Origin: Thermosulfurimonas sp. F29
GTDB lineage: Bacteria > Desulfobacterota > Thermodesulfobacteria > Thermodesulfobacteriales > Thermodesulfobacteriaceae
DNA length: 64,000 nucleotides
NCBI RefSeq assembly: GCF_019688735.1
Contig: NZ_JAIFYA010000001.1
Coordinates: 248,001 to 312,000, forward strand
Reading direction: 5' to 3'
The notes under the pieces were generated by a model. That model ran no database searches. It was not told the origin of the DNA and was given only the letters and a program-made list of their open reading frames with translations. Positions 1 through 64,000 of the stretch are shown piece by piece (positions within the stretch are counted from its first letter, which is position 1; every line of letters starts with the position of its first letter). A program made the position numbers and the translations under genes.

Positions 1-857
1 ATCTGCCGGCAGGCCTTGGCCCGCACATCACCGGCGGCAAAGACCCCGGGGAGACTGGTGCGCGTCTCCGAATCGGTTACGACGAAACCGGCCTCGTCCA
101 GGGCCACCGTCCCTCCCAGCCACTCCGTCTGAGGTTTTATGCCGATGAAGATGAAAACGCCGCCCACGGCAAGGGTGGACTCCTCCCCGGTCTTAACATT
201 TTTTATCCGCAGACCCTCCACCCTATCCTCACCCAGAACCTCCGTTACCACGGTGTTCCAGAGGGGTTCGATCTGAGGGTGACTAAGGGCGCGTTCCTGA
301 AGGATGCGGGTGGCCCGGAGCTGATCCCTCCGGTGAATGAGATAGATCTTGCGGGCAAACCGGGTGAGAAAAAGACTCTCCTGCACCGCCGTGTTTCCGC
401 CCCCTACCACCGCAATGACCTCGTCTCGAAAAAAGGGACCGTCGCAGGTGGCACAGTAGGAAACGCCTTTTCCCGTAAGCTCCGCCTCCCCGGGCACGCC
501 CAGTTTCTTGGGAGAGGCACCGGTGGCGATGATGACCGTGGGGGCCGCGAGCGTCTTTCCGCCGGCCAGATGCACCAGACGCAGATCTCCGTCCGGGGTA
601 AGGCCCACGGCCTCGTCCAGCACCGGCTCAAGGCCCAGGGCCCGGGCCTGAGCGGCGAACTTCTCCATCAATTCCGCCCCGGAGATCCCCTCCGGGAAAC
701 CGGGGTAATTTTCCACCCAGTCCGTAACCAGGACCTGACCTCCGGGGGACAGCTTCTCCACCAGAACCGTCCTGAGGCGGGCCCGCGCCGCATAGATGTA
801 TGCCGTGAGACCCGCGGGCCCACCCCCGACGATAATGAGATCGAACTCCCTTTCCAT
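1..857 (-). CDS. trxB: Thioredoxin reductase, C-terminus cut by window edge
   Basis: Flavoprotein that reduces thioredoxin with NAD(P)H. Translation from the ATG at 857 shows an N-terminal FAD-binding GGGPAG (about residues 11-16), the redox-active CATC dithiol (Cys135 and Cys138, followed by DG), a second Rossmann motif GGGNTA, and a GDVR motif near the left edge. About 30-40 C-terminal residues lie outside the window. The start overlaps the trxA stop by one base (TGATG), so the two are translationally coupled. The pair forms a complete cytosolic disulfide-reducing system. The family call is firm; the nucleotide specificity cannot be judged. Confidence 0.95.
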   Translation of the reverse strand, partial: MEREFDLIIVGGGPAGLTAYIYAARARLRTVLVEKLSPGGQVLVTDWVENYPGFPEGISGAELMEKFAAQARALGLEPVLDEAVGLTPDGDLRLVHLAGGKTLAAPTVIIATGASPKKLGVPGEAELTGKGVSYCATCDGPFFRDEVIAVVGGGNTAVQESLFLTRFARKIYLIHRRDQLRATRILQERALSHPQIEPLWNTVVTEVLGEDRVEGLRIKNVKTGEESTLAVGGVFIFIGIKPQTEWLGGTVALDEAGFVVTDSETRTSLPGVFAAGDVRAKACRQ

Positions 858-1183
858 CAGGATCCCAGCACCTTGGAGATCACCGCCTCGATGGTGCTTT
901 TGGCCACCGCTCCGGTTATGCTTTCCACCGGCTGTCCGTTCTTGAAAAAGATGAGCGTGGGAATGGCCCGGATACCGTACTTTCCGGGGGTCATCGGATT
1001 CTCGTCCACATTGAGCTTGCACACCTTGAGCCGTCCCTGATACTCCTCGGCCAGCTCCTCGATCACCGGGGCGATAGCCCGACAGGGCCCGCACCAGGCC
1101 GCCCAGAAATCCACCAGCACCGGAATGTCGGACTGAAGGACCTCGGTCTCGAAGTTCTGATCGGTCACCTGACAAACGGCCAT
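857..1183 (-). CDS. trxA: Thioredoxin
   Basis: Small cytosolic dithiol reductant of 108 residues, the normal length for the family. The active site WCGPC sits at residues 30-34 and the cis-proline motif AIPT follows at about residue 73. There are also unusual cysteines at positions 4 and 55, outside the active site. A strong ribosome site (AAGGAGGG) lies just upstream of the ATG. It follows radA by about 70 bp and overlaps trxB by one base, so it is probably co-transcribed with the reductase that recycles it. The call is essentially certain. Confidence 0.97.
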
Positions 1184-1252
1184 AACACCCTCCTTTTGCT
1201 GGAATCTGGGTTTCCTTTAAAACATAATAAGGCGCCGCCCGCAAGACAAGCT

Positions 1253-2560
1253 TCAGGAAAGATCTTCGAGAAGGGCCTCCACCCGGGAGAGAGTGACGAG
1301 ATCCGGCAAACCCGGTTCGGGGGAGGTGCCGGAGGGGACCACCGCCCGTCGGAATCCCAGCCTGGCGGCCTCCTTAAGCCGAACGGAAAGCCCCATCACC
1401 CTGCGCACCTCTCCGGAAAGTCCCACCTCGCCGCAGAAGACCGTCTCGGGGGGGAGGGTCTTTTCCAGGCGGCTGGCGAGCAGGGCCGCACATACGGCGA
1501 GATCCGCCGCCGGTTCCCTTATCTTGAGCCCCCCGGCCACATTGAGAAAGACATCCCGGTCGTAGAAGGAGATCCCCAGGTGTTTCTCCAGGATGGCCAG
1601 CAGCATGGAGAGTCGCCAGGGATCGAATCCCACGCAGGTCCTTCGGGGAGCCGCGAGATAACTCTTCACCACCAGGGCCTGAATCTCCACCAGGAGGGGT
1701 CTCGTGCCCTCCAGCGCCGGAAAGACCGCCCCTCCTCCCCCTGAAAGGAAGAAGGCCGAGGGGTTGGCCACCGGGGAAAGCCCCCTCTCGCCCATCTCGA
1801 AGACTCCGATCTCGTCCACCGGGCCGAAACGATTCTTCACCGCCCGGAGGATCCGGTACGGACCGGAGCGGTCGCCCTCAAAGTAGAGCACCACATCCAC
1901 CAGGTGTTCGAGGACCCGCGGACCGGCCAGTGCCCCCTCCTTGGTAACATGTCCCACCACGAAGACCGCGGTGCCCTTTTCCTTGGCCCACCGGAGAAGC
2001 CGCGCCGCGGCCTCCCGCACCTGGGATACCGACCCCGGAGCCGAGGACAGATCCGGCAGGTACACCGTCTGGATGGAATCCACGATGAGGACCTGAGGAG
2101 GATTTTCGCCGAGAGTCTCCAGCACCGCCGCCAGATCGGTCTCGGCGGCGAGCTCGAGGTCCCCGGGCACCGCCACCCTCTCGGCCCGCAGACGCACCTG
2201 GGCCGGAGACTCTTCGCCCGCCAGGTACACGACCCGGAGCCCGCCGCGGAGGTATTCCCCCGCCGCCTGGAGAAGCAGGGTGGACTTGCCTATCCCCGGA
2301 TCGCCGCCGATGAGGACCAGAGAGGCCGGAACCAGCCCCCCTCCCAGAACCCGGTCGAATTCACCGATCCCCGAGGAGTAGCGGCGAAACTCGGCCCTTT
2401 CCACCTCCGCAAGCCGGAGAAGCGACGCCCGGCGCCCCCCTCCCCCACGACTCCTCCGGCTCCCCTCCGGTTCCTCCACCAGGGTGTCCCAGCCGCCGCA
2501 CCCGGGACAGCGCCCCAGCCACTTGACCGCACGATAACCGCACACCTGACAGAGATACAT
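1253..2560 (-). CDS. radA: DNA repair protein RadA (Sms)
   Basis: RecA-like ATPase that helps branch migration during recombinational repair. All diagnostic parts are visible in order: a four-cysteine zinc finger (Cys4, 7, 18, 21), Walker A GGDPGIGKST (85-94), the RadA-specific KNRFG motif near residue 245, and a C-terminal Lon-protease-like domain. The length of 435 residues is slightly short of the usual 450-460. A Gly/Arg-rich linker follows the zinc finger (about 34-44). The ATG at 2560 is preceded by AAGGGGAC. It lies 6 bp after the PilZ gene and probably shares its transcript. Confidence 0.96.
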   Translation of the reverse strand: MYLCQVCGYRAVKWLGRCPGCGGWDTLVEEPEGSRRSRGGGGRRASLLRLAEVERAEFRRYSSGIGEFDRVLGGGLVPASLVLIGGDPGIGKSTLLLQAAGEYLRGGLRVVYLAGEESPAQVRLRAERVAVPGDLELAAETDLAAVLETLGENPPQVLIVDSIQTVYLPDLSSAPGSVSQVREAAARLLRWAKEKGTAVFVVGHVTKEGALAGPRVLEHLVDVVLYFEGDRSGPYRILRAVKNRFGPVDEIGVFEMGERGLSPVANPSAFFLSGGGGAVFPALEGTRPLLVEIQALVVKSYLAAPRRTCVGFDPWRLSMLLAILEKHLGISFYDRDVFLNVAGGLKIREPAADLAVCAALLASRLEKTLPPETVFCGEVGLSGEVRRVMGLSVRLKEAARLGFRRAVVPSGTSPEPGLPDLVTLSRVEALLEDLS

Positions 2561-2566
2561 GTCCCC

Positions 2567-2938
2567 TTAAAAGTCCACCGTGGCCTCGCCCAGAAGCTCC
2601 CGCAATTCCCGTTCGGCTTCGTCCGCATCTCCCAGGTTGAAGTAAAGGAGACGCCGCAGGTGCCCCAGGCTTCGCCAGTCGATGCCCGTGAGCTTAACTC
2701 CTATGCCGTCGGCCCCGTGGCGAACCACCCGGGCCTTAAAGCGAATCTCGGGCGGCGGATCCATTCCGGAAAGACGGAAACGAATCTCCACCTCCGCACC
2801 CACCGGGGGGCGCTCGGAACATGTCAGATAAGCCCCGCCGTAGGCAACATCCCTCAGCCCGGCGGGTATCTCTCCGTCCGCCCACAGAAGAGAAGCCTCC
2901 GCCGGAAAAACGGCCCGCAGGAAGCGCCTTCGCTCCAC
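2567..2938 (-). CDS. PilZ-domain protein (probable c-di-GMP receptor)
   Basis: A 123-residue single-domain protein. Residues 3-7 (RRRFLR region) and the D-x-A-x-x-G-G stretch at about 31-37 match the RxxxR and (D/N)xSxxG c-di-GMP-binding motifs of PilZ domains. Ala replaces the usual Ser in the second motif, so binding is likely but not assured. A C-terminal helix rich in Glu and Leu follows. The start is a GTG at 2938 with only a weak G-rich ribosome site about 13 bases upstream, so the start is tentative. It is followed closely by radA and separated from the upstream porin by a terminator. Confidence 0.8.
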   Translation of the reverse strand: MERRRFLRAVFPAEASLLWADGEIPAGLRDVAYGGAYLTCSERPPVGAEVEIRFRLSGMDPPPEIRFKARVVRHGADGIGVKLTGIDWRSLGHLRRLLYFNLGDADEAERELRELLGEATVDF

Positions 2939-2965
2939 GCTTAACTTTTACCCCATCTCTTGCAA

Positions 2966-2996
2966 AGAAAAAGGGGGGTTACCCCCCCCTTAAAAA
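2966..2996 (-). terminator. Intrinsic terminator after the OprP/OprO-like porin
   Basis: On the minus strand an 8-bp stem (AAGGGGGG paired with CCCCCCTT) around a short loop is followed directly by a run of five T. A run of A on the other side makes it potentially bidirectional. It separates the porin gene from the PilZ-radA-trx genes. Confidence 0.85.
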
Positions 2997-3015
2997 ATCC
3001 GATCCCGGGACACCC

Positions 3016-4605
3016 TTAGAACCAGTGCTGATACATCACCCGGAACCGCCAGTCGTCCTGGGTTCCGGAATCGAAGTCCGCAGCCGTCTTTCCAATCTCC
3101 GCGGCCTCGGAAGCCGAGGCGTCGTCTGCGTGAAGCTGAAGTAGCGATACATCGAAGGTTATGTATTGATTGAATCCGTGGAAGTAGTAATTGACTCCAA
3201 GAACGAACTGCTGAAGATAGTCTTCCACTCCGTACTTATCATTGTCAAACTTTACCAGGCCGAGACCGCTCTTACGGGAATCGAGCGGAGTGTTGTCGTC
3301 CAGACGCACAAGATAGGCGTACTTAAAGGTTACTTCCCACTTGCGCGGCACTAAAAAGTAACCCAAATTAACCCTCACCCCCCATCGATCCCAGGTTTCC
3401 TCGTCGTGGGTTCCGATTGCAGTGAGATTGTAGGCATTGCCTCCCTTGTCCGGATCCTGGATGAACTCCTCCCAGGCCCCCTCCACATCCGCGGAAAATC
3501 CCCGGTAACGGAAGAGAAGCGCCACATCAAACCCGTAATTTTCTATGTCGTGGGGAGCGTTGGTTATAGATGTACCATTATATGCGTAATAAGTCGTCCT
3601 CCTGTCCTTGGTCCAGAAGCCAGAGAGCACCAAAGCCAGGGCCGGAGTGGTGTTGTAGCCGTAATCCCCCTGCATGAAGTAATTGTTGAAGGTCCCGGGT
3701 CCGAGAGGCCCACGGGGATCGGAGCCGGGAAGCAGGTTGAAGGCCAGGCGCCAGGCGTAGAGGTGATCGTCGCTAGCGGTATTCTTGTTACCCTGCGTGT
3801 CGCGTCCGTTGTACCAGCCGAGCCAGTAAACCAGGAACTGCTTTTTACCGAAGAGATCGAGCGCCCCGTTCACATTGATCCCCTGCGAGCGGTAGAGCAA
3901 CATGCCCCCGATGGGAAAACCGTTGTCTAAAAGATGACCGCCCACTTTAAGTTTTTTAGTCCCGGAATACGGCCAGTAGCCTTCGCTGTCGTCCGTAAAG
4001 ATCGTCCGGTCGGTACCGTTCTGTTTGAAACCGCTCTGCCAGTACTCCATGCTCATGGCCGGGATTTTCATCCGTCCGAACTGGACCTTCACGAAAGGAG
4101 CGTACTTCTGCCAGATCACGAAGGCGTCGTGCACATTGACCTTGCTCTTGGGCTCAAGCTGAACATGAACATAGTATTTCCAGTCCCTGTTCGGGGCCGT
4201 GCCGTCCACGAAGAACCGCAGACGCCGCATGGTAAAGCTGCTGTAGTTCTCGTTGCCCCCGGAGAAGTCCTCGTCGCGGCTCATGTAGGTGTAGCGCAGC
4301 TGAATCCCCGTCCGAAAACGAAAACGGTATTCCCGATTCTTTTCCGGATTCTTGTACTCGATCCGGAAACCGTTTTTCCAGTAGGCCTTCCAGTTGACCG
4401 GGGCCTTGGTCTCCACCGCCTTTTCCGTCTGCGCCTGCCGCTTCTCCAGCTCCTCTATCCGCTTGAGGAGCATCTGCACCTGGGCCTTGAGCTGGCGGAT
4501 CTCCTCCTCCTGGGTCATGGCCCGTCCCGCCGAGACCGTGACTAAAAGGAAAAGGCCCATCACCACCAGAATCATTCCCCCCTTTAATACCCTGGATACC
4601 CTCAT
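3016..4605 (-). CDS. Outer-membrane porin, OprP/OprO phosphate-selective type
   Basis: About 529 residues from the ATG at 4605. An N-terminal signal peptide (basic start, hydrophobic run, cleavage near AGRA) is followed by a coiled-coil stretch (about 31-60) and then a long beta-rich region with many aromatic and charged alternations, ending in WF, a typical C-terminal outer-membrane signal. The pattern of short coiled coil plus barrel matches the phosphate-selective porin O/P family. A second ATG at 4575 has a G-rich site just upstream, so the start may be ten residues later; an upstream in-frame ATG at 4683 lacks a signal-peptide start. It is last in the molybdoenzyme operon and probably supplies an anion or small solute to the periplasmic enzyme, which is inference. 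Confidence 0.85.
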   Translation of the reverse strand: MRVSRVLKGGMILVVMGLFLLVTVSAGRAMTQEEEIRQLKAQVQMLLKRIEELEKRQAQTEKAVETKAPVNWKAYWKNGFRIEYKNPEKNREYRFRFRTGIQLRYTYMSRDEDFSGGNENYSSFTMRRLRFFVDGTAPNRDWKYYVHVQLEPKSKVNVHDAFVIWQKYAPFVKVQFGRMKIPAMSMEYWQSGFKQNGTDRTIFTDDSEGYWPYSGTKKLKVGGHLLDNGFPIGGMLLYRSQGINVNGALDLFGKKQFLVYWLGWYNGRDTQGNKNTASDDHLYAWRLAFNLLPGSDPRGPLGPGTFNNYFMQGDYGYNTTPALALVLSGFWTKDRRTTYYAYNGTSITNAPHDIENYGFDVALLFRYRGFSADVEGAWEEFIQDPDKGGNAYNLTAIGTHDEETWDRWGVRVNLGYFLVPRKWEVTFKYAYLVRLDDNTPLDSRKSGLGLVKFDNDKYGVEDYLQQFVLGVNYYFHGFNQYITFDVSLLQLHADDASASEAAEIGKTAADFDSGTQDDWRFRVMYQHWF

Positions 4606-4663
4606 CACCTCACCTCCCCGACGGTTTAAAATTTTAAGGAGGGGAGACCCCTCCCCCTCCGAA

Positions 4664-4738
4664 TTACTCCCCGGACCAGGCAATCAAAGCCACCACCCAA
4701 CCTATGACTATCAAGGCCACCAAACCCCAGGGTATCAT
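4664..4738 (-). CDS. 24-residue single-span membrane peptide
   Basis: A complete small reading frame between the UreI/AmiS-like gene and the porin. It starts at an ATG at 4738 with an excellent ribosome site (AAAGGAGGGGGATT) and ends at TAA. The peptide begins MIPWGLVALIV, is almost wholly hydrophobic across one membrane span, and ends in WSGE. Small peptides of this kind serve as accessory subunits of transporters or cytochrome oxidases (MetS-, CydX- and CbdX-like), but no family was recognised. Position and ribosome site suggest a partner of the preceding membrane protein. Confidence 0.65.
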   Translation of the reverse strand: MIPWGLVALIVIGWVVALIAWSGE

Positions 4739-4762
4739 AATCCCCCTCCTTTGGTCAAATTT

Positions 4763-5320
4763 TTAAAACGGTCCCTGATGTCCCGGGGGCATGGACCACA
4801 GGATGGCCGGAATGGCGAAGGTGTAGAGGGCCGCAAAGGTCACCACATAACCCAGCACCTTCTCGCTCACCTTTCCGTTCATGAAAAAGCCCGCCAGATT
4901 CATGGCCACGAACCACACGAAGGCGATGCTGAAGTGATAAATCCACTTCGGGGTGGGATAAACCAGCCAGTAGACACCGTAAGCCAGGGTGAGCCAACCG
5001 ATGAGGATGAAAACCGCTCCCAGCTGACGCCTGGGCTTCAAGTCCCAGATCTCGCAGGCCCCGAGAGCGGTAAAGGCGAAGGCGTACATCCCCGCCAGAC
5101 CGGTAACGAAGTTGGTTATGGGACCCAGACCCTGCTCCATCATCATGGCGATGAGAAAGGGCCACCACATCACTCCCACCACGAAGGTGATCACGCCCAC
5201 CACCCGCTCGCTGGACTTCCTGCGTTCGGGATCCAGGTGCAGGAGCCCGTTGGCCAGAAGCACCGCGGCTCCCAGGTAAATGATGGGGGCTATCCATTTT
5301 CCTACCGTGGGATCGGCCAT
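4763..5320 (-). CDS. Six-span membrane protein, AmiS/UreI-like
   Basis: 185 residues from an ATG at 5320 that has a near-perfect ribosome site (AAGGAGGTGAAAAC); an upstream in-frame ATG at 5356 lacks one. Six hydrophobic spans are visible. The first span (LGAAVLLANGLLHLDP), the TNF and TGL motifs before span 3, the WDLKPR stretch and the C-terminal IPAILW resemble the AmiS/UreI family of urea/short-amide channels, although identity is low by eye. It sits between cytochrome b and a 24-residue membrane peptide in a molybdoenzyme operon, which is unusual for this family. An alternative is an unrelated six-helix membrane subunit. Confidence 0.6.
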   Translation of the reverse strand: MADPTVGKWIAPIIYLGAAVLLANGLLHLDPERRKSSERVVGVITFVVGVMWWPFLIAMMMEQGLGPITNFVTGLAGMYAFAFTALGACEIWDLKPRRQLGAVFILIGWLTLAYGVYWLVYPTPKWIYHFSIAFVWFVAMNLAGFFMNGKVSEKVLGYVVTFAALYTFAIPAILWSMPPGHQGPF

Positions 5321-5405
5321 GTTTTCACCTCCTTCTTTCATATGGGTGTTAACCACAATCCTCGAAAGCCCCTTCTTACCTCCTCACCTCATCCTCTCAC
5401 CCCCC

Positions 5406-6074
5406 TCAGGCCTTGATTTTTTCCCACCACAGGGGATGGTGGGTCCTGACATGGTCCTCGGGCAGGGTGCCGGTTTCGAACATGGCCCGGAAGCCCTTAC
5501 GATTCAGCGGATGGAGGGCCATGTAGATGTGGATCGGGAGAATCACCAGGAAGATCACGAAACCCACATCGTGGAAAAACCTGGCCCACCGCCAGGCCGG
5601 GGGGCTGAAGGCGTCCTTGAAGAGGAGCACGATCCCGCTGGCCACCATGATCCCGGTGGCCAGGATGGTGAGCCAGGCCAGGCACTTCTGGCCCAGGTTG
5701 TACTTTCCGAATCGCGCCGGCCGAAAGCCCAGGTAGTGGCGAAAGAGTTCGCGCACCCCGTCCACGGGGCCTCCCTCCGGCCAGATCTGCCACCGCCCCA
5801 TGTTCTTGATCTCCCGAAGCACGAAGAGGGGCAACCAGAGGAGAAGCCCTGCGGCCGCCAGCCGATGAAGCACCATGGCCACCTTCATGCCCCCGGAAAG
5901 GTAGCTCGTCTCCGGGGAAAAGTGGGCAAAGGGCATCCAGAAGAAGTAGAGAAGCCACCGGAAGGCGTGGGGATAGGCCTGAGGAAGCCCCGTCAAAAAG
6001 AAGATGACCATAAAATGGATGTAGTGAAGGTGCATACTCCGCTGAAACTTGTTAAAAGCCTGTATTTCCCTCAT
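5406..6074 (-). CDS. Cytochrome b membrane subunit of molybdoenzyme complex (FdnI/PhsC type)
   Basis: 222 residues with four predicted membrane spans. Histidines lie in span 1 (HLHYIH), in span 2 (LHRLAAA) and in the last two (FHDVGF, LPIHIYMALHPL), as expected for haem-b ligation. The cytoplasmic stretch FGKYNLGQK matches the KYNxGQK motif of formate dehydrogenase gamma and related thiosulfate reductase subunits. It would pass electrons between the quinone pool and the periplasmic ferredoxin subunit. The ATG at 6074 has GGAGGTCAATC upstream. It is third in the operon, 15 bp after the ferredoxin gene. Confidence 0.9.
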   Translation of the reverse strand: MREIQAFNKFQRSMHLHYIHFMVIFFLTGLPQAYPHAFRWLLYFFWMPFAHFSPETSYLSGGMKVAMVLHRLAAAGLLLWLPLFVLREIKNMGRWQIWPEGGPVDGVRELFRHYLGFRPARFGKYNLGQKCLAWLTILATGIMVASGIVLLFKDAFSPPAWRWARFFHDVGFVIFLVILPIHIYMALHPLNRKGFRAMFETGTLPEDHVRTHHPLWWEKIKA

Positions 6075-6089
6075 GATTGACCTCCCTTC

Positions 6090-6875
6090 TTAGACCTCTT
6101 TTTCTTCTCTTCCCAGACTGTAAAGGAAGTGTCCCAGGATACCCGCGGCCTCGACGCCGAAAAGCACCCAGCCCAGGGTGCGGACGGCGTCCACGGCCTC
6201 GATCTGGGGCCGGGAGGCCCCCGGCCGCAGCTGATAGTCCGCGAGAATCCTGCTGGGCCCCACCGTGACCCAGTGGAGGTAACCGGTGGCCTCGCTCACC
6301 GGTTCGGCTCCGTAGACGGTGAAGTCCTCCCCCAGGCGGCGACGGTAGTTCTCCGCCCGGCGGCGGGCTTCGGCCAGCACCTCCTCCCGGGAGCCGAAGT
6401 ATAGGGCTTTCGCCGGACAGGCCTCCACGCAGGCCGGAGGCAGTCCGGCCTCGATCCGGTCGTAACACATGAAGCACTTGAAGGTCTTGCCCAATCTGGG
6501 GTTGAAGCGCGGAACATCAAAGGGACAGGCCTCAAGACAGGCCCGACACCCTATGCACCTCTCCTCGTGGATCACCACCACCCCGTAGGGCTTCACCTCG
6601 ATGGCCGCCGCCGGACAGCGCCTGGCACAGGGAGCATTCGCACAGTGCATGCAGTGGCGCAATTCCGTTACCGGACGAGCCGAAGGATAGGTTCCCCGAT
6701 AGCCCGGTACCGGAAATATATAACGGAGTTCCGGCCGCTGCTCCGCCACCACCCGTTCCGTGCCCCCGCGTCCGTCCCGGCTGAGACGGGCACGGTTTTC
6801 TATCCCGCACTGCACGGAACAGGCGAAACATCTAATGCAGGCCTGCATATCGTAAAGCATGCTCACCTTGGTCAT
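6090..6875 (-). CDS. Four-cluster ferredoxin subunit with C-terminal membrane anchor
   Basis: 261-residue electron-transfer subunit of the molybdoenzyme complex. Sixteen cysteines form four 4Fe-4S sites: Cys13/16/19/23, 75/78/83/87, 107/110/113/117 and 134/137/149/153. A hydrophobic segment at about 233-253 is a probable membrane anchor, as in the FdnH formate dehydrogenase subunit, fixing the protein to the periplasmic face. There is no signal peptide of its own, so it is presumably exported with the Tat-dependent catalytic subunit. It is separated by 2 bp from that gene and 15 bp from cytochrome b. Confidence 0.93.
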   Translation of the reverse strand: MTKVSMLYDMQACIRCFACSVQCGIENRARLSRDGRGGTERVVAEQRPELRYIFPVPGYRGTYPSARPVTELRHCMHCANAPCARRCPAAAIEVKPYGVVVIHEERCIGCRACLEACPFDVPRFNPRLGKTFKCFMCYDRIEAGLPPACVEACPAKALYFGSREEVLAEARRRAENYRRRLGEDFTVYGAEPVSEATGYLHWVTVGPSRILADYQLRPGASRPQIEAVDAVRTLGWVLFGVEAAGILGHFLYSLGREEKEV

Positions 6876-6877
6876 GA

Positions 6878-9397
6878 TTAGACCCTCCTAATCTTGATGA
6901 TGACATCCTGAGTGGCGTGTCCACCCTCAAGGGGCGCAAACCTCCAGCGGGAAAAGTGATTCATGTTCACCCCGTGCTCGGGAAGAAAGGCCAGAAAACG
7001 CTTGAGCTGAGGAAAGATCCCCGCCCCCACTCCGTAATAGGTGAAAAGGGCGTCGGGATGAACGAGGGGCGTCACCCACACCCTGGCCGTGGCCTTGAAC
7101 TCCGGGGCGTGGGCCGGAAAGACCTCCACCACATCCCCGTCGGAGATCCCCAGCCGGCGGGCCCGCTCGGGATGAATCCACACCCGATCCACCCCCAACT
7201 GATCCCAAATCTCCCGGAGAAGGGGATTGTCCCTGGTCTGTCCCCCCGTAAAGGAGTTGAGAGGCGAAAAACCGGTGGTCAGCACGAACTCGTCCTCGGC
7301 CAGGCCGTTGCGCCTCTCCCCCATCCAGAAGGGCGGAATCCACCGGGGAAGGGGATGAGCATGCTCGGCAAAGGGATGTCCGCCGGCCTTGAGTTTTTTG
7401 TAAACTTCGAGAAAGGTGAGGCTAAAGATCTCCACCTCGCCGGTGGGAGTCTTTTTCTTGATTTTGTAGTTCTGCCTGCCGTGCCAGACGCCGTATTTCT
7501 TCAGGTGTTCCAGGGTGAGACCGGGATGTTTCTCCGAAACCCCTTTCAGTTGCCTTCGCCACCCGGCCTCCCAGCCCCCGCGGGCGAACTCTCCGAAGTA
7601 CTTCTCGAATTCCTGGGGAGAAAGCACCCGGCGGGCCAGCTCCAGAATCACCCAGGATCCCGGCCGGGCCTCGAAGGGCGGCTCCACCGCCTTCATGTGC
7701 ATGGCCACCGTGGGCATACTCTGCTTGAACTTGAAGTGCAGGGCCTCGTCCCGTTCGGGGAAAAGGGTGTCGGGAAGGATGATGTCCGCGTAAAGACAGC
7801 TCTCGTCCATGAAGGGGGTCATGCACACGATGAGTTCCACCTTGTCAAGGAGCCGCACTATCTCCGGCGAGCCGGCTGAACCTCCGATGAAGTTCTGCCC
7901 CATGGCAAAGATTACTTTGGGCTCGTAGGGTTTTCCGGTGCGCAGGGCCTCGAAAACGAAACGGCGTCCGGCCTTGGGGACGAGAAAGGGATAACCGTTT
8001 TTCTGGTAATACTTGGTGATCTGGAGGGCCTTGGGCTTGGGCACCTTCGGGAGGGGGCCGTGGAGCTTCACCTTGGGCACGCCCCCTATTCCCCCCTCCC
8101 TCTCCCAGACCCCCAGCAGGGTGTCCACCAGGCCGATGGCGTGAAACTGGCGCATTACATTGCCGTAGCGTTCCGAATACCAGCCGGTGTCCACGAACAC
8201 GCGGGGTCTGTGGCGCATGAGGTCCCGGGCCACCCGGCGGATCTCTTCCGCCGGCACCGTGGTGATCCCCTGGGCCCACTCGGGGGTGTACGCTTCCAGG
8301 GCCCGGGTGATGGCCTCGAAGGCGGTGATTACCCTGCGACCTCCCGCGGTAAATTCACCGCGCAGGGCCGGTCTTTGCGCCTCGGACTTGAGCACCGGAA
8401 CCCCCCGGGCCTCGTCCCACACCCGGTAGCGCACGTGTTTCTTCTTTTTCCCGGTCTTTGGATCCACCTTCTCCTCCACCACGGGATCGAAGGGCTCGAG
8501 GGTCTCGGGGTCGATGAGCATGCAGGCGTTGGTGTGCCTGATCAGGTAGTCCTCGTCGTAGCCCTTTTCCTTCACGATCACATGGGCCAGGGCCAGGTGA
8601 AAGGCCAGGTCCGTCCCCGGACGGATGGGGAGCCAGCGGTGTCCGGCTCCCTCCACGGCCTCGTTCGGGAAACGCACATCCACGGCCACCAGCCGCAGAC
8701 CGTTTCGCTTGCCCTCGGCAAAAAGCGTCCCGAACTGATAGACGCAAAGCCCGCCCCCAGGGTTCCGCATGGCCAGCACTCCGAAACGGGCCCGGGGATA
8801 GTCCATCCAGAAGGCCCCGGGGGTCATAGGGTGTCCGAAAAAGGCCCCCAGCCCCCAGTCGTGACCGGCGGAATGACAGGTGTCGGCGTAGGAGACGATG
8901 TTGGGCGTCCCGTAGAGGTGCCAGAAGGGCTTGTCCAAGCCGGCGGCGGAGGTGAACCGGGGAAGATACACCACGCGCTCGGGTTCGCCCTTCTCCCGAT
9001 ACTTTCTAAGCACCGCCGCAATGCGATCCAGGGCCTCCTCCCAGCTGATCCGCTTGAACTTCCCCTCGCCGCGCTTTCCCACCCGAAGCAGGGGATACTT
9101 GAGACGATCCGGATTGTAGACTGCCGCCGGCGTGGAGCGACTGCGCCCGCAGATTCCCGCGTAGGGCAGATAGGGACTGGCCTCCATCTTTATGAGCTTA
9201 CCTCCCTTCACCACCCCCACCGCGGGACACTGCTGGGCACACATCCTACACCGGAGCGGCACTCTCCTTTCCACCCCCTCGTCCACCGGAGAGGGGGCCC
9301 TGCGCCCCGGCCCCACCGTTCCGGAAAGGGGCACGAAGGGCGAAAAAGCCGCCAATCCGCTGATCTGCAGAAACCTCCGGCGCGATATTCCGCTCAT
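6878..9397 (-). CDS. Tat-exported molybdopterin oxidoreductase, PsrA/PhsA/TtrA-like catalytic subunit
   Basis: 839 residues from the ATG at 9397, which has GGGGAGG upstream. A more upstream in-frame start would fall inside the promoter. A twin-arginine signal (SRRRFLQ, residues 5-11) opens the protein. Cys50, 53, 57 and 83 form the 4Fe-4S site. After LYGTPN, Cys174 (ADTCHSAG) is at the position of the Mo ligand, placing it with Cys-ligated polysulfide, thiosulfate, tetrathionate or arsenate reductases rather than selenocysteine formate dehydrogenases; there is no in-frame TGA. The substrate cannot be decided by eye. It leads an operon with ferredoxin and cytochrome b subunits, controlled from a sigma-54 promoter. 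Confidence 0.92.
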   Translation of the reverse strand: MSGISRRRFLQISGLAAFSPFVPLSGTVGPGRRAPSPVDEGVERRVPLRCRMCAQQCPAVGVVKGGKLIKMEASPYLPYAGICGRSRSTPAAVYNPDRLKYPLLRVGKRGEGKFKRISWEEALDRIAAVLRKYREKGEPERVVYLPRFTSAAGLDKPFWHLYGTPNIVSYADTCHSAGHDWGLGAFFGHPMTPGAFWMDYPRARFGVLAMRNPGGGLCVYQFGTLFAEGKRNGLRLVAVDVRFPNEAVEGAGHRWLPIRPGTDLAFHLALAHVIVKEKGYDEDYLIRHTNACMLIDPETLEPFDPVVEEKVDPKTGKKKKHVRYRVWDEARGVPVLKSEAQRPALRGEFTAGGRRVITAFEAITRALEAYTPEWAQGITTVPAEEIRRVARDLMRHRPRVFVDTGWYSERYGNVMRQFHAIGLVDTLLGVWEREGGIGGVPKVKLHGPLPKVPKPKALQITKYYQKNGYPFLVPKAGRRFVFEALRTGKPYEPKVIFAMGQNFIGGSAGSPEIVRLLDKVELIVCMTPFMDESCLYADIILPDTLFPERDEALHFKFKQSMPTVAMHMKAVEPPFEARPGSWVILELARRVLSPQEFEKYFGEFARGGWEAGWRRQLKGVSEKHPGLTLEHLKKYGVWHGRQNYKIKKKTPTGEVEIFSLTFLEVYKKLKAGGHPFAEHAHPLPRWIPPFWMGERRNGLAEDEFVLTTGFSPLNSFTGGQTRDNPLLREIWDQLGVDRVWIHPERARRLGISDGDVVEVFPAHAPEFKATARVWVTPLVHPDALFTYYGVGAGIFPQLKRFLAFLPEHGVNMNHFSRWRFAPLEGGHATQDVIIKIRRV

Positions 9398-9436
9398 AAA
9401 GCCTCCCCTCTCTGTGGTTTTTGTCGAAAGCGAGTA

Positions 9437-9455
9437 ATGCAAAATAAAGGCCAAA
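9437..9455 (-). promoter_or_regulatory. Sigma-54 promoter of the molybdoenzyme operon
   Basis: The minus strand reads TTGGCCTTTATTTTGCAT. GG (9452-9451) and GC (9440-9439) are exactly ten bases apart, the defining -24/-12 arrangement, with TTGC as in the consensus. Transcription would start near 9427, about 30 bases before the ATG and just upstream of its ribosome site. The adjacent gene encodes an NtrC-type activator with the sigma-54 contact motif, which supports the call. Confidence 0.8.
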
Positions 9456-9537
9456 AATAAAAGGGAGTAAAACGAAAAAATTCTCGTTAAAACGCGTGAA
9501 TTCGTCTGACTAAAAGTTTAAAAAATTGTAACTTAAA

Positions 9538-9554
9538 AGTGGCAGGTGCTACCT
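9538..9554 (-). promoter_or_regulatory. Possible activator binding dyad upstream of the sigma-54 promoter
   Basis: An imperfect dyad, GTGGCA-GG-TGCTAC, is centred near 9546, about 120 bases upstream of the predicted start. That is a usual distance for an NtrC-family enhancer site. It abuts the stop codon of the regulator gene. Only one dyad is seen, so this is tentative. Confidence 0.35.
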
Positions 9555-10952
9555 TTAGGTTGCAGGACGAAACTTTTCGGCGGAGATGCCGTAGCGGCGG
9601 AGGAGCCTCTGGAAGCTGGGGCGTTCCAGACCGGCCAGCCGGGCCGCCTGGGAGACATTTCCCCCGGTGTGGCGCAGCAATCCCTCCAGGTACTGGCGGG
9701 CGAACTCGTCCATCACCTCCCTCTTGGCCTCGTGATAGGGACGGAGGTAGAAGGGACGGGCTTCCGGAGCCCCGGGCCTCAGGGAAAGCTTGAGGTCGCC
9801 GGGGGTAATGGTGTTCTCCCGGGCCAGAAGGACGGCCCTTTTCACCGCATTCTTGAGTTCGCGAACATTACCCCTCCAGGGTTGTGCCTTAAGGAACTCC
9901 AGGGCCTCCGGAGAGAAACGCAGTCCCGGTCGTCCGTATTCCCGGGCGTACTCCTCGAGAAAGTGTTCGGCCAGAAGCAGGACATCGTCCCCCCGTTCGC
10001 GAAGAGGGGGCACCCACAGGGTGACCTCGTTCAGGCGATAGTAAAGGTCCTCCCGGAAGCGTCCCTCGGCCATCTTTTTCTCTAGATCCTGATTGGTGGA
10101 GGCGATGACCCGCACATTAACTCTTCGACTCTGGGTGGACCCCAGAGGGCGGACCTCACCGTCCTGAAGCACACGCAGCAGTTTGACCTGAAGGGAGGGA
10201 GGCATGTCCCCGATTTCGTCCAGGAAGATGGTGGATCCGTCGGCCTCCTGAAATAGACCCGTCTTGTCCCGGTCGGCCCCGGTGAAGGCTCCCTTGACAT
10301 AGCCGAAAAGTTCGCTCTCCAGGATGTTTTCCGGAATGGCCGCGCAGTTTACGGTCACCATCCTCCAGCTTCGACGGGGACTGAGGTGATGTATGGCCCT
10401 GGCGATGAGCTCCTTTCCGGTTCCGGACTCCCCGCGGATGAGCACCGTGGCGTTGGTGGGGGCCACCCTTTCCACCAGGCTCAAGAGCTCCCTCATGAGG
10501 GGGGACCGCCCGATAATACCCAGCTCCTCCCACCAGAAGTCGTCCTTGAGGGCTTTAAGGCGACGGTTTTCCCGGAGGAGAAGGCTCCGTTCCAGCGCCC
10601 TTTCCACCATATGGCGCAGGCGCTCCTTCTCAAACGGCTTGGTGATGAAGTCGTAGGCCCCCTTCTTTATGGCCTCCACCGCCCGCTCGATGGTCCCGTA
10701 GCCGGTCACGATGAGGACGGAGATGGTCTCGTCCCGCTCCCGGATCCTCGCGAGAAGCTCCAGCCCGTCCAGCCCGGGCATCTTGAGATCCGCCACCACC
10801 ACCTCGGGCAGAAGACGCTGCACCTTCTCCCAGGCCTCCTCCCCGGAATAGGCCCGTTCGAAGCGCACCTCCGGAAGGCCCCGCAGAATCCTTTCCCAGA
10901 GAAGGACCATTTCCGGTTCGTCGTCCACCAGAAGTACGGTGGCCTCAGGCAT
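9555..10952 (-). CDS. NtrC-family sigma-54-dependent response regulator
   Basis: 465 residues from the ATG at 10952, which has GGGGGTG upstream; a GTG two codons earlier is possible. Domains in order: receiver (Asp55 phospho-acceptor in VVVADLKMPG, acidic pair at 10-11), AAA+ ATPase (Walker A GESGTGKE 174-181, sigma-54 contact loop GAFTGA 221-226, Walker B near FLDEIG), and a C-terminal Fis-type helix-turn-helix (about 425-455, NVSQAARLAGL). It overlaps the upstream histidine kinase gene by 8 bp. Its evident target is the sigma-54 promoter directly downstream, which drives the molybdoenzyme genes. All motifs needed for activity are present. Confidence 0.95.
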   Translation of the reverse strand: MPEATVLLVDDEPEMVLLWERILRGLPEVRFERAYSGEEAWEKVQRLLPEVVVADLKMPGLDGLELLARIRERDETISVLIVTGYGTIERAVEAIKKGAYDFITKPFEKERLRHMVERALERSLLLRENRRLKALKDDFWWEELGIIGRSPLMRELLSLVERVAPTNATVLIRGESGTGKELIARAIHHLSPRRSWRMVTVNCAAIPENILESELFGYVKGAFTGADRDKTGLFQEADGSTIFLDEIGDMPPSLQVKLLRVLQDGEVRPLGSTQSRRVNVRVIASTNQDLEKKMAEGRFREDLYYRLNEVTLWVPPLRERGDDVLLLAEHFLEEYAREYGRPGLRFSPEALEFLKAQPWRGNVRELKNAVKRAVLLARENTITPGDLKLSLRPGAPEARPFYLRPYHEAKREVMDEFARQYLEGLLRHTGGNVSQAARLAGLERPSFQRLLRRYGISAEKFRPAT

Positions 10953-12492
10953 CTTCACCCCCCAGGGGAAAGGTTATGCGGAAAAGGGTCTGGATCCCCA
11001 GGGCCCTATAGGGTCCCTCGGCGGGCGGGGGAGAGAGGACCCGGATGTCTCCCCCGTGATCCCTGACGATGCCGTACGAGACGAAAAGCCCCAGACCGGT
11101 GCCCTTCCCCGGGGGCTTGGTGGTGAAAAAGGGTTCAAAGATGCGGTCGCGGATTCCGGCGGGAACCCCGCAGCCGGTGTCCCCCACCTCGAGTATCACC
11201 TCCGCGGAGTCGGATCGGGTCCACACATGGATCTCGCCCGCATCCTCCAGGGCGTCCCGGGCGTTAATCAGAAGGTTCAGGAGGACCTCCCTCAGGCGCC
11301 CTTCCTCCCCGGAAATGAGGGGAAGATCTTCGGCGAGGTGCACCTCCAGCCTCACCCCGGACTTGCGATAGGTGGGCTCCAGCATCTCCACCACCTGGCG
11401 CACGATGGCATTCAGCGAAACGGGGACCTTCTCTCCCGCCGAGGAACGGGAAAAGAGAAGAAGATCCGCAATCAAGCGCTGACAGACCCTGACCTGTTCC
11501 TCGATCTTTTTCAGATCCTCCGCCGGGGGCCCTTCCTTGAGCTCCTCCCGAAGAAGCTGTGTGTATCCGTAAATGATCCCCAGAGGGGTGTTTATCTCGT
11601 GGGCGATCCCCGCGGCCAGCTGTCCCACCGCGGCCATCTTCTCCGAATGGATCATGCGTCTGGTCATTTCCTTAAAGGCGGTCAGATCCTTCATGATGCC
11701 CTGGCACCCCAGCCGACACCCCTCCGCATAATCAATGGAATCGGAAGTAATGATAACAAATCGCCTGTCCCCGTCGCGGGTCCGAATTTCGGTCTCGAAG
11801 TTGTGAATGCGCCCCTCCCGGCACAGTTCCTCCCTGTAGCGTTCCCAGTCCTCCCTGAAGACGAAAAACTCGCCCAGGCTCTTTCCCAGGACTTCCTCCT
11901 TGTGGGCAAAGCCCAGAAGGGCAAGACCGCTGGGGTTTATGTCGCGCAGGCGCCCCTCGGGATCGCAGAAAAAGATGGCGTCCCCGGAGGACTCGAAAAG
12001 CCTGCGAAACTTCTCCTCCGAAAGGGCGAGAGCCAGGGTTCGCTCCTCCACCTTTTCCTCGAGAGATTGAGAGAGCTCCCGCAGGCGTCGATTGGCCTCC
12101 TCGAGCTCCCGTTTGGTGCGACGGAGGTCCTTGGCCTCCCGTTCCAGCTGGGAAAACAGGGAGTAAACCGCCGGAAAAATAAGAGTAAGCATCGCCGCCC
12201 AGAAAATAAATACGGTATTGAGTGCCCCGGAAAAGGGAGCCAGGCTTCGCCACCAGGAAGCCCGGTTCGTCCACAGAAGAATCACATGGACAATATGTCC
12301 TAAACTGCGGGAAAGGGCGAAAGAGGCGAAGGAAAAAGACAATCCTAGAAGATAACCGAAAAAGATATTGCGCGGATTCCTTAACCAGAGATACAAGGAC
12401 TCCCTTAACGCCAGAAAAGAAAAGAGAATCATCAGAAGCGCCCCGGTAAAATCTTCAAAAAAAATGGGATATAGCGGAAAGCGGAAACTCAT
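10945..12492 (-). CDS. Membrane-bound PAS histidine kinase
   Basis: 515 residues. Three or four hydrophobic segments occupy residues 15-115 and include a GHIVHV motif. A short coiled coil (about 116-160), a PAS domain (about 160-270), a dimerisation domain with His298 in GIAHEINTP, and a catalytic ATPase domain (N-box [24 protein letters not shown]) follow. It is the cognate sensor of the overlapping NtrC-type regulator. The signal is unknown; membrane histidines could hold a metal or haem, but this is speculation. It is 10 bp downstream of a His-rich membrane protein that may be a co-sensor. Confidence 0.93.
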
Positions 12493-12502
12493 ACGGTCTT
12501 AA

Positions 12503-12949
12503 TCAGAAGGGGCAAGCTTTTTGAAACTCCTTCAACGTTTTCCACAAAAAAAACATGGCCGGAACGCAAAAAAAATGGTCAAAGCGCAGGAAGTAATAAA
12601 TCCAGACCCAGGGGGTAACAGCCCTCAGGTGGGAAGAAAAAGTTAACGCGTAATAAGATGAGGTTTTAAAACCAAAATGAAATTCCATGAAATGAACCAC
12701 AGAAGTATCCAGATTCCACAAGAAAAAGAAAAGGAAGGCCAGCTTAAGGTAAAACCAGGTCTTACCGGAAACGCGCAGGTAGCGGGAAAACCAGTAGAAG
12801 ATGAGGGCCAGGGAAAGCATGAAGTAGAAATGGCTGAAGAGGTGCACATAGAGGCCTTCCGGGTAGGGATGAATCTGGGTAGCCCGGGCCGGTGAAGAAA
12901 TCAAGAAAGAAAAAAGGACGAAAAGGGAAACGACCGTTCCTTGCCGCAC
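12503..12949 (-). CDS. Small His-rich membrane protein next to the histidine kinase
   Basis: 148 residues with a probable signal peptide (hydrophobic 5-20, cleavage near ARA) and three further hydrophobic segments (about 40-58, 66-84 and 112-137). Histidines at 27, 36, 40, 86, 91, 107 and 125 lie at or near the membrane borders, a spacing that could bind metal or haem. No family was recognised. It starts at a GTG with no clear ribosome site, 10 bp after the glycosyltransferase, and is followed after 10 bp by the kinase. The association suggests a sensory partner. Reading frame and composition look real; function is unknown. Confidence 0.7.
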   Translation of the reverse strand: MRQGTVVSLFVLFSFLISSPARATQIHPYPEGLYVHLFSHFYFMLSLALIFYWFSRYLRVSGKTWFYLKLAFLFFFLWNLDTSVVHFMEFHFGFKTSSYYALTFSSHLRAVTPWVWIYYFLRFDHFFCVPAMFFLWKTLKEFQKACPF

Positions 12950-12959
12950 ATTTTTAAGT

Positions 12960-14432
12960 TTAGGGGCCGGGGACAGAAGGTGTCAAGGTGCCGCGAAAGA
13001 TGTGGTAAGAGAGGAAACGCCCTCCGGGAAGGGGGATCTTTCCCGAGGTCAGTTTAAGGAAGGCCGTAGATGGGGGAGAGGGGTGGCGCCCCACCCAGAG
13101 CACGGGGCGGCCTCCGAGGTGGGAGGGAAGGCCCCAGAGGTGATACTGAGAGCGGGGAGGATTCAGTACGGGAAACTGATAGACCCGCGGGTGATCCGGA
13201 AGGTAAAAGGCCAGTTCCGAGGCGAAGTAACGGTTGTCGGTCAGGATGACCTCCCCCGGACGGCGATACTTCCTGACCACGGAGGCGAGTTCCTTCCATC
13301 CGTAGAAGCGAAAGAGCAGACCGGCCAGGGGGCGGGGAAACTTTTCCGGAAAACGCGGAAGCTGATAGACGAGGGCCGTGCCCAGGAAGGCCAGGAGGAG
13401 TCCCAGGGCATAGAGTCCCCGAAGGATGCGGGGCCATCGGGTGCCGCGCAGGGAAAAGATCACCCCGGCGGCAAGCCCCAGACCGGCCACGAAAAAGGGC
13501 ATGGGCCAGTTGGCGTTCACCCTCCGGAAAAAGGAAAGGGGAAGAACCGCAAGATACGGCCAGGCCGAAAGGGCCCAGAGGTAAGTGAGACGCGGTTCGG
13601 CGCGCCAGTTCCTCCGCCGGAGCATTTCCAGGGACACCCACAGGAAAAGCCCGAAAAGAAGGGGGGTGAACACCCCGGCCTGTTCCGCCAGAAAGCGGAG
13701 GGGCCCTGCGGGATTCAGGCCCTGTTCCCGGAAGTGGTGCTCGGTGTGCCTGAGCGTGATCCACTGATGGGTGGCCATCCAGTAGAGGTTGGGGGCCCAG
13801 AGGACGAGGGCCACCACCAGAGCCAACCAGGGCCCGGGGGTGCGGAGCAATTCCCGCCGGAAGGCCAGCAGCCACAGGCCGTAAAAAAATCCGAAGGCCA
13901 GCATGGTTTGCTTCGTGAGAAGCCCCAGGCCGCAGAAAATTCCGAGAGATAGCCAGTGAAACCGGCGATTTTTCTCCGCGGCCAGCCAGCCCCAGTAAAG
14001 GGCCGCGGTCCAGAAGAAGAGAAGCGGGGGGTCTATGGTCATGAGGAGACCGAACACGGTGAAGATGGGGACCAGGGCCGCGGCAAAGAGAGCCCAGCGG
14101 GCGGGAAGCCGGCCAAAAAGACGATGGGTAAGACGATAAAAGATCACCAGGAAGCCCAGACCGCATAACACCGCGGGCACCCGCACCGCATACTCTGACA
14201 CCCCCAGGAACCGGGTGAAAGCCGCAATCAGCCAGGCCACCATCGGAGGTTTGCTGTAGTATCCCCAGGAAAGTTCCCGGGACCAGTCCCAGTAGTAGGC
14301 CTCGTCCGGGGAGAGCTGGAGGGAAATCTCCCGGACAAATCCCAGCCTGAAGGCCAGGATGATCAGAAGGAAAAGGCCCTCGATGGAAAAAAGGAGGTCT
14401 AGGAGCCCTTTTTCGTGGTCCTTCGTCGCCAA
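12960..14432 (-). CDS. GT39/ArnT-like membrane glycosyltransferase
   Basis: 490 residues with about 11-12 hydrophobic spans and a soluble C-terminal part. Near residue 42 the first periplasmic loop holds DEAYYWDW, the acidic motif of the PMT/ArnT (GT-C fold) family that uses polyprenyl-phosphate sugars. A second acidic motif is TIDPPLLFFW near residue 130. The usual role is transfer of a sugar from undecaprenyl phosphate to lipid A, a glycan or a protein at the periplasmic face. It overlaps the PAP2 phosphatase gene by 34 bp, which fits a lipid-linked sugar pathway. The acceptor is unknown. Confidence 0.85.
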   Translation of the reverse strand: MATKDHEKGLLDLLFSIEGLFLLIILAFRLGFVREISLQLSPDEAYYWDWSRELSWGYYSKPPMVAWLIAAFTRFLGVSEYAVRVPAVLCGLGFLVIFYRLTHRLFGRLPARWALFAAALVPIFTVFGLLMTIDPPLLFFWTAALYWGWLAAEKNRRFHWLSLGIFCGLGLLTKQTMLAFGFFYGLWLLAFRRELLRTPGPWLALVVALVLWAPNLYWMATHQWITLRHTEHHFREQGLNPAGPLRFLAEQAGVFTPLLFGLFLWVSLEMLRRRNWRAEPRLTYLWALSAWPYLAVLPLSFFRRVNANWPMPFFVAGLGLAAGVIFSLRGTRWPRILRGLYALGLLLAFLGTALVYQLPRFPEKFPRPLAGLLFRFYGWKELASVVRKYRRPGEVILTDNRYFASELAFYLPDHPRVYQFPVLNPPRSQYHLWGLPSHLGGRPVLWVGRHPSPPSTAFLKLTSGKIPLPGGRFLSYHIFRGTLTPSVPGP

Positions 14433-14950
14433 AGCATCCCTCCCGCGAATCCCGCAAGTCCTCCGAAGGCCCAGCCGAAGAGGACATCCTCGGGAAAGTG
14501 CGCCCCCAGATAGACCCTGGAGACTCCCACCAGAAGGGTGAAGGCGCCCGTGGCCGGGGCCACCAGGGGATCGGCCAGGGAGAGGGCCACCGCCGCCGCC
14601 GCGGTGTTGGTGGCGTGACAGGAGGGGAATCCGTAGTGTTCGGCGGAAAGGGGCCGTTTCGTGATCCGGAATCGCCCGCCCTTAAAGACGCGCACCCCGG
14701 AGAGCGCGGCGTAGGGACGCGGATGCGCGAAAAAGGGTTTAAGGAGTCGGGCGCAGGCGAAGTCCACCACGAGCACCACCGCCAGCGCCACCACCACGGC
14801 CTCCATCCCCGACCGCCCCTTTCGCAGCACCACCACTCCCCCTGCCAGCACGAAAAAAATCCAGATCACCTCGGGTCGGCTCACCAGCACCATGAGCCGA
14901 TCCACGGCGGGGCCCAGGTCGCGATTCAGGAGATGGAAAAGAGCGCTCAA
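14399..14950 (-). CDS. PAP2-family phosphatase (lipid phosphatase, possibly undecaprenyl-PP)
   Basis: 183-residue membrane enzyme with the three signature motifs of the PAP2 superfamily: KPFFAHPRP (71-79), PSCH (109-112, where Cys replaces the usual Gly of PSGH), and [12 protein letters not shown] (144-155). Catalytic His112 and His151 are present. Five hydrophobic spans are visible. It probably dephosphorylates a polyprenyl pyrophosphate or another lipid phosphate at the periplasmic side. It overlaps transaldolase by 4 bp and the downstream glycosyltransferase by 34 bp. Confidence 0.9.
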
Positions 14951-15600
14951 ATCTTGATACCTGCCTCCTCGGCGTCGCGGAGGAAACGCTCAAGCCCCAC
15001 ATCCGTGAGCGGGTGCCGGAACATCTGCTTTATGACCTTGTAGGGGATGGTGGCAATGTCCACCCCCAGCTCGGCACACCGGCGCACATGATCCACATGG
15101 CGTATGCTCGCGGCAATGATCTCGGTCTCCACTCCGTAAACCTCGTAAATGTTCACCACCTCCTCAATCACCGAAAGGCCGTCATAGCCGATGTCGTCGA
15201 TGCGGCCGATGAAGGGCGAAACATAGGTGGCCCCCACCTTGGCCGCAAGAAGGGCCTGAAGGGGGGAAAAGACCAGGGTGACATTGGTCTTTATGCCCTC
15301 GGCCGTGAGGGTCCTTACGGCCTTAATGCCCTCCTCGGTACAGGGGATCTTGATCACGGCGTTATCCCCCAGCCTGGCCAGCTCCCGGGCCTCCCGGATC
15401 ATGCCCCCGGCGTCCGTGGCTACCACCTCCACGGAAACCGGAAGCCCCTCGCATTCTTTAAGGATTTCGCTTACGGCCTCCTTCCAGGGTCGCCCGGTCT
15501 TTTTGACCAGCGAGGGGTTGGTGGTCACCCCGTCGAGAATCCCCAGGGCCTTGATCTCCCGGATCTCGTTTATGTCCGCGGTGTCAATAAAGATCTTCAT
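14947..15600 (-). CDS. tal: Transaldolase, short TalC/FSA type
   Basis: 217 residues, the compact single-domain form common in bacteria without the long TalB type. The Schiff-base lysine is Lys84 in AVIKIPC. N-terminal IDTADI, TTNPSLV near 26-32, and the C-terminal TIPYKVI and HPLTDVG stretches are family hallmarks. It exchanges dihydroxyacetone units in the non-oxidative pentose phosphate pathway; fructose-6-phosphate aldolase activity is an alternative. It lies 3 bp after argG and overlaps the PAP2 gene by 4 bp. Confidence 0.94.
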
Positions 15601-15603
15601 CCG

Positions 15604-16788
15604 CTACCTCCTTCCGAGTTTTAACCTCAGGGCCTGGAGTTTTATAAAGCCCTCGGCGTCCTTCTGATCGTAGCCCCCGGCCTCGTCGAAGCTCGCCAGT
15701 TCCCGGCGATATAGACTCACCGGGGACTTCCGCCCCACCACCATGACATTTCCTTTGTAGAGCTTGAGGCGCACCGTGCCGGTGACACTTTTCTGGGTTT
15801 CCTCGATGAAGGCCCTAAGGGCCTCCATCTCCGGGGAGAACCAGAAACCGTAATAGATAAGCTCCGCGAACTTCGGCACCAGGGAGTCCCGCAGGTGCAT
15901 GACCTCCCGATCCATGGTGAGGTGCTCGAGGGCCCGGTGGGCCACCTGGAGGATGGTTCCCCCAGGGGTCTCGTAAATGCCGCGGCTCTTGAGCCCCACG
16001 AACCGGTTCTCCACCATGTCCACCCGGCCCACCCCGTGCCGACCCCCGATCTCGTTGACCCGGAGGAGAAGCTCCACAGGGCCGAGTTTCTCCCCGTTTA
16101 TCGCCACCGGCACCCCCCTCTCGAACTCGATCTCCACATACTCCGGCTCGTCCGGGGCCCGCTCCGGGGAGACGGTCATCCGGAACATGTCCTCCGGGGG
16201 CTCCGCCCAGGGATCCTCCAGGATCCCTCCCTCGTAACTTATGTGAAAGAGATTGGCGTCGATGCTGTAGGGCTTTTCCCGGGTGACCGGAACGGGGATA
16301 CCATGCTCCTCGGCAAACCGGATGAGGTCCTCCCGACCCTGGAACTCCCACTCCCGCCAGGGGGCGATGACCTTGAGGTCCGGGGCCAGGGCCGCGTAGG
16401 TGAGCTCGAAACGGACCTGATCGTTTCCCTTGCCGGTGGCCCCGTGGGCCACGGCGTCGGCCCCCACCTCCCGGGCCACCCGAACCTGCTCGCGGGCAAT
16501 GAGCGGCCGGGCCAGCGAGGTCCCCATGAGATACCAGCCCTCGTAGGCGGCGTTGGCCTTGAGGGCCGTGAAGACGAACTCCGAAACGAATTCCTCCCGC
16601 AGATCCCGGATCACGATGTCCTCGGCCCCCACGGAAAGGGCCCTGCGGCGCACCTCCTCCCAGTCCTCCTCCTGGCCCACATCCGCACAGAAGGCCACCA
16701 CCGGGCACCGGTACTTCTCGATGAGCCATTTGAGGATTACCGAGGTGTCCAGGCCTCCGGAGTAGGCCAGCACGATCTTTTCGGGCAT
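15604..16788 (-). CDS. argG: Argininosuccinate synthase
   Basis: 394-residue enzyme of arginine biosynthesis that joins citrulline and aspartate using ATP. The N-terminal PP-loop is AYSGGLDTS (8-16); [13 protein letters not shown] near residue 115 is the citrulline/aspartate site. Length is normal. The ATG at 16788 has GGGAGGT upstream, and that ribosome site sits in the loop of a short hairpin (CAGG/CCTG). The gene has a leader of about 160 bases with a structured element. No other arginine genes are in the window. Confidence 0.97.
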
Positions 16789-16799
16789 CCCAGGACCTC

Positions 16800-16873
16800 C
16801 CTGAAAAAACCTTTTTCAAGCATAGCCCGTTTTCGGGAACTATTCACCCCCTTTTCCTGTTCCATTCTCTCAT
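16800..16873 (-). promoter_or_regulatory. Proximal argG leader with hairpins near the ribosome site
   Basis: Between the structured element and argG the minus strand can form a stem AUAG-UU-CCCG closed by an AAAA loop with CGGG-CUAU. A TGAAAAA...TTTTTTCA inverted repeat follows. Just downstream, near 16790-16802, CAGG-GAGGT-CCTG places the Shine-Dalgarno sequence in a loop. These could form an expression platform, but none is a clear terminator. Confidence 0.35.
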
Positions 16874-16949
16874 GATCTTCGGCGAGGCCACCTCTCGCGT
16901 TGGGGGCTTCGCCCCAGCCACCCTAGTGCCGACAACTCCGGAGAAGATC
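16874..16949 (-). promoter_or_regulatory. Unclassified structured element in the argG 5' leader
   Basis: A 76-base segment is closed by a perfect 7-bp helix, GATCTTC (16874-16880) with GAAGATC (16943-16949). Inside are GCGAG/CTCGC (16882-16886 with 16894-16898) around a 7-base loop, and GTTGGGG/CCCCAGC (16899-16905 with 16912-16918) around a 6-base loop. The length suggested a tRNA, but there is no T-loop or anticodon arm. On the minus strand a -10-like GATAAT (16963-16958) lies just before it, so it would begin the argG transcript. The G-T pair in the second hairpin fits the plus strand slightly better, so the strand is uncertain. No known riboswitch class was recognised. Confidence 0.45.
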
Positions 16950-16963
16950 CCTTCAAAATTATC

Positions 16964-16978
16964 TGAAATTCATTCTCA
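16964..16978. promoter_or_regulatory. Fur-like 7-1-7 box between argG and feo
   Basis: TGAAATT-C-ATTCTCA is an imperfect 7-1-7 dyad of the kind bound by Fur. It lies about 50 bases upstream of the feo -35 element and between the possible -35 and -10 of argG. Five of seven positions are symmetric. Placement next to ferrous-iron uptake genes is the main support. Confidence 0.4.
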
Positions 16979-17030
16979 ATAAATAAAAATTTGTAATACA
17001 TGAACCCGTCTTGAGCCCCGATTTAACCTC

Positions 17031-17058
17031 TTGACAAGGCGAAAAGACTTTGTAGTAT
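17031..17058 (+). promoter_or_regulatory. Sigma-70-type promoter of the feo operon
   Basis: A consensus TTGACA (17031-17036) and TAGTAT (17053-17058) are separated by 16 bases. Transcription would start near 17065, about 37 bases before the first feoA gene. A Fur-like dyad overlaps the start point. Confidence 0.75.
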
Positions 17059-17063
17059 TTTAG

Positions 17064-17078
17064 TGCAAAAGATTTTCA
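17064..17078. promoter_or_regulatory. Fur-like dyad at the feo transcription start
   Basis: TGCAAAA-G-ATTTTCA is a 7-1-7 dyad with five of seven symmetric positions, exactly over the predicted start. A closely similar sequence, TGCAAAAGAGAATCA, lies at 19965-19979 before the porin at the end of the operon. Confidence 0.45.
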
Positions 17079-17101
17079 ATAACTAAAGGGAGGTGACGGC
17101 C

Positions 17102-17410
17102 ATGGGTGAAGTAAGGATAACTGACCTGAAGTCCGGAGAGAGAGGCAGGGTTAGCGGTTGGGTCGAGGAAGTAGAGGGAGGAGGAAGAGGATGGGGAAGG
17201 AGAAGAGGGCGAGGTTGCGAATGCGGTCGAGGGAGGGGATGGGGGCGGAGACTTTTTGAGGTACTGGGATTGCGGCCCGGACAGGAGGTGGAGGTACTGG
17301 AAAACCGGGGTTGTGGCCCGGTGGTCCTGAGGGTGGGGGAGAGCCGGTTCGTGCTGGGCCGGGGGCAGGCCGCTCGCATCCTGGTAGAACGAGCGGAGGA
17401 GCGGTCATGA
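17102..17410 (+). CDS. feoA: FeoA-like protein with Gly/Arg-rich Cys-containing insert
   Basis: 102 residues from the ATG at 17102 (ribosome site GGGAGGTGACGGCC). The N-terminal part (VRITDLKSGERGRVSG) and C-terminal part (LGLRPGQEVEVLENR, then ILVERAEE) match the small SH3-like FeoA fold. Between them, about residues 26-48, lies a run rich in Gly and Arg with a CEC motif, where other FeoA proteins have a short turn. The DNA there is purine-rich low-complexity sequence. FeoA proteins support FeoB-mediated Fe(II) uptake, probably by touching its cytosolic domain. The stop overlaps the next gene (ATGA). Confidence 0.8.
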   Translation: MGEVRITDLKSGERGRVSGWVEEVEGGGRGWGRRRGRGCECGRGRGWGRRLFEVLGLRPGQEVEVLENRGCGPVVLRVGESRFVLGRGQAARILVERAEERS

Positions 17411-17637
17411 GGCTCTCCGAGGTCCCCCCGGGCACCAGAGTAAGGATTGTAAGACTCGGCGGCGGTTCCCCGGCCCTCCGCCGGCGACTCATGGACATGG
17501 GAGTCCTTTCCGGAGAGCCGGTTTCCGTGGAGCGGGTGGCTCCTCTGGGGGATCCCCTGGAGATCCGTATCCGGGGCTACCGGCTCTCCCTCCGCAGGGA
17601 GGAGGCGGAAAAAATCCTGGTGGAGGTACTCTCATGA
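17407..17637 (+). CDS. feoA: FeoA protein, second copy
   Basis: 76-residue standard-size FeoA domain starting at the ATG at 17407. It opens with RLSEVPPGTRVRIVRL, has the RRRLMDMGVLSGEPV core helix and turn, and ends in REEAEKILVE, all typical of FeoA. It overlaps the preceding FeoA-like gene and the following feoB by 4 bp each, so the three are translationally coupled. Two FeoA proteins before one FeoB are common in anaerobes; they probably bind the FeoB cytosolic side. Confidence 0.92.
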   Translation: MRLSEVPPGTRVRIVRLGGGSPALRRRLMDMGVLSGEPVSVERVAPLGDPLEIRIRGYRLSLRREEAEKILVEVLS

Positions 17638-19789
17638 AAGAGGAGATAGTGGTAGCGGTGGCCGGAAATCCCAACACCGGGAAGACCACCTTCGTGAACG
17701 CCCTGGCCGGAACCAGACTCCGCGTGGGCAACTGGCCCGGGGTTACGGTGGAAAAGAAGGAGGCGCGGATGGAGGTTGACGGGGCAAAAGTGCGACTGGT
17801 GGATCTTCCCGGAACCTATAGCCTGAGCCCTTTCAGTCTGGAGGAGCTTATCGCCCGGGATTTTCTGGTGAAGGAAAGACCGGATGTGGTGCTGAACATC
17901 GTGGACGCCACCAATCTCGAGCGAAATCTCTACCTCACCCTGCAGTTACTGGAAACCGGAAGACCGGTGGTACTGGTGCTCAATATGATGGACGAGGCCC
18001 AAAAAAAGGGATGGAAGATTGCCGCGGAGAGACTGGAGGAAGCACTCGGGATCCCGGTGGTTCCCGCCGTGGCCGTGAGGGGCGAGGGAGTACAGGAAGC
18101 CCTCCGCGTGGCCTTAAAGGTAGCCCGGAAGGAGGTGAGGGTTAACGGAGTTCCGCGTTACGGAGAGGAGGTGGAAAGGGCTATAGCGGAGCTTGAGGGA
18201 TGGTTAAGCCGGGAGGCGAGCCACCTTCTGGATCGTTATCCGGGGCGCTGGGTAGCCTCAAGCTGCTGGAGGAGGATGAAAAGGTAATGAAGGAGACCGG
18301 GATCTCCGCCCTTCCGGATCTTCCGGGGCTAAGACACCTGCGTTCGGCTCACGGCGATCTCGGCCAGGTTCTGGCCGAGACCCGGTACGGGTTGGCGGCC
18401 GGAGTGGTGCGGGAGTGCGCCCGCAGGGAGGCCCCCCGACCGGATCTTTCGGAGAAGCTGGATCGGATATTCCTGCATCGCTACCTGGGACTTCCCGTCT
18501 TTCTGGGAGCTATGTGGCTACTTTTCAAACTGGCCTTTGACCTTTCCGCACCCTTTGCGGACTGGCTCGACACCCTCATCTCCGGGGCCCTTACCGATAC
18601 CCTGGCCTGGGTTCTCTCCGGGGTTTCGGCCCCGGAGTGGTTCCGATCCCTTGTGCTTGACGGAATAGTGGCCGGAGTGGGCACGGTGGCGGTCTTTCTT
18701 CCGGTAATCTTCGCCATGATGTTTCTCATCACCTTTCTTGAGGGAAGCGGATACCTGGCCCGGGCCGCCTTCGTAATGGATCGGGCCATGCATACCGTTG
18801 GACTTCACGGCAAGAGTTTCATCCCGCTTCTTCTCGGCTTCGGGTGCAATGTGCCTGCGGTCTATGCCACGCGGGTTCTCGATTCCAGAAGGGATCGGGT
18901 GCTTACGGCCTTTCTGGCTCCCCTCATGTCGTGTGGAGCACGACTTCCCGTGTATGTTCTATTTGCGGGAGCCCTTTTCGGGTCACACACCGGAACGATA
19001 ATCTGGTCTCTTTACATCCTGGGAATCGGTGCCGCCTTGGTGCTGGGAATTATTCTCCAGAAAACCTTATTCCGGGAGGAAAGTTCCCTTTTTGTTATGG
19101 AATTACCTCCCTATCGGCTGCCCAGAGCCAGATACCTACTCACTCATACTTGGGAAAAGACACGCCACTTTGCCGTAAAGGCCGGAACCTATATCCTGAT
19201 CGCTTCCATCCTGGTGTGGCTTCTGCTGCACATGCCTCCCAACACACGGTCCCTGAAGGACTCTTATCTCGGACGGCTGAGTGAAAAAGTGGCTCCGGTA
19301 TTAGAACCTCTGGGATTCGGGAGATGGGAGGCCGCAGCTTCCCTGCTTACCGGTGTAATAGCTAAAGAGGTGGTGGTAAGTACTCTGGGCCAGATCTACG
19401 GCCCGAAGCAAACACCGGAGGAGACAGAAAGCCCCCCTCAGGGATTTCCCATAAGGAGCTGGGGAGAGGTCCTCAGGGGATTGCCGGGGGCCTTTACGAA
19501 AGCCCTTCACAATCTTTTAGGCGGACTTTACCCCGTGAGTTTGAAACCGGAAGAGACGAGCTCTCCCCTCCTCTCCCGTATACGCAAGACTTACGATCCC
19601 CTTTCGGCTTACGCCTTCATGATCTTCGTCCTGCTCTACATGCCCTGCATGGTGGTGCTGGCGGCCTTCTACATGGAATTCCGCAGTCTCCGACTTACCG
19701 GGCTCATGGTGCTCTCCCATCTCCTCCTGGCTTACAGTCTGACTTTCTCCCTGTATCAAACAGGAAAATTCTTGGGATACGGAGGTTAA
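17634..19789 (+). CDS. feoB: Ferrous iron transporter FeoB, apparent frameshift near 18257
   Basis: Fe(II) permease of the inner membrane. The first part (17634 to about 18257) holds the GTPase domain: G1 GNPNTGKT (11-18), DLPGTYSL (G3) and LNMMDEA (G4). The second part, in the next reading frame and ending at 19789, carries the transmembrane permease (GCNVPAVYATR, gate and nucleoside-recognition regions). One base is missing around 18255-18259: with an extra C, RWVA would continue directly into LKLLEEDEKVM. As written, the first frame stops at 18287. Both halves are otherwise intact and conserved, so a sequencing error or very recent mutation is more likely than an old pseudogene. Confidence 0.9.
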
Positions 19790-19791
19790 GG

Positions 19792-19989
19792 ATGAGCGGT
19801 ACGGATGTGGTCTTCGGACTCATCGTGACGGTGAGTCTGTGGGTTCTGATGCGAAAGATATGGCGGCTCTTTCAGGACGAAAGCCCCTGCTGCCATTGTC
19901 CCGACCAAAACTGCCCGGCCAGTAGATCTTCAAAAATTTCTCAAAAATTTTTTTACCTTTTTACTGCAAAAGAGAATCAACAAAATTAA
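19792..19989 (+). CDS. FeoB-associated Cys-rich membrane protein
   Basis: 65 residues starting 2 bp after feoB. One membrane span (about 6-22) is followed by a short cytosolic segment with CCHCPDQNC, the Cys pattern of small proteins found after feoB. Such proteins are thought to assist the Feo complex, possibly by binding iron or a cluster. The last 20 residues come from an AT-rich stretch that also holds the likely control region of the next porin. Confidence 0.8.
   Translation: MSGTDVVFGLIVTVSLWVLMRKIWRLFQDESPCCHCPDQNCPASRSSKISQKFFYLFTAKENQQN
19965..19979. promoter_or_regulatory. Second Fur-like element, before the porin
   Basis: TGCAAAAGAGAATCA shares its first nine bases and last three with the element at 17064-17078. 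It sits 22 bases before the porin start, inside the end of the upstream coding region. It could give the porin separate iron control within the feo operon. Confidence 0.35.
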
Positions 19990-20001
19990 AGGAGGTGCAA
20001 G

Positions 20002-21483
20002 ATGGAATGGATAAAAGGCAAGATTCTGTTGATGACCATGGCCTTGACGGTAATTTTCGGGGTGGGTTTTACGGGAGAGGTTTTGGCCCTCTCTCCGGAG
20101 GTGGAGGAGCTGAAGAGGATGCTCCGGCAGGTGATGGAGGAGAACCGGAGGCTTGCCGAGCGGGTCTCGGAGCTTGAGCGCAGGCTTGCGGCCTACGAGA
20201 GGGAGCGCAGTCCGGTGGCGGAGACCGCGGCCACCGGGGCCGAGAGACCTTGGTACGAGAGGGTGGAGGTGGGGCTTTCGGTGGCCGGTCTGGTGCAGGG
20301 GGTGGTGGGCGTGGACAGGGAGGCGGCCAACCTTCACGCCCACGGCGGACGGGAGCCGGCCGGGAACATAGGGCCGGTCATAACCGACGAGGACAAGGCC
20401 TACGGGGCGGCGGCGGTGGATCTGGAGCTTTCCGCGGAATTTTCGGAAAGGGATAGGGCCTATGTGCTCCTTGAGATGGGCTCGGGTAAGAATCCGGACT
20501 CCGAGGTGCCGTCGTTTTCGGGGATCGTGGACGAGGCCCTTTCCATGGTGCCGGTGGAGACCGAGGACGGGGATGTGCGGGTGAGCGAGGCCTGGTACGA
20601 GAGGGAGTGGGCCTTCGGGAGCGGGAGGTTCAGGTTCCGGTTCGGGAAGATCGACATCACCACGGAGGTGGACCAGAACGCCTACGCCAACGACGAGAAC
20701 GGGCAGTTCATGAGTCCGGTCTTCGTGAACAACGCCGCGGTGGAGTGGGCCTCCTACAGCTTCGGGATGGTGGCCAGTTACGAGACGGAGAGGTGGGCCC
20801 TTACCCTGGGCTACGAGGACGCGGATTCGAGCTGGGACAACCTCTTTGACTATCCCTTTCTGGTGGGGCAGCTTGCGGTAAGCACTGAATTTCTGGGTCG
20901 GCCGGGAAATTATCGGTTCTATGTGTGGTATCAGGGGGAGAAGCACCTCGAGTGGGACGAGCTTGAGGACTATTTTGCCTCCGGTGGGGCCCGGAGCCCG
21001 GAAAACGACAAGGCGGCCTGGGGATTCGGGTTGTCCTTTGATCAGGAGGTGGCCGAGGGCGTGGGGGTGTTTTTGCGCTACGGATGGCGGGGTGGAGATC
21101 TTGCGGGCTACTGGAACGGGGATCTTACGGATCTGGACTTTTCCTACGGGTTTGAGCAGGCGGCGAGCGCAGGAATATCGGTTTCCGGAAGGTTATGGGG
21201 ACGCGAGGGGGACGAGCTGGGGCTTGGTGTGGCCTGGTTCGGGATTTCGGACGATTACGAGGACTACTGGGAGGCGAAGGGGGTATATGCGGCGCGGCTG
21301 GGGTTTGATCCGCACATGCACCGGCACGAGGCCCGGGACGAGTGGCACCTGGAGGTCTATTATCGTCTGAAGGCGGCGGAGCATCTGGCCCTGACCCCGG
21401 ACCTTCAGTACACCTGGAACCCGGCCGGTCTTCGCGACGACGGCTTCTGGGTCTTCACCCTCCGGGGAGTGTGGGAGTACTGA
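20002..21483 (+). CDS. Outer-membrane porin, copy A
   Basis: 493 residues from the ATG at 20002 (ribosome site AAAGGAGGTGCAAG). A signal peptide (cleavage near VLA, about residue 29) is followed by a coiled coil (about 33-68) and a beta-barrel region that ends in GVWEY, an outer-membrane C-terminal signal. The layout resembles trimeric porins with N-terminal coiled coils; the substrate is unknown. From Pro32 on it is identical in protein sequence to copy B at 36782-38242, while the signal peptide is different. It is the last gene of the feo operon, so it may serve iron entry, which is inference. A strong hairpin follows. Confidence 0.85.
   Translation: MEWIKGKILLMTMALTVIFGVGFTGEVLALSPEVEELKRMLRQVMEENRRLAERVSELERRLAAYERERSPVAETAATGAERPWYERVEVGLSVAGLVQGVVGVDREAANLHAHGGREPAGNIGPVITDEDKAYGAAAVDLELSAEFSERDRAYVLLEMGSGKNPDSEVPSFSGIVDEALSMVPVETEDGDVRVSEAWYEREWAFGSGRFRFRFGKIDITTEVDQNAYANDENGQFMSPVFVNNAAVEWASYSFGMVASYETERWALTLGYEDADSSWDNLFDYPFLVGQLAVSTEFLGRPGNYRFYVWYQGEKHLEWDELEDYFASGGARSPENDKAAWGFGLSFDQEVAEGVGVFLRYGWRGGDLAGYWNGDLTDLDFSYGFEQAASAGISVSGRLWGREGDELGLGVAWFGISDDYEDYWEAKGVYAARLGFDPHMHRHEARDEWHLEVYYRLKAAEHLALTPDLQYTWNPAGLRDDGFWVFTLRGVWEY
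20095..21483 (+). repeat. Inverted repeat arm A (1389 bp), mature porin
   Basis: This stretch matches the reverse complement of 36782-38170 over its whole 1389 bases, with no gaps. Only two substitutions were found, both synonymous (at 20250 and 20409). Similarity stops at the signal-peptide junction and at the stop codon. Confidence 0.95.
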
Positions 21484-21547
21484 GAGACCGAAAAAACTAA
21501 CCCCGGTAAGGTCGCGGAAAAAAGAGAGTAAGCTCCGAATCTGGCTT

Positions 21548-21602
21548 ATCCCCGGTTTCCGGTCAACCGGAAACCGGGGATGGAAGCCTTCCCATTTCTT
21601 TC
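21548..21602 (+). terminator. Strong hairpin terminator after porin copy A
   Basis: A perfect 15-bp stem, ATCCCCGGTTTCCGG (21548-21562) with CCGGAAACCGGGGAT (21567-21581), closed by TCAA. The T-rich stretch after it is interrupted (TTTCTTTCGTTTT), so termination may be only partial on the plus strand. It ends the feo-porin operon. Confidence 0.75.
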
Positions 21603-21628
21603 GTTTTGTAGCATTATAGATTCGGACC

Positions 21629-22603
21629 ATGGAAAAGGAAAGGTTAAAAGCAGCCCTTGCCGGGGATCTCCGGAGAATCGAAGAGGCACTTTCCGCGGTG
21701 CGGGCCTCGCAGGTCCCCTTCATAAACGAGGTCAGCCACTACATCCTCTTTGCCGGGGGAAAACGCCTGCGACCGCTCCTTACGGTGCTGTGCGCCAGGC
21801 TCTGCGGATACGAGGATCCGCGGATTTACGATCTGGCGGTGCTTTTCGAGTACCTGCACGCCGCCACCCTCCTTCACGACGATGTGGTGGACGGGGCGGA
21901 GTTTCGCCGGGGACGCCGGGCGGCGCACAACCTGTGGGGCAACCAGGCCACCATCCTGGTGGGAGACTACCTCTACGCCCGGGCCCTGCGCATCGCGGTG
22001 GAAAAGGGCAACTTCGAGGTCCTGAAGGTGGTTACCGAAACCACCCTCCTCATGAGCGAGGGGGAGGTGCTCCAGCTTCTAAATTGCGACAACACCGGAC
22101 TTACCGAGGCGGAATACGAGGAGGTCATCTTCCGCAAGACCGCAGCCCTGATTTCAGCGGCCTGCGAGTGCGGGGGGATCATGGCCGGGGTCTCCGGGGA
22201 GGAACGGCGGCGGCTTCGGGACTTCGGGAGGCACCTGGGCCTGGCCTTCCAGATCACCGACGACCTTCTTGACTATGTGGGGGTCTCCGAAAAAACGGGA
22301 AAGGACCTCGGCACGGACTTCAAGGAGGGCAAGGTGACCCTGCCTCTGCTTTACGCCCTGCGAACCGCCTCCGATCCCGATCGTTCCCGTCTTCTGGCCC
22401 TGTTGCGCGACACCGATCCCACGCCGGAAGGGTTCCGGGAGGCCCGGGAGATCATCGCCCGCTGCGGAGGCTTCGATTATACCCGCAAAAAGGCCCGGGA
22501 AGAGGTGGACCGGGCCCTGGAAAACCTCCTTCACTTCCCCCCCAACCCCACCCGATACCTTCTTGAGGATCTCACGCGCTACATCCTGGAGAGACAGAAG
22601 TGA
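21629..22603 (+). CDS. Polyprenyl diphosphate synthase
   Basis: 324-residue trans-prenyltransferase. The two Asp-rich Mg-binding motifs are DDVVD (84-88) and DDLLD (211-215), with GGKRLRPLL at 43-51 binding the substrate pyrophosphate. Helix residues before the first motif (EYLHAATLLH) include a mixture of large and small side chains, consistent with a long-chain product such as the octaprenyl or heptaprenyl tail of a quinone, but chain length cannot be read with certainty. It overlaps the following HAD gene by 4 bp (GTGA). Confidence 0.93.
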   Translation: MEKERLKAALAGDLRRIEEALSAVRASQVPFINEVSHYILFAGGKRLRPLLTVLCARLCGYEDPRIYDLAVLFEYLHAATLLHDDVVDGAEFRRGRRAAHNLWGNQATILVGDYLYARALRIAVEKGNFEVLKVVTETTLLMSEGEVLQLLNCDNTGLTEAEYEEVIFRKTAALISAACECGGIMAGVSGEERRRLRDFGRHLGLAFQITDDLLDYVGVSEKTGKDLGTDFKEGKVTLPLLYALRTASDPDRSRLLALLRDTDPTPEGFREAREIIARCGGFDYTRKKAREEVDRALENLLHFPPNPTRYLLEDLTRYILERQK

Positions 22604-23232
22604 GACCGAAACTCCTGGTCTTTGACTGCGACGGGGTGCTCTTTGACTCGCGGGAGGCCAACCGCGCCTATTACGAAGACATCTGCCGCGCCCTAGGGCG
22701 AGGGCCTCTGAGTGAGGAGGAGCTTCACTATGTACACATGCACACCGCCGAGGAGTCCGTAAAATATCTCTTCCGGAATCACCCGGAAAAACTGCCCGCC
22801 GCCCTGGAATACCATAGGAACCTTCCCTACGAGAAGTTCCTGCGGTTCATGAGGATGGAGCCGGGGCTTAAGGAATTTCTGGAATGGGCCAGGCCCCGTT
22901 TCCGGCTGGCCATCTCCACCAACCGCACCACCACCATGGGTCGTCTGCTGGAGATCTACGGCCTTAAGGAGTACTTCGATCTGGTCATGACCGCACTCAG
23001 GAGCCCCAAACCGAAACCCCACCCGGAGGCCCTGACCGTGATTCTGAACCACTTCCGGGTAACCCCCTCGGAGGCCCTTTACATCGGAGACTCCGAGGTG
23101 GACCTTCGTCTCTGCCGGGCCGTAGGGGTGCCGCTCGTGGCCTACAGGAACCCTTCTCTTTCCGCGGACTATCATGTAAAAAGCTATCGGGAACTCCGGA
23201 CCTTACTTTCCTTCCCCACCGAAAGGGAGTAA
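22600..23232 (+). CDS. HAD-superfamily phosphatase, PGP-like
   Basis: 210 residues starting at GTG. Motif I is DCDGVLFDS (about 8-16) with the nucleophile Asp and general-acid Asp; motif II is ISTNRTT (Ser/Thr), motif III Lys lies in SPKPKPHP, and motif IV is GDSEVDL. A helical cap domain lies between motifs I and II. The substrate is unknown; phosphoglycolate phosphatase is the nearest common type. It is coupled to the prenyl synthase and precedes yceD-rpmF. Confidence 0.85.
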   Translation: MRPKLLVFDCDGVLFDSREANRAYYEDICRALGRGPLSEEELHYVHMHTAEESVKYLFRNHPEKLPAALEYHRNLPYEKFLRFMRMEPGLKEFLEWARPRFRLAISTNRTTTMGRLLEIYGLKEYFDLVMTALRSPKPKPHPEALTVILNHFRVTPSEALYIGDSEVDLRLCRAVGVPLVAYRNPSLSADYHVKSYRELRTLLSFPTERE

Positions 23233-23294
23233 GCTTGGGGAAAGGGTCTTCCGGGCCGGGGTGGTCCGGAGCTCCAGGAAGGGAGGTCTTTCCC

Positions 23295-23837
23295 ATGGAA
23301 AAACCCGCTTTGAGGATCCCTCTCGAGGACATCCCCCCTGAGGGCTTACGACTGGAGTTCGAGGAGGGGCCGGAACTCCTTGCGGACTGTTTTCCCCTGA
23401 AAAAGCCTCTTTCGGCCCGGGTCTTCTTGAAAAAAGAGGGAATCAATGTTAAAGCCAAAGGCCGGGTGGAAACCCGGGTGGAACTTTCCTGTGATCGGTG
23501 TCTGGAGCGCTTTGAGATGGAGGTGCGGGAGGAGTTCGAGGTGGAGTTCAGGCCGGTGGCCAGCCTACCCCTTCAGGAGGAAACCAGGCTCAGTGCGGAG
23601 GACCTGGAGGTGATCTTCTTTGAGGGAAATGTGATTCCGGTGGACGAGCTGGTGCGGGAGCAGGTGATCCTGGCCGTACCCTACAAAAAGCTCTGTCGGG
23701 AGGATTGTCGGGGGCTGTGTCCCCGCTGTGGCAAGAACCTAAACGAAGGGGCCTGCGGATGCGCGGTGCACCGGGAAAGCCCCTTCGCGGTGCTGAAGAA
23801 TCTATTGAAGAAGACTTCACAGGCAGGAGGTAGGTAA
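23295..23837 (+). CDS. YceD/DUF177 protein (23S rRNA accumulation)
   Basis: 180 residues from the ATG at 23295, which has GGGAGGTCTTTCCC upstream; an earlier in-frame TTG at 23235 is less likely. The central [14 protein letters not shown] stretch and the C-terminal four-cysteine cluster ([14 protein letters not shown] and CGC) are typical of DUF177 proteins. Family members are required for normal 23S rRNA levels and nearly always precede rpmF, as here. The role is taken from the family. Confidence 0.88.
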
Positions 23838-23838
23838 G

Positions 23839-24021
23839 ATGGCGGTTCCCAAGAGAAAGACCTCGCGTTCGCGCCGCGGAATGCGCCGGGCGCACAAACA
23901 CCTTACCGCTCCCAGCATTTCGGTGTGCCCCCGGTGCAAGGCTCCCAAGCTTCCCCATCGGATCTGTCCCAGCTGCGGGACTTATCGGGGAAAGGAGTTC
24001 CTGCCCTCCGAAGAGGTTTGA
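23839..24021 (+). CDS. rpmF: 50S ribosomal protein L32
   Basis: 60-residue ribosomal protein opening with [18 protein letters not shown], the universal L32 start, and carrying a zinc ribbon (CPRC at about 30-33 and CPSC at 43-46). It sits one base after yceD and 27 bp before plsX, in the classical yceD-rpmF-plsX-fabH order that ties ribosome and membrane synthesis together. Confidence 0.98.
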
Positions 24022-24048
24022 CGGTGAGCCCGGCCCGGGGTTGAGAGG

Positions 24049-25059
24049 GTGATCAGGATCGCTCTAGATGTGATGGGGGGCGACCACGCCCCCCGGGAGA
24101 TCCTGGCCGGAGCCCACCGGGCCCTCCGGGAGAGCCGGGATCTCTTCGTGTACCTGGTGGGCACGGAGGAGGCCCTTTCCGCCTTCCCCGACCACGAACG
24201 GGTGGAGAAGGTACCCGCCCCGGAATGGGTGGAAATGGACGAGACCCCCAGCGAAGCCCTGCGGAGGAAACCCCGTTCTTCCATCCGCCGGGCCTTTGAG
24301 CTGGTAAAAGAGGGACGGGCCGGGGCGGTGGTGAGCGCGGGAAACTCGGGAGTAACCTACGCCTGTGCCCTTTTCCTTCTGGGAAGACTGCCCGGGGTGT
24401 CCCGTCCGGCCATCGCCACGGTGCTTCCCACGCTGAAGAATCCCGCGGTGCTGATCGACGCCGGCGCCAATGTGGACTGCAAGCCCAACCATCTCCTCCA
24501 GTTCGCCATCATGGGGGCGCTCTTTTCGGAGAAGATCCTGGGGCTCAGGGCTCCCCGGGTGGGGCTTCTTTCCATAGGGGAGGAGGGGGGCAAGGGGAAC
24601 TTCCTGGTAAAGAGAGCGCACAGTCTCCTTGAGGAAAGTTCCCTCAACTACATAGGGAATGTGGAGGGGCGGCACATCTATTCCGGTGAGGCCGAGGTCA
24701 TCGTGTGTGACGGATTCGTGGGGAACATCTGCCTCAAGGTCTCGGAGGGGGTGGCCGAGGCCCTTGCCGAAATGCTCAGGCGGGAAGTGAGGCGCGACCC
24801 TCTGGCCGTGCTGGGATTCGGTCTGGCCCGGAGGGCGCTCAACCGATTCCGGCGCCGAACGGACTGGCGGGAATACGGGGGGGCGCCGCTTCTCGGGGTG
24901 AACGGCGTGGTCATTATCGGACACGGTCGGTCCGACGCCCGGGCCGTCCGCAACGCCATCTTCACGGCCAGGCGCTTCGTGGAAATGGGTCTGGTGGAGA
25001 AGTTAAAGGAAGCCCTGGATCGTCGGAAACATCCCTCGGACCTTCAGGCCATCTCATGA
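24049..25059 (+). CDS. plsX: Phosphate acyltransferase PlsX
   Basis: 336 residues starting at GTG. It makes acyl-phosphate from acyl-ACP and phosphate for phospholipid synthesis. IALDVMGGDHAP near the N-terminus, GAVVSAGNSGVTYA (about 95-108), DAGANVDCKPNHL and CDGFVGNI are all PlsX signatures. Length is normal. It overlaps fabH by 4 bp. Confidence 0.97.
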   Translation: MIRIALDVMGGDHAPREILAGAHRALRESRDLFVYLVGTEEALSAFPDHERVEKVPAPEWVEMDETPSEALRRKPRSSIRRAFELVKEGRAGAVVSAGNSGVTYACALFLLGRLPGVSRPAIATVLPTLKNPAVLIDAGANVDCKPNHLLQFAIMGALFSEKILGLRAPRVGLLSIGEEGGKGNFLVKRAHSLLEESSLNYIGNVEGRHIYSGEAEVIVCDGFVGNICLKVSEGVAEALAEMLRREVRRDPLAVLGFGLARRALNRFRRRTDWREYGGAPLLGVNGVVIIGHGRSDARAVRNAIFTARRFVEMGLVEKLKEALDRRKHPSDLQAIS

Positions 25060-26045
25060 GGAAAGCCGGAGCCTTTATTCTGGGAACCGGGCGGGCGCTG
25101 CCCTCGAGAGTGCTCACCAATCAGGATCTGGAAAGGATGGTGGACACCTCGGACGAATGGATCACGCAGCGCACCGGCATCAAGGAAAGGCGCATCGTGG
25201 GGGAAGGGGAATCCAACAGTCGGCTGGCCACCACCGCCGCCCGCAGGGCCCTCTCCCGGGCCGGGGTCTCCCCGGAGGACCTGGACCTCATCATCGTGGC
25301 CACCCTCACCCCGGACTACCTCATGCCCTCGGTGGCGGTGCTGGTGCAGCAGGCTCTGGGAGCCAGACGCGCCGGGGCCTTCGATCTCTCGGCCACCTGT
25401 TCGGGTTTTCTCTACGCCCTTTCCATAGCCGACAAGTTCGTGCGGGAGGACCCGAAACGCAAGATCCTGGTCATCGGAAGCGAGGTCCTTTCCCACAAGA
25501 CCAACTGGGAGGACCGGACCACCTGCGTCCTTTTTGGGGACGGGGCCGGGGCCGCGGTGGTCACGGGATCCCCGGACGGTGAAAGAGGGGTGCTTTCCAC
25601 CCACCTCCACGCCGACGGCTCCCTGTGGCACCTCCTCACCCTCAAGGGGTGCGGTTCCCTGTATCCCCCGTGTGATCCCCGCATCCCCCGCGAGGACTAC
25701 TTCATCCGCATGCAGGGACGGGAGGTCTTCAAACAGGCCGTGCGGGCCATGGAAGCCGTGGCCATGGAGGCCCTTGAGACCGCCGGGGTGGCCCCCGGGG
25801 AACTGGACCTTCTCATCCCTCATCAGGCCAACATCCGCATAATAGAATACCTCCGGGAACGGCTGGAACTTCCGCCGGAAAAGGTCTTCGTAAACATACA
25901 CCGCTACGGCAACACTTCAGCGGCCAGCATCCCCATCGCTCTCGACGAGGCCCTGGAGGAGGGGCGACTTAAAGAAGGCGATCTCGTCCTCATGGTCTCG
26001 TTCGGGGGGGGCTTCACCTGGGCCTCCGTGCTGATGCGGTGGTAA
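25056..26045 (+). CDS. fabH: 3-oxoacyl-ACP synthase III
   Basis: 329-residue condensing enzyme that starts fatty-acid synthesis from an acyl-CoA and malonyl-ACP. The catalytic triad is visible: Cys115 in DLSATCSGF, His in PHQANIR (near 253) and Asn in RYGNTSAAS (near 283). DTSDEWITQRTGI at about 30-42 is typical. Its 3' end overlaps the convergent pseudouridine synthase gene by 32 bp, so the two messages would be complementary at their ends. Confidence 0.97.
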   Translation: MRKAGAFILGTGRALPSRVLTNQDLERMVDTSDEWITQRTGIKERRIVGEGESNSRLATTAARRALSRAGVSPEDLDLIIVATLTPDYLMPSVAVLVQQALGARRAGAFDLSATCSGFLYALSIADKFVREDPKRKILVIGSEVLSHKTNWEDRTTCVLFGDGAGAAVVTGSPDGERGVLSTHLHADGSLWHLLTLKGCGSLYPPCDPRIPREDYFIRMQGREVFKQAVRAMEAVAMEALETAGVAPGELDLLIPHQANIRIIEYLRERLELPPEKVFVNIHRYGNTSAASIPIALDEALEEGRLKEGDLVLMVSFGGGFTWASVLMRW

Positions 26046-26745
26046 GTTTCAGTCTCTGAATCTCTTCCGGACTAAGTTTCCGGAATTCTCCCGGGCGCAG
26101 GTGGCCGAGTTCCAGAGGACCGAAGCGCACCCTTTTCAGGCCGATCACCTCAAACCCCAGGGCCCGAAACATGCGTTTTATTTGATGATGCCGGCCCTCG
26201 AAGAGGGTTATTTCGAGAAGAGTGTCCTCCTCGCCTCTTTCCAGGATCCGGGCCCGGGCCGGAAGGGTCCTCCGGCCGTCCAGGACGAACCCCTCCTCAA
26301 AGGCGCGAAGCTTCTCCTCCGGAAACTCACCTCTTACCCGGACCCGGTAGACCCGGGGAACGCGATACCTGGGGTGAAGGAGCCTGTGGGCCAGTTCCCC
26401 GTCGTCGGTTACGAGGAGGAGCCCTTCGGCATCCCGATCGAGTCGGCCCACCGGGAAAAGCCTTTCGGCCCGGGGCACATCCCGGAAAAACTCCATTACC
26501 GTGGGATGAGGATCACGGGTGGAGGTCACATAGCCCCGGGGCTTGTAAAGGAGAAAGTACCGGGGTCCCTGAGGAGTGGGTACCGGTTCTCCGTCCAGGG
26601 TCACCTCCTCGCCGGGCCGGACCCGATAGGCGGGATCCCGCACCCGCCTTCCGTTTACGGTCACACGGCCCTTAAGGATCAGCTTTTTCACCTCCCTGCG
26701 GGAGCCCAGCCCGGCTTCGGCGAGGAAACGATCCAGGCGCATCAC
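26014..26745 (-). CDS. RsuA/RluB-family rRNA pseudouridine synthase
   Basis: 243 residues. An S4 RNA-binding domain (about 1-60, RLDRFLAEAGLGSRREV) precedes a catalytic domain with the conserved GRLDRDAEGLLL (about 99-110) that contains the nucleophilic Asp, and the C-terminal GRHHQIKRMF motif. Distinguishing 23S RluB from 16S RsuA needs alignment; the basic C-terminal tail is short. It overlaps the MEMO-family gene upstream by 4 bp and fabH at the other end. Confidence 0.92.
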   Translation of the reverse strand: MMRLDRFLAEAGLGSRREVKKLILKGRVTVNGRRVRDPAYRVRPGEEVTLDGEPVPTPQGPRYFLLYKPRGYVTSTRDPHPTVMEFFRDVPRAERLFPVGRLDRDAEGLLLVTDDGELAHRLLHPRYRVPRVYRVRVRGEFPEEKLRAFEEGFVLDGRRTLPARARILERGEEDTLLEITLFEGRHHQIKRMFRALGFEVIGLKRVRFGPLELGHLRPGEFRKLSPEEIQRLKLTTASARRPR

Positions 26746-27935
26746 CGGTAAATTCCCGCCGCAGCGATGGAGACGAGAGAACCCGGACCGAAGGGCACCG
26801 CCTCCTGGTGATATATTTCCCCCCGCAGATCCAGACCGGAAAGCATCCGGGCCGTAAAGAGGAGAACGCTCAGTCCACAGATCTTGAAGGGGAGACTTTG
26901 CCGGGCTTCGAGGAAAAACCGCGGGTAATCCCCGGAAAACAGGGCCTCAAGGAGGGCTCGATCCCGGCGGAGGGCCTCGCGGCCTTCCCTTTCGCCCGCC
27001 GGGAAGGGATCACCGTACCGGAGGCCCAGATGGGCAAAGTCTATGCCCAGCACCAGACAGGTGCGTTCGTCCAGGAGTTTCCGAAGGGCGGAAAGCCATT
27101 CCCGGTAAAGAGGTTCCGCCTCAAAGGGGTCCCTTCCCTCGGAGAGGTAACCCTCCACCGGTCCGAAAAGGATGGGCACCACCCTGAAGTCCGCGAAACG
27201 ATACCTCAGAAACAGGGCCTGGAATTCCAGCGAGTGTTCGTTTCGGTGAGAGAAGTGGTCGGGGAAGGGGCGGGAGACCCTCCGGCACAGGAAGTCCACC
27301 GCCTCCCGGTCCACCGGCACGACCCCGAGGGGGGTGTCCATGTCCTTGGTGAGCACCGAGAGGGGATGGGACAGGTGATGACCGGTTCCGAAAAGAAGCA
27401 CCCGGGCTCCCCGGGGAAGAGAAAGAGCCCGGTAGGCCGCGGCGAAGCCCCGGGCCCCAGAGGAGAGGTCGAGGTGCGGGGCCACCAGCACCCGGGGGGC
27501 CTGCCGGGGCGAAGGGACCTCGCGGGCCAGGATCCCCTCCAGAAACTTCCTGAGAGCCTCCGGTTCGGCGGGATAGGAACGGCCGGCGCAGGCGGGGGGA
27601 CGAACGGAGGCGTTGCGCCAGGAAGCCTCCGCGGCCTCCCGGAGACGCTCGAAGGTCTCCCCCTCCAGGAAACCGCAGGCCTCCAGTCTCTCCACCAGGG
27701 AAACGACCTCCTCGAGCATGACCAGGCGTCCCAGAGTGCGGGTAGCGGCGGCCTGAAGGTCCCGCAGGTCGTGCCGACCGTCCATCAGAGAGAGAAGGGG
27801 AGCCAGCACCCGGGGAACCACCAGGAATTCCTCGCTGTAGCCCAGGGGATCGCGGAGAATGAGGGAGGGTCGCCCCTCCCATTCCACCGGAACCACATCC
27901 AGAGGCCGCAGGCAGGGGGTAAAGTCCGGTCTCAT
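26742..27935 (-). CDS. MEMO-family protein (AmmeMemoRadiSam system B) with N-terminal extension
   Basis: 397 residues. From about residue 112 the MEMO domain begins (PPACAGRSYP, then VLVAPHLDLSSGARG and GTGHHLSH); several conserved His and Asp residues line up with the metal-site residues of human MEMO1. Before it lie about 110 residues with a PqqD-like or winged-helix character (VVPRVLAPLLSLMDGRHDL). Bacterial MEMO proteins often occur with an AMMECR1 protein and a radical SAM enzyme, but neither is in the window. Function remains unknown. It overlaps the ParB-like gene by 4 bp. Confidence 0.82.
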   Translation of the reverse strand: MRPDFTPCLRPLDVVPVEWEGRPSLILRDPLGYSEEFLVVPRVLAPLLSLMDGRHDLRDLQAAATRTLGRLVMLEEVVSLVERLEACGFLEGETFERLREAAEASWRNASVRPPACAGRSYPAEPEALRKFLEGILAREVPSPRQAPRVLVAPHLDLSSGARGFAAAYRALSLPRGARVLLFGTGHHLSHPLSVLTKDMDTPLGVVPVDREAVDFLCRRVSRPFPDHFSHRNEHSLEFQALFLRYRFADFRVVPILFGPVEGYLSEGRDPFEAEPLYREWLSALRKLLDERTCLVLGIDFAHLGLRYGDPFPAGEREGREALRRDRALLEALFSGDYPRFFLEARQSLPFKICGLSVLLFTARMLSGLDLRGEIYHQEAVPFGPGSLVSIAAAGIYR

Positions 27936-28714
27936 TCCATCCCGCCGAAGTCCGTCGGCCCGAGCTCCCGTACGGCCTCCTTCACCCGGGAAAGGGCGTC
28001 GTAATACTCGTCCTCTATGGTGCGCACCCGTACTCCGTAGGCCCGCTGTACGGCCTTGCGCACGATCTCTCCCTTGAGCAGCGCATTGGTCCAGCCCAGT
28101 TCGGCGTACTTGGCGTTCACCTCCTGGTTCAGGTCAACCAGGGCCTGAGCCCGGCGGCGCCGCTCCTCGGCGGCCTCCGAAAGGGGTTCCTCAAGGAAAC
28201 GGTCGATCTTCGCCAGCAGGCTCTCGTAGAAACTGGCCGGGAACCGATTTTCCATTTCCTCCAGCACGAAACCGAAGGTGAGAAACTGGGGTTCCTTGAA
28301 GTAGGTGAAGAGATCGGCCTCAATGGTCTCGGGATTTTCCCGCAGGAACTCCTGAAAGAGCCGGTAGGCCTGCCGGGACTTTTCCTTCACATTCGGGGGT
28401 TTTTCGGTGTTGAACTCCAGGATGCTGAGGTAGAGCTCCTCCGGAGCCACCACCGCCACCACCTCTCTGGCTCCCAGATCCCGCAGGGCCTCCAGACGGT
28501 GCTGACCGTCCACCACATAGTAAGCCCCCTCGTGGGGACACACGATTATGGGGGTGATGAATCCCAGCTTCTCGATGGCGAGCTCCAGGTGCTTCTTCAG
28601 GCCCTCGGAAATGTCTCTCTGGAAGGGGGGAACCTTTACCTCGTCTATTTCGAACACCGCAAGCCTCAGAGGTTGCCTTTTCACCGGATCCTCAAAACGG
28701 GCCAGCTCCCGCAT
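27932..28714 (-). CDS. ParB/Srx-fold DNA-binding-like protein
   Basis: 260 residues from the ATG at 28714 (GGAGGGGTGGCC upstream). Residues 15-105 carry a ParB N-terminal domain: VKVPPFQRDI, ITPIIVCP, YYVVDGQHRLEALRDLG. The VDGQHR motif is the nucleotide-binding signature of the ParB/Srx fold (CTPase in true ParB). The rest is helical and lacks an obvious helix-turn-helix. No parA is nearby, so it is probably not a chromosome partition protein. It is coupled to the MEMO gene. Confidence 0.8.
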   Translation of the reverse strand: MRELARFEDPVKRQPLRLAVFEIDEVKVPPFQRDISEGLKKHLELAIEKLGFITPIIVCPHEGAYYVVDGQHRLEALRDLGAREVVAVVAPEELYLSILEFNTEKPPNVKEKSRQAYRLFQEFLRENPETIEADLFTYFKEPQFLTFGFVLEEMENRFPASFYESLLAKIDRFLEEPLSEAAEERRRRAQALVDLNQEVNAKYAELGWTNALLKGEIVRKAVQRAYGVRVRTIEDEYYDALSRVKEAVRELGPTDFGGME

Positions 28715-28728
28715 GGCCACCCCTCCCT

Positions 28729-28962
28729 CTAAATGGTCCGGTCCACGATGAGCCCCCGGTAAAACCTCTCTGGTTCGGTAAAATGTCGGTAATACCCCTG
28801 GGGGCTTTTTCCCCACAGGACGAATTCCGGAGGCGTCCCCGCCGCCCCGGCACCCGCTCTTCGGATGCCCTGCGGGGGCCCCTTATAAGGGGTAAACATT
28901 CCATCCCGGAAGTAAAGGGGGGAGGAAAGAGCCATGTTGAGGATCTTCAAAAACCCGTTCAT
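28729..28962 (-). CDS. Small protein of unknown function before the ParB-like gene
   Basis: A 77-residue reading frame that ends 14 bp before the ParB-like gene. It is Gly/Pro-rich in the middle and aromatic-rich at the end (YYRHFTEPERFYRGL), with codon use like the neighbours. There is no clear ribosome site at the ATG at 28962; a second ATG lies ten codons later. No family recognised. It may be real but could be chance. Confidence 0.4.
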   Translation of the reverse strand: MNGFLKILNMALSSPLYFRDGMFTPYKGPPQGIRRAGAGAAGTPPEFVLWGKSPQGYYRHFTEPERFYRGLIVDRTI

Positions 28963-28967
28963 GGGAT

Positions 28968-28994
28968 TAAAGTTTTGGGAGGTCCTGCCGATAT
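28968..28994 (+). promoter_or_regulatory. Sigma-28 (FliA) flagellar promoter
   Basis: TAAAGTTT (28968-28975), an 11-base spacer and GCCGATAT (28987-28994) match the sigma-28 consensus TAAAGTTT-N11-GCCGATAA at all but one base. Transcription would start near 29001, 28 bases before a 56-residue FlgM-like gene, with flgM next. Confidence 0.9.
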
Positions 28995-29028
28995 TAAATA
29001 ATAGAAGAGGTGCGGGTGCAAGAGGACC

Positions 29029-29199
29029 ATGAGCATAAACTTTCCTGATCTGAAAGAGGTTATTAAAATATACGAGAGGAAAGGGTTAAAGAGTCCTCTT
29101 TTGCGCAAAAAGGAGGTTGAGCGCTCGGAGGATCGGGTGAGCATTTCGGAGGAAGCGCGTCGGAAGCTTGCCGAAATTCAATCCCGGGAAGGAGAATAG
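29029..29199 (+). CDS. 56-residue FlgM-like small protein
   Basis: Short reading frame from the ATG at 29029 to TAG at 29197-29199, directly behind the sigma-28 promoter and 2 bp before flgM. It is charged and helical, and its middle part EDRVSISEEARRKLAE resembles the linker segment of FlgM proteins (DRV-x-x-S-x-x-A). It lacks the C-terminal sigma-binding helices. It may be a truncated FlgM relative or another flagellar regulator. The ribosome site AGAGGA is close to the start. Confidence 0.65.
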   Translation: MSINFPDLKEVIKIYERKGLKSPLLRKKEVERSEDRVSISEEARRKLAEIQSREGE

Positions 29200-29201
29200 C
29201 C

Positions 29202-29513
29202 ATGAAGGTAAAAGATGTACTTCCCTACCTGCAGACCCCGGCCAGGGGGGTGGAGCGTTCCGGGAAGGGGCCGCGGCCGGAGCGGGTTCCGTCCGGTCGT
29301 CCGGAAAACACCGTCACCGAAGCGGGCGACAGGGTGGAATTGCGGTCGCGGCGGATGGTAGAGGAGGCCCGCAACCGGGCCCAGGAGATACCCGAGGTGC
29401 GGGAGGAGAAGGTGGAGGCCCTCCGGCGGCAAATAGAAAGCGGGGCCTATCGGGTGGCCCCGGAGAAGGTGGCCCGGGCCATGCTCGCCGACCTTCTCCG
29501 GGACATTTACTGA
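29202..29513 (+). CDS. flgM: Anti-sigma-28 factor FlgM
   Basis: 103 residues with a disordered, Pro/Gly/Arg-rich N-terminal half and a C-terminal half matching FlgM: DRVELRSR, then VREEKVEALRRQIESGAY and EKVARAMLADLLRDI, the helices that hold sigma-28. FlgM keeps FliA inactive until the hook-basal body is complete and FlgM is exported. The ribosome site AAGGAG lies 9 bases before the ATG. Transcription from a sigma-28 promoter is the expected autoregulatory loop. No other flagellar gene is in the window. Confidence 0.9.
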   Translation: MKVKDVLPYLQTPARGVERSGKGPRPERVPSGRPENTVTEAGDRVELRSRRMVEEARNRAQEIPEVREEKVEALRRQIESGAYRVAPEKVARAMLADLLRDIY

Positions 29514-31583
29514 TTAATCCTTGACCTCCTCGCCCAGGTTGGCCTGAGCCTCCCGGGGGCTGTACTCCTCGAGGGGTTTCACCACGAAGAGGAGCTGCCC
29601 CTCCACCACGCTTTCGTTCACCTTCACGCAGATCTCCTCGATCACGCAGTCGAAGGGCGCATAGACCGGGGTCTCCATCTTCATGGCCTCGAGGTTGGCG
29701 ATCTCCTCGCCCTTGTGATAGATGTCGCCCACCTTGAGTTCGCCCCGCTTGGGGTTACCCAGACGCCACACATTCCCCTTGATGGGGGAGCCGATCTCGT
29801 TCGGACCCTTGGCCATGCGCACCTCTTTCTTCTTCACGCGCGGAGTGGCCACCTCGAAGACCCGGGTCTTGTTGTTGATCTTCACCACCACATGCACGAC
29901 CCCGTCGTGCTCCGCTCCCACCGAGACCAGCTCGATGGTGTAGGGCTTGCCCTGAAAGGTGAACTCCACTTTATCCCCGGGTTTGCGCAGGCCGTAGCGA
30001 AAGACCGGCGTGGGCAGTACATAGGAAGCCTCGCCGTACTTTTCGAAGAACTCGAAAAACCCCAGGGCGTCCTTGGGGTGCATGAGATAGATGATGAACT
30101 CCTCCTCCGTGGGTTCCCGGCCCAGCTTTTCCTTGAGTTCGGCAAAGGCCTTATCCAGATCGAGCTCCGGCACGGTCTCAAGCGGACTCTCCTCCGTGCG
30201 CTCGGAGAGTTTCTCCTGCCACTGATCCCCGAAAGCACTCCGATAGACCCACTCGTCCGGCCAACCCGCAGGCAACCGCCCGTACTTTCCCAGGATGAGG
30301 TTCTTGAAGTCCCCGGGGGCGGTCTTAAAGAGCTCGAGGAGTTCCTCTTTCTCCTCCTCGCTCATGGCTTCGAAGTCACCGTTCTTCTCCTCCACGAAAC
30401 GCCGCAGGAGGTCCAGGATGTGACGCACCCCGGCCTCGCCGTGTTCCTTGGCGTAGCGGTTGACTATACCCGAACAGGTCACCCAGGTGATCTGCGAGCC
30501 GGGCGTAACATCGAAATACTTCACGATGCGGTTGTAGTAGGACATGAGCTCGAGGATGTAGGGCATGAGGTGCAGAAAGCCGTTCTTCTCCGCCTGTTCG
30601 AAGGAGGAGGGAAAGGCTCCGCCGGGCATACGGTGCTTGACCACCGTGTAGTCGAAGCCCTTGAAGGGAGACTCCGCCCAGTCGTAGTAATTGATCCAGT
30701 CCCGCACCTTCTGGACCGCCAGTTCCGCAAGCCGGGGGTTGAGGTTCACCCTGAAGCCGGCCTCGGTGAGATAGGCGTAGGCCGAGAGCATGGGAGGCTG
30801 GCCGTAGAACCGACAGAGGGAATCCTCCTCCACATCTATGATCTTCACCCCGGCCTCCACCGCGGCGAGATAGGCCGGAAGGGCCAGGCCGTCGGTGGCG
30901 TGCCGGTGATAGTGGATCACCAGATCCGGATACTTGTCCTTGATGGCCGAGACCAGGCTGCGGATGCGCTCGGGGCTGCCCACCCCGGCCATGTCCTTGA
31001 TGCAGAGGATGATCTCGTCGGTTCCCCCGCACAGGGCCACGATCTCGTCCACCACCCGGAGGTAGTAGGCGTTGTCGGCCCACTCGGCGTCGGTGAAGGA
31101 GATGGCCGGCTCGAAGAGCTTGCCCCGTTTCATCACCACTTCGGCCACCGTGCGCATGTTCCGGATGTCGTTAAGAAACGAGAAACAGCGCCAGAGGTCG
31201 ATGTCCACCCGCGAGACCACATACTCGATGACATTCCGGGGATAGGGCCGATAGCCCCAGAGGTTGGTCTCCCGGATCAGGGTCTGGAGCATGACATTGG
31301 GCATGAGACGGCGGTAGGTGCGCAGCTCCTCGAAGGGGCTCTCCCGCCGGTTCATGATCCCCACATGCCACCGGGCCCCGCCGTGACACTCCGCACTGAA
31401 AAGTCCCATCTCGTTGTAAATGGGGCACAGGGTCTTGAGGTCGATCAGGCGGTGTCGATTCTTGTAGTCGGACTGGCCGGCGTCGCGAAGAGAAGTGGAA
31501 GTAAAGAAGACGCGATCGCTTTCCCTCAAAATTTTTACGATTTCGGCGGGTTTCATGCCGGGTTTTATGCGAATGAGATCCAT
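29514..31583 (-). CDS. pycB: Pyruvate/oxaloacetate carboxylase biotin-carrying subunit (PycB/OadA type)
   Basis: 689 residues. An HMG-CoA-lyase-like TIM barrel holds SLRDAGQS (about 31-38), KDMAGVGSP and the metal site HRHATDG; a PYC/OADA domain follows; a C-terminal biotinyl domain carries the biotinylated Lys635 in EAMKMETP. It transfers carboxyl from carboxybiotin to pyruvate, or the reverse. Paired with the biotin carboxylase encoded 350 bp upstream, it should supply oxaloacetate. The ribosome site AAGGAGGGCCCC precedes the ATG. There is no OadG/OadB sodium-pump gene nearby, so a carboxylase role is favoured. Confidence 0.92.
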   Translation of the reverse strand: MDLIRIKPGMKPAEIVKILRESDRVFFTSTSLRDAGQSDYKNRHRLIDLKTLCPIYNEMGLFSAECHGGARWHVGIMNRRESPFEELRTYRRLMPNVMLQTLIRETNLWGYRPYPRNVIEYVVSRVDIDLWRCFSFLNDIRNMRTVAEVVMKRGKLFEPAISFTDAEWADNAYYLRVVDEIVALCGGTDEIILCIKDMAGVGSPERIRSLVSAIKDKYPDLVIHYHRHATDGLALPAYLAAVEAGVKIIDVEEDSLCRFYGQPPMLSAYAYLTEAGFRVNLNPRLAELAVQKVRDWINYYDWAESPFKGFDYTVVKHRMPGGAFPSSFEQAEKNGFLHLMPYILELMSYYNRIVKYFDVTPGSQITWVTCSGIVNRYAKEHGEAGVRHILDLLRRFVEEKNGDFEAMSEEEKEELLELFKTAPGDFKNLILGKYGRLPAGWPDEWVYRSAFGDQWQEKLSERTEESPLETVPELDLDKAFAELKEKLGREPTEEEFIIYLMHPKDALGFFEFFEKYGEASYVLPTPVFRYGLRKPGDKVEFTFQGKPYTIELVSVGAEHDGVVHVVVKINNKTRVFEVATPRVKKKEVRMAKGPNEIGSPIKGNVWRLGNPKRGELKVGDIYHKGEEIANLEAMKMETPVYAPFDCVIEEICVKVNESVVEGQLLFVVKPLEEYSPREAQANLGEEVKD

Positions 31584-31635
31584 GGGGCCCTCCTTTTCCG
31601 TTGATAGATGAAACCGGGCGTGATATTCTCGTCAT

Positions 31636-31824
31636 ATGTGGGAAAAAGTAGGAGATTACCTCCTGAAGGTAAGCCTTGTACTCCTGGCCACCCTGGTGCT
31701 GCAACCTCTTTTAAAACCGAGCTCGCGTCTGCTGGCCCTCTCCGGGGCACTGCTTTACCTTTTGACGGTAGGGGTAGGTTTCGTGGCCTTAAAAAAAGGG
31801 ATGATGGAGGAAGAAGATGTTTAG
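31636..31824 (+). CDS. Small two-span membrane protein
   Basis: 62 residues on the plus strand, between two minus-strand carboxylase genes. Hydrophobic segments at about 9-26 and 33-52 are separated by a short loop with SSR, and the tail is acidic (MMEEEDV). No ribosome site is visible before the ATG at 31636. Its last codons carry an excellent ribosome site for the next small gene, which overlaps it. No family recognised. Confidence 0.6.
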   Translation: MWEKVGDYLLKVSLVLLATLVLQPLLKPSSRLLALSGALLYLLTVGVGFVALKKGMMEEEDV

Positions 31825-31930
31825 CCTGTGGATGGCTTATGCGGCGGCCCTGGGGGGCATACTCATAGCCCTCTACTTCGGTTTTCGTACCGAACGGGAG
31901 AGGAAAAAGGCTCGCCTGTCTCATAATTGA
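31817..31930 (+). CDS. 37-residue single-span membrane protein
   Basis: Starts at an ATG at 31817 with GGAGGAAGAAG upstream and overlaps the previous small gene. One span (about 5-22, MAYAAALGGILIALYF) is followed by a basic, charged tail (RTERERKKAR). Shape and length are like CcmD or other small accessory subunits, but no partner is adjacent on this strand. It ends 4 bp before the convergent biotin carboxylase gene. Confidence 0.6.
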   Translation: MFSLWMAYAAALGGILIALYFGFRTERERKKARLSHN

Positions 31931-31934
31931 TCCC

Positions 31935-33392
31935 TTACATCCAGCTTTGCGGGCCCAGGGCCGAGATCTCGGCCACATACCGGGCGATCTTCAATACCTC
32001 CTCGTCGGGATCCGTTTCCTTGAAGGCGGAAACAAGTTCCTCCAGATGATGTTCGATGAAACGGGTGGAAAATTCACCGGCCCGGAACTTCGGATGCCGG
32101 ATGATGCTTATGAGGAGGGGGGCAATGGTCTTCACCCCTTCCACGCGCAGACCCCGGGAAAGGGCCCGATCCATGACCCGGATGGCCTGGTCGCGATCGG
32201 CCCCGGCGCTCATGATGAGCATGAACATGGAATCGTAGTAGGGGGGGATCTCCGCCCCCTCGTAAACCCCGCTGGAGATACGGATGTTGGGGCCGTCGGG
32301 GATCTGGAGCCGGGTGATGGTGCCGAACGAAGGAGCGAAGGTCCGGGGATCCTCGGCGGTGAGACGACACTCGATGGCCCAGCGGTTGCTCTGGATGTCC
32401 CTCTGGTGGAAGGGAAGGGGTCGGCCCTCGGCGATCTGGATCATGAGGTCCACGATGTCGAGCCCCGTGGCCAGCTCCGTAACCCCGTGTTCCACCTGGA
32501 GGCGGGTGTTCACCTCCAGGAAGTAGAACTTTCGGGTGGCGGCGTCCAGGAGGAATTCCACCGTGCCGGCCGAGTCGTAACCGATCTCCCGCATGAGGCG
32601 CACGGCGGTGAAACAGATCTCCTGGCGCAGGTCGTCGTCGAGGGAAGGGGCCGGCGTTTCTTCGATGATCTTCTGGTTGCGCCGCTGAATGGTGCACTCC
32701 CGCTCGAAGAGGTGCACGATGTGACCGTGTTTATCACCAACGATCTGTACCTCGATGTGACGGCCGCGTTCGATGTACTTTTCGGCTATGAGACTCGAGT
32801 CTCCGAAGGCCTTGTAGGCCTCGGACTGGGCGTGGGAGAACTTCTGCGGGAGCTCCTCCGCGCTTTCCACCTTGACCATGCCCTTTCCGCCCCCGCCCAG
32901 GGCGGCCTTGAGCATGATGGGAAAGTCGATGCGCTCCCGTTCCATCCAGGAAAGAATCTCCTCTGGACTTTTGGGGTCCTCGATGCCCGGAATGGTGGGC
33001 ACATTGGCCCGTTTGGCCACCTCCTTGGCCGCCTTCTTGTCCCCCATCAGGGCGATGATCTCCGGGTTGGGACCGATCCAGATCAATCCGGCCTCGATGA
33101 CCCTCCGGGCGAATTCGGCGTTTTCGGCCAGAAACCCCCAGCCCGGATGCACCGCATCCGCCCCGGTGGAAAGGGCCGCCTCAATCACTCGATCCATGTT
33201 CAGGTAGGACTTGAGGGGAGGCCCCTCCCCGATGTGCACGGCCTCGTCGGCCATGAACACATGGAGACTCAGACGATCCGGCGTGCTGTAAACCGCCACC
33301 GTGGGAATCTTGAGGTCCCTGCAGGTCTGCATGATCCGAACCGCCGGGACTCCGCGGTTGGCCACCAGGATCTTCCTGATCTTCCTTTCCAT
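31935..33392 (-). CDS. pycA: Biotin carboxylase subunit of pyruvate carboxylase
   Basis: 485 residues from the ATG at 33392 (ribosome site AAGGAG). ATP-grasp biotin carboxylase: N-terminal KILVANRGVPAVRIM, glycine-rich ATP loop GGGGKGM (about 161-167), ERECTIQRRNQKIIEE and EFLLDAATRKFYFLEVNTRLQVEHGVTE active-site regions. The Val in NRGVPA (usually EIA) is an oddity. It carboxylates the biotin of the PycB-type subunit. AccC of acetyl-CoA carboxylase is the alternative, but the nearby carboxyltransferase subunit favours pyruvate carboxylase. Confidence 0.9.
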   Translation of the reverse strand: MERKIRKILVANRGVPAVRIMQTCRDLKIPTVAVYSTPDRLSLHVFMADEAVHIGEGPPLKSYLNMDRVIEAALSTGADAVHPGWGFLAENAEFARRVIEAGLIWIGPNPEIIALMGDKKAAKEVAKRANVPTIPGIEDPKSPEEILSWMERERIDFPIMLKAALGGGGKGMVKVESAEELPQKFSHAQSEAYKAFGDSSLIAEKYIERGRHIEVQIVGDKHGHIVHLFERECTIQRRNQKIIEETPAPSLDDDLRQEICFTAVRLMREIGYDSAGTVEFLLDAATRKFYFLEVNTRLQVEHGVTELATGLDIVDLMIQIAEGRPLPFHQRDIQSNRWAIECRLTAEDPRTFAPSFGTITRLQIPDGPNIRISSGVYEGAEIPPYYDSMFMLIMSAGADRDQAIRVMDRALSRGLRVEGVKTIAPLLISIIRHPKFRAGEFSTRFIEHHLEELVSAFKETDPDEEVLKIARYVAEISALGPQSWM

Positions 33393-33532
33393 GGAGCGAA
33401 CTCCTTGCCGGGAGATTTGAGGCTCCTTAACATGTTTTCCCCGCCTTCTCAAGATGCCCCGAAGGATTTACATTTTTGGCTTATAGTATTGCCTGAGAAT
33501 CGAAGCCCCGATCCCTAAAGAAAGGGGAAACC

Positions 33533-34225
33533 ATGAAGAGGAGTCGGTTTTTATGGATTTCCTTTGACTGCTACGGAACCCTTATCGACTGGGAAAAGGG
33601 TATCCTCAATACCTTAAAACCCCTTCTTAAAAGGTCGGCTCTTAAGGTGGATCCCTTAAAAGTTCTGAGACTTTACGGGGAACTGGAAAGCCACTTCGAA
33701 AAAAACTACCGTCCCTACCGGGAGGTGTTGAAACTCGTTCTGCGGGCTCTGGCGGAAAGATTGGGCTTTGAGTTGAGACCCTCCGAGGAATACCTTCTGG
33801 CTGAGACTCTCCCGAACTGGCGTCCTTTCCCGGAGGTTAACGAAACTCTTCTTTCCTTAAAGGACCGGGGAGTAAAACTGGCCCTCATCTCCAATACCGA
33901 CCGGGATCTTCTGTCCGAAACCATGAGACTCTTCTCCGTGGCCTTTGATCTGGTGGTGATCGCGGAGGAGGTCCGAACTTACAAACCCGATCCCGAAATT
34001 TTCGAGTTAATGCTTCGCAGGATGGGGGCACCCCGGTCGCAGATCCTTCATGTGGGGCAGAGTCTCTTCCACGACATAGTGCCGGCCCGGAGGCTGGGAC
34101 TCACTACCTGCTGGGTCAAACGCCCGGGGAGGGACCCCTACGGGGCCACGCTCCCGGTTGAGGCCGAGCCGGATTTCGTAATCTCTGATCTTTCTGGACT
34201 TCTCACTCTCCTATCTTCGGGATGA
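33533..34225 (+). CDS. HAD hydrolase, 2-haloacid dehalogenase-like
   Basis: 230 residues. Motif I FDCYGTLIDW (about 11-20) is the form seen in haloacid dehalogenase type II and related phosphatases. Motif II is ISNTD (about 121-125), motif III Lys in YKPDPEIF, motif IV GQSLFHDI. The ribosome site AAAGGGGAAACC precedes the ATG. Substrate unknown; it may be a phosphatase. The 3' end overlaps the convergent ABC permease gene by 23 bp. Confidence 0.85.
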   Translation: MKRSRFLWISFDCYGTLIDWEKGILNTLKPLLKRSALKVDPLKVLRLYGELESHFEKNYRPYREVLKLVLRALAERLGFELRPSEEYLLAETLPNWRPFPEVNETLLSLKDRGVKLALISNTDRDLLSETMRLFSVAFDLVVIAEEVRTYKPDPEIFELMLRRMGAPRSQILHVGQSLFHDIVPARRLGLTTCWVKRPGRDPYGATLPVEAEPDFVISDLSGLLTLLSSG

Positions 34226-34997
34226 GACCGTTTCTTCGGGCGTATTCGTACTGGCGGTAAAGAAACCAGATCCCGAAGGCGAGATAGACGACATTGAGAC
34301 CCGCCGCCCAGAGGAGGTGTTTGGCCGGAAAGGTCCCCCGGGTGACGACCTCCCGCATCCCCTCAAAGACATGGGCCGAGGGAGTGAACCAGGCCCACTT
34401 CTGAAGGAAGTCCGGAAGCACCTCCAGGGGATAGAAAACCGCCGAAAGCGGTAGAAAAACGAAGATAAGGGCCCAGGCCAGGATCTCGGCCTCCTGGCCG
34501 AAGCGGAAAATGAGGCCCATGGTCACGAAACCGATACTCCATCCCAGGGCGAGAAGACTCAGGACGAAGGGAACGAGGCTCAGGCCCAGTCTGAAGAGAT
34601 TGAAGCCGTAGAAAAGTCCGGCCAGCCCGCTCATGATCCCGAAGGCGAGACTCACCTTAATCAGGCTTACCAGGACGAGTCCGAGCACATATTCGGCCAG
34701 CGAGAGGGGAGCTACCATGACATTGAGAAGGTTCCGCGACCAGATGTCCTCCAGAAAGGAGACCGAGACCGCCAGCTGGGAACGGTAGAGGAGGTGCCAG
34801 AGGATAAGGGCCCCGAGGAAAAAGGAGACGAACCGGGGAGGCTGAAAGGAACCCCGCTCCAGGTAAAGGGTAAGGAATCCCCAGAGCAGGATGTCCATGG
34901 TGGGCCAGTAAAAGAGGTCCAGGATCCGGCTGAAACTTCGCCGGTAGAGGAATGCCTGGCGCGCTACCACTCCGAGAATACGCCTGAAACTAACCAT
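34203..34997 (-). CDS. ABC-2 type transporter permease
   Basis: 264 residues with six hydrophobic spans in the arrangement of ABC-2 exporters (DrrB/NodJ-like). The region FLPLSAVFYPLEVLPDFLQ with a following PSAHVFEGMR near residues 180-215 is a family hallmark. It overlaps the ATPase gene by 8 bp, forming a two-gene exporter. Substrate not identifiable. Confidence 0.87.
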   Translation of the reverse strand: MVSFRRILGVVARQAFLYRRSFSRILDLFYWPTMDILLWGFLTLYLERGSFQPPRFVSFFLGALILWHLLYRSQLAVSVSFLEDIWSRNLLNVMVAPLSLAEYVLGLVLVSLIKVSLAFGIMSGLAGLFYGFNLFRLGLSLVPFVLSLLALGWSIGFVTMGLIFRFGQEAEILAWALIFVFLPLSAVFYPLEVLPDFLQKWAWFTPSAHVFEGMREVVTRGTFPAKHLLWAAGLNVVYLAFGIWFLYRQYEYARRNGLIPKIGE

Positions 34998-35730
34998 GAG
35001 GATCCTCTTTCCGGTGAAGGGCTTTAAAGAAGACCTCCTCGAGATCCCGGCCCCCGAACCTGCGACAGAGATCCTCGGGGGAGCCCTCGGTGAGAATCTG
35101 GCCCTCGTTGAGAAGGATAACTCGATCCGAAAGGTCTTCCATCTCGCGAAGGTTGTGAGAGGTGAAGATGACCGAAAGTCCCCGTTTTCGCTGATATTCC
35201 CGGATAAGGCGGCGCACCTTTTCCGCCATTTCCGGATCGAGTCCGGCGGTGGGTTCGTCGAGGAGAAGGACCTCCGGATCGTTTATCAGGGCCTTGGCCA
35301 GACAGAGGCGCATCATCTGTCCCGAAGAAAGGTGACGGGTCTTCTGATCCCGCATTTCCCAGAGATCCAGAAGCCTGAGCAGTTGCTCGGCCCGGGTCCT
35401 TATTCCCGGGACCCCGTAGAGCAGACCGTAAACCAGGAGATTTTCAAAGACCGTGAGGGAAAGAGGGAGCCCCACATAATTTGAGGCGAAGTTGATGCGG
35501 GAGAGGATGTGCGTCCGGTGTTTCTCCAGCTCGAGGCCGAAAAATCGGATCTCCCCCTCCGTGGGAGTCACCAGGCCGAGGAGGCAGTTGAGGAGCGTGG
35601 TCTTTCCGGCTCCGTTCGGGCCGATAATTCCCAGGAACTCTCCCCGCCTCAGGCGGAAACTCAGGCCCGAAAGGGCCCGCTTTTCCGCAAATTCCTTGGA
35701 GAGACCTTTGACCTCGAGGACCACCTCCAT
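34990..35730 (-). CDS. ABC transporter ATP-binding protein
   Basis: About 246 residues from the ATG at 35730 (GGAAGG upstream); an in-frame start 13 codons earlier lacks a ribosome site. Walker A GPNGAGKTT (about 37-45), signature LSSGQ, Walker B LLLDEPT and the switch His in FTSHNLREM are intact. It powers the ABC-2 permease encoded next. The signature has Ser-Ser-Gly-Gln rather than LSGGQ, a common variant. Confidence 0.92.
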   Translation of the reverse strand: MEVVLEVKGLSKEFAEKRALSGLSFRLRRGEFLGIIGPNGAGKTTLLNCLLGLVTPTEGEIRFFGLELEKHRTHILSRINFASNYVGLPLSLTVFENLLVYGLLYGVPGIRTRAEQLLRLLDLWEMRDQKTRHLSSGQMMRLCLAKALINDPEVLLLDEPTAGLDPEMAEKVRRLIREYQRKRGLSVIFTSHNLREMEDLSDRVILLNEGQILTEGSPEDLCRRFGGRDLEEVFFKALHRKEDPHG

Positions 35731-35855
35731 GACCTTCCGGGAAGATAAGGAATGTATCGAACGATGCAAGATTTCCGGTTCGTCACCGATCCCACGGAAA
35801 CGGAAATTTTTTAGTCCTTCTCAAAGTGGCGCGGAAGACTTACAATTTGGAGTTG

Positions 35856-36506
35856 ATGGGAAAGGATCATTTCCTGGTCTTCACGCTGCAGGCCCTGGTG
35901 AGTTTTCTCGCCATCATGAATCCCGTGGGCAACACTCCCATTTTTCTTTCCCTCGTGGACGAATTTCCCGAGGAGGAGAGGATCAAGATCGCCCGCACCG
36001 CCACCCTCTGGGCCTTCTTCATCGTCACGATATTTACCCTGGGAGGCAACTTCATCTTTCGTCTATTCGGGATCACCCTTCCGGCCTTTCGGATAGCCGG
36101 AGGAATTCTGGTCTTCATGATTGCCTATCATCTGGTACGGGCCAAACGATCTCATCAGCATCATCCCACGGAGGAAGAGGCCGAGTCCGCGGAGGACATA
36201 GCGGTGACCCCCCTGGCCACGCCCATTCTGGCCGGGCCGGGGACCATCACCACCGCCCTTTCCCTGGTGGGGAGACAGACGGACCTCGTTCGAATCTTCA
36301 CGATCATCGGTATTTTCGGACTGGTGTGCCTGGCCACCTACCTCTGTTTCGTTTACGGAGAAATCCTCACCAAGCGTCTGCGCCCTTACTGGATCGGGGT
36401 GATGACCCGTCTCATGGGGCTCATCCTGGCGGTGGTGGCGGTGCAGATGGTCCTGGAAGGGTTAACCGAGGTGGTCTCCCAGATAATCGTAAAAGGAGGA
36501 GGTTAA
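35856..36506 (+). CDS. MarC/YhgN-family membrane protein
   Basis: 216 residues from the ATG at 35856; an upstream GTG at 35826 is possible. Six hydrophobic spans, with FLAIMNPVGNTPIF in the first and TPLATPILAGPGTITTAL in the fourth, both MarC-family signatures with the NP-x-G and AGPG motifs. A His-rich cytosolic loop lies between spans 3 and 4. The family function is unsettled (small-molecule transport suspected). It is followed after 3 bp by the amphi-Trp gene. Confidence 0.9.
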   Translation: MGKDHFLVFTLQALVSFLAIMNPVGNTPIFLSLVDEFPEEERIKIARTATLWAFFIVTIFTLGGNFIFRLFGITLPAFRIAGGILVFMIAYHLVRAKRSHQHHPTEEEAESAEDIAVTPLATPILAGPGTITTALSLVGRQTDLVRIFTIIGIFGLVCLATYLCFVYGEILTKRLRPYWIGVMTRLMGLILAVVAVQMVLEGLTEVVSQIIVKGGG

Positions 36507-36509
36507 AGC

Positions 36510-36767
36510 ATGAGCGAAAAGAAGGTCCTTTTCAAAAGCGAGGAACCCAGAACGCGGGAGGAGGTGGCGACCTTTTTCCGGGAGCTGGCCGACCGCGTAG
36601 CTTCCGGCACGGTAACCTTAAAGAGAGATTCGCAGGAGACCACCCTGACTCTCCCGGAAAATCTGATTCTTGAAATCAAGGCCGAAACCAAGACCAAACC
36701 GGGAAAGACCAAGTATGCACTGGAAGTGGAGATCGAGTGGCGCGAGGGGGAAAAAGAGGGGGCCTGA
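36510..36767 (+). CDS. Amphi-Trp domain protein
   Basis: 85-residue single-domain protein: FKSEEPRTREEVATFFRELADRV, then ASGTVTL, a beta stretch, and the conserved Trp near the C-terminus in EIEWREG. This matches the small amphi-Trp domain family, whose function is unknown. Its stop codon lies in the loop of a terminator hairpin that serves the convergent porin gene. Confidence 0.8.
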   Translation: MSEKKVLFKSEEPRTREEVATFFRELADRVASGTVTLKRDSQETTLTLPENLILEIKAETKTKPGKTKYALEVEIEWREGEKEGA

Positions 36768-36779
36768 GCCCCCTCTCGA
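36751..36779 (-). terminator. Intrinsic terminator of porin copy B, inside the amphi-Trp gene end
   Basis: On the minus strand AGAGGGGGC-TCAG-GCCCCCTCT (9-bp stem) is followed by TTTT. The reverse orientation lacks a T run, so it acts mainly on the porin message. Confidence 0.85.
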
Positions 36780-36781
36780 AT

Positions 36782-38170
36782 TCAGTACTCCCACACTCCC
36801 CGGAGGGTGAAGACCCAGAAGCCGTCGTCGCGAAGACCGGCCGGGTTCCAGGTGTACTGAAGGTCCGGGGTCAGGGCCAGATGCTCCGCCGCCTTCAGAC
36901 GATAATAGACCTCCAGGTGCCACTCGTCCCGGGCCTCGTGCCGGTGCATGTGCGGATCAAACCCCAGCCGCGCCGCATATACCCCCTTCGCCTCCCAGTA
37001 GTCCTCGTAATCGTCCGAAATCCCGAACCAGGCCACACCAAGCCCCAGCTCGTCCCCCTCGCGTCCCCATAACCTTCCGGAAACCGATATTCCTGCGCTC
37101 GCCGCCTGCTCAAACCCGTAGGAAAAGTCCAGATCCGTAAGATCCCCGTTCCAGTAGCCCGCAAGATCTCCACCCCGCCATCCGTAGCGCAAAAACACCC
37201 CCACGCCCTCGGCCACCTCCTGATCAAAGGACAACCCGAATCCCCAGGCCGCCTTGTCGTTTTCCGGGCTCCGGGCCCCACCGGAGGCAAAATAGTCCTC
37301 AAGCTCGTCCCACTCGAGGTGCTTCTCCCCCTGATACCACACATAGAACCGATAATTTCCCGGCCGACCCAGAAATTCAGTGCTTACCGCAAGCTGCCCC
37401 ACCAGAAAGGGATAGTCAAAGAGGTTGTCCCAGCTCGAATCCGCGTCCTCGTAGCCCAGGGTAAGGGCCCACCTCTCCGTCTCGTAACTGGCCACCATCC
37501 CGAAGCTGTAGGAGGCCCACTCCACCGCGGCGTTGTTCACGAAGACCGGACTCATGAACTGCCCGTTCTCGTCGTTGGCGTAGGCGTTCTGGTCCACCTC
37601 CGTGGTGATGTCGATCTTCCCGAACCGGAACCTGAACCTCCCGCTCCCGAAGGCCCACTCCCTCTCGTACCAGGCCTCGCTCACCCGCACATCCCCGTCC
37701 TCGGTCTCCACCGGCACCATGGAAAGGGCCTCGTCCACGATCCCCGAAAACGACGGCACCTCGGAGTCCGGATTCTTACCCGAGCCCATCTCAAGGAGCA
37801 CATAGGCCCTATCCCTTTCCGAAAATTCCGCGGAAAGCTCCAGATCCACCGCCGCGGCCCCGTAGGCCTTGTCCTCGTCGGTTATGACCGGCCCTATGTT
37901 CCCGGCCGGCTCCCGTCCGCCGTGGGCGTGAAGGTTGGCCGCCTCCCTGTCCACGCCCACCACCCCCTGCACCAGACCGGCCACCGAAAGCCCCACCTCC
38001 ACCCTCTCGTACCAGGGTCTCTCGGCCCCGGTGGCCGCGGTCTCCGCCACCGGACTGCGCTCCCTCTCGTAGGCCGCAAGCCTGCGCTCAAGCTCCGAGA
38101 CCCGCTCGGCAAGCCTCCGGTTCTCCTCCATCACCTGCCGGAGCATCCTCTTCAGCTCCTCCACCTCCGG
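36782..38170 (-). repeat. Inverted repeat arm B (1389 bp), mature porin
   Basis: Reverse complement of 20095-21483, same length, two synonymous differences. The arms are separated by 15.3 kb, so recombination between them could invert that segment. Confidence 0.95.
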
Positions 38171-38242
38171 ATCCGCGGCCAGGGCCGCCCCTAAACTCAG
38201 CACCACCCAGAAAAGAATCCCCAGCAAAACCACTCTCCTCAT
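36782..38242 (-). CDS. Outer-membrane porin, copy B
   Basis: 486 residues from the ATG at 38242 (ribosome site GGAAGGGGG). Signal peptide MRRVVLLGILFW... with cleavage after ALA, then the same mature protein as copy A: coiled coil, barrel, terminal GVWEY. The two mature proteins are identical; the signal peptides and upstream regions are unrelated. It is a single-gene unit with its own promoter and terminator, unlike copy A which is tied to feo. Probable general or anion porin; substrate unknown. Confidence 0.85.
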   Translation of the reverse strand: MRRVVLLGILFWVVLSLGAALAADPEVEELKRMLRQVMEENRRLAERVSELERRLAAYERERSPVAETAATGAERPWYERVEVGLSVAGLVQGVVGVDREAANLHAHGGREPAGNIGPVITDEDKAYGAAAVDLELSAEFSERDRAYVLLEMGSGKNPDSEVPSFSGIVDEALSMVPVETEDGDVRVSEAWYEREWAFGSGRFRFRFGKIDITTEVDQNAYANDENGQFMSPVFVNNAAVEWASYSFGMVASYETERWALTLGYEDADSSWDNLFDYPFLVGQLAVSTEFLGRPGNYRFYVWYQGEKHLEWDELEDYFASGGARSPENDKAAWGFGLSFDQEVAEGVGVFLRYGWRGGDLAGYWNGDLTDLDFSYGFEQAASAGISVSGRLWGREGDELGLGVAWFGISDDYEDYWEAKGVYAARLGFDPHMHRHEARDEWHLEVYYRLKAAEHLALTPDLQYTWNPAGLRDDGFWVFTLRGVWEY

Positions 38243-38272
38243 AAAAACCCCCTTCCGGAAATTTTGTGTCAC

Positions 38273-38300
38273 ATTTTATAAATAAGTGTTACTCAGTCAA
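38273..38300 (-). promoter_or_regulatory. Promoter of porin copy B
   Basis: TTGACT (38300-38295) and TAAAAT (38278-38273) with a 16-base spacer on the minus strand. The -35 element overlaps the stop codon of cbiL. Transcription would start near 38266. Confidence 0.75.
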
Positions 38301-39006
38301 GGGACTCTCCGCCTACCAGGAGGAGGGTAAAGTAGGGTGGGGTTGAGGTGAGGAGATCCCGGGGGTCGGCGTAAACCTTTTCCTCCGGGAAGCCGCAGAA
38401 GGAAACGGCCCGGGTCTCGTCCAGGCGTCCCAGGTCTTCGATTATCCGGAGCACCTCCCCGGCCCGGCGATAAACCTTGTAGAGGGCGAAGGCGGGGAAC
38501 TCCGTGGCCAATTTCCTGAGGGTAGCTTCCTCGGCCAGGGCGCTGGCGATGGCAAAGGCCCCCTCTCCTTCGGCCAGCAGGATCCTGAGGCGCGCCGCCG
38601 CCGCCTGAGCCGCGGTGATGCCCGGCACCATCTCTATCTCCGCCTCGGGGAGAATCTCCCTGACCCTGCGGGCCAGATGACCGAAGGTGGAAAAAAGGGC
38701 CGGATCCCCCATGGTGAGAAAAACCACCGGTTCCCGGCAGGAAAGGACCTCCGCCACACGACGGGCGTTTGTCTCCCAGGCCTCCTCCAGGAGACGACGC
38801 TCGCGGGTCATGGGAAAGGAAAGACGCTCCACCGGCACCCCTTTCTTCAGATGAGCCTCCGCCACCCGGAGGGCCAGCGAATGGTCGTTCCGGCTGGAGG
38901 AAGCCACGAAGACATGGGCCGCTTCCCCGAGCACTCTCACCGCTTTGAGGGTCAGGAGTTCGGGATCCCCCGGCCCCACCCCCACCCCGTAAAGCCTCGG
39001 GCGCAT
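38293..39006 (-). CDS. cbiL: Precorrin-2/cobalt-factor-2 C20-methyltransferase
   Basis: 237-residue SAM-dependent methyltransferase of cobalamin synthesis. N-terminal YGVGVGPGDPELLTLKA, FLTMGDPALFST (about 95-106) and VPGITAAQAAAA (about 127-138) are the conserved glycine and SAM-binding motifs; the C20 type fits best. It follows cbiK by 12 bp with GGAGGGG before the ATG. With the cobaltochelatase upstream, this is probably the anaerobic pathway enzyme CbiL. Confidence 0.88.
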   Translation of the reverse strand: MRPRLYGVGVGPGDPELLTLKAVRVLGEAAHVFVASSSRNDHSLALRVAEAHLKKGVPVERLSFPMTRERRLLEEAWETNARRVAEVLSCREPVVFLTMGDPALFSTFGHLARRVREILPEAEIEMVPGITAAQAAAARLRILLAEGEGAFAIASALAEEATLRKLATEFPAFALYKVYRRAGEVLRIIEDLGRLDETRAVSFCGFPEEKVYADPRDLLTSTPPYFTLLLVGGESLD

Positions 39007-39018
39007 CCCCTCCCTCCC

Positions 39019-39966
39019 TCAGTACTTCTCCAGGATCTCCAGAGAACGCTTGATCTGGCGCACGAAAAACTCCTGCACCTCGGGATACATGCCCAGGCCC
39101 TTGTAGTAGGTTTTACCGTTCACCCTGGTGGTCACACACTCGGCCACCTTTCCGGCCTCCTCCACCACCTCGCGCCAGCTCTTCTCCTCTCCCTCGCCGC
39201 GACCCATGATGTCGTGCATGATGTGATCGCCGGCTACGAACATGAAGGGAATGAAGCGGACCCGTTTCCCGGGATACTTTACGGCTTCCCGGAGGACGCT
39301 CTCGGCATCAGGCACCCCCTCCACGGTGCCCACCAGCACATTGGACCAGTGATGACGCACCAGCCAGTCCAGCCCCAGATAGGTGATGTTGGCCCCGTTT
39401 ATGGTCACATCCGTGCCGTGGGCCACCAGAATGTTCACCCCCTCCCCCGGGGGCAGGAACTCCCTGGAGAGCGCCTCCAGCACCTCCCTCACATATTCCC
39501 AGCGAAATAGAAGGGGCTCTCCCACTACGATCCGGAGATCGGGAAAACGATCGCAGATCTCCACCACATTTTCGTATTCCAGACCGGGGAAGATGTGGAG
39601 CGGTTGCACCACCACCCGCCGGTAGCCCTCGGCATGAAGTGCCGCCAGAACCTCCTGAAGACTGTGGAGTCTTCTATCGAGGCCCCGTTTGGCATAAATT
39701 CGATTCATCTTTTCCCGGATGACCTCCGAGGTAAAGGCCCACCGGATTTCGTAGCCGGGAAGTTCCCGCCGGACCCGTTTTTCCAGGAGATCAAAGGTGA
39801 CCTGCGCCTTGGTGGAGGTTCCGAAGGCACACAGCACGATGGCCGGTTTCTCCCGGAGCTTCTGATGCCGGATCTGGGTGTAGGATATGGCCCCGGCCCG
39901 AATTGAGCTCACCATAGACATGAGAAAACACACCCCCATACCCAGTATCAACCAGAGGTTTTTCAT
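39019..39966 (-). CDS. cbiK: Exported CbiK-type sirohydrochlorin cobaltochelatase
   Basis: 315 residues. An N-terminal signal peptide (about 1-25, ending SIRAGA) precedes a class II chelatase domain: IVLCAFGTSTKAQ, VQPLHIFPGLEYE (metal-site His), LVAHGTD and FVAGDHIMHDIMG. Periplasmic CbiK variants are known in Desulfovibrio, where a second cytoplasmic form exists. An exported enzyme may load cobalt or iron outside the cytoplasm. Its translation is governed by a cobalamin riboswitch. Confidence 0.9.
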   Translation of the reverse strand: MKNLWLILGMGVCFLMSMVSSIRAGAISYTQIRHQKLREKPAIVLCAFGTSTKAQVTFDLLEKRVRRELPGYEIRWAFTSEVIREKMNRIYAKRGLDRRLHSLQEVLAALHAEGYRRVVVQPLHIFPGLEYENVVEICDRFPDLRIVVGEPLLFRWEYVREVLEALSREFLPPGEGVNILVAHGTDVTINGANITYLGLDWLVRHHWSNVLVGTVEGVPDAESVLREAVKYPGKRVRFIPFMFVAGDHIMHDIMGRGEGEEKSWREVVEEAGKVAECVTTRVNGKTYYKGLGMYPEVQEFFVRQIKRSLEILEKY

Positions 39967-39970
39967 AATA

Positions 39971-40065
39971 GCACCCCCTTTTTTGATTTTTCAGGGGGGC
40001 ACGCGAGGAGGGACCGCTTCGTCGGCGGTCGGGTCGGAGTCCTCGCCGTACCCCGCCGCTCCTGC
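39971..40065 (-). promoter_or_regulatory. Expression platform of the cobalamin riboswitch
   Basis: After the aptamer the minus strand forms CGAGGA...TCCTCG enclosing GACCGC/GCGGTC. Then a run of six C (39999-39994) can pair with the GGGGG ribosome site (39978-39974), 7 bases before the cbiK ATG. This suggests control of translation. There is no obvious T-run terminator. Confidence 0.65.
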
Positions 40066-40363
40066 GGCCCCGGGCCGGTCTCCCGGCTTCCGGATCGTCC
40101 TACTCGCCGCGCCTTCCCGGGCGACCTACGGACCCTCCGGGCCCGTGGCCCACCCAGTGGCCTGTCACGGCCGGAGGCTTGCCCTCCGACCGCCCACCCG
40201 GAAACCCTCGGGGCCTTCGCCCCTTGAGCGCCCGGGCGAGGAGGCCGGGTAGCCGGCCTCCCAGCGGCTTTCGTCCCCGGTCACGGTTGCGGGCCAGCGC
40301 CGGATTCTCACCGGCTTCCCGTTTACCCCCGAGCCTTCCAGGCCCGAGGCACCCGGGACTCGA
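40066..40363 (-). promoter_or_regulatory. Cobalamin (B12) riboswitch aptamer upstream of cbiK-cbiL
   Basis: On the minus strand the classical elements appear in order: GGTGCC at the 5' end, GGGAAGCCGGTGAGAATCC, then GCTGGCCCGCAACCGTGA, the B12 box GACAGGCCACTGGG (40165-40152), and the 3' part GGAAGCCGGGAGACCGGCC. A long GC-rich variable arm lies between the two halves, giving an aptamer of nearly 300 bases. Confidence 0.93.
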
Positions 40364-40369
40364 CACCAA

Positions 40370-40397
40370 ACTATCTTATTCAGTCCGCAATTGTCAA
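40370..40397 (-). promoter_or_regulatory. Promoter of the cobalamin-regulated operon
   Basis: TTGACA (40397-40392) and GATAGT (40375-40370) with a 16-base spacer on the minus strand, placing the start at the 5' end of the riboswitch. It lies between the purH stop and the aptamer, so cbiK-cbiL are transcribed separately from purH. Confidence 0.75.
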
Positions 40398-40412
40398 CCT
40401 AAAATGTTCGTT

Positions 40413-41708
40413 TTAGTGCTTGAACACCCTCTGACCGGTAAAGACCATGGCCACCGGAGGATCGGCCTCATTACAGGCCTCGATGGACTCCCAGTCCCTT
40501 AGCGAACCCCCGGGCTGAATGATGGCCGAGATGCCCTCTCTTATGGCCACATCCACCGCGTCCCGAAAGGGGAAAAAGGCGTCGGAGACCATCACCGAGC
40601 CGGGAAGCCCCGCCCGAGCGGCCCTGGTCTCCTCGTCGATTTCTATCTTCTGGCTCTCCGGACGCTCTCCTCTGCGGATCTCCAATTCCAGTTGCTTGTA
40701 GGAAATTCCGTAGCGATCGTAACACAATAGATCGGCGTACTTGGTATAGGCCTTGAAAATAGCGATCTCGGTAACCCCCACCCGATCCTGTTCCCCGGTT
40801 CCGATGGCCACAGTGCACCGGTCCTTCACGAAGAGCACGGAGTTGGAGGTTACCCCCATTTCCACCGCCCAGCCGAAGATCATGTCCTCGATCTCGCGTT
40901 TGGTGGGTTCGCGTTTGCAGCGCACCTCAGTCCCGTCGGGCTTCGTGGCCAATGCGGGCCTGAGGTCCTCCGGTCCTCTGACCCTGTTGATCTGGGATTG
41001 CTGGATGATGATGCCCCCGTCCATGAGACTCTTGAACTCCACCACCGGAAGTCCCCAGTACTCCTCGAGACGATCCATGCGCTTTATCCGGATGATGCGC
41101 AGGTTGGGCCGTTTTTTCAGGATCTCCACCGCACCCTCTTCGTACTCCGGAGCGGCCACCACCTCGAAGTATTGCTCGCTTATGGCCTCGGCGCAGGCCT
41201 TGTCCACCGGACGGTTAAGGGCTATGGCCCCGCCGAAGGCCGCGATTCGATCCGCCCGAAAGGCCCGCACAAAGGCCTCAGCAATGCTATCCCCGTAAGC
41301 CACCCCGCAGGGATTATTGTGCTTCACGATCACGCAACAGGGATGACGGCTCAAATAACGCAACACATTGAGGGCATTGTCCACATCGGTAAGGTTGGTC
41401 TTGCTGGGGTGTTTCCCGAACTGCAGCATGTCCTCCTCGCGGAGGCTCGAGACCAGCCCCCGTCCCGGAGAGATGAACTCGCACTCCCCCAGCACCAGGT
41501 TTCCGTTTACCAGCTCGTAGAGAGCGGCCTCCTGGTCGGGGTTTTCTCCGTAGCGCAGACCCCGTTCCTCCACCACTCCCGGTTCCACCTCGATCTTCCA
41601 GGTCCTCTTCCGATAGACCAGCGTCTGATCGCCAAAGGTGATCCGGATCTCCGGAGGAAAATGATCTCCCCTGATGGTGCGATACATCTTCTTGAGATCT
41701 TCAGACAC
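40413..41708 (-). CDS. purH: AICAR transformylase (single-domain PurH)
   Basis: 431 residues from a GTG at 41708 with AGAGGGGGTG upstream; a longer in-frame extension to 41885 has implausible composition. LRYGENPDQEAALY, VIVKHNNPCGVA with the catalytic Lys-His pair, and the C-terminal SDAFFPFRDAVD and IIQPGGSLRD are AICAR formyltransferase signatures. The N-terminal IMP cyclohydrolase (MGS-like) domain of bifunctional PurH is missing. The protein transfers a formyl group in the second-last step of purine synthesis; cyclisation would need another protein. Confidence 0.88.
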   Translation of the reverse strand: MSEDLKKMYRTIRGDHFPPEIRITFGDQTLVYRKRTWKIEVEPGVVEERGLRYGENPDQEAALYELVNGNLVLGECEFISPGRGLVSSLREEDMLQFGKHPSKTNLTDVDNALNVLRYLSRHPCCVIVKHNNPCGVAYGDSIAEAFVRAFRADRIAAFGGAIALNRPVDKACAEAISEQYFEVVAAPEYEEGAVEILKKRPNLRIIRIKRMDRLEEYWGLPVVEFKSLMDGGIIIQQSQINRVRGPEDLRPALATKPDGTEVRCKREPTKREIEDMIFGWAVEMGVTSNSVLFVKDRCTVAIGTGEQDRVGVTEIAIFKAYTKYADLLCYDRYGISYKQLELEIRRGERPESQKIEIDEETRAARAGLPGSVMVSDAFFPFRDAVDVAIREGISAIIQPGGSLRDWESIEACNEADPPVAMVFTGQRVFKH

Positions 41709-41773
41709 GACCGCACCCCCTCTCTGGTTTTTTGTCAAGGATAGCTCAGAAGGAGGGACTCCGTCAAATATTC

Positions 41774-43063
41774 CTAACGACGGCTGCGGGGACGAAATTT
41801 TCCCCGTCTGACCCGCGGAGCCCTCGCCGGGGGACGACCGGAGCCACCCAGTTCCTCCCGCACCTCCGCCGGGGAGATCAGCCATTCCTCCTCAGGCTCG
41901 GGGAAGATTACCCTCATGCGCTTTCCGATGAGTTCCTCAATGCCTTCCAGGAAAAAGGCCCCGGTTTCGTCGCAGAGCGAGACGATCTCCCCGGGGGCCT
42001 TACGCACGCGGGCCGCTCTCTGGAGAAAGTCGCTGGGGATCTCCGGAAGGTCGTAGTTTATGACCAGGTCGAGCTCCGGATCCTGTATGAAACGACACCC
42101 GGCATCGGTGGCCACCATGATGCGGGCCTCTCCACGGGCAAAGAGTTTCAGGAAGTTTAGCCGCAGTGGAAGCGGAAGTTCAGGCTTGAGAAAGACGGCC
42201 TTGAGGCCCAGAGCCTTGAGATCGTCGGTGAGCTTCTGCGCCTCGCTTTTTTCATTGACAAAAATAAGGGCCCGAGGCCAGCCCCTTCGCCTTAGCAATC
42301 CCAGAAGAAGAGAAAACTTCTCCTCCTTCGAGATATGAATCACCGAAAGATCCACCGAGGAAAAGTCCAGCCGCCCTTCCTCCACATAGATTTCCTCCGG
42401 TTCCCGGGTAATCTCCGCAGCCACCTCCAGGGCCGGATAGGTCAGATCCTCCATGAGAACCAGAGTCTGGCGCCTTTCCGGGGGAGGCAATTTTTGAAGA
42501 AGCTGCCTGGTGAAAGTAAGGCTTCGGGCCACCATCTTCTCAAGCTCGTCCACAATGAGGAGTTTTAATCCGTGAAGCTTGAGGAGGTGCCACTTCAGGG
42601 CCCGGTTGAGTCCGTCAGGGGTGATGATGAGAAGGTCTCCTATGTTTTCCAGAGCGCGGAGGTCCTCATCGGTTAGACGGTCCTCCGAGGAAAGTGCGGT
42701 AATCTCAATCTCTAGTCCCTCGCTAAGTCGCCGGGCCCATTCCCTCAGGAAGACAACCCTGGCTGCCTCCGGGGCAAGGATAAGAGCCCGGGGAAAGAAT
42801 TCCCGATCCCCGTTTCCCCCGGAAAGACGATTGAGTGCAGCCACCACCACGAAGAGCCCCTTACCGCTTCCCCGACGGGCCTTGAGAATGAGATCCCGCC
42901 CCTTCAGCACCTCGGTGAGGGCCAGGTCCTGGAGGATGGTAGTGCGTTGAAGCCCGGTTTTTCCCAGATTCTCTTTGAGGCGCCTGGACAGGGGAAACCG
43001 ATGCCACGGGCGTCCATGTAGACCTACGGTAAGCCCTACTGCACCGCCTGCACTGCCCTCCAT
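41774..43063 (-). CDS. DEAD-box-helicase-like protein with altered motifs
   Basis: 429 residues with the two RecA-like domains of a DEAD-box RNA helicase. The Q-motif region is LQRTTILQDLAL; motif I reads ARRGSGKG (GKT expected), motif Ia LAPEAAR, motif II VDELEK (DEAD expected), motif V MVATDAGCRFI and motif VI QRAARVRK (HRIGRTGR expected). The last 30 residues are rich in Arg, Pro and Gly, as in RhlE or DeaD tails. The losses in motifs I and VI suggest weak or no ATPase activity. The ATG at 43063 has a G-rich ribosome site. It may act as an RNA-binding factor; this is inference. Confidence 0.75.
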   Translation of the reverse strand: MEGSAGGAVGLTVGLHGRPWHRFPLSRRLKENLGKTGLQRTTILQDLALTEVLKGRDLILKARRGSGKGLFVVVAALNRLSGGNGDREFFPRALILAPEAARVVFLREWARRLSEGLEIEITALSSEDRLTDEDLRALENIGDLLIITPDGLNRALKWHLLKLHGLKLLIVDELEKMVARSLTFTRQLLQKLPPPERRQTLVLMEDLTYPALEVAAEITREPEEIYVEEGRLDFSSVDLSVIHISKEEKFSLLLGLLRRRGWPRALIFVNEKSEAQKLTDDLKALGLKAVFLKPELPLPLRLNFLKLFARGEARIMVATDAGCRFIQDPELDLVINYDLPEIPSDFLQRAARVRKAPGEIVSLCDETGAFFLEGIEELIGKRMRVIFPEPEEEWLISPAEVREELGGSGRPPARAPRVRRGKFRPRSRR

Positions 43064-43136
43064 GAAGAACCCCTCTTCCCCAAGTTAGCGAAAAGGAAGC
43101 GCCTCAAATCCGCTCCACCCGTTCTTTCATGCGGAG

Positions 43137-43165
43137 AAGGTAGGTAAATCCTAAAGGTTTGTCAA
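43137..43165 (-). promoter_or_regulatory. Promoter before the helicase-like gene
   Basis: TTGACA (43165-43160), 17-base spacer, TACCTT (43142-43137) on the minus strand. The 157-bp gap up to the zinc-ribbon gene holds nothing else that was recognised. Confidence 0.6.
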
Positions 43166-43220
43166 GTTACCAACTACCATGAAAAGGTTCAAAGATCTGA
43201 CTAAAAAATTCTTCGCTTGG

Positions 43221-43421
43221 CTACTCCTCCTCCAGTTCGATTTCGGCAAAGGAATGCCCGCAATCGTAGCACTTTACATCCAGGATCTTTCCAAGCAGGG
43301 CCACATACACCTCGGAGGCCCCGCATTCAGGGCAGGGAGTCTCTATCTCTCCGCCTTCCACGATGTTTTTTATCTCCTCGCGCAGTTCCTCCGGCACCTC
43401 GGGATCAAACACGATCTTCAC
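43221..43421 (-). CDS. Small zinc-ribbon protein
   Basis: 66 residues from a GTG at 43421 with GGAGG six bases upstream. An acidic helical start (PEVPEELREEIKNIVEGG) precedes a zinc ribbon with CPEC and CYDC at about 33-36 and 53-56, and the tail is acidic. No specific family was recognised; such proteins often bind RNA or proteins. It overlaps the end of tlyA by 17 bp. Confidence 0.72.
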   Translation of the reverse strand: MKIVFDPEVPEELREEIKNIVEGGEIETPCPECGASEVYVALLGKILDVKCYDCGHSFAEIELEEE

Positions 43422-44217
43422 CGCCGACCTCCTCCTGGGACTTCTCCTGGCAAAATACCAACCCCTTCGATCCTTGTAAAGGAGAATTATCAAACAAAAT
43501 GAAAAATTCCCGGTTTCCCGCCGGCCCCGGCACCGGGCTTTCGGCCACGCCCAGGGCCTTGAGCCCCAGTTCGTCCTCCCCGAAACGCCAGATTTCCTCG
43601 ACGACCCGACGGTGTTTGGCGTGATCCCTGACCACGCCTCCGCGCCCAACCTCCCGCGGACCCACCTCGAACTGAGGTTTTACGAGGGCCAGGATGAACC
43701 CCCCGGGTTTCAGAATCCGTACCGCGGCGGGAAGAACCTTTCTCAGGGAAATGAAGGAGACATCGATGGTGACGAGGTCCATCCTCTCCGGGAGGTCCCC
43801 CGGGGAGAGGTAGCGGGCGTTAACCCCCTCGAGGGAGATCACCCGCGGATCCCGGCGCAATCTCTCGTGAAGCTGACCCCGCCCCACATCCACGGCGTAC
43901 ACCCTGGCCGCCCCGTGCCGCAGCAGACAGTCCGTAAATCCCCCGGTGGAGGCCCCCAGGTCCGCACAGACGAAACCCTTCACCGAAAGACCGAAGACCC
44001 GCAGGGCCCCCTCAAGCTTGAGCCCCCCGCGGGAGACATAAGGCAACCCCCGGCCCCGAATCTCGATCCCGGCCTCGACCGGCACCCTGGTACCGGCCTT
44101 GTCCACCCGCCGTCCGTCCACCCAGACGGCCCCGGACATGATGAGGGCCCGGGCCTTCTCCCGGCTCTCGCAAAACCCCCTCTGCACCAGCAATCGATCC
44201 AGCCTTTCCTTCTTCAT
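43405..44217 (-). CDS. tlyA: TlyA-family rRNA 2'-O-methyltransferase
   Basis: 270 residues. An S4 domain (about 1-60: RLDRLLVQRGFCESREKARALI) is joined to an FtsJ/RrmJ-like methyltransferase domain: SRGGLKLEGAL, ADLGASTGGFTDCLL (SAM site, about 85-99), VDVGRGQL, and VKPQFEVG with its catalytic Lys. TlyA proteins methylate cytidines of 16S and 23S rRNA (haemolysin A is an old name). It is divergent from nadD across 59 bp. Confidence 0.93.
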   Translation of the reverse strand: MKKERLDRLLVQRGFCESREKARALIMSGAVWVDGRRVDKAGTRVPVEAGIEIRGRGLPYVSRGGLKLEGALRVFGLSVKGFVCADLGASTGGFTDCLLRHGAARVYAVDVGRGQLHERLRRDPRVISLEGVNARYLSPGDLPERMDLVTIDVSFISLRKVLPAAVRILKPGGFILALVKPQFEVGPREVGRGGVVRDHAKHRRVVEEIWRFGEDELGLKALGVAESPVPGPAGNREFFILFDNSPLQGSKGLVFCQEKSQEEVGGEDRV

Positions 44218-44219
44218 CG

Positions 44220-44247
44220 TTGACTTTTGGGAACCAGCCCCTATTCT
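44220..44247 (+). promoter_or_regulatory. Promoter of the nadD-mutS operon
   Basis: TTGACT (44220-44225), 16-base spacer, TATTCT (44242-44247). The start would be near 44254, about 23 bases before the nadD ATG. It lies in the short divergent gap with tlyA. Confidence 0.6.
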
Positions 44248-44276
44248 ATTCGTAATCTCCGGAACGGAAAACGCAA

Positions 44277-44870
44277 ATGCGCGTGGGACTTCTGGGCGGG
44301 ACCTTTGATCCGATTCACCTGGGCCACCTGCGGGTGGCCGAGGAGGTGCGGGAGAAGCTCGACCTTTCCGAGGTCTGGTTCATCCCGGCCGGAGTCCCCC
44401 CTCACAAGCGATCGGAACCGCATCTTCCCTTCGAGGAACGCCTGAGGCTGGTTAGGCTTGCCGTGGAGGAACATCCGGCCTTCCGGGTCCTGGATCTAGA
44501 GGGACGGCGTTCCGGCCCCTCCTACACCGTGGACACCCTGGAAGAGTTGCGCCGCAGGCATCCCGACCACGACTACTTCTTCATCCTGGGACTCGACGCC
44601 TTTGTCGAGATCGAGACCTGGCACGAATTCCGGCGACTGCCGGAGCTGGCCACCTTGGTGGTGGTGAACCGGGGAGACCTCGACCTCGAATCAGCCCGGA
44701 ACCTCAGTAAAAGACTCTTCCCGGGCCGGGAGGTCCTTTTTCTCCAGGTGCGGCGCCTGGACATATCCTCCACGGAGATCCGGCGTCTGCGGCGGTCCGG
44801 AAGGTCCATCCGGTATCTGGTTCCCGAGGCCGTACGACGACGGATCGAGGAACGCGGCCACTATCTTTAA
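44277..44870 (+). CDS. nadD: Nicotinate-nucleotide adenylyltransferase
   Basis: 197-residue enzyme of NAD synthesis. GLLGGTFDPIHLGHL (about 4-18) is the nucleotidyltransferase signature with the GTFDPIHxGH motif; FIPAGVPPHK follows; DISSTEIR near the C-terminus is the ISSTxIR motif. Length is normal. It heads a run of same-strand genes: nadD, mutS, amidase, namZ. Confidence 0.96.
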   Translation: MRVGLLGGTFDPIHLGHLRVAEEVREKLDLSEVWFIPAGVPPHKRSEPHLPFEERLRLVRLAVEEHPAFRVLDLEGRRSGPSYTVDTLEELRRRHPDHDYFFILGLDAFVEIETWHEFRRLPELATLVVVNRGDLDLESARNLSKRLFPGREVLFLQVRRLDISSTEIRRLRRSGRSIRYLVPEAVRRRIEERGHYL

Positions 44871-44903
44871 GTAAGACCCGGTTTCAGGGTAAAGTTTAAG
44901 ATC

Positions 44904-47495
44904 ATGCGGACCAGACTCACCCCCATGTTCCGGCAGTACTTCGAGGTCAAGAACCGTTATCCGGATTGCATCCTCTTTTTCCGGCTGGGGGACTTTTACG
45001 AGATGTTCTTCGAGGACGCCGAGGAGGCCTCGCGGATCCTGGACATTGCGCTGACCTCCAGGGAGGCCGGAGGGGGGCAACGGGCGCCCATGTGCGGAGT
45101 CCCGGTGGCCAACGCCGCCCCTTACATCCGCAGGTTGATCGAAGCCGGAAAGAAGGTGGCCATCTGCGAGCAGGTGGAGGATCCCCGGGAGGCCCGGGGT
45201 CTGGTGCGCCGGGAGGTGGTGCGGGTAATCACCCCGGGCCTTTTCGTGGACCCGGAGGGGCTCTCCGACAAGGAAAGTCACTATCTATGCGCCCTGCGTC
45301 CGGGTAAACGCTGGGGGCTGGCCGTGCTGGAACTGTCCGCCGGCCAGTTCCGGGCCGCGATCTTCGAGGACCGCCGCGAACTCGTAAACGAGGTGTTCCG
45401 GCTCGAGCCCCGGGAACTGCTCCTTCCCGAAAACGCCCCCGAGGACCTGCGCCGGGAGCTTAGGGAGGGGCTCCCGGGCCTGGCCTTCACCCCGCTTCCG
45501 GCCGCGGCCTTTTCCGAGGCCAGGGCCCGGGAGCTTCTCTCCGAGCACTTCGGCGTGGAGGATCCGGCCGGCCTCGGCTTTGCGGAAATACCCGAAGCCC
45601 TTTCCGCCGTGGGGGCGGTTCTGGAATACCTCCTCGAAAACGAACGGGAGGCCCTGGGACGGATCTCTCCCCCCCGTCCCTACTTCCCCGGGGATTACCT
45701 CGTGCTGGACGAGGCCACCAAGAGGAACCTCGAACTCACGCGCAACCAGTTCGACGGTTCGGTGCGTCATTCTTTACTCTGGGTGCTCGACCGCACCCGC
45801 ACCGCCATGGGAGGCCGCACCCTGCGCCACTGGCTCCTCTATCCCCTGAAGGATATTGCCGCCATCCGATCCCGTCAGGAGGCGATAACGACTCTTCTTG
45901 AGGACGCGACCCTGCGGGAGGGCCTGGCCGGCGCCCTTTCCCGCATCCCGGACCTAGAGAGGCTGGCCACCCGCTGCGCCCTGCGTCTGGCCGGCCCCCG
46001 GGATCTCGTCGCCCTCAGGGAGGCGCTGGCCGCTCTTCCCGAGGTCCGGGACCTCCTTGCCGGAAAAGAAGGGCTCATTTCCGAAATACGGGAACGGCTC
46101 TCCGACTTTTCTCACCTGGAGGAACGCCTCCGGAGGACCCTTCTCGACGAGGTACCGGCCACGGCCCGGGAGGGAGGGCTGGTGCGCCCCGGGGTGCATC
46201 CCGAGCTCGACGAACTGCGGGATCTCAAGGAGAACGCCCTGAGGTATCTCGCCGAAATCGAGGAACGGGAGCGCCGGCGCACCGGCATCCCCAACCTCAA
46301 GGTGGGCTACAACCGCGTCTTCGGTTACTACCTCGAGGTCACCAAGAGCCACCTTTCCCGCGTACCCAAGGACTACATTCGCAAGCAGACGCTCACCAAC
46401 GCCGAGCGTTTCATCACCCCGGAGCTGAAGGAATTCGAGGCCAGAGTGCTTTCCGCGGACGAGAGGATCCGGGAGCTCGAGTACGAGATCTTTCTCGGGT
46501 TGAGGGAGGCCGTAAGCGGTGAGGCCGAGAGACTCCGGCAGGCGGCCCGGGCCCTGGGTGAGCTGGACGCCCTGGTTTCGCTGGCCGAGGTGGCCGAGGA
46601 GAACCGCTATGTCCGTCCCGAGGTGGTTCCCGAGCCCGGTATCGAGATCGTGGAGGGGCGACATCCGGTGCTGGAAAGGGTGCTTCCGGCGGGAAGTTTC
46701 GTGCCCAACACGGTGAGGCTCGATCCGGAGGAGGCCCGGCTCGTCCTCATCACCGGTCCCAACATGGCGGGAAAGTCCACCGTCCTGCGCCAGACCGCCC
46801 TCATCGTGCTTATGGCGCACACGGGGGCCTTCGTTCCCGCGGAATCCGCTCGCATCGGCCTCTGCGACCGCATATTCAGCCGGATCGGGGCCTCGGACGA
46901 GCTATCCCGGGGACGCTCCACCTTCATGGTGGAGATGGCCGAGTGCGCCAACATCCTCCACAACGCCACGGAGAGGAGCCTGGTCATCCTCGACGAGATC
47001 GGACGCGGCACCAGCACCTACGACGGGCTGGCCATCGCCTGGGCGGTGGCGGAATACCTCCACGAAAAGGGGGCCCTCACCCTCTTTGCCACCCACTATC
47101 ACGAACTCACCGAACTGGCCCGGGAGCTCCCGGCAGCCAGGAACTACAATGTGGCGGTTAAGACCTGGGAGGACCGGATTATCTTTCTTTACCGGCTACA
47201 ACCCGGACCGGCCAGCGAATCCTACGGAGTGCAGGTAGCGGCCCTGGCGGGGCTTCCCCGGGAGGTGGTGGAAAGGGCCCGGGAAATCCTTTCGGCCCTG
47301 GAAAGAAAGGCCGCGGCGGAACCTCCCCCTCGCCCCCCCGCCGGAAGGGATCATCCGCGCCAGCTTTCCCTTTTCGATCCCTATCTCCCCCTCAGGGAAA
47401 AACTCCTGGCGGTGGACCCCGAGGAACTCACCCCCAGGCAGGCCCTGAACCTGATTTTCGAACTGCGGGATCTTTTAGTAAAATCGGGGCTATGA
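44904..47495 (+). CDS. mutS: DNA mismatch repair protein MutS
   Basis: 863 residues, full-length MutS1 type. The mismatch-reading FYEMFF motif (Phe-x-Glu) lies in the N-terminal domain at about 31-36. The ATPase domain has Walker A GPNMAGKST (about 616-624), Walker B VILDEIGRGTSTYDG and ATHYHELTEL. No mutL is in the window. It overlaps the amidase gene by 4 bp (ATGA). Confidence 0.97.
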   Translation: MRTRLTPMFRQYFEVKNRYPDCILFFRLGDFYEMFFEDAEEASRILDIALTSREAGGGQRAPMCGVPVANAAPYIRRLIEAGKKVAICEQVEDPREARGLVRREVVRVITPGLFVDPEGLSDKESHYLCALRPGKRWGLAVLELSAGQFRAAIFEDRRELVNEVFRLEPRELLLPENAPEDLRRELREGLPGLAFTPLPAAAFSEARARELLSEHFGVEDPAGLGFAEIPEALSAVGAVLEYLLENEREALGRISPPRPYFPGDYLVLDEATKRNLELTRNQFDGSVRHSLLWVLDRTRTAMGGRTLRHWLLYPLKDIAAIRSRQEAITTLLEDATLREGLAGALSRIPDLERLATRCALRLAGPRDLVALREALAALPEVRDLLAGKEGLISEIRERLSDFSHLEERLRRTLLDEVPATAREGGLVRPGVHPELDELRDLKENALRYLAEIEERERRRTGIPNLKVGYNRVFGYYLEVTKSHLSRVPKDYIRKQTLTNAERFITPELKEFEARVLSADERIRELEYEIFLGLREAVSGEAERLRQAARALGELDALVSLAEVAEENRYVRPEVVPEPGIEIVEGRHPVLERVLPAGSFVPNTVRLDPEEARLVLITGPNMAGKSTVLRQTALIVLMAHTGAFVPAESARIGLCDRIFSRIGASDELSRGRSTFMVEMAECANILHNATERSLVILDEIGRGTSTYDGLAIAWAVAEYLHEKGALTLFATHYHELTELARELPAARNYNVAVKTWEDRIIFLYRLQPGPASESYGVQVAALAGLPREVVERAREILSALERKAAAEPPPRPPAGRDHPRQLSLFDPYLPLREKLLAVDPEELTPRQALNLIFELRDLLVKSGL

Positions 47496-49168
47496 GAGTC
47501 CTCCTTTCGGCCCTCCGGGCCTTTCTCTTCCTGTGGTTTATGGTCCTCTCCCTTTCCGCTCAGGCCCTGACCCCTTCGGAAAAGGCCTTTCTTTCGGCCA
47601 GGAAGGCCCTGGAGGAGTTCAGTCGCTCACCGAAGAAACAGCACTATCGCCGCTACTGGATCCGCGTGATCAATCGTTTCCGGCGGGTGTACCTGCGCTA
47701 TCCCGAAAGCCCCGAGGCCCCAAAGGCCCTGATCTGGGCCGCCCGCCTCTATCGCAACCTTTACGGCTACTCCCACCTTCGCCGGGACCTCGAGGAGGCC
47801 CTGCGCCGTTACCGGATGATCTGGGAGCACTATCCCCGGAGCAATCTCGCCGACGACGCGCTCTTCGAGGCCGCCGAGATCTACGAGAAACTTCTCGGGG
47901 ATCGGGTCACCGCCGAATACCTGCGGCGTCTCATCCTGAAGCGCTACCCCTCCGGCGACATGGCCGCTCGAATCGCTCCCCCGAAAAGGTCCCCTCCCGG
48001 AAAGACCCCCTCGAAAAACACCGCTCCCCCGGACAAGGCCTCCCCCCCGAAGGAAACCGCCACGGTGAAAAGGATCCGGCACTGGTCCGGCGAGGACTAC
48101 AGCCGGGTGGTGGTGGACCTTTCCTCCCGGGTAACCTTTAAGGACCACGCCCTGAAGGCCTTCGCCGGAAGACCTCCCCGGGTCTATGTGGACCTCTCTC
48201 CGGCCCGGCTCTCTCCCTACCTCAAACCGGAAATCCCCATCGAGGACGGACTCCTCACCCGGGTCCGGGTGGGACAGTATCGCCCCGGCACCGTACGGGT
48301 GGTGCTGGACCTGAAGAGCCTCACCTCCTATCGGGTCTTTTACCTGGGAGATCCCCCCCGGGTGGTCATAGATCTCCTGGGGGAAAGCCCTCCACGCAGT
48401 GCCCCGAAAAAAGAAACCGAACGGGAGATCCCCCTTAAACCTCCGTCCCCGAACCATTATTCCCTGGCTCAACAGCTCGGACTCAAAATAAGACGCATCG
48501 TGATCGATCCCGGTCACGGGGGACACGACCCGGGGGCCCTCGGCCTTTACGGACTAAAGGAAAAGGACATTACCCTCAGGGTCTCGCGGTACCTGGCCGA
48601 GGAGTTACGGCGCTGTCTGGGCTGCCAGGTCATCCTGACCCGGGATCGCGATGTCTTCATTCCTCTTCTCAAACGCGCGGCCATCGCCAATCTCAAGAAG
48701 GCGGATCTTTTCGTCTCCATCCATGTAAACGCCGCCCCCAACCGGCGCTCCCGTGGCATCGAAACCTATTACCTCAGCTTCACCACCGACCCCGAGGCCA
48801 TGCGGGTGGCGGCCATGGAAAACGCCATCTCTCGCCTCTCCCTGTCGGAGCTTCAGGATCTGCTGAAAAGGATCCTCCGGAACGCCAAAGTCGAGGAGTC
48901 CCGGCGCCTGGCCGAGGAGATCCAGAGACATCTGGTGAAGCGTCTTTCCCGGAGATACCGGGGGGTGCGCGATCTCGGAGTCAAGAAGGCCCCCTTCGTG
49001 GTCCTGGTGGGAACGCGCATGCCCGCGGTGCTGGTGGAGATCTCCTTCATCACCAATCCCACCGAGGCCCGACGATTGCGCTCGGAAAAATACCTCCGGG
49101 AAATCGCCCGGGGCATCGCCGAAGGAATAAAGGCCTATGTGAACGAGATCCAGGTGGCCCGGCCATGA
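47492..49168 (+). CDS. N-acetylmuramoyl-L-alanine amidase with TPR-like and AMIN domains
   Basis: 558 residues. A signal peptide (about 1-25), a helical repeat region resembling TPR units (about 28-150), a Pro/Lys-rich linker (about 155-190), an AMIN domain that targets septal peptidoglycan (about 190-300), and a C-terminal Amidase_3 domain. The last has IDPGHGGHDPGA, a zinc-binding Glu, SIHVNAAPN and VEISFITNP. It cleaves the stem peptide from the glycan strand, as AmiC does during cell division. It overlaps namZ by 4 bp. Confidence 0.93.
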   Translation: MRVLLSALRAFLFLWFMVLSLSAQALTPSEKAFLSARKALEEFSRSPKKQHYRRYWIRVINRFRRVYLRYPESPEAPKALIWAARLYRNLYGYSHLRRDLEEALRRYRMIWEHYPRSNLADDALFEAAEIYEKLLGDRVTAEYLRRLILKRYPSGDMAARIAPPKRSPPGKTPSKNTAPPDKASPPKETATVKRIRHWSGEDYSRVVVDLSSRVTFKDHALKAFAGRPPRVYVDLSPARLSPYLKPEIPIEDGLLTRVRVGQYRPGTVRVVLDLKSLTSYRVFYLGDPPRVVIDLLGESPPRSAPKKETEREIPLKPPSPNHYSLAQQLGLKIRRIVIDPGHGGHDPGALGLYGLKEKDITLRVSRYLAEELRRCLGCQVILTRDRDVFIPLLKRAAIANLKKADLFVSIHVNAAPNRRSRGIETYYLSFTTDPEAMRVAAMENAISRLSLSELQDLLKRILRNAKVEESRRLAEEIQRHLVKRLSRRYRGVRDLGVKKAPFVVLVGTRMPAVLVEISFITNPTEARRLRSEKYLREIARGIAEGIKAYVNEIQVARP

Positions 49169-50343
49169 GGGTAAGGGTAGGGCTCGAGGTGCTTCTCAGC
49201 GATCCACCCCGCTGGCTTCGCGGGCGCCGGGTGGGGCTACTCTCCCACCAGGCCGCCACCACCGCGGATCTCCGCCCCGCCCACCTCGTGCTCCGGGAAG
49301 CCCTGGGGAAAAACCTGGTGCGTCTCTTCGCCCCCCAGCACGGGTTCTACGGAACCGCCCAGGCCAACATGATCCCCGGCGAGGACCACCGGGACCCCCT
49401 GACCGGAGTCCCGGTGGTGAGCCTCTACGGGCCGCGCCTCAAGCCCTCCCCGGAACACCTCGCGGACCTGGACCTCCTCCTGGTGGATCTCGTGGATGTG
49501 GGGTGCCGGGTTTATACCTACCTCTGGACCCTCTTCCTCACCCTTGAGGCCGCGGAGAAGGCCGGAGTGGAGGTGGTCGTCCTGGATCGTCCCAATCCCC
49601 TGGGAGGGTGGCTCGAGGGGCCCGTGCTCTCTCCGGACCTCTTTTCCTTCGTGGGCCTCTGCGAGATGCCCCTGCGCCACGGACTCACCCCGGCAGAAGC
49701 GGCCCTCCTCTTCAGGAAACGCCGGGGGCTCTCCCTTACCCTGAGGGTGGTAAGGGCCGAGGGCTGGAGACGAGATCAGCTCTTCGGGGAGACCGGCCTG
49801 CCGTGGGTGCCCCCCTCGCCGAACATGCCCTCCTTCGAAACGGCCCTGGTCTATCCGGGGCAGGTCCTCCTCGAGGGCACCAACCTTTCCGAGGGTCGGG
49901 GCACCACCCGCCCCTTCGAACTCTTCGGAGCCCCCTGGCTGCGACCCGAGCGGGTGCTTTCCGCCCTGGAAGAGAAACCACCCGGGGTTGTCCTGCGACC
50001 CACGGCCTTCCGCCCCGCCTTCGACAAGTGGAAGGACCGGACCTGCTTCGGTTTCCAGCTCCATGTGCTCGACCCCCGCATCTTCCGCCCCGTTCGCACC
50101 ACCCTTCTCCTCCTCCGAGCCATAGCCCGCACCCACGAAGAATTCGCTTTTCGTCCTTCTCCGTACGAATTCGAAGAAAAGAAGTTGCCTATTGAGATAA
50201 TCTTCGGTCATAGAGATATAGTGTATTTTATCGTCGGTAAAAGGGAATGGGGGGATCTTGATTTTTGGGAGAAAGGGGGCTTAACTTATTACGCAAACGA
50301 AACGGCCTCCCTGGCGCTTTACGAGGGAGGCTTTTTTTTGTAA
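49165..50343 (+). CDS. NamZ-like exo-beta-N-acetylmuramidase (DUF1343)
   Basis: 392 residues. RVGLLSHQAATT, LFAPQHGFYG, LLLVDLVDVGCRVYTYLWT and WVPPSPNMPSFETALVYPG are hallmarks of the DUF1343 family, whose NamZ member removes terminal MurNAc residues from peptidoglycan. No clear signal peptide is seen. The last 50 residues come from AT-rich DNA, and the final 13 codons form a transcription terminator. Paired with the amidase upstream it suits wall turnover or muropeptide recycling. Confidence 0.88.
   Translation: MRVRVGLEVLLSDPPRWLRGRRVGLLSHQAATTADLRPAHLVLREALGKNLVRLFAPQHGFYGTAQANMIPGEDHRDPLTGVPVVSLYGPRLKPSPEHLADLDLLLVDLVDVGCRVYTYLWTLFLTLEAAEKAGVEVVVLDRPNPLGGWLEGPVLSPDLFSFVGLCEMPLRHGLTPAEAALLFRKRRGLSLTLRVVRAEGWRRDQLFGETGLPWVPPSPNMPSFETALVYPGQVLLEGTNLSEGRGTTRPFELFGAPWLRPERVLSALEEKPPGVVLRPTAFRPAFDKWKDRTCFGFQLHVLDPRIFRPVRTTLLLLRAIARTHEEFAFRPSPYEFEEKKLPIEIIFGHRDIVYFIVGKREWGDLDFWEKGGLTYYANETASLALYEGGFFL
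50305..50339 (+). terminator. Intrinsic terminator inside the end of the namZ-like gene
   Basis: GCCTCCCT (50305-50312) pairs with AGGGAGGC (50324-50331) around an 11-base loop, followed by eight T. The namZ stop is at 50341-50343, so the terminator is translated. It separates this operon from the DHH gene, which starts at 50347. Confidence 0.9.
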
Positions 50344-50346
50344 ATC

Positions 50347-51396
50347 ATGGGCTCAAATCATTCTAACGGAAGGCGTCCCCGCTTTCGCTCCAACAGAGAG
50401 CGGCTTAAGGCCCTTCTTTCCCTTTTCAGCAGGGAGGATCGGGTCCTCATTCTTATATGGGCCGATCCGGACGCTCTGGCCAGTGCCCTGGCCCTCAGGC
50501 GCCTCCTGGCCCAGCGGGTCTCCCAGGTGGTAATCGCGCACATAAACGAGATTCGCCGCATCAACAACCAGCTCATGATAAAGCTCCTGCGGATACCGCT
50601 GGTGAAAAAGAGCCAGGTCTCCCTCGACGACTTCACCAAGAAGGTTCTGGTGGACGCCCAGCCCACGCACAACGCCACCTTCAAGGAAATTCGTTTCGAT
50701 GTGGTGATCGATCACCATCCCGAGACCGACGGCTGGGAGGCCGACTTCGTGGACATCCGTCCCGAATACGGAGCCACCTCCACCATCCTTTCGGAGTACC
50801 TGCGCAGCGCCGGAATCAGGCCCTCGGTGGCGCTGGCCACGGCCCTGGTCTACGGCATAAAGACCGACACCGACAACTTTGAGAAGCACTGCAGCCTGCA
50901 GGATGTAATCTGTTTTCACCACCTCTTCAAACACATGAACCGGCACCTTCTCCACAAGATCGAGTCCGCGGACATCCGCCGTTCGGAGCTCAAGTACATG
51001 AAGCTGGCCCTGGAGAACATGAAGTTCCGCAAGCAGCGGCTCTTCACCCATGTGGGGCGGGTGCCCAATCCCGACATCCTGGTGGTAATCGCGGACTTCC
51101 TGAACCATGTCCAGGAGGCGGGATGGGTCTTCGTATCCGGAGAATACCGTCAGAAACTGGTCATCATCATCCGGTGCGACGGGTACCGGAAGGACGCCGG
51201 AAGGCTGGCCTCCCGGGCCTTCGGACACCTGGGTTTTGCCGGGGGGCACCGGGAAAAGGCCCGGGCCGAAATCCCCCTCAGCAACCTGAACGGAAACCGC
51301 AATCAACCCATCGACACTCTTTTCATCATTCGTCTCCTCAAAAAATACTTCCGGGATCTCCGGGAGGCACGGAGGGTAAGGCATGCCTCTTTATGA
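50347..51396 (+). CDS. DHH-family phosphoesterase (NrnA-like)
   Basis: 349 residues. The first metal motif is WADPDALASALAL (about 38-50), a second Asp lies in VLVDAQP, and the DHH triad is in VIDHHPET (about 120-127); the C-terminal DHHA1 domain ends with a Gly-rich GFAGGHREKA. Such enzymes degrade nanoRNA, pAp or cyclic dinucleotide products. The start just after a terminator lacks a ribosome site, so a later start is possible. A TTGAGA-17-GATATA promoter candidate lies inside the end of the previous gene (about 50192-50220). It overlaps the FmdB-like gene by 14 bp. Confidence 0.88.
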   Translation: MGSNHSNGRRPRFRSNRERLKALLSLFSREDRVLILIWADPDALASALALRRLLAQRVSQVVIAHINEIRRINNQLMIKLLRIPLVKKSQVSLDDFTKKVLVDAQPTHNATFKEIRFDVVIDHHPETDGWEADFVDIRPEYGATSTILSEYLRSAGIRPSVALATALVYGIKTDTDNFEKHCSLQDVICFHHLFKHMNRHLLHKIESADIRRSELKYMKLALENMKFRKQRLFTHVGRVPNPDILVVIADFLNHVQEAGWVFVSGEYRQKLVIIIRCDGYRKDAGRLASRAFGHLGFAGGHREKARAEIPLSNLNGNRNQPIDTLFIIRLLKKYFRDLREARRVRHASL

Positions 51397-51760
51397 GTAT
51401 CTGTGCCTTGAATGCCGGAGGATCTCGGAACACCTGGTCTTCCGGGAGGAGGACTTTGAACCCTACTGCCGGCGGTGCGGCTCCCGTCGGGTGAAGAAGC
51501 TGGTCTCCCGGGTGCGGGTGCGGCTCTCGCTGGACACCCGACTGGAACGAATGACGGATCCGGCCCTCTGGGAGGGGCTGGACGAAGAGGACCCCCGTAG
51601 CGTGAAGCGCCTCATGGACAGGATGGGGGCGGAATTCGGGGACGAACTGGGGGACGAGTTCGAAGAGGTCATGAGCGAGGCCGAGGAGGAGATGGAGAAG
51701 GAGCTTTCCGGAGAGAAAAAGGACGAGGATGGAGACGGCGGAGGAGACGAAGAGGATTGA
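51383..51760 (+). CDS. FmdB-family zinc-ribbon regulatory protein
   Basis: 125 residues opening with MPLYEYLCLECRRISEHL and followed by a CRRC pair, together the FmdB zinc ribbon (about 1-40). The rest is a strongly acidic tail ending in Asp/Glu/Gly repeats. FmdB proteins are proposed regulators of unknown mechanism. It overlaps the HPr gene by 32 bp. Confidence 0.85.
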   Translation: MPLYEYLCLECRRISEHLVFREEDFEPYCRRCGSRRVKKLVSRVRVRLSLDTRLERMTDPALWEGLDEEDPRSVKRLMDRMGAEFGDELGDEFEEVMSEAEEEMEKELSGEKKDEDGDGGGDEED

Positions 51761-52010
51761 GGCGGAGGTGGAAATCCGGGGGGCACTGGGTCTTCACGCG
51801 CGTCCGGCGGCGCGACTGGCCCGGGCTCTCGCTCCTCTCCGGGCCCGGGTGTGGCTGGCCCAGGGGGAGACCCTGGTGGACGCCCGGAGCATTCTGGATG
51901 TCCTGACGCTGGCGGCCCGGACCGGAACCAGACTTAAAGTGGTGGCCGAGGGAGAGGAAGCGGAAGCCGCCCTGGAAACGGTAAAACGGATTCTCGAGGC
52001 TGAATCATGA
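51729..52010 (+). CDS. ptsH: HPr phosphocarrier protein
   Basis: 93 residues. The phosphorylated His is in GLHARPAARLA (about residue 23), and Ser of the regulatory region is in ARSILDVLTLAA (about residue 54). It accepts phosphate from enzyme I, encoded next with a 4-bp overlap. No sugar-specific enzyme II is in the window, so the pair may serve regulation, as in many non-sugar-using bacteria. Confidence 0.93.
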   Translation: METAEETKRIEAEVEIRGALGLHARPAARLARALAPLRARVWLAQGETLVDARSILDVLTLAARTGTRLKVVAEGEEAEAALETVKRILEAES

Positions 52011-53749
52011 AGACGCTTCGCGGAGTGGGAGTTTCGGCCGGGGTAGCGGTAGGGCCGGCCCATGTAATCTTTCCCGGGCACATCAAGGTCACCCGCACCC
52101 GCATCCCCCCCGGCGAAATCGAGGCCGAGGTGGAGCGACTCTCCCGGGCCATCCGGGAGGTGTCCGGAGAGATCCGCGCCCTTCAGGAAAAATTGCCGGA
52201 AAACCTGGGGGAAGTCCGGGCCATTCTCGAGGCCCAGCGCTTTCTGGTGGAGGATCCCTCCCTTTTTTCCGAGGCCTCCGGGATAATTCGTCAGGGTTTC
52301 AACGCCGAATGGGCCCTCCTCAAGGTACTCCGTCGTTACGAAAAAATCTTTTCCGAGCTTCCCGACGAATACTTCCGGGAGCGTTTTCGAGATCTGGAAG
52401 GGATAGTGGAAATGATCGTCGCCTCTCTCCGGGGTGATTCCCGTCTTTCGGCCCCGGAGCGGGCCGTAATCGTGGCCCGGGACCTCTCCCCCGCCGACAC
52501 CGTAAACCTCAAACCGGAAAACACCCTGGCCTTCGTCACGGAAGCCGGAAGTCGCACCTCGCACACCGCCATCGTGGCCCGAAGCCTGGGTATTCCGGCG
52601 GTGGTGGCGGCCAAGGGGGTGCTGGAGGAGGTCTCCCCCGGAGACCTCGTGGCCGTGGACGGCACCACCGGGGAGATCTTCGTAAACCCCGCCGAGGAGG
52701 TCATCCGGGAGTTTGAGGACCGGAGCCGGCGCTTCCGCAAACTCAAGGCCCGGCTCCACCAGGTAGCTCATCTCCCCGCGGTGACCCGCGACGGGCGCCG
52801 AATCGCCCTGCGGGCCAACCTGGATCTCCCGGAGGAAATCCCCTATGCCCGGGAATACGGGGCCGAGGGCATCGGTCTCCTTCGCACCGAGTACCTCTAT
52901 GTATCCCGCCGGGAGCTCCCCCCCGAGGACCTCCTCTACGAGACCTATCGCCGGGTGGTGGAGGCCATGGCTCCCCATCCGGTAACCATTCGCACCCTAG
53001 ATCTGGGGGGAGACAAGTTCGCCTCGGTGCTGGATCTGCCGGAGGAGATCAATCCGGCCCTGGGGCTGCGGGCCATCCGGCTCTGTCTCCGGGAGGAGTC
53101 CCTCTTCCGGACCCAGTTAAGGGCCATCCTGCGGGCCAGTGCCCACGGACGGGTCAAGATCATGTTCCCCATGATCTCCGGAGTGACCGAGTTTCTCCGG
53201 GCCCGCAACCTGGTGGAAAGAATCAAACAGGAACTGGCCGCCGAAGGCCTTTCCTTCGATCCCGAGGTGCCAGTGGGGGCCATGATCGAGGTGCCTTCGG
53301 CGGTGGCCGTGGCCGATCTCCTGGCCAGGGAGGCCGACTTCTTCAGTATAGGAACCAACGACCTCATCCAGTACACGCTGGCCATAGACCGGGGCAATCA
53401 GGAGGTGGCAGAACTTTACGAACCCCTGCATCCGGCGGTCCTGAGATTTATCAGGACCACGGTGGAAGCCGCCCATCGGGCCGGAATCCCGGTGGCCATG
53501 TGCGGAGAGATGGCCGGCGAACTCCTCTATGTCCCGGTGCTGGTGGGAATGGGGCTCGACGAACTCAGCATGAATCCGCAGAGCCTCCCGGAGGTGAAAC
53601 TCTTCATCCGGGAGCTCTCCTTTGAACGCTGCCGGGAGGTGACCAACCGGCTCCTCCTCCTCACCTGCCAGGACGAGGTGCGCGAGGCCCTGGCCGAGGC
53701 CTTCGGAAAGCTTCTCTCCCGTTTCACTAGATCCCTTTGGTTTGAATGA
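52007..53749 (+). CDS. ptsI: Phosphoenolpyruvate-protein phosphotransferase (enzyme I)
   Basis: 580 residues, normal length. The phospho-His is in GSRTSHTAIVARSLGIP (about 181-197). The PEP-binding domain shows LRTEYLY, DLGGDK, ISGVTEFLRAR and MCGEMAGELL. It passes phosphate from PEP to HPr. Its last 23 bp overlap the convergent coiled-coil gene. Confidence 0.96.
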   Translation: MKTLRGVGVSAGVAVGPAHVIFPGHIKVTRTRIPPGEIEAEVERLSRAIREVSGEIRALQEKLPENLGEVRAILEAQRFLVEDPSLFSEASGIIRQGFNAEWALLKVLRRYEKIFSELPDEYFRERFRDLEGIVEMIVASLRGDSRLSAPERAVIVARDLSPADTVNLKPENTLAFVTEAGSRTSHTAIVARSLGIPAVVAAKGVLEEVSPGDLVAVDGTTGEIFVNPAEEVIREFEDRSRRFRKLKARLHQVAHLPAVTRDGRRIALRANLDLPEEIPYAREYGAEGIGLLRTEYLYVSRRELPPEDLLYETYRRVVEAMAPHPVTIRTLDLGGDKFASVLDLPEEINPALGLRAIRLCLREESLFRTQLRAILRASAHGRVKIMFPMISGVTEFLRARNLVERIKQELAAEGLSFDPEVPVGAMIEVPSAVAVADLLAREADFFSIGTNDLIQYTLAIDRGNQEVAELYEPLHPAVLRFIRTTVEAAHRAGIPVAMCGEMAGELLYVPVLVGMGLDELSMNPQSLPEVKLFIRELSFERCREVTNRLLLLTCQDEVREALAEAFGKLLSRFTRSLWFE

Positions 53750-53936
53750 CCGAGAGTCGTTTGCGCATCTTCTCCATGAGAAGATTGAGCTCGCTCTTCA
53801 GTTCCGCAAGAGTCTGGTGCTTGCGACGGTAAACCCTTTCCAGCTCCGAGAGCCAGTATTCCAGGACCTCTCTTTCCCGGTTGACCAGTTCCTGCTGAAC
53901 CTTCCGTTTGAGGTTCTCGAGAAGCCGGGGATCCAT
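53727..53936 (-). CDS. Small coiled-coil protein
   Basis: 69 residues, almost wholly helical and highly charged, with heptad-like Leu and Val spacing from about 5 to 60. It starts 3 bp after the stop of the MBL gene (TAG-CCC-ATG), so it is likely co-translated. No family recognised. The 3' end overlaps ptsI in antisense. Confidence 0.65.
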   Translation of the reverse strand: MDPRLLENLKRKVQQELVNREREVLEYWLSELERVYRRKHQTLAELKSELNLLMEKMRKRLSVIQTKGI

Positions 53937-53939
53937 GGG

Positions 53940-54701
53940 CTAAATTGTAATCCGCATCAGGTCGCGGGCCAAGAGGATCTCCCCGGAGAAGAACTTTCGG
54001 GCCGGGGTGAGGAGGTCGGCCTCGTCGCAGGGGGGATAGAAGTGGGTAAGGAGGAGCCGTTTTGCCCCGGCCTCCGCGGCCATGCGAGCGGCCTGAGAGG
54101 GGGTGGAATGGCCGGGCACGGGGTTTTCCTCCGGCGAGGCGCACTCGGCCACCAACAGGTCCGCCTCCCGGGCCAGCTCCGCCACCTCCGGGCTGTATTC
54201 CGTGTCCCCGGTGTAGGCCAGGATCTTCCCCCCGGCCTCGATCCTCACCGCGAGACTCTCCGGATTGTGCCGGGCCGGAGCGGTCTCCAGAACCAGATCC
54301 GGAAGGACCAGGCGGCTCTTCTTTCCCCGCGGCCGTTCCAGGATCTCGAAGAGTCCCTCCGGGGGGTCAATCCAGGACCCGAAGGCCCCCTTCAGGGCCT
54401 CGTAAAAGGCCCGGAATCCCCGGGCGGAGATGAGACGCACCGGTCGCTCGCGGGTAAAACCCAGGCGGTAGCGGGTGGCGAAAAGGTAGGGCACCAGGTC
54501 CGCGACATGATCCGGATGCCAGTGGGAGACGAAGAGGTAGTCCGGATCGTTCAGGTCGTAGCCGGCCTCGGTGAGACGGCGCAGGGTCCCCGGGCCGAGG
54601 TCGAGAAGAAACACCCCGGCCCCCGTGCGGAGCAGATACCCCGCGGCATTTCGTTCCCGTCGGGGCCAGCCGGTCCCCGAACCCAGAACGATCAGTTCCA
54701 C
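53940..54701 (-). CDS. MBL-fold hydrolase, RNase Z-like
   Basis: 253 residues of the metallo-beta-lactamase fold. GSGTGWPRRERNAAGYL opens the protein; the metal motif is SHWHPDHVADL (about 60-70); further ligands are in YTGDTEYSP (about 165-173) and LLLTHFYP (about 219-226). The layout is that of RNase Z and related phosphodiesterases, but the tRNA-binding exosite arm is not evident. Substrate uncertain. It overlaps the TPR gene by 10 bp. Confidence 0.85.
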   Translation of the reverse strand: MELIVLGSGTGWPRRERNAAGYLLRTGAGVFLLDLGPGTLRRLTEAGYDLNDPDYLFVSHWHPDHVADLVPYLFATRYRLGFTRERPVRLISARGFRAFYEALKGAFGSWIDPPEGLFEILERPRGKKSRLVLPDLVLETAPARHNPESLAVRIEAGGKILAYTGDTEYSPEVAELAREADLLVAECASPEENPVPGHSTPSQAARMAAEAGAKRLLLTHFYPPCDEADLLTPARKFFSGEILLARDLMRITI

Positions 54702-56188
54702 CTCTCCTCGACCTCCCTGAAGAGTTCCGCGATCTCCCTTCCGCCCCGGCGCAGGGCCTCCCGGGCCAGTACCTCAGCGGCCTCGGGTTCACCCTTGTAA
54801 TGGCGATAAAGAAGGGAGAGGTAAGCCAGGGCCCGGGCCGGAGCCTCGCGGGAGCGAGCCACCTCCCGCAGGACCGCAAAGGCCTCCTGAAAATCCCCGG
54901 AACGATAGAGCACCTCCCCGTAGAGGGTTTTACCGGAGAGGGAAAGCCCGGAGCGGCCGCTCAGAACCTCCCGGGCCTCTTCGATCCGGCCGGAGAGGAG
55001 GAGTTCCCGGGCCAGGGCCTCGGCGAAAAGAGAGCGGCGCCCGGAAAGCTCCCAGGCCCGACGCAAAAGGGTCAGGGCCTCCTTCCTTTCGCCCCGTTCG
55101 GAAAGGACTTCCCCCAGGTTGTAATGGATCAGGGGATCGTCCGGGGACAGACGCAGGGCCTCCCGCAGGACCTCTTCGGCCCGATCCGGAAAACCCAGCG
55201 AGCGGCAGACCAGGGCGAGACTGTTCAGGAGATCGGCCGGCTGACGGGTCCCCTCCCGGGCCCGTTCGTAGGCCGCAAGCGCGGCCCCGAGATCGCCCCA
55301 GTCGGCGTAAAGATCCCCGAGCACATGGTAGGTAAAGAGATCGAAGGAGACCAGACCACCCCCGGCCCGACGGGCGTGTTCGCAGGCCGCGTACGCCATG
55401 GCCAGCGGCGGACCCTTCGGTTCCCCGGAGTAAAGCCCCCCGCAGAGTCCCCCTCCCCGGCCGAGGATCCGTCGCGCGGAGGCCCCGTACCGAAAGAGAA
55501 AAAAATCCCCCAGCAAAAGCCCCCTCAGCCCCCGGGGGGGTTCCCTGAGACGCAAAAGGGCCAGAGGACCTCCCCTCCGGAGGAATCGCTTTATACGCGA
55601 AAGGTCCGCCAGGAAAGGAGCGAGGTCTTTTTCCGCCCTGGGAGAAAGATAGGTCAAACCGAAGAGACGGGCCAATTCCAGTTTTCTTCGGGCCGTCTCC
55701 AGATCGTCCATCGCCGTTAGCTTCACCGGCACGGCCCGGAAAGCCCGGCGTCCACGCCAGAGTTCGCGCACGAAACCGCGCCCGTCCGTAACGCCGTCGG
55801 GAAGAAGGTACTCATCCCCGGAGAGCTTCAGGGCCCCGGCAGGAGGTTCAAGCCCCCGGCCCTTTATCAGGAGACCCCGCACCCCTCCTCTCGAAAGAAG
55901 CCGGGCCAGGACCCTCTCCCCGGGATAACCGTCGCAGGCCGAGGAAAGAACCAGGTTCTCTACCAGAAGACGGGCCAGCTCCTTAAGGGTCGGAAACCAG
56001 CGTTTGGCCTCGGGAAGGGGGGACCTTTCGGAAAAGAAGAGCGCGGCCGGCACTCGACCGAAAATAAGGATGTTCCCCTCCTCGGGACGCAACCTGGGAG
56101 AACCGTGCGGAGCAATACGCCGGAGTTCCTCCTCCGCCTCGGCCAGATACAGATCCAGATATTTCTCCCAGCCTCGGGGTTCAGGCAC
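54692..56188 (-). CDS. TPR protein with unknown N-terminal domain, next to selA
   Basis: About 498 residues from a GTG at 56188 that has GGAGG upstream and overlaps the selA stop by 8 bp; a longer frame to 56278 lies inside selA. Residues 1-270 form a mixed alpha/beta region of unknown family. From about 290 on, at least four tetratricopeptide-like repeats are seen (for example ADLLNSLALVCRSLGFPDRAEEVLREALRLSPDD). It is soluble with no signal peptide. Coupling to selA suggests a linked role, but none is known. Confidence 0.72.
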   Translation of the reverse strand: MPEPRGWEKYLDLYLAEAEEELRRIAPHGSPRLRPEEGNILIFGRVPAALFFSERSPLPEAKRWFPTLKELARLLVENLVLSSACDGYPGERVLARLLSRGGVRGLLIKGRGLEPPAGALKLSGDEYLLPDGVTDGRGFVRELWRGRRAFRAVPVKLTAMDDLETARRKLELARLFGLTYLSPRAEKDLAPFLADLSRIKRFLRRGGPLALLRLREPPRGLRGLLLGDFFLFRYGASARRILGRGGGLCGGLYSGEPKGPPLAMAYAACEHARRAGGGLVSFDLFTYHVLGDLYADWGDLGAALAAYERAREGTRQPADLLNSLALVCRSLGFPDRAEEVLREALRLSPDDPLIHYNLGEVLSERGERKEALTLLRRAWELSGRRSLFAEALARELLLSGRIEEAREVLSGRSGLSLSGKTLYGEVLYRSGDFQEAFAVLREVARSREAPARALAYLSLLYRHYKGEPEAAEVLAREALRRGGREIAELFREVEERWN

Positions 56189-57578
56189 CCTGAGCAAACC
56201 TCCTGAAGGCTTCCACCACCAGGGGGAACTCCTCCGGAAAGACGGTGCGCACCTCGAGAAGAAATCGACCCTCCTCAACCCGGCCTACCACCGGGGGGCT
56301 ACCGGTGCGCAGGTGCTCGTGCAGCTCCTCGGCGGAAAGGTCCCGGGCCTCCACCGCCACCGCCCAGGAGGGCAAATCCGCCACCGGAAGCGCTCCCCCA
56401 CCGGTCCGACACACGGTGGGCACCACTTTAAAGGAAAAACCCGGAAGTCCGACCCGATCGAGGAGGCGTTTAAGTCTTCGGGCCTCCCGACGAACCTCTT
56501 CGGCGGGCTTCAAAATCATGCGAAGCACCGGAATCCTCTCCACGGCCAGCCTCTCGTCGAGATAGAGCCTCAGCGTGGCCTCAAGTCCGGCCAGCGTCAG
56601 TTTGTCTATCCTGAGGGCCCGATTCAGGGGGTTCTGCCGGATCCTTTCCACCAGCTCCCTCCGCCCCACGATGATCCCGGCCTGGGGGGCCCCCAGGAGC
56701 TTGTCCCCGGAAAAGGTCACCACATCCACGCCGGTCCTTACTATCTCCTGGACCGTGGGTTCCCGGCGCAGGCCGTAACGGGAAAAGTCCACCAGACAGC
56801 CGCTTCCCAGGTCCTCCACCACCGGGATCCCGTAACGCCGGCCCAGGGCCACCAGTTCCGCCCCGGAGACCTCCCGGGTGAAACCCACGATGGCGTAATT
56901 GCTCTTGTGGACCTTCATGAGAAGGGCGGTGTTCTCGTTGATGGCCTCCTCGTAATCCCGGAGGTGCGTGCGGTTGGTGGTGCCCACCTCCCGCAGCACG
57001 CATCCGGCCCAGGCCATGACCGCGGGCATCCGGAAGGACCCGCCTATCTCCACCAGTTCCCCCCTGGAGACGATCACCTCCCGCCCCCGGGCAAGGGTGT
57101 TGAGGGTGATGAGCACCGCGGCGGCGTTGTTGTTCACCACCAGGGCCTCCTCGGCCCCGGTTAGTTCCCTAAGAAGACCGGCCACATGCTCGTAACGGCT
57201 GCCCCTCCGACCCTCGGCCAGACGATACTCCAGATTGGAGTAACCACGAGCCACGGAGAATATCTCCTCCAGGGCCTCCCGGCAAAGCGGCGCCCGCCCC
57301 AGATTGGTGTGCACCACCACCCCCGTAGCGTTCACCACCGGACGGAGATGAGGAGAGGCCTCCCGCAAAAGGACCTCCCCGGCCAGAGCCAGGACCTCCC
57401 CCCTATCGAGGTGATCCCGACGGCCCTTAAGGATCTCCCCCCGCAGAAGATCCGCGGTCTTCCGGGCGGCACGGGTGTAAAAGACCTCCGGATAACCCGG
57501 ATGTCTGCGGGAGAGCTCCTCGGCCAGAAGGTGAACCGCCGGTATCCTGGAAAGTAGAGCCTTCTCTTTTTCCTTCAT
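56181..57578 (-). CDS. selA: L-seryl-tRNA(Sec) selenium transferase
   Basis: 465-residue PLP enzyme that converts Ser-tRNA(Sec) to Sec-tRNA(Sec). The PLP lysine is in TFSGDKLLGAPQAGII (about 285-300). VNATGVVVHTNLGRAPL (about 83-99) and YSNLEYRLAEGRRGSR are SelA signatures. Length is normal. It shows that the organism makes selenocysteine, although no Sec codon was found in this window and selB, selC and selD are not here. Confidence 0.95.
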   Translation of the reverse strand: MKEKEKALLSRIPAVHLLAEELSRRHPGYPEVFYTRAARKTADLLRGEILKGRRDHLDRGEVLALAGEVLLREASPHLRPVVNATGVVVHTNLGRAPLCREALEEIFSVARGYSNLEYRLAEGRRGSRYEHVAGLLRELTGAEEALVVNNNAAAVLITLNTLARGREVIVSRGELVEIGGSFRMPAVMAWAGCVLREVGTTNRTHLRDYEEAINENTALLMKVHKSNYAIVGFTREVSGAELVALGRRYGIPVVEDLGSGCLVDFSRYGLRREPTVQEIVRTGVDVVTFSGDKLLGAPQAGIIVGRRELVERIRQNPLNRALRIDKLTLAGLEATLRLYLDERLAVERIPVLRMILKPAEEVRREARRLKRLLDRVGLPGFSFKVVPTVCRTGGGALPVADLPSWAVAVEARDLSAEELHEHLRTGSPPVVGRVEEGRFLLEVRTVFPEEFPLVVEAFRRFAQGA

Positions 57579-57597
57579 CCCGGATACCCTTTATACC

Positions 57598-58071
57598 ATG
57601 CGTTTCCCGGTTCGTCTCCTCCTTCTGGCTCCCGGTCCCCTGCGTTACCCCTTCGTAAAGGAAGGGCTTTCCTTTTACCGGGAAAGATTGCGTCCCTTCC
57701 TGGACTTTCGGGAGGTATTCCCCCGGGTCCGGGGGAAGGGGAGTCCGGAGGCTCGCCTCCGTGAGGAGGGAGAGGTTCTGAAAAGGCACCTTCCTCAGGG
57801 GGCCTATGTGGTGGCCCTCGACGAAAGGGGACGGGTGCTCGGAACGCGGGAATTTTCCGCCTGGCTCTCCCGGGTCTTTCTCGAAAAACGCGAGATAGCG
57901 GTGGTGTGCGGTGGACCGGAGGGGCTCTACCCGGAGATCCTGGAAAGAGCCGATTTCCGGCTGAGCCTTTCTCCCCTCACCCTCAACCACGAACTGGCCC
58001 TGCTGGTCTTTTGTGAAGCCCTCTACCGGGCCCTCACCCTCCTTTCCGGACACCCCTATCACCGGGAATAA
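57598..58071 (+). CDS. rlmH: 23S rRNA pseudouridine-1915 N3-methyltransferase
   Basis: 157-residue SPOUT methyltransferase. YVVALDERGRVLGTREFSAWL (about 70-90), the knot-forming CGGPEGLYPEI (about 109-119) and the C-terminal NHELALLVFCEALYRAL-x-HPYH stretch are RlmH signatures. It is divergent from selA across 19 bp. Confidence 0.93.
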   Translation: MRFPVRLLLLAPGPLRYPFVKEGLSFYRERLRPFLDFREVFPRVRGKGSPEARLREEGEVLKRHLPQGAYVVALDERGRVLGTREFSAWLSRVFLEKREIAVVCGGPEGLYPEILERADFRLSLSPLTLNHELALLVFCEALYRALTLLSGHPYHRE

Positions 58072-58082
58072 TCCGGTTTTCT

Positions 58083-58112
58083 TTGACAAGCCCCGGGGCC
58101 GAGGCTTAAAAT
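58083..58112 (+). promoter_or_regulatory. Promoter of the lipoprotein-coaBC operon
   Basis: Consensus TTGACA (58083-58088), 18-base spacer, TAAAAT (58107-58112). Transcription would start near 58119, 23 bases before the lipoprotein ATG. Confidence 0.75.
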
Positions 58113-58141
58113 GTAAACTAAACTGGTATAGGGGGGATTAG

Positions 58142-58621
58142 ATGAGAAGAAGAATACTGATCGTTCCCCTGATAATCCTATTTCTTGCCGGCTGTGCGAT
58201 CCAGGGCAGAGGGGCTAAGGTTAAGGCCCCGGTCTCCCCGGCCCCGCCGGCCAGACCGGTCCTTCAGTCCACGGATCTCCCGGATCTTGTTCTCCCCCGC
58301 GAGCTCAAGATCGTTCAAGAGAAGACCCTTCTCGTTCGTACCCCCTCCTATGTAGGGGGGCTCATCACCGCCCGGGGAAGAGTCACCCGGGATTCTCTGG
58401 TGACCTTTTTCCGCAAGCAGCTCTCCGCCCGGGGATGGAAGGAGATGGGCTACATAAAGTACAAGAATGTGCTTCTGGCCTTCAGGCGCCCCAACGGGAG
58501 CTGTTTCATCTACATCACCTCCTCGGGACTCGGGGGGCTTGAAGTCAGAATCTGGGCCAGCGAGAGTCTCCGGGAGACGGCTCCCTCCGCCGGAGGGGCC
58601 CCTCTTCCCTCCTATCCGTAG
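58142..58621 (+). CDS. Lipoprotein of unknown function
   Basis: 159 residues. A lipoprotein signal with lipobox LAGC puts the modified Cys at about residue 18. A Pro-rich linker follows, then a conserved-looking domain (ELKIVQEKTLLVRTPSYVGGLITARGRV, FFRKQLSARGWKE). Family not recognised by name. The domain resembles small proteins that pair a scaffold strand with RGW-K, often membrane-associated. It is followed directly by coaBC (TAG-ATG). Confidence 0.8.
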   Translation: MRRRILIVPLIILFLAGCAIQGRGAKVKAPVSPAPPARPVLQSTDLPDLVLPRELKIVQEKTLLVRTPSYVGGLITARGRVTRDSLVTFFRKQLSARGWKEMGYIKYKNVLLAFRRPNGSCFIYITSSGLGGLEVRIWASESLRETAPSAGGAPLPSYP

Positions 58622-59809
58622 ATGATCCTTTCCGGGCGCAGGATCCTTCTCGGAGTCTGCGGAGGGATAGCGGCCTACAAGGCCGCGGAACTGGTGCGCG
58701 TTCTGCGCCGCCGTGGCGCGGAGGTACAGGTAGTCCTCACCACCGGAGCCGAGGCCTTCGTTACCCCCCTTCTCTTTGAGGCCCTTTCCCGGAAAAGGTG
58801 CTTTACCCAGCGGGACTTCCTGAGCCCCCAGGGGGGATTCATTCCCCACACGGAGCTGGCGGCCTGGGCGGAGGTCATCGTGGTGGCTCCGGCCACGGCC
58901 TCCTTCTTGGCCAAACTGGCCCGGGGGGAACCGTCCGATCTCCTCACGGCCATCATCATGGCCTCTCGGGCACCGGTGCTTCTGGCTCCGGCCATGAACG
59001 CCAACATGTGGCGGCACCCGGCCACCCGGGAAAATGTGGAACGCCTGCGCGGCTTCGGGTACCGAATCCTTGAGCCCGAAAGCGGGGAGCTGGCCTGCGG
59101 GGCCGAGGGGCCGGGCCGGCTGGCCTCCCCAGAACGACTGCTCCTTTACGCGGAGTCCCTTCTCACCGAAAGGAAACTCTCCGGAAGGAGGGTGCTCGTC
59201 ACCGGAGGGCCCACCCGGGAGCCGCTCGACGCGGTGCGCTTTCTCTCCAACCCTTCCTCCGGAAGGATGGCCGTGGCCCTGGCCCGGGCGGCCTGGCTTC
59301 TGGGAGCCGAGGTGCACCTGGTTCACGGGCCGCTTTCCGTCTCTCCGCCCCCCGAGGTCGGAACCTATCCGGTAAGGACGGCCGGAGAAATGCTCGAGGT
59401 GGCCGGAGGGCTTTTCCGGGAGAGCGATCTCGCCGTCTTTGCCGCCGCGGTCTGCGATGTGCGCCCGGAAACCCCCCTTACCGGAAAAACACCCAAGGAA
59501 AAACTTCCCCGAAACCTTCCCCTGGAACCCACTCCGGACATCGCCGCGGAACTGAATTCGCGCAAACGCCCCGGACAGGTCTCGCTGGGATTCGCCCTGG
59601 AGGAGCCGGAGAACCTCCTGGCCCGGGCCCGGGAGAAACTCGAACGCAAGAACTTCGACTTCGTCGCCGCCAATCCCCTCTCGGCCTTCGAGGAGGAGGA
59701 AACGGAGGTCTTTCTCCTGTCGCGGGAGTCTGAGGGGCCCCGGCACTTTCTAGGTCCCAAGGAGGAGGTGGCTCTGAGGATCCTCGAGGAGGTGGCCCGT
59801 GCCCTATGA
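58622..59809 (+). CDS. coaBC: Bifunctional phosphopantothenoylcysteine decarboxylase/synthase
   Basis: 395 residues. The CoaC half has GGIAAYKAAELVR, the catalytic His in FIPHTELA, PATASFLAKLA and the APAMNANMW motif with the substrate Asn. The CoaB half, from about 185, has VLVTGGPTREPLDAVRFLSN and KEKLPRN with its conserved Lys. It makes 4'-phosphopantetheine in coenzyme A synthesis. It overlaps the peptidase gene by 11 bp. Confidence 0.95.
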   Translation: MILSGRRILLGVCGGIAAYKAAELVRVLRRRGAEVQVVLTTGAEAFVTPLLFEALSRKRCFTQRDFLSPQGGFIPHTELAAWAEVIVVAPATASFLAKLARGEPSDLLTAIIMASRAPVLLAPAMNANMWRHPATRENVERLRGFGYRILEPESGELACGAEGPGRLASPERLLLYAESLLTERKLSGRRVLVTGGPTREPLDAVRFLSNPSSGRMAVALARAAWLLGAEVHLVHGPLSVSPPPEVGTYPVRTAGEMLEVAGGLFRESDLAVFAAAVCDVRPETPLTGKTPKEKLPRNLPLEPTPDIAAELNSRKRPGQVSLGFALEEPENLLARAREKLERKNFDFVAANPLSAFEEEETEVFLLSRESEGPRHFLGPKEEVALRILEEVARAL

Positions 59810-60839
59810 GGCCCGTCTGGCCCGGGTTCGGCGGTGGCTCAGACGCCGCGGGGGCGGGGCCCTTCTGGTTTCCTCACCGGAAAATCGCCGGTATCTTTCG
59901 GGGTTCAGCCCCGGGGATGTGAGCCTCTGGGAGTCCTCGGGTTTCCTCCTCATTACCCTCCGGGAGGCCTTTGTCCTTACGGATCCCCGGTATGTAGAGG
60001 AGGCCCGGGAGAACCCCCTATTTGAGGCGATTATCTATCGCCGGGGGCTGGCCCGCACCCTGGCCCGTCTCCTCGGCAAACTCGGGATTCGCCGGCTCTT
60101 CTACGAGGAGGAGTACCTTTCCTGCGGACGACTCAAGGTCCTCAAAAAGGCTCTCCCCCGGGTGCGCCTTTCCGGGGTTTCCGGGGTGGTGGAGAGGTGG
60201 AGGGAGACCAAGGACCCGGAGGAGGTGGAACTCATCCGGGAGGCCGAGGCCCGGGCCCGGGAGATCCTCCGAATCCTTGAGAAAGAAATCCGCCCGGGAC
60301 TTACGGAAAAGGAGATCGCCTGGCGCATCCTGGAACTCTGCCACCGCCTGGGAGAAGGGCCATCGTTTCCGCCCATCGTGGCCGGTGGTCCCAACGCGGC
60401 CCGCCCCCACGCCGAGCCCACGGAGCGTCCCCTCCGGGAGGGCGAGGCGGTAATCGTGGACCTGGGGGTGCGTTTCCGGGGCTACTGCTCCGACCTCACC
60501 CGGACCTTCTTTCTCGGTCCGGTTCCGGACAGACTCCGGGAGGCCCGGGCCCTGGTGAACGAGGCCCGGCGCCGGGCCCGTTCCCTTTATCGGGCGGGGC
60601 GTCCCGTCTGCGAGGCCGATCGGGTGGTGCGGAGGTTCTTCCGGGAAAAGGGCGTACTCTCCCATTACCTTCACTCCCTGGGACACGGCCTGGGGCTTGA
60701 GGTGCACGAGGCCCCCTCGGTCTCCTACCGGAGCCGGCGCAGGTTCCGCCCCGGGCAGGTGGTCACCTTGGAGCCGGGCCTTTACTTTCCGGAGCTGGGC
60801 GGGGTGCGCGAGGAGGAAATGATCTACATCACCGACTAG
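59799..60839 (+). CDS. M24 family aminopeptidase (Xaa-Pro type)
   Basis: 346 residues starting at GTG. An N-terminal creatinase-like domain (about 1-125) is followed by the pita-bread domain: IVDLGVRFRGYCSDLTRTFF contains two metal Asp, SLGHGLGLEVHEAP the His, and LEPGLYFPELGGVREEEM two Glu. All five metal ligands are present. It removes N-terminal residues before proline. The end overlaps the convergent HDOD gene by 4 bp. Confidence 0.92.
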   Translation: MPYEARLARVRRWLRRRGGGALLVSSPENRRYLSGFSPGDVSLWESSGFLLITLREAFVLTDPRYVEEARENPLFEAIIYRRGLARTLARLLGKLGIRRLFYEEEYLSCGRLKVLKKALPRVRLSGVSGVVERWRETKDPEEVELIREAEARAREILRILEKEIRPGLTEKEIAWRILELCHRLGEGPSFPPIVAGGPNAARPHAEPTERPLREGEAVIVDLGVRFRGYCSDLTRTFFLGPVPDRLREARALVNEARRRARSLYRAGRPVCEADRVVRRFFREKGVLSHYLHSLGHGLGLEVHEAPSVSYRSRRRFRPGQVVTLEPGLYFPELGGVREEEMIYITD

Positions 60840-61762
60840 AGGCCGGCCTTAAGGGCCTCCACCACCTCCAGCGGAGGCCGCACCTCCACCCCCAGACAGG
60901 AAGCGATTTCCTCGAAGTTTTCCAGGATTCTTTCCGCGGCGGCGGCGATGGTGGCCGGAGAGAATCGCAGAAGCGGGGCCTCGGAGAGGAGCCCCGTGGC
61001 CCTGGTGGGAGCGCTCACCGAGGGAAGCCTGGAGGCCAGGGCCACCACCCCCACCGGCCCCTCCAGAAACCCGATCTCCGCTATCTCGGTAAGGGATCGG
61101 GTGTGAAGCCCCACGCAGCAGACCAGCACATCCGGAAGCTTCCAGTTGCGAAGCACCCAGGCCCCGGCCTGGGCGTGATCCCAGGAAAGGATCTCCCTTT
61201 CCACCTCGTGGAGGGGTCGGCCGCGATCCTCCTGCCAGGCCTCATAAACCCTTCGGTATCCCTCGTACCAGTCGGTAAGCAGCACCGGTAGGGCCACATC
61301 CGCAAGCAGCGCCCCGGCAAAGGCTTCCTCGGCGTCGAACTTCCTTTCCCGGGCCAGCTCCCGGGCAAAAAGGGCCCGAAAAAGAGAATCCGTCCAGAAG
61401 ACCGCAAGGTCAAAGCCCTCTATTTTGGGATCCTTAAGGGTCCTTACCACTCCATAGGAGAGCACGAGAGTTTTTATTTGTTGTAACCCCAGAAGGGTGG
61501 TGGCCTCCCGGATGTTGGTGATGTTTCGGGAAAGACCGAAGAAGGCCGAATTGACCAGTTTGAGCACCTGGGTGGCCAGCGCCGGATCCTTTTCTATGAG
61601 AGGAGCTATGTCCGCCGGCGTGGTGTCGGCTTGAGCAATCCGGTCCAGGATGCGAAGCACCACCTGCGGCAGCGGCGGAGGGGAAAACTCCTTAAAGATT
61701 TTGGCAAAGTCTCCGGTAAGAAGGGTAGCGTACTGGGAGAACTTCTTTAGAAACCTGAGCAC
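60836..61762 (-). CDS. HDOD-domain signalling protein
   Basis: 308 residues from a GTG at 61762 with AAGGAG about ten bases upstream. FSPPPLPQVVLRILD, the IEKDPALATQVLKLVNSAFFGL helix (about 58-79) and a TTLLGLQQIKTLVLSYG motif are typical HDOD. The HD catalytic pair is absent, as usual for HDOD, so it is a binding or scaffold protein, likely in stress, motility or c-di-GMP signalling. It has its own promoter. Confidence 0.9.
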   Translation of the reverse strand: MLRFLKKFSQYATLLTGDFAKIFKEFSPPPLPQVVLRILDRIAQADTTPADIAPLIEKDPALATQVLKLVNSAFFGLSRNITNIREATTLLGLQQIKTLVLSYGVVRTLKDPKIEGFDLAVFWTDSLFRALFARELARERKFDAEEAFAGALLADVALPVLLTDWYEGYRRVYEAWQEDRGRPLHEVEREILSWDHAQAGAWVLRNWKLPDVLVCCVGLHTRSLTEIAEIGFLEGPVGVVALASRLPSVSAPTRATGLLSEAPLLRFSPATIAAAAERILENFEEIASCLGVEVRPPLEVVEALKAGL

Positions 61763-61797
61763 CGCCCTGGCACTCCTTTCCGATCTCTGCTACCCTA

Positions 61798-61826
61798 TTC
61801 ATAACAAAAAAGCGGGGACTTTGCAA
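61798..61826 (-). promoter_or_regulatory. Promoter of the HDOD gene
   Basis: TTGCAA (61826-61821), 17-base spacer, TATGAA (61803-61798) on the minus strand. The start would be near 61791. Confidence 0.6.
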
Positions 61827-61840
61827 AACCGGACCCGGGA

Positions 61841-62521
61841 ATGTCGGAATTTCTGTGGCGCATAGCCCGTGTGGCCCGGTTGCGGTTCTTTTACCAGGCC
61901 GCAAGGGGCCGCACCTCCGTGGTTACGGCCCTCTATGTCCTGGTGGCGGGATTTATAAGCCTTTCCACCCTGGGCGTGGCCGCCTATGTGCTGGACTGGC
62001 CTCTGATTTTTCCGGTCCTGGGGCCCACGGCCTTTCTCATCTTCTACTCCCCGGCCCGCACCATGGCCTGGCCCCGAAACTGCATCCTGGGACACCTCAC
62101 CGCCCTCCTGTGCGGGGTCCTCATACACCTGATTCTGGTTTATTTCTTTCCCGGCGCACTTTTCGGGGGCAAGCTCACCCTGGTCGAGGTAATAGGGGCC
62201 AGTGCCGCCATGGCCCTCTCCGCCCTGATCATGGTCTTTGCTCGCATACTCCATCCCCCTGCCGCCTCCACCGCCATGATGGCCGCCACCGGCTACTTCA
62301 CCTCCGTGGATCGGGTTCTGGGGCTCGCCCTATCCCTGGTGGTCCTTTCCCTGGAAGGGGTGTTGCTTCACCGGATCGCCGGCGTGGAATACCCCTGGTG
62401 GAGGGAACCCAACGAGGAAGAGGATCTTCCCATCCGCACCAAACTGGGGGAACTGACCCCGCCCCCGGCGGAAGACCCCTACCGGCGGATGGCCCACCGC
62501 CTGGCCACCCGCCGGGATTGA
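61841..62521 (+). CDS. HPP-family membrane protein
   Basis: 226 residues with five hydrophobic spans. The motif HPPAASTAMMAATGY near 142-156 is the HPP signature, and PVLGPTAFLIFYSP (about 58-71) is also typical. Some HPP proteins transport nitrite in cyanobacteria and chloroplasts; substrate here unknown. The C-terminal 40 residues are polar and cytosolic. It is convergent with dnaK, 4 bp apart. Confidence 0.88.
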   Translation: MSEFLWRIARVARLRFFYQAARGRTSVVTALYVLVAGFISLSTLGVAAYVLDWPLIFPVLGPTAFLIFYSPARTMAWPRNCILGHLTALLCGVLIHLILVYFFPGALFGGKLTLVEVIGASAAMALSALIMVFARILHPPAASTAMMAATGYFTSVDRVLGLALSLVVLSLEGVLLHRIAGVEYPWWREPNEEEDLPIRTKLGELTPPPAEDPYRRMAHRLATRRD

Positions 62522-62525
62522 TTTT

Positions 62526-64000
62526 CTACTTCATCTCCTCGAAGTCGGCGTCAATGACCTCGTCCCCTCCGCCCTTTTTCTCCTCCCCGGAGGACCCGGT
62601 CTCCGCCGCACCGGAGGCCCCGCCGGCCTGAGATCCGGTTTGCTTGTAAACCATCTCCGCCAGGCGATAGGACACCCTGGTCAGCTCGTCCGTGGCCCGA
62701 CGAATGGCCTCAGGATCGGTGCCCTCCATGGCCTTGCGGAGCTCGGCGATCTTCTCCTCCACCTGCTTGCGAAGATCCTCGGGCACCTTGTCCCCGAGGT
62801 CCTTAAGGGACTTTTCCGTGGAGTAGATGAGGCTGTCGGCCTGGTTGCGCGCCTCGGCCAGCTCCCTGCGCCGGCGGTCCTCCTCGGCATGGGCCTCGGC
62901 CTCCTTGATGATGCGCTGAATCTCCTCCTCGGAGAGCCCGGAGGAGGGCTTCACCACGATGGACTGCTCCTTACCGGTGCCCAGATCCTTGGCGGTCACA
63001 TGGAGAATCCCGTCGGCGTCTATGTCAAAGGTGACCTCGATCTGAGGCACCCCCCGCGGAGCCGGCGGAATACCCACCAGCTCGAAACGGGCAATGCTCT
63101 TGTTGTCCGCGGCCATGGGGCGCTCGCCCTGCAATACATGGATGGTGACCGAGGTCTGGTTGTCCGCCGCGGTGGTAAAGATCTGGCTCTTGCGGGTGGG
63201 AATGGTGGTGCCCCGGGGGATGATCACCGTAAAGACCCCACCCAGGGTCTCGATCCCCAGGGAAAGCGGCGTCACATCCAGCAGCAGCACATCCTTCACC
63301 TCGCCCTTGAGCACCCCGGCCTGGATGGCCGCCCCCATGGCCACCACCTCGTCGGGGTTGACCCCCTTGACCGGTTCCTTGCCGAAGATCTCCTTGACCT
63401 TCTGCTGCACCCGGGGCATCCGGGTCATGCCCCCCACCAGGATCACCTCGTCGATGTCCTGCGGGGTCACCCCGGCATCCTTCATGGCGATCCGGCAGGG
63501 CTCCTCGAGTCGGTCAATGAGGTCCTCCACCAGGGCCTCGAGTTTGGCCCGGGTGAGCTTCATCACCAGGTGTTTCGGACCGGAGGCGTCCGCGGTGATG
63601 AAGGGGAGATTGATCTCGGTCTCGGTCACGGTGGAAAGCTCGATCTTGGCCTTCTCCGCGGCCTCCTTGAGCCGCTGGAGGGCCATGCGGTCCTGGCGCA
63701 GGTCGATCCCGTGTTCCTTTTTGAATTCCTCGGCAATGTAGTCCACGATGCGCATGTCGAAGTCCTCACCGCCGAGGAAGGTGTCCCCGGAGGTGGCCTT
63801 TACCTCGAAGACCCCCTCGCCGATCTCCAGGATGGAGATGTCGAAGGTTCCGCCTCCCAGGTCGAACACCGCCACCGTGCCCTCTTTCTTCTTGTCCAGC
63901 CCGTAGGCCAGGCAGGCCGCCGTGGGCTCGTTGATGATCCGGAGCACATTGAGGCCGGCGATACGGCCGGCATCCTTGGTGGCCTGGCGCTGGGTGTCGT
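62526..64000 (-). CDS. dnaK: Chaperone DnaK, N-terminus beyond window edge
   Basis: About 491 C-terminal residues of Hsp70; roughly the first 145 lie beyond 64000. [33 protein letters not shown] and the linker region [15 protein letters not shown] are visible, followed by the substrate-binding domain and a C-terminal tail rich in Gly and Ala that ends in DADFEEMK, close to the classical EEVKD-like end. A single-copy housekeeping chaperone is expected. Confidence 0.97.

Follow-up and report, generated by a model that had tools for sequence, protein, structure and literature searches.

Among the textbook examples of a regulatory switch is the FlgM-FliA checkpoint. FliS has been reported to bind FlgM and to suppress its secretion (PMC7248283). 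Within the phylum that includes Thermosulfurimonas, a small protein encoded together with FlgM is widespread; it has been named by NCBIfam (NF041863, 'DVU0524 family FlgM-associated protein') and is functionally uncharacterised, and a literature search for 'DVU0524' or 'FlgM-associated protein' found no mention of either term. Here we describe a further, compact and divergent representative of this already named family, which is encoded directly upstream of flgM in the 64,000-nucleotide stretch of the genome of the thermophile Thermosulfurimonas sp. F29 that was analysed as a whole (hereafter the window). Its features are compared below with those of the DVU0524 family, FlgM (PF04316) and FlaG (PF03646).

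The sigma-28 (FliA) type promoter of this locus (Table 1) deviates from the consensus TAAAGTTT-N11-GCCGATAA at a single base, which bears out the first-pass annotation in its description of a near-perfect promoter ahead of a short gene and flgM. Sites with three or fewer mismatches occur twice in the 64-kb window against an expectation of 0.20, and the promoter is the only one-mismatch site among the window's sequences. Genome-wide, there are two such one-mismatch sites, the other being located 5' of fliD (L147), and weaker sites were found in the same genome 5' of flagellin (L150), fliK-like (L151) and flgE-like (L163) genes, where all four gene names were read by eye from the translations. 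The promoter is consistent with a functioning sigma-28 regulon, and it is kept in relatives ahead of the 56-aa-type gene and flgM.

Table 1. Positions of the features at and next to the flgM locus, numbered from the first base of the window.
Feature	Position	Strand	Basis or remark
Memo-like (AmmeMemoRadiSam B type) protein	26742-27935	-	
ParB/Spo0J-like protein	27932-28720	-	
77-aa frame	28729-28962	-	points away from the sigma-28 promoter; 6 bp between its start codon and the -35 box
sigma-28 (FliA) type promoter, TAAAGTTT-N11-GCCGATAT	28968-28994	+	15/16 bases of consensus, 11-nt spacing
56-aa protein related to the DVU0524 family (NF041863), compact and divergent	29029-29199	+	held-out profile, selection, position in relatives
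GGAG Shine-Dalgarno of flgM	29191-29194	+	within the final codons of the 56-aa frame; 7 nt separate it from the ATG
flgM, anti-sigma-28 factor, 103 aa	29202-29513	+	Pfam PF04316, NCBIfam TIGR03824

Downstream of this promoter, the product of flgM was recognized beyond doubt by PF04316 (52.9 bits, E=4.3e-14) and TIGR03824 (50.5 bits, cut-off 40.75). The short frame that precedes it on the same strand ends 2 nt before the flgM ATG. The proposed linkage of the two genes was correct. Homologues of 54-59 aa occupy the same place behind the same promoter type in three other genomes, with identities to the 56-aa protein of 75% in Thermosulfurimonas sp. S012_5 (G003, L123), 67% in G001 (L124) and 55% in Thermosulfurimonas dismutans S95 (G008, L125). 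The gene is also present in G007, a genome that is 64% complete, but is frameshifted there at a run of C. Substitutions among the homologues fall mostly at third codon positions, and pairwise comparisons gave dN values of about 0.16-0.43 with dS saturated or about 2, the values for flgM in the same pairs being similar. This substitution pattern indicates that the 56-aa gene is under purifying selection of a strength equal to that acting on flgM. A spurious frame is ruled out by this conservation, by the bias towards third positions and by the held-out profile described below, and on this comparative evidence the 56-codon frame is confirmed as a real gene. The presence of a small gene between promoter and flgM had been proposed in the first-pass annotation, and we also accept its remark that a gene this short is likely to escape gene callers.

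The gap between the 56-aa-type gene and flgM measures 2-3 nt in close relatives, and a 4-nt overlap is frequent in the Thermodesulfatator group (f3). Since the Shine-Dalgarno sequence of flgM lies inside the 56-aa frame, the two genes are likely to be translationally coupled. This arrangement, with the adjacent stop codon, the internal Shine-Dalgarno sequence and the overlaps in many f3 relatives, could also be read as that of a leader peptide, in which translation of the short frame by itself would set FlgM synthesis through coupling and the peptide would have no task of its own. We regard such a peptide as most improbable because the amino-acid sequence is under purifying selection, because M1, V11, Y15, R17, D35, I39 and E42 are invariant across divergent homologues (12 were aligned), and because homologues exist away from flgM.

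The only NCBIfam match of the 56-aa protein was NF041863, with a score of 18.7 bits that lies under the curated cut-off of 40 bits, which is a naming threshold. Matches located 5' of flgM in the f3 genomes are likewise under this cut-off. A profile was built from 20 family members with the Thermosulfurimonas clade left out and compared with 1195 frames of the window. The 56-aa frame was retrieved with E=1.4e-10 (37.0 bits), while the runner-up reached 6.7 bits; when the peptide was shuffled 2000 times, the highest score was 13.7 bits, as compared to 37.6 for the real sequence. Judged by these profile comparisons, homology of the 56-aa protein to the N-terminal domain of the DVU0524 family is secure, and the protein is best described as a divergent relative by homology and not as a member under NCBI's naming rule. 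It shares with the family the N-terminal motif M-x-I...V-x-x-Y-x-R...D-x-V-x-I-S-x-E-A/G-R/K and the position directly 5' of flgM on the same strand, with a sigma-28-like promoter in the relatives inspected. The families f2 and f3, which include Thermodesulfatator, have for instance homologues of 107-135 aa that lie directly 5' of flgM behind sigma-28-like promoters. One difference is size, as most of the flgM-linked members read have about 107-146 aa. The compact form represents the minimal conserved unit, and the long forms reveal an additional FlaG-like segment.

The short peptide had initially been taken for a relative of FlgM, and this did not hold: it has no match to the FlgM domain PF04316 in Pfam at E<=1 and belongs with a separate, named family. 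Comparison of the DVU0524-family profile with the FlgM profile gave a probability of 25% over 12 columns, which cover a D-x-V-x-I-S motif, and the profile of the long homologues gave 3%. The Pfam search and the profile comparisons rule out a FlgM paralogue. What stands of the suggested resemblance to a part of FlgM is this short motif (D-x-V-x-L/I-S), and nothing beyond it; the two proteins are otherwise alike in being flagellar and small and, presumably, in being largely disordered. Fusions to FlgM, which could have served as a Rosetta-stone clue, were absent among the long open frames inspected. The shared motif and the common transcription unit with flgM are what one would expect if the peptide mimicked the stretch at which the sigma-binding part of FlgM begins, and competed with FlgM for FliA as a decoy. 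However, the likeness extends over no more than those 12 columns and resembles a common helix-capping motif that is also present in designed proteins, the conserved C-terminal region of FlgM with its helices is missing, and many family members adjoin fliD and fliS instead of flgM, which makes competition for FliA decidedly unlikely.

The long homologues, of which L129:5001-5321 is one example and to which many of the flgM-linked members belong, carry a C-terminal part that resembles FlaG. In hhalign comparisons this part matched FlaG over 47 columns with 95% probability and E=3.6e-8, whereas the control comparison of FlgM with FlaG gave 0.5%. Of 20 long members, 5 gave sub-cut-off matches to the Pfam FlaG model, with 3.6e-4 as the lowest E value, and none was called above the cut-off; a PDB sequence search had FlaG (6jsx) as its top, albeit weak, and sole flagellar match. 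The long homologues end in a FlaG-like hairpin-helix segment that the 56-aa protein lacks; the Pfam search detected no FlaG domain in it, and a separate FlaG is present in the same genome.

Matches to NF041863 at E<=1e-3 were obtained in 124 of 395 genomes of the phylum (86 above the cut-off), and FlgM matches in 263 of the 395. Among the above-cut-off members for which a flgM position was listed (56 assessable members), 49 precede flgM in the same orientation, at 218-578 bp when measured between the profile matches. The corresponding number for below-cut-off members is 3 of 21. Some of the cases without adjacency come from draft genomes in which the two genes are on separate contigs. The inspected members located away from flgM (short DVU0524-like loci L126, L127, L132, L135, L137, L138, L140 and L143) are mostly found in clusters that read fliD, fliS, response regulators, PilZ and motA/motB, the neighbours being annotated by sequence reading. 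In Nitrospira, members are located downstream of fliD, fliS and a FliT-like gene. As far as can be read from these neighbours, the fliD-fliS-...-response regulator-PilZ-motAB cluster represents a second genomic context of the DVU0524 family, and it points to candidate partners. The proteins of about 50-90 aa from such clusters in Desulfobacterota and Nitrospira have the same N-terminal motif as the 56-aa protein, are equally short and have no FlaG-like part, but unlike the 56-aa gene their genes do not adjoin flgM.

Both the FlaG-like segment of the long homologues and the proximity to fliD and fliS in the second context would suit a protein that, like FlaG, is secreted via the flagellum and has the filament or cap as its site of action, the place 5' of flgM giving it late timing only. 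That FlgM itself is exported also counts for such an export substrate or filament accessory. We nevertheless consider this rather unlikely, as the 56-aa protein has no FlaG-like segment in a genome that encodes FlaG separately, and as the N-terminal motif, without the FlaG part, is all that is conserved across both contexts. The neighbourhood as such does not separate the two, since it fits a regulator of FlgM and a late structural or export accessory alike.

Conservation of the short frame in relatives that keep the promoter and flgM had been named as the yardstick for the first-pass proposal, and proved to be patchy: it holds for G001, G003 and G008, and for G007 in frameshifted form, but not for G002, G004 and G005. 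In these last three congeners the promoter and flgM are retained and the 56-aa-type gene is absent, with no homologue found in a search at E<=1. Consistent with this, the distance from promoter to flgM is 79-82 nt in the three genomes, as opposed to 203-223 nt in gene-bearing genomes. Most likely, the gene was cleanly deleted while promoter and flgM stayed in place; gain in the gene-bearing congeners is less likely because the family is widely present upstream of flgM. In two other genera of the Thermodesulfobacteriaceae, the search likewise found no homologue in most genomes. The congeners that have promoter and flgM without the gene imply that the gene is accessory and not essential, and these absences together imply an effect that is either modest or can be replaced. 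Sister species that naturally lack the gene can serve directly for comparison.

AlphaFold predicted helices without a globular core for the 56-mer (pLDDT 61.8), the helical segments in this low-confidence model covering residues 7-17 and 41-54. This model and that of the long homologue L129 (pLDDT 49) were too uncertain for use, and a Foldseek fold search returned nothing significant.

In our estimation there is an even chance that the 56-aa product is a small adaptor of the late flagellar stage, disordered for the most part, with an accessory role in tuning the handling or export of FlgM. The sigma-28 RNA polymerase would transcribe its gene and flgM as a two-gene unit. The product is an N-terminal-only DVU0524 relative in which an N-terminal amphipathic helix (M-x-I...V-I-x-x-Y-x-R) is followed by a flexible linker and the start of a helix (D-x-V-x-I-S-x-E-A-R), and it would be made as FlgM export begins. 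Its two conserved helices may dock on FlgM or on late-export components, such as a FliS-type chaperone or the export gate, and this docking could fine-tune FlgM handling and hence sigma-28 output or filament maturation. Because FliS reportedly controls FlgM secretion, the flgM and fliD/fliS contexts are compatible with one partner network. More speculatively, and on balance improbably, the N-terminal motif could define a class of flagellar adaptor peptides that has so far gone unrecognised. Their genes would adjoin either flgM or fliD/fliS, a FlaG-like segment would be attached in some of them, and the peptides would link FlgM export to the FliS/FlaG branch of filament maturation, forming a late checkpoint in addition to the classical pair of FlgM and FliA.

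The 77-aa frame on the opposite strand (Table 1), with the residue pattern M..FL.ILN.ALSSPLYF...MFTP.KG..., had no match in a Pfam search. It is conserved in G001, G003, G004 and G007 with 46-66% identity and dN well under dS, and is truncated in G002 and G005. The genes for the ParB/Spo0J-like and Memo-like proteins on the same strand overlap by a few bases.
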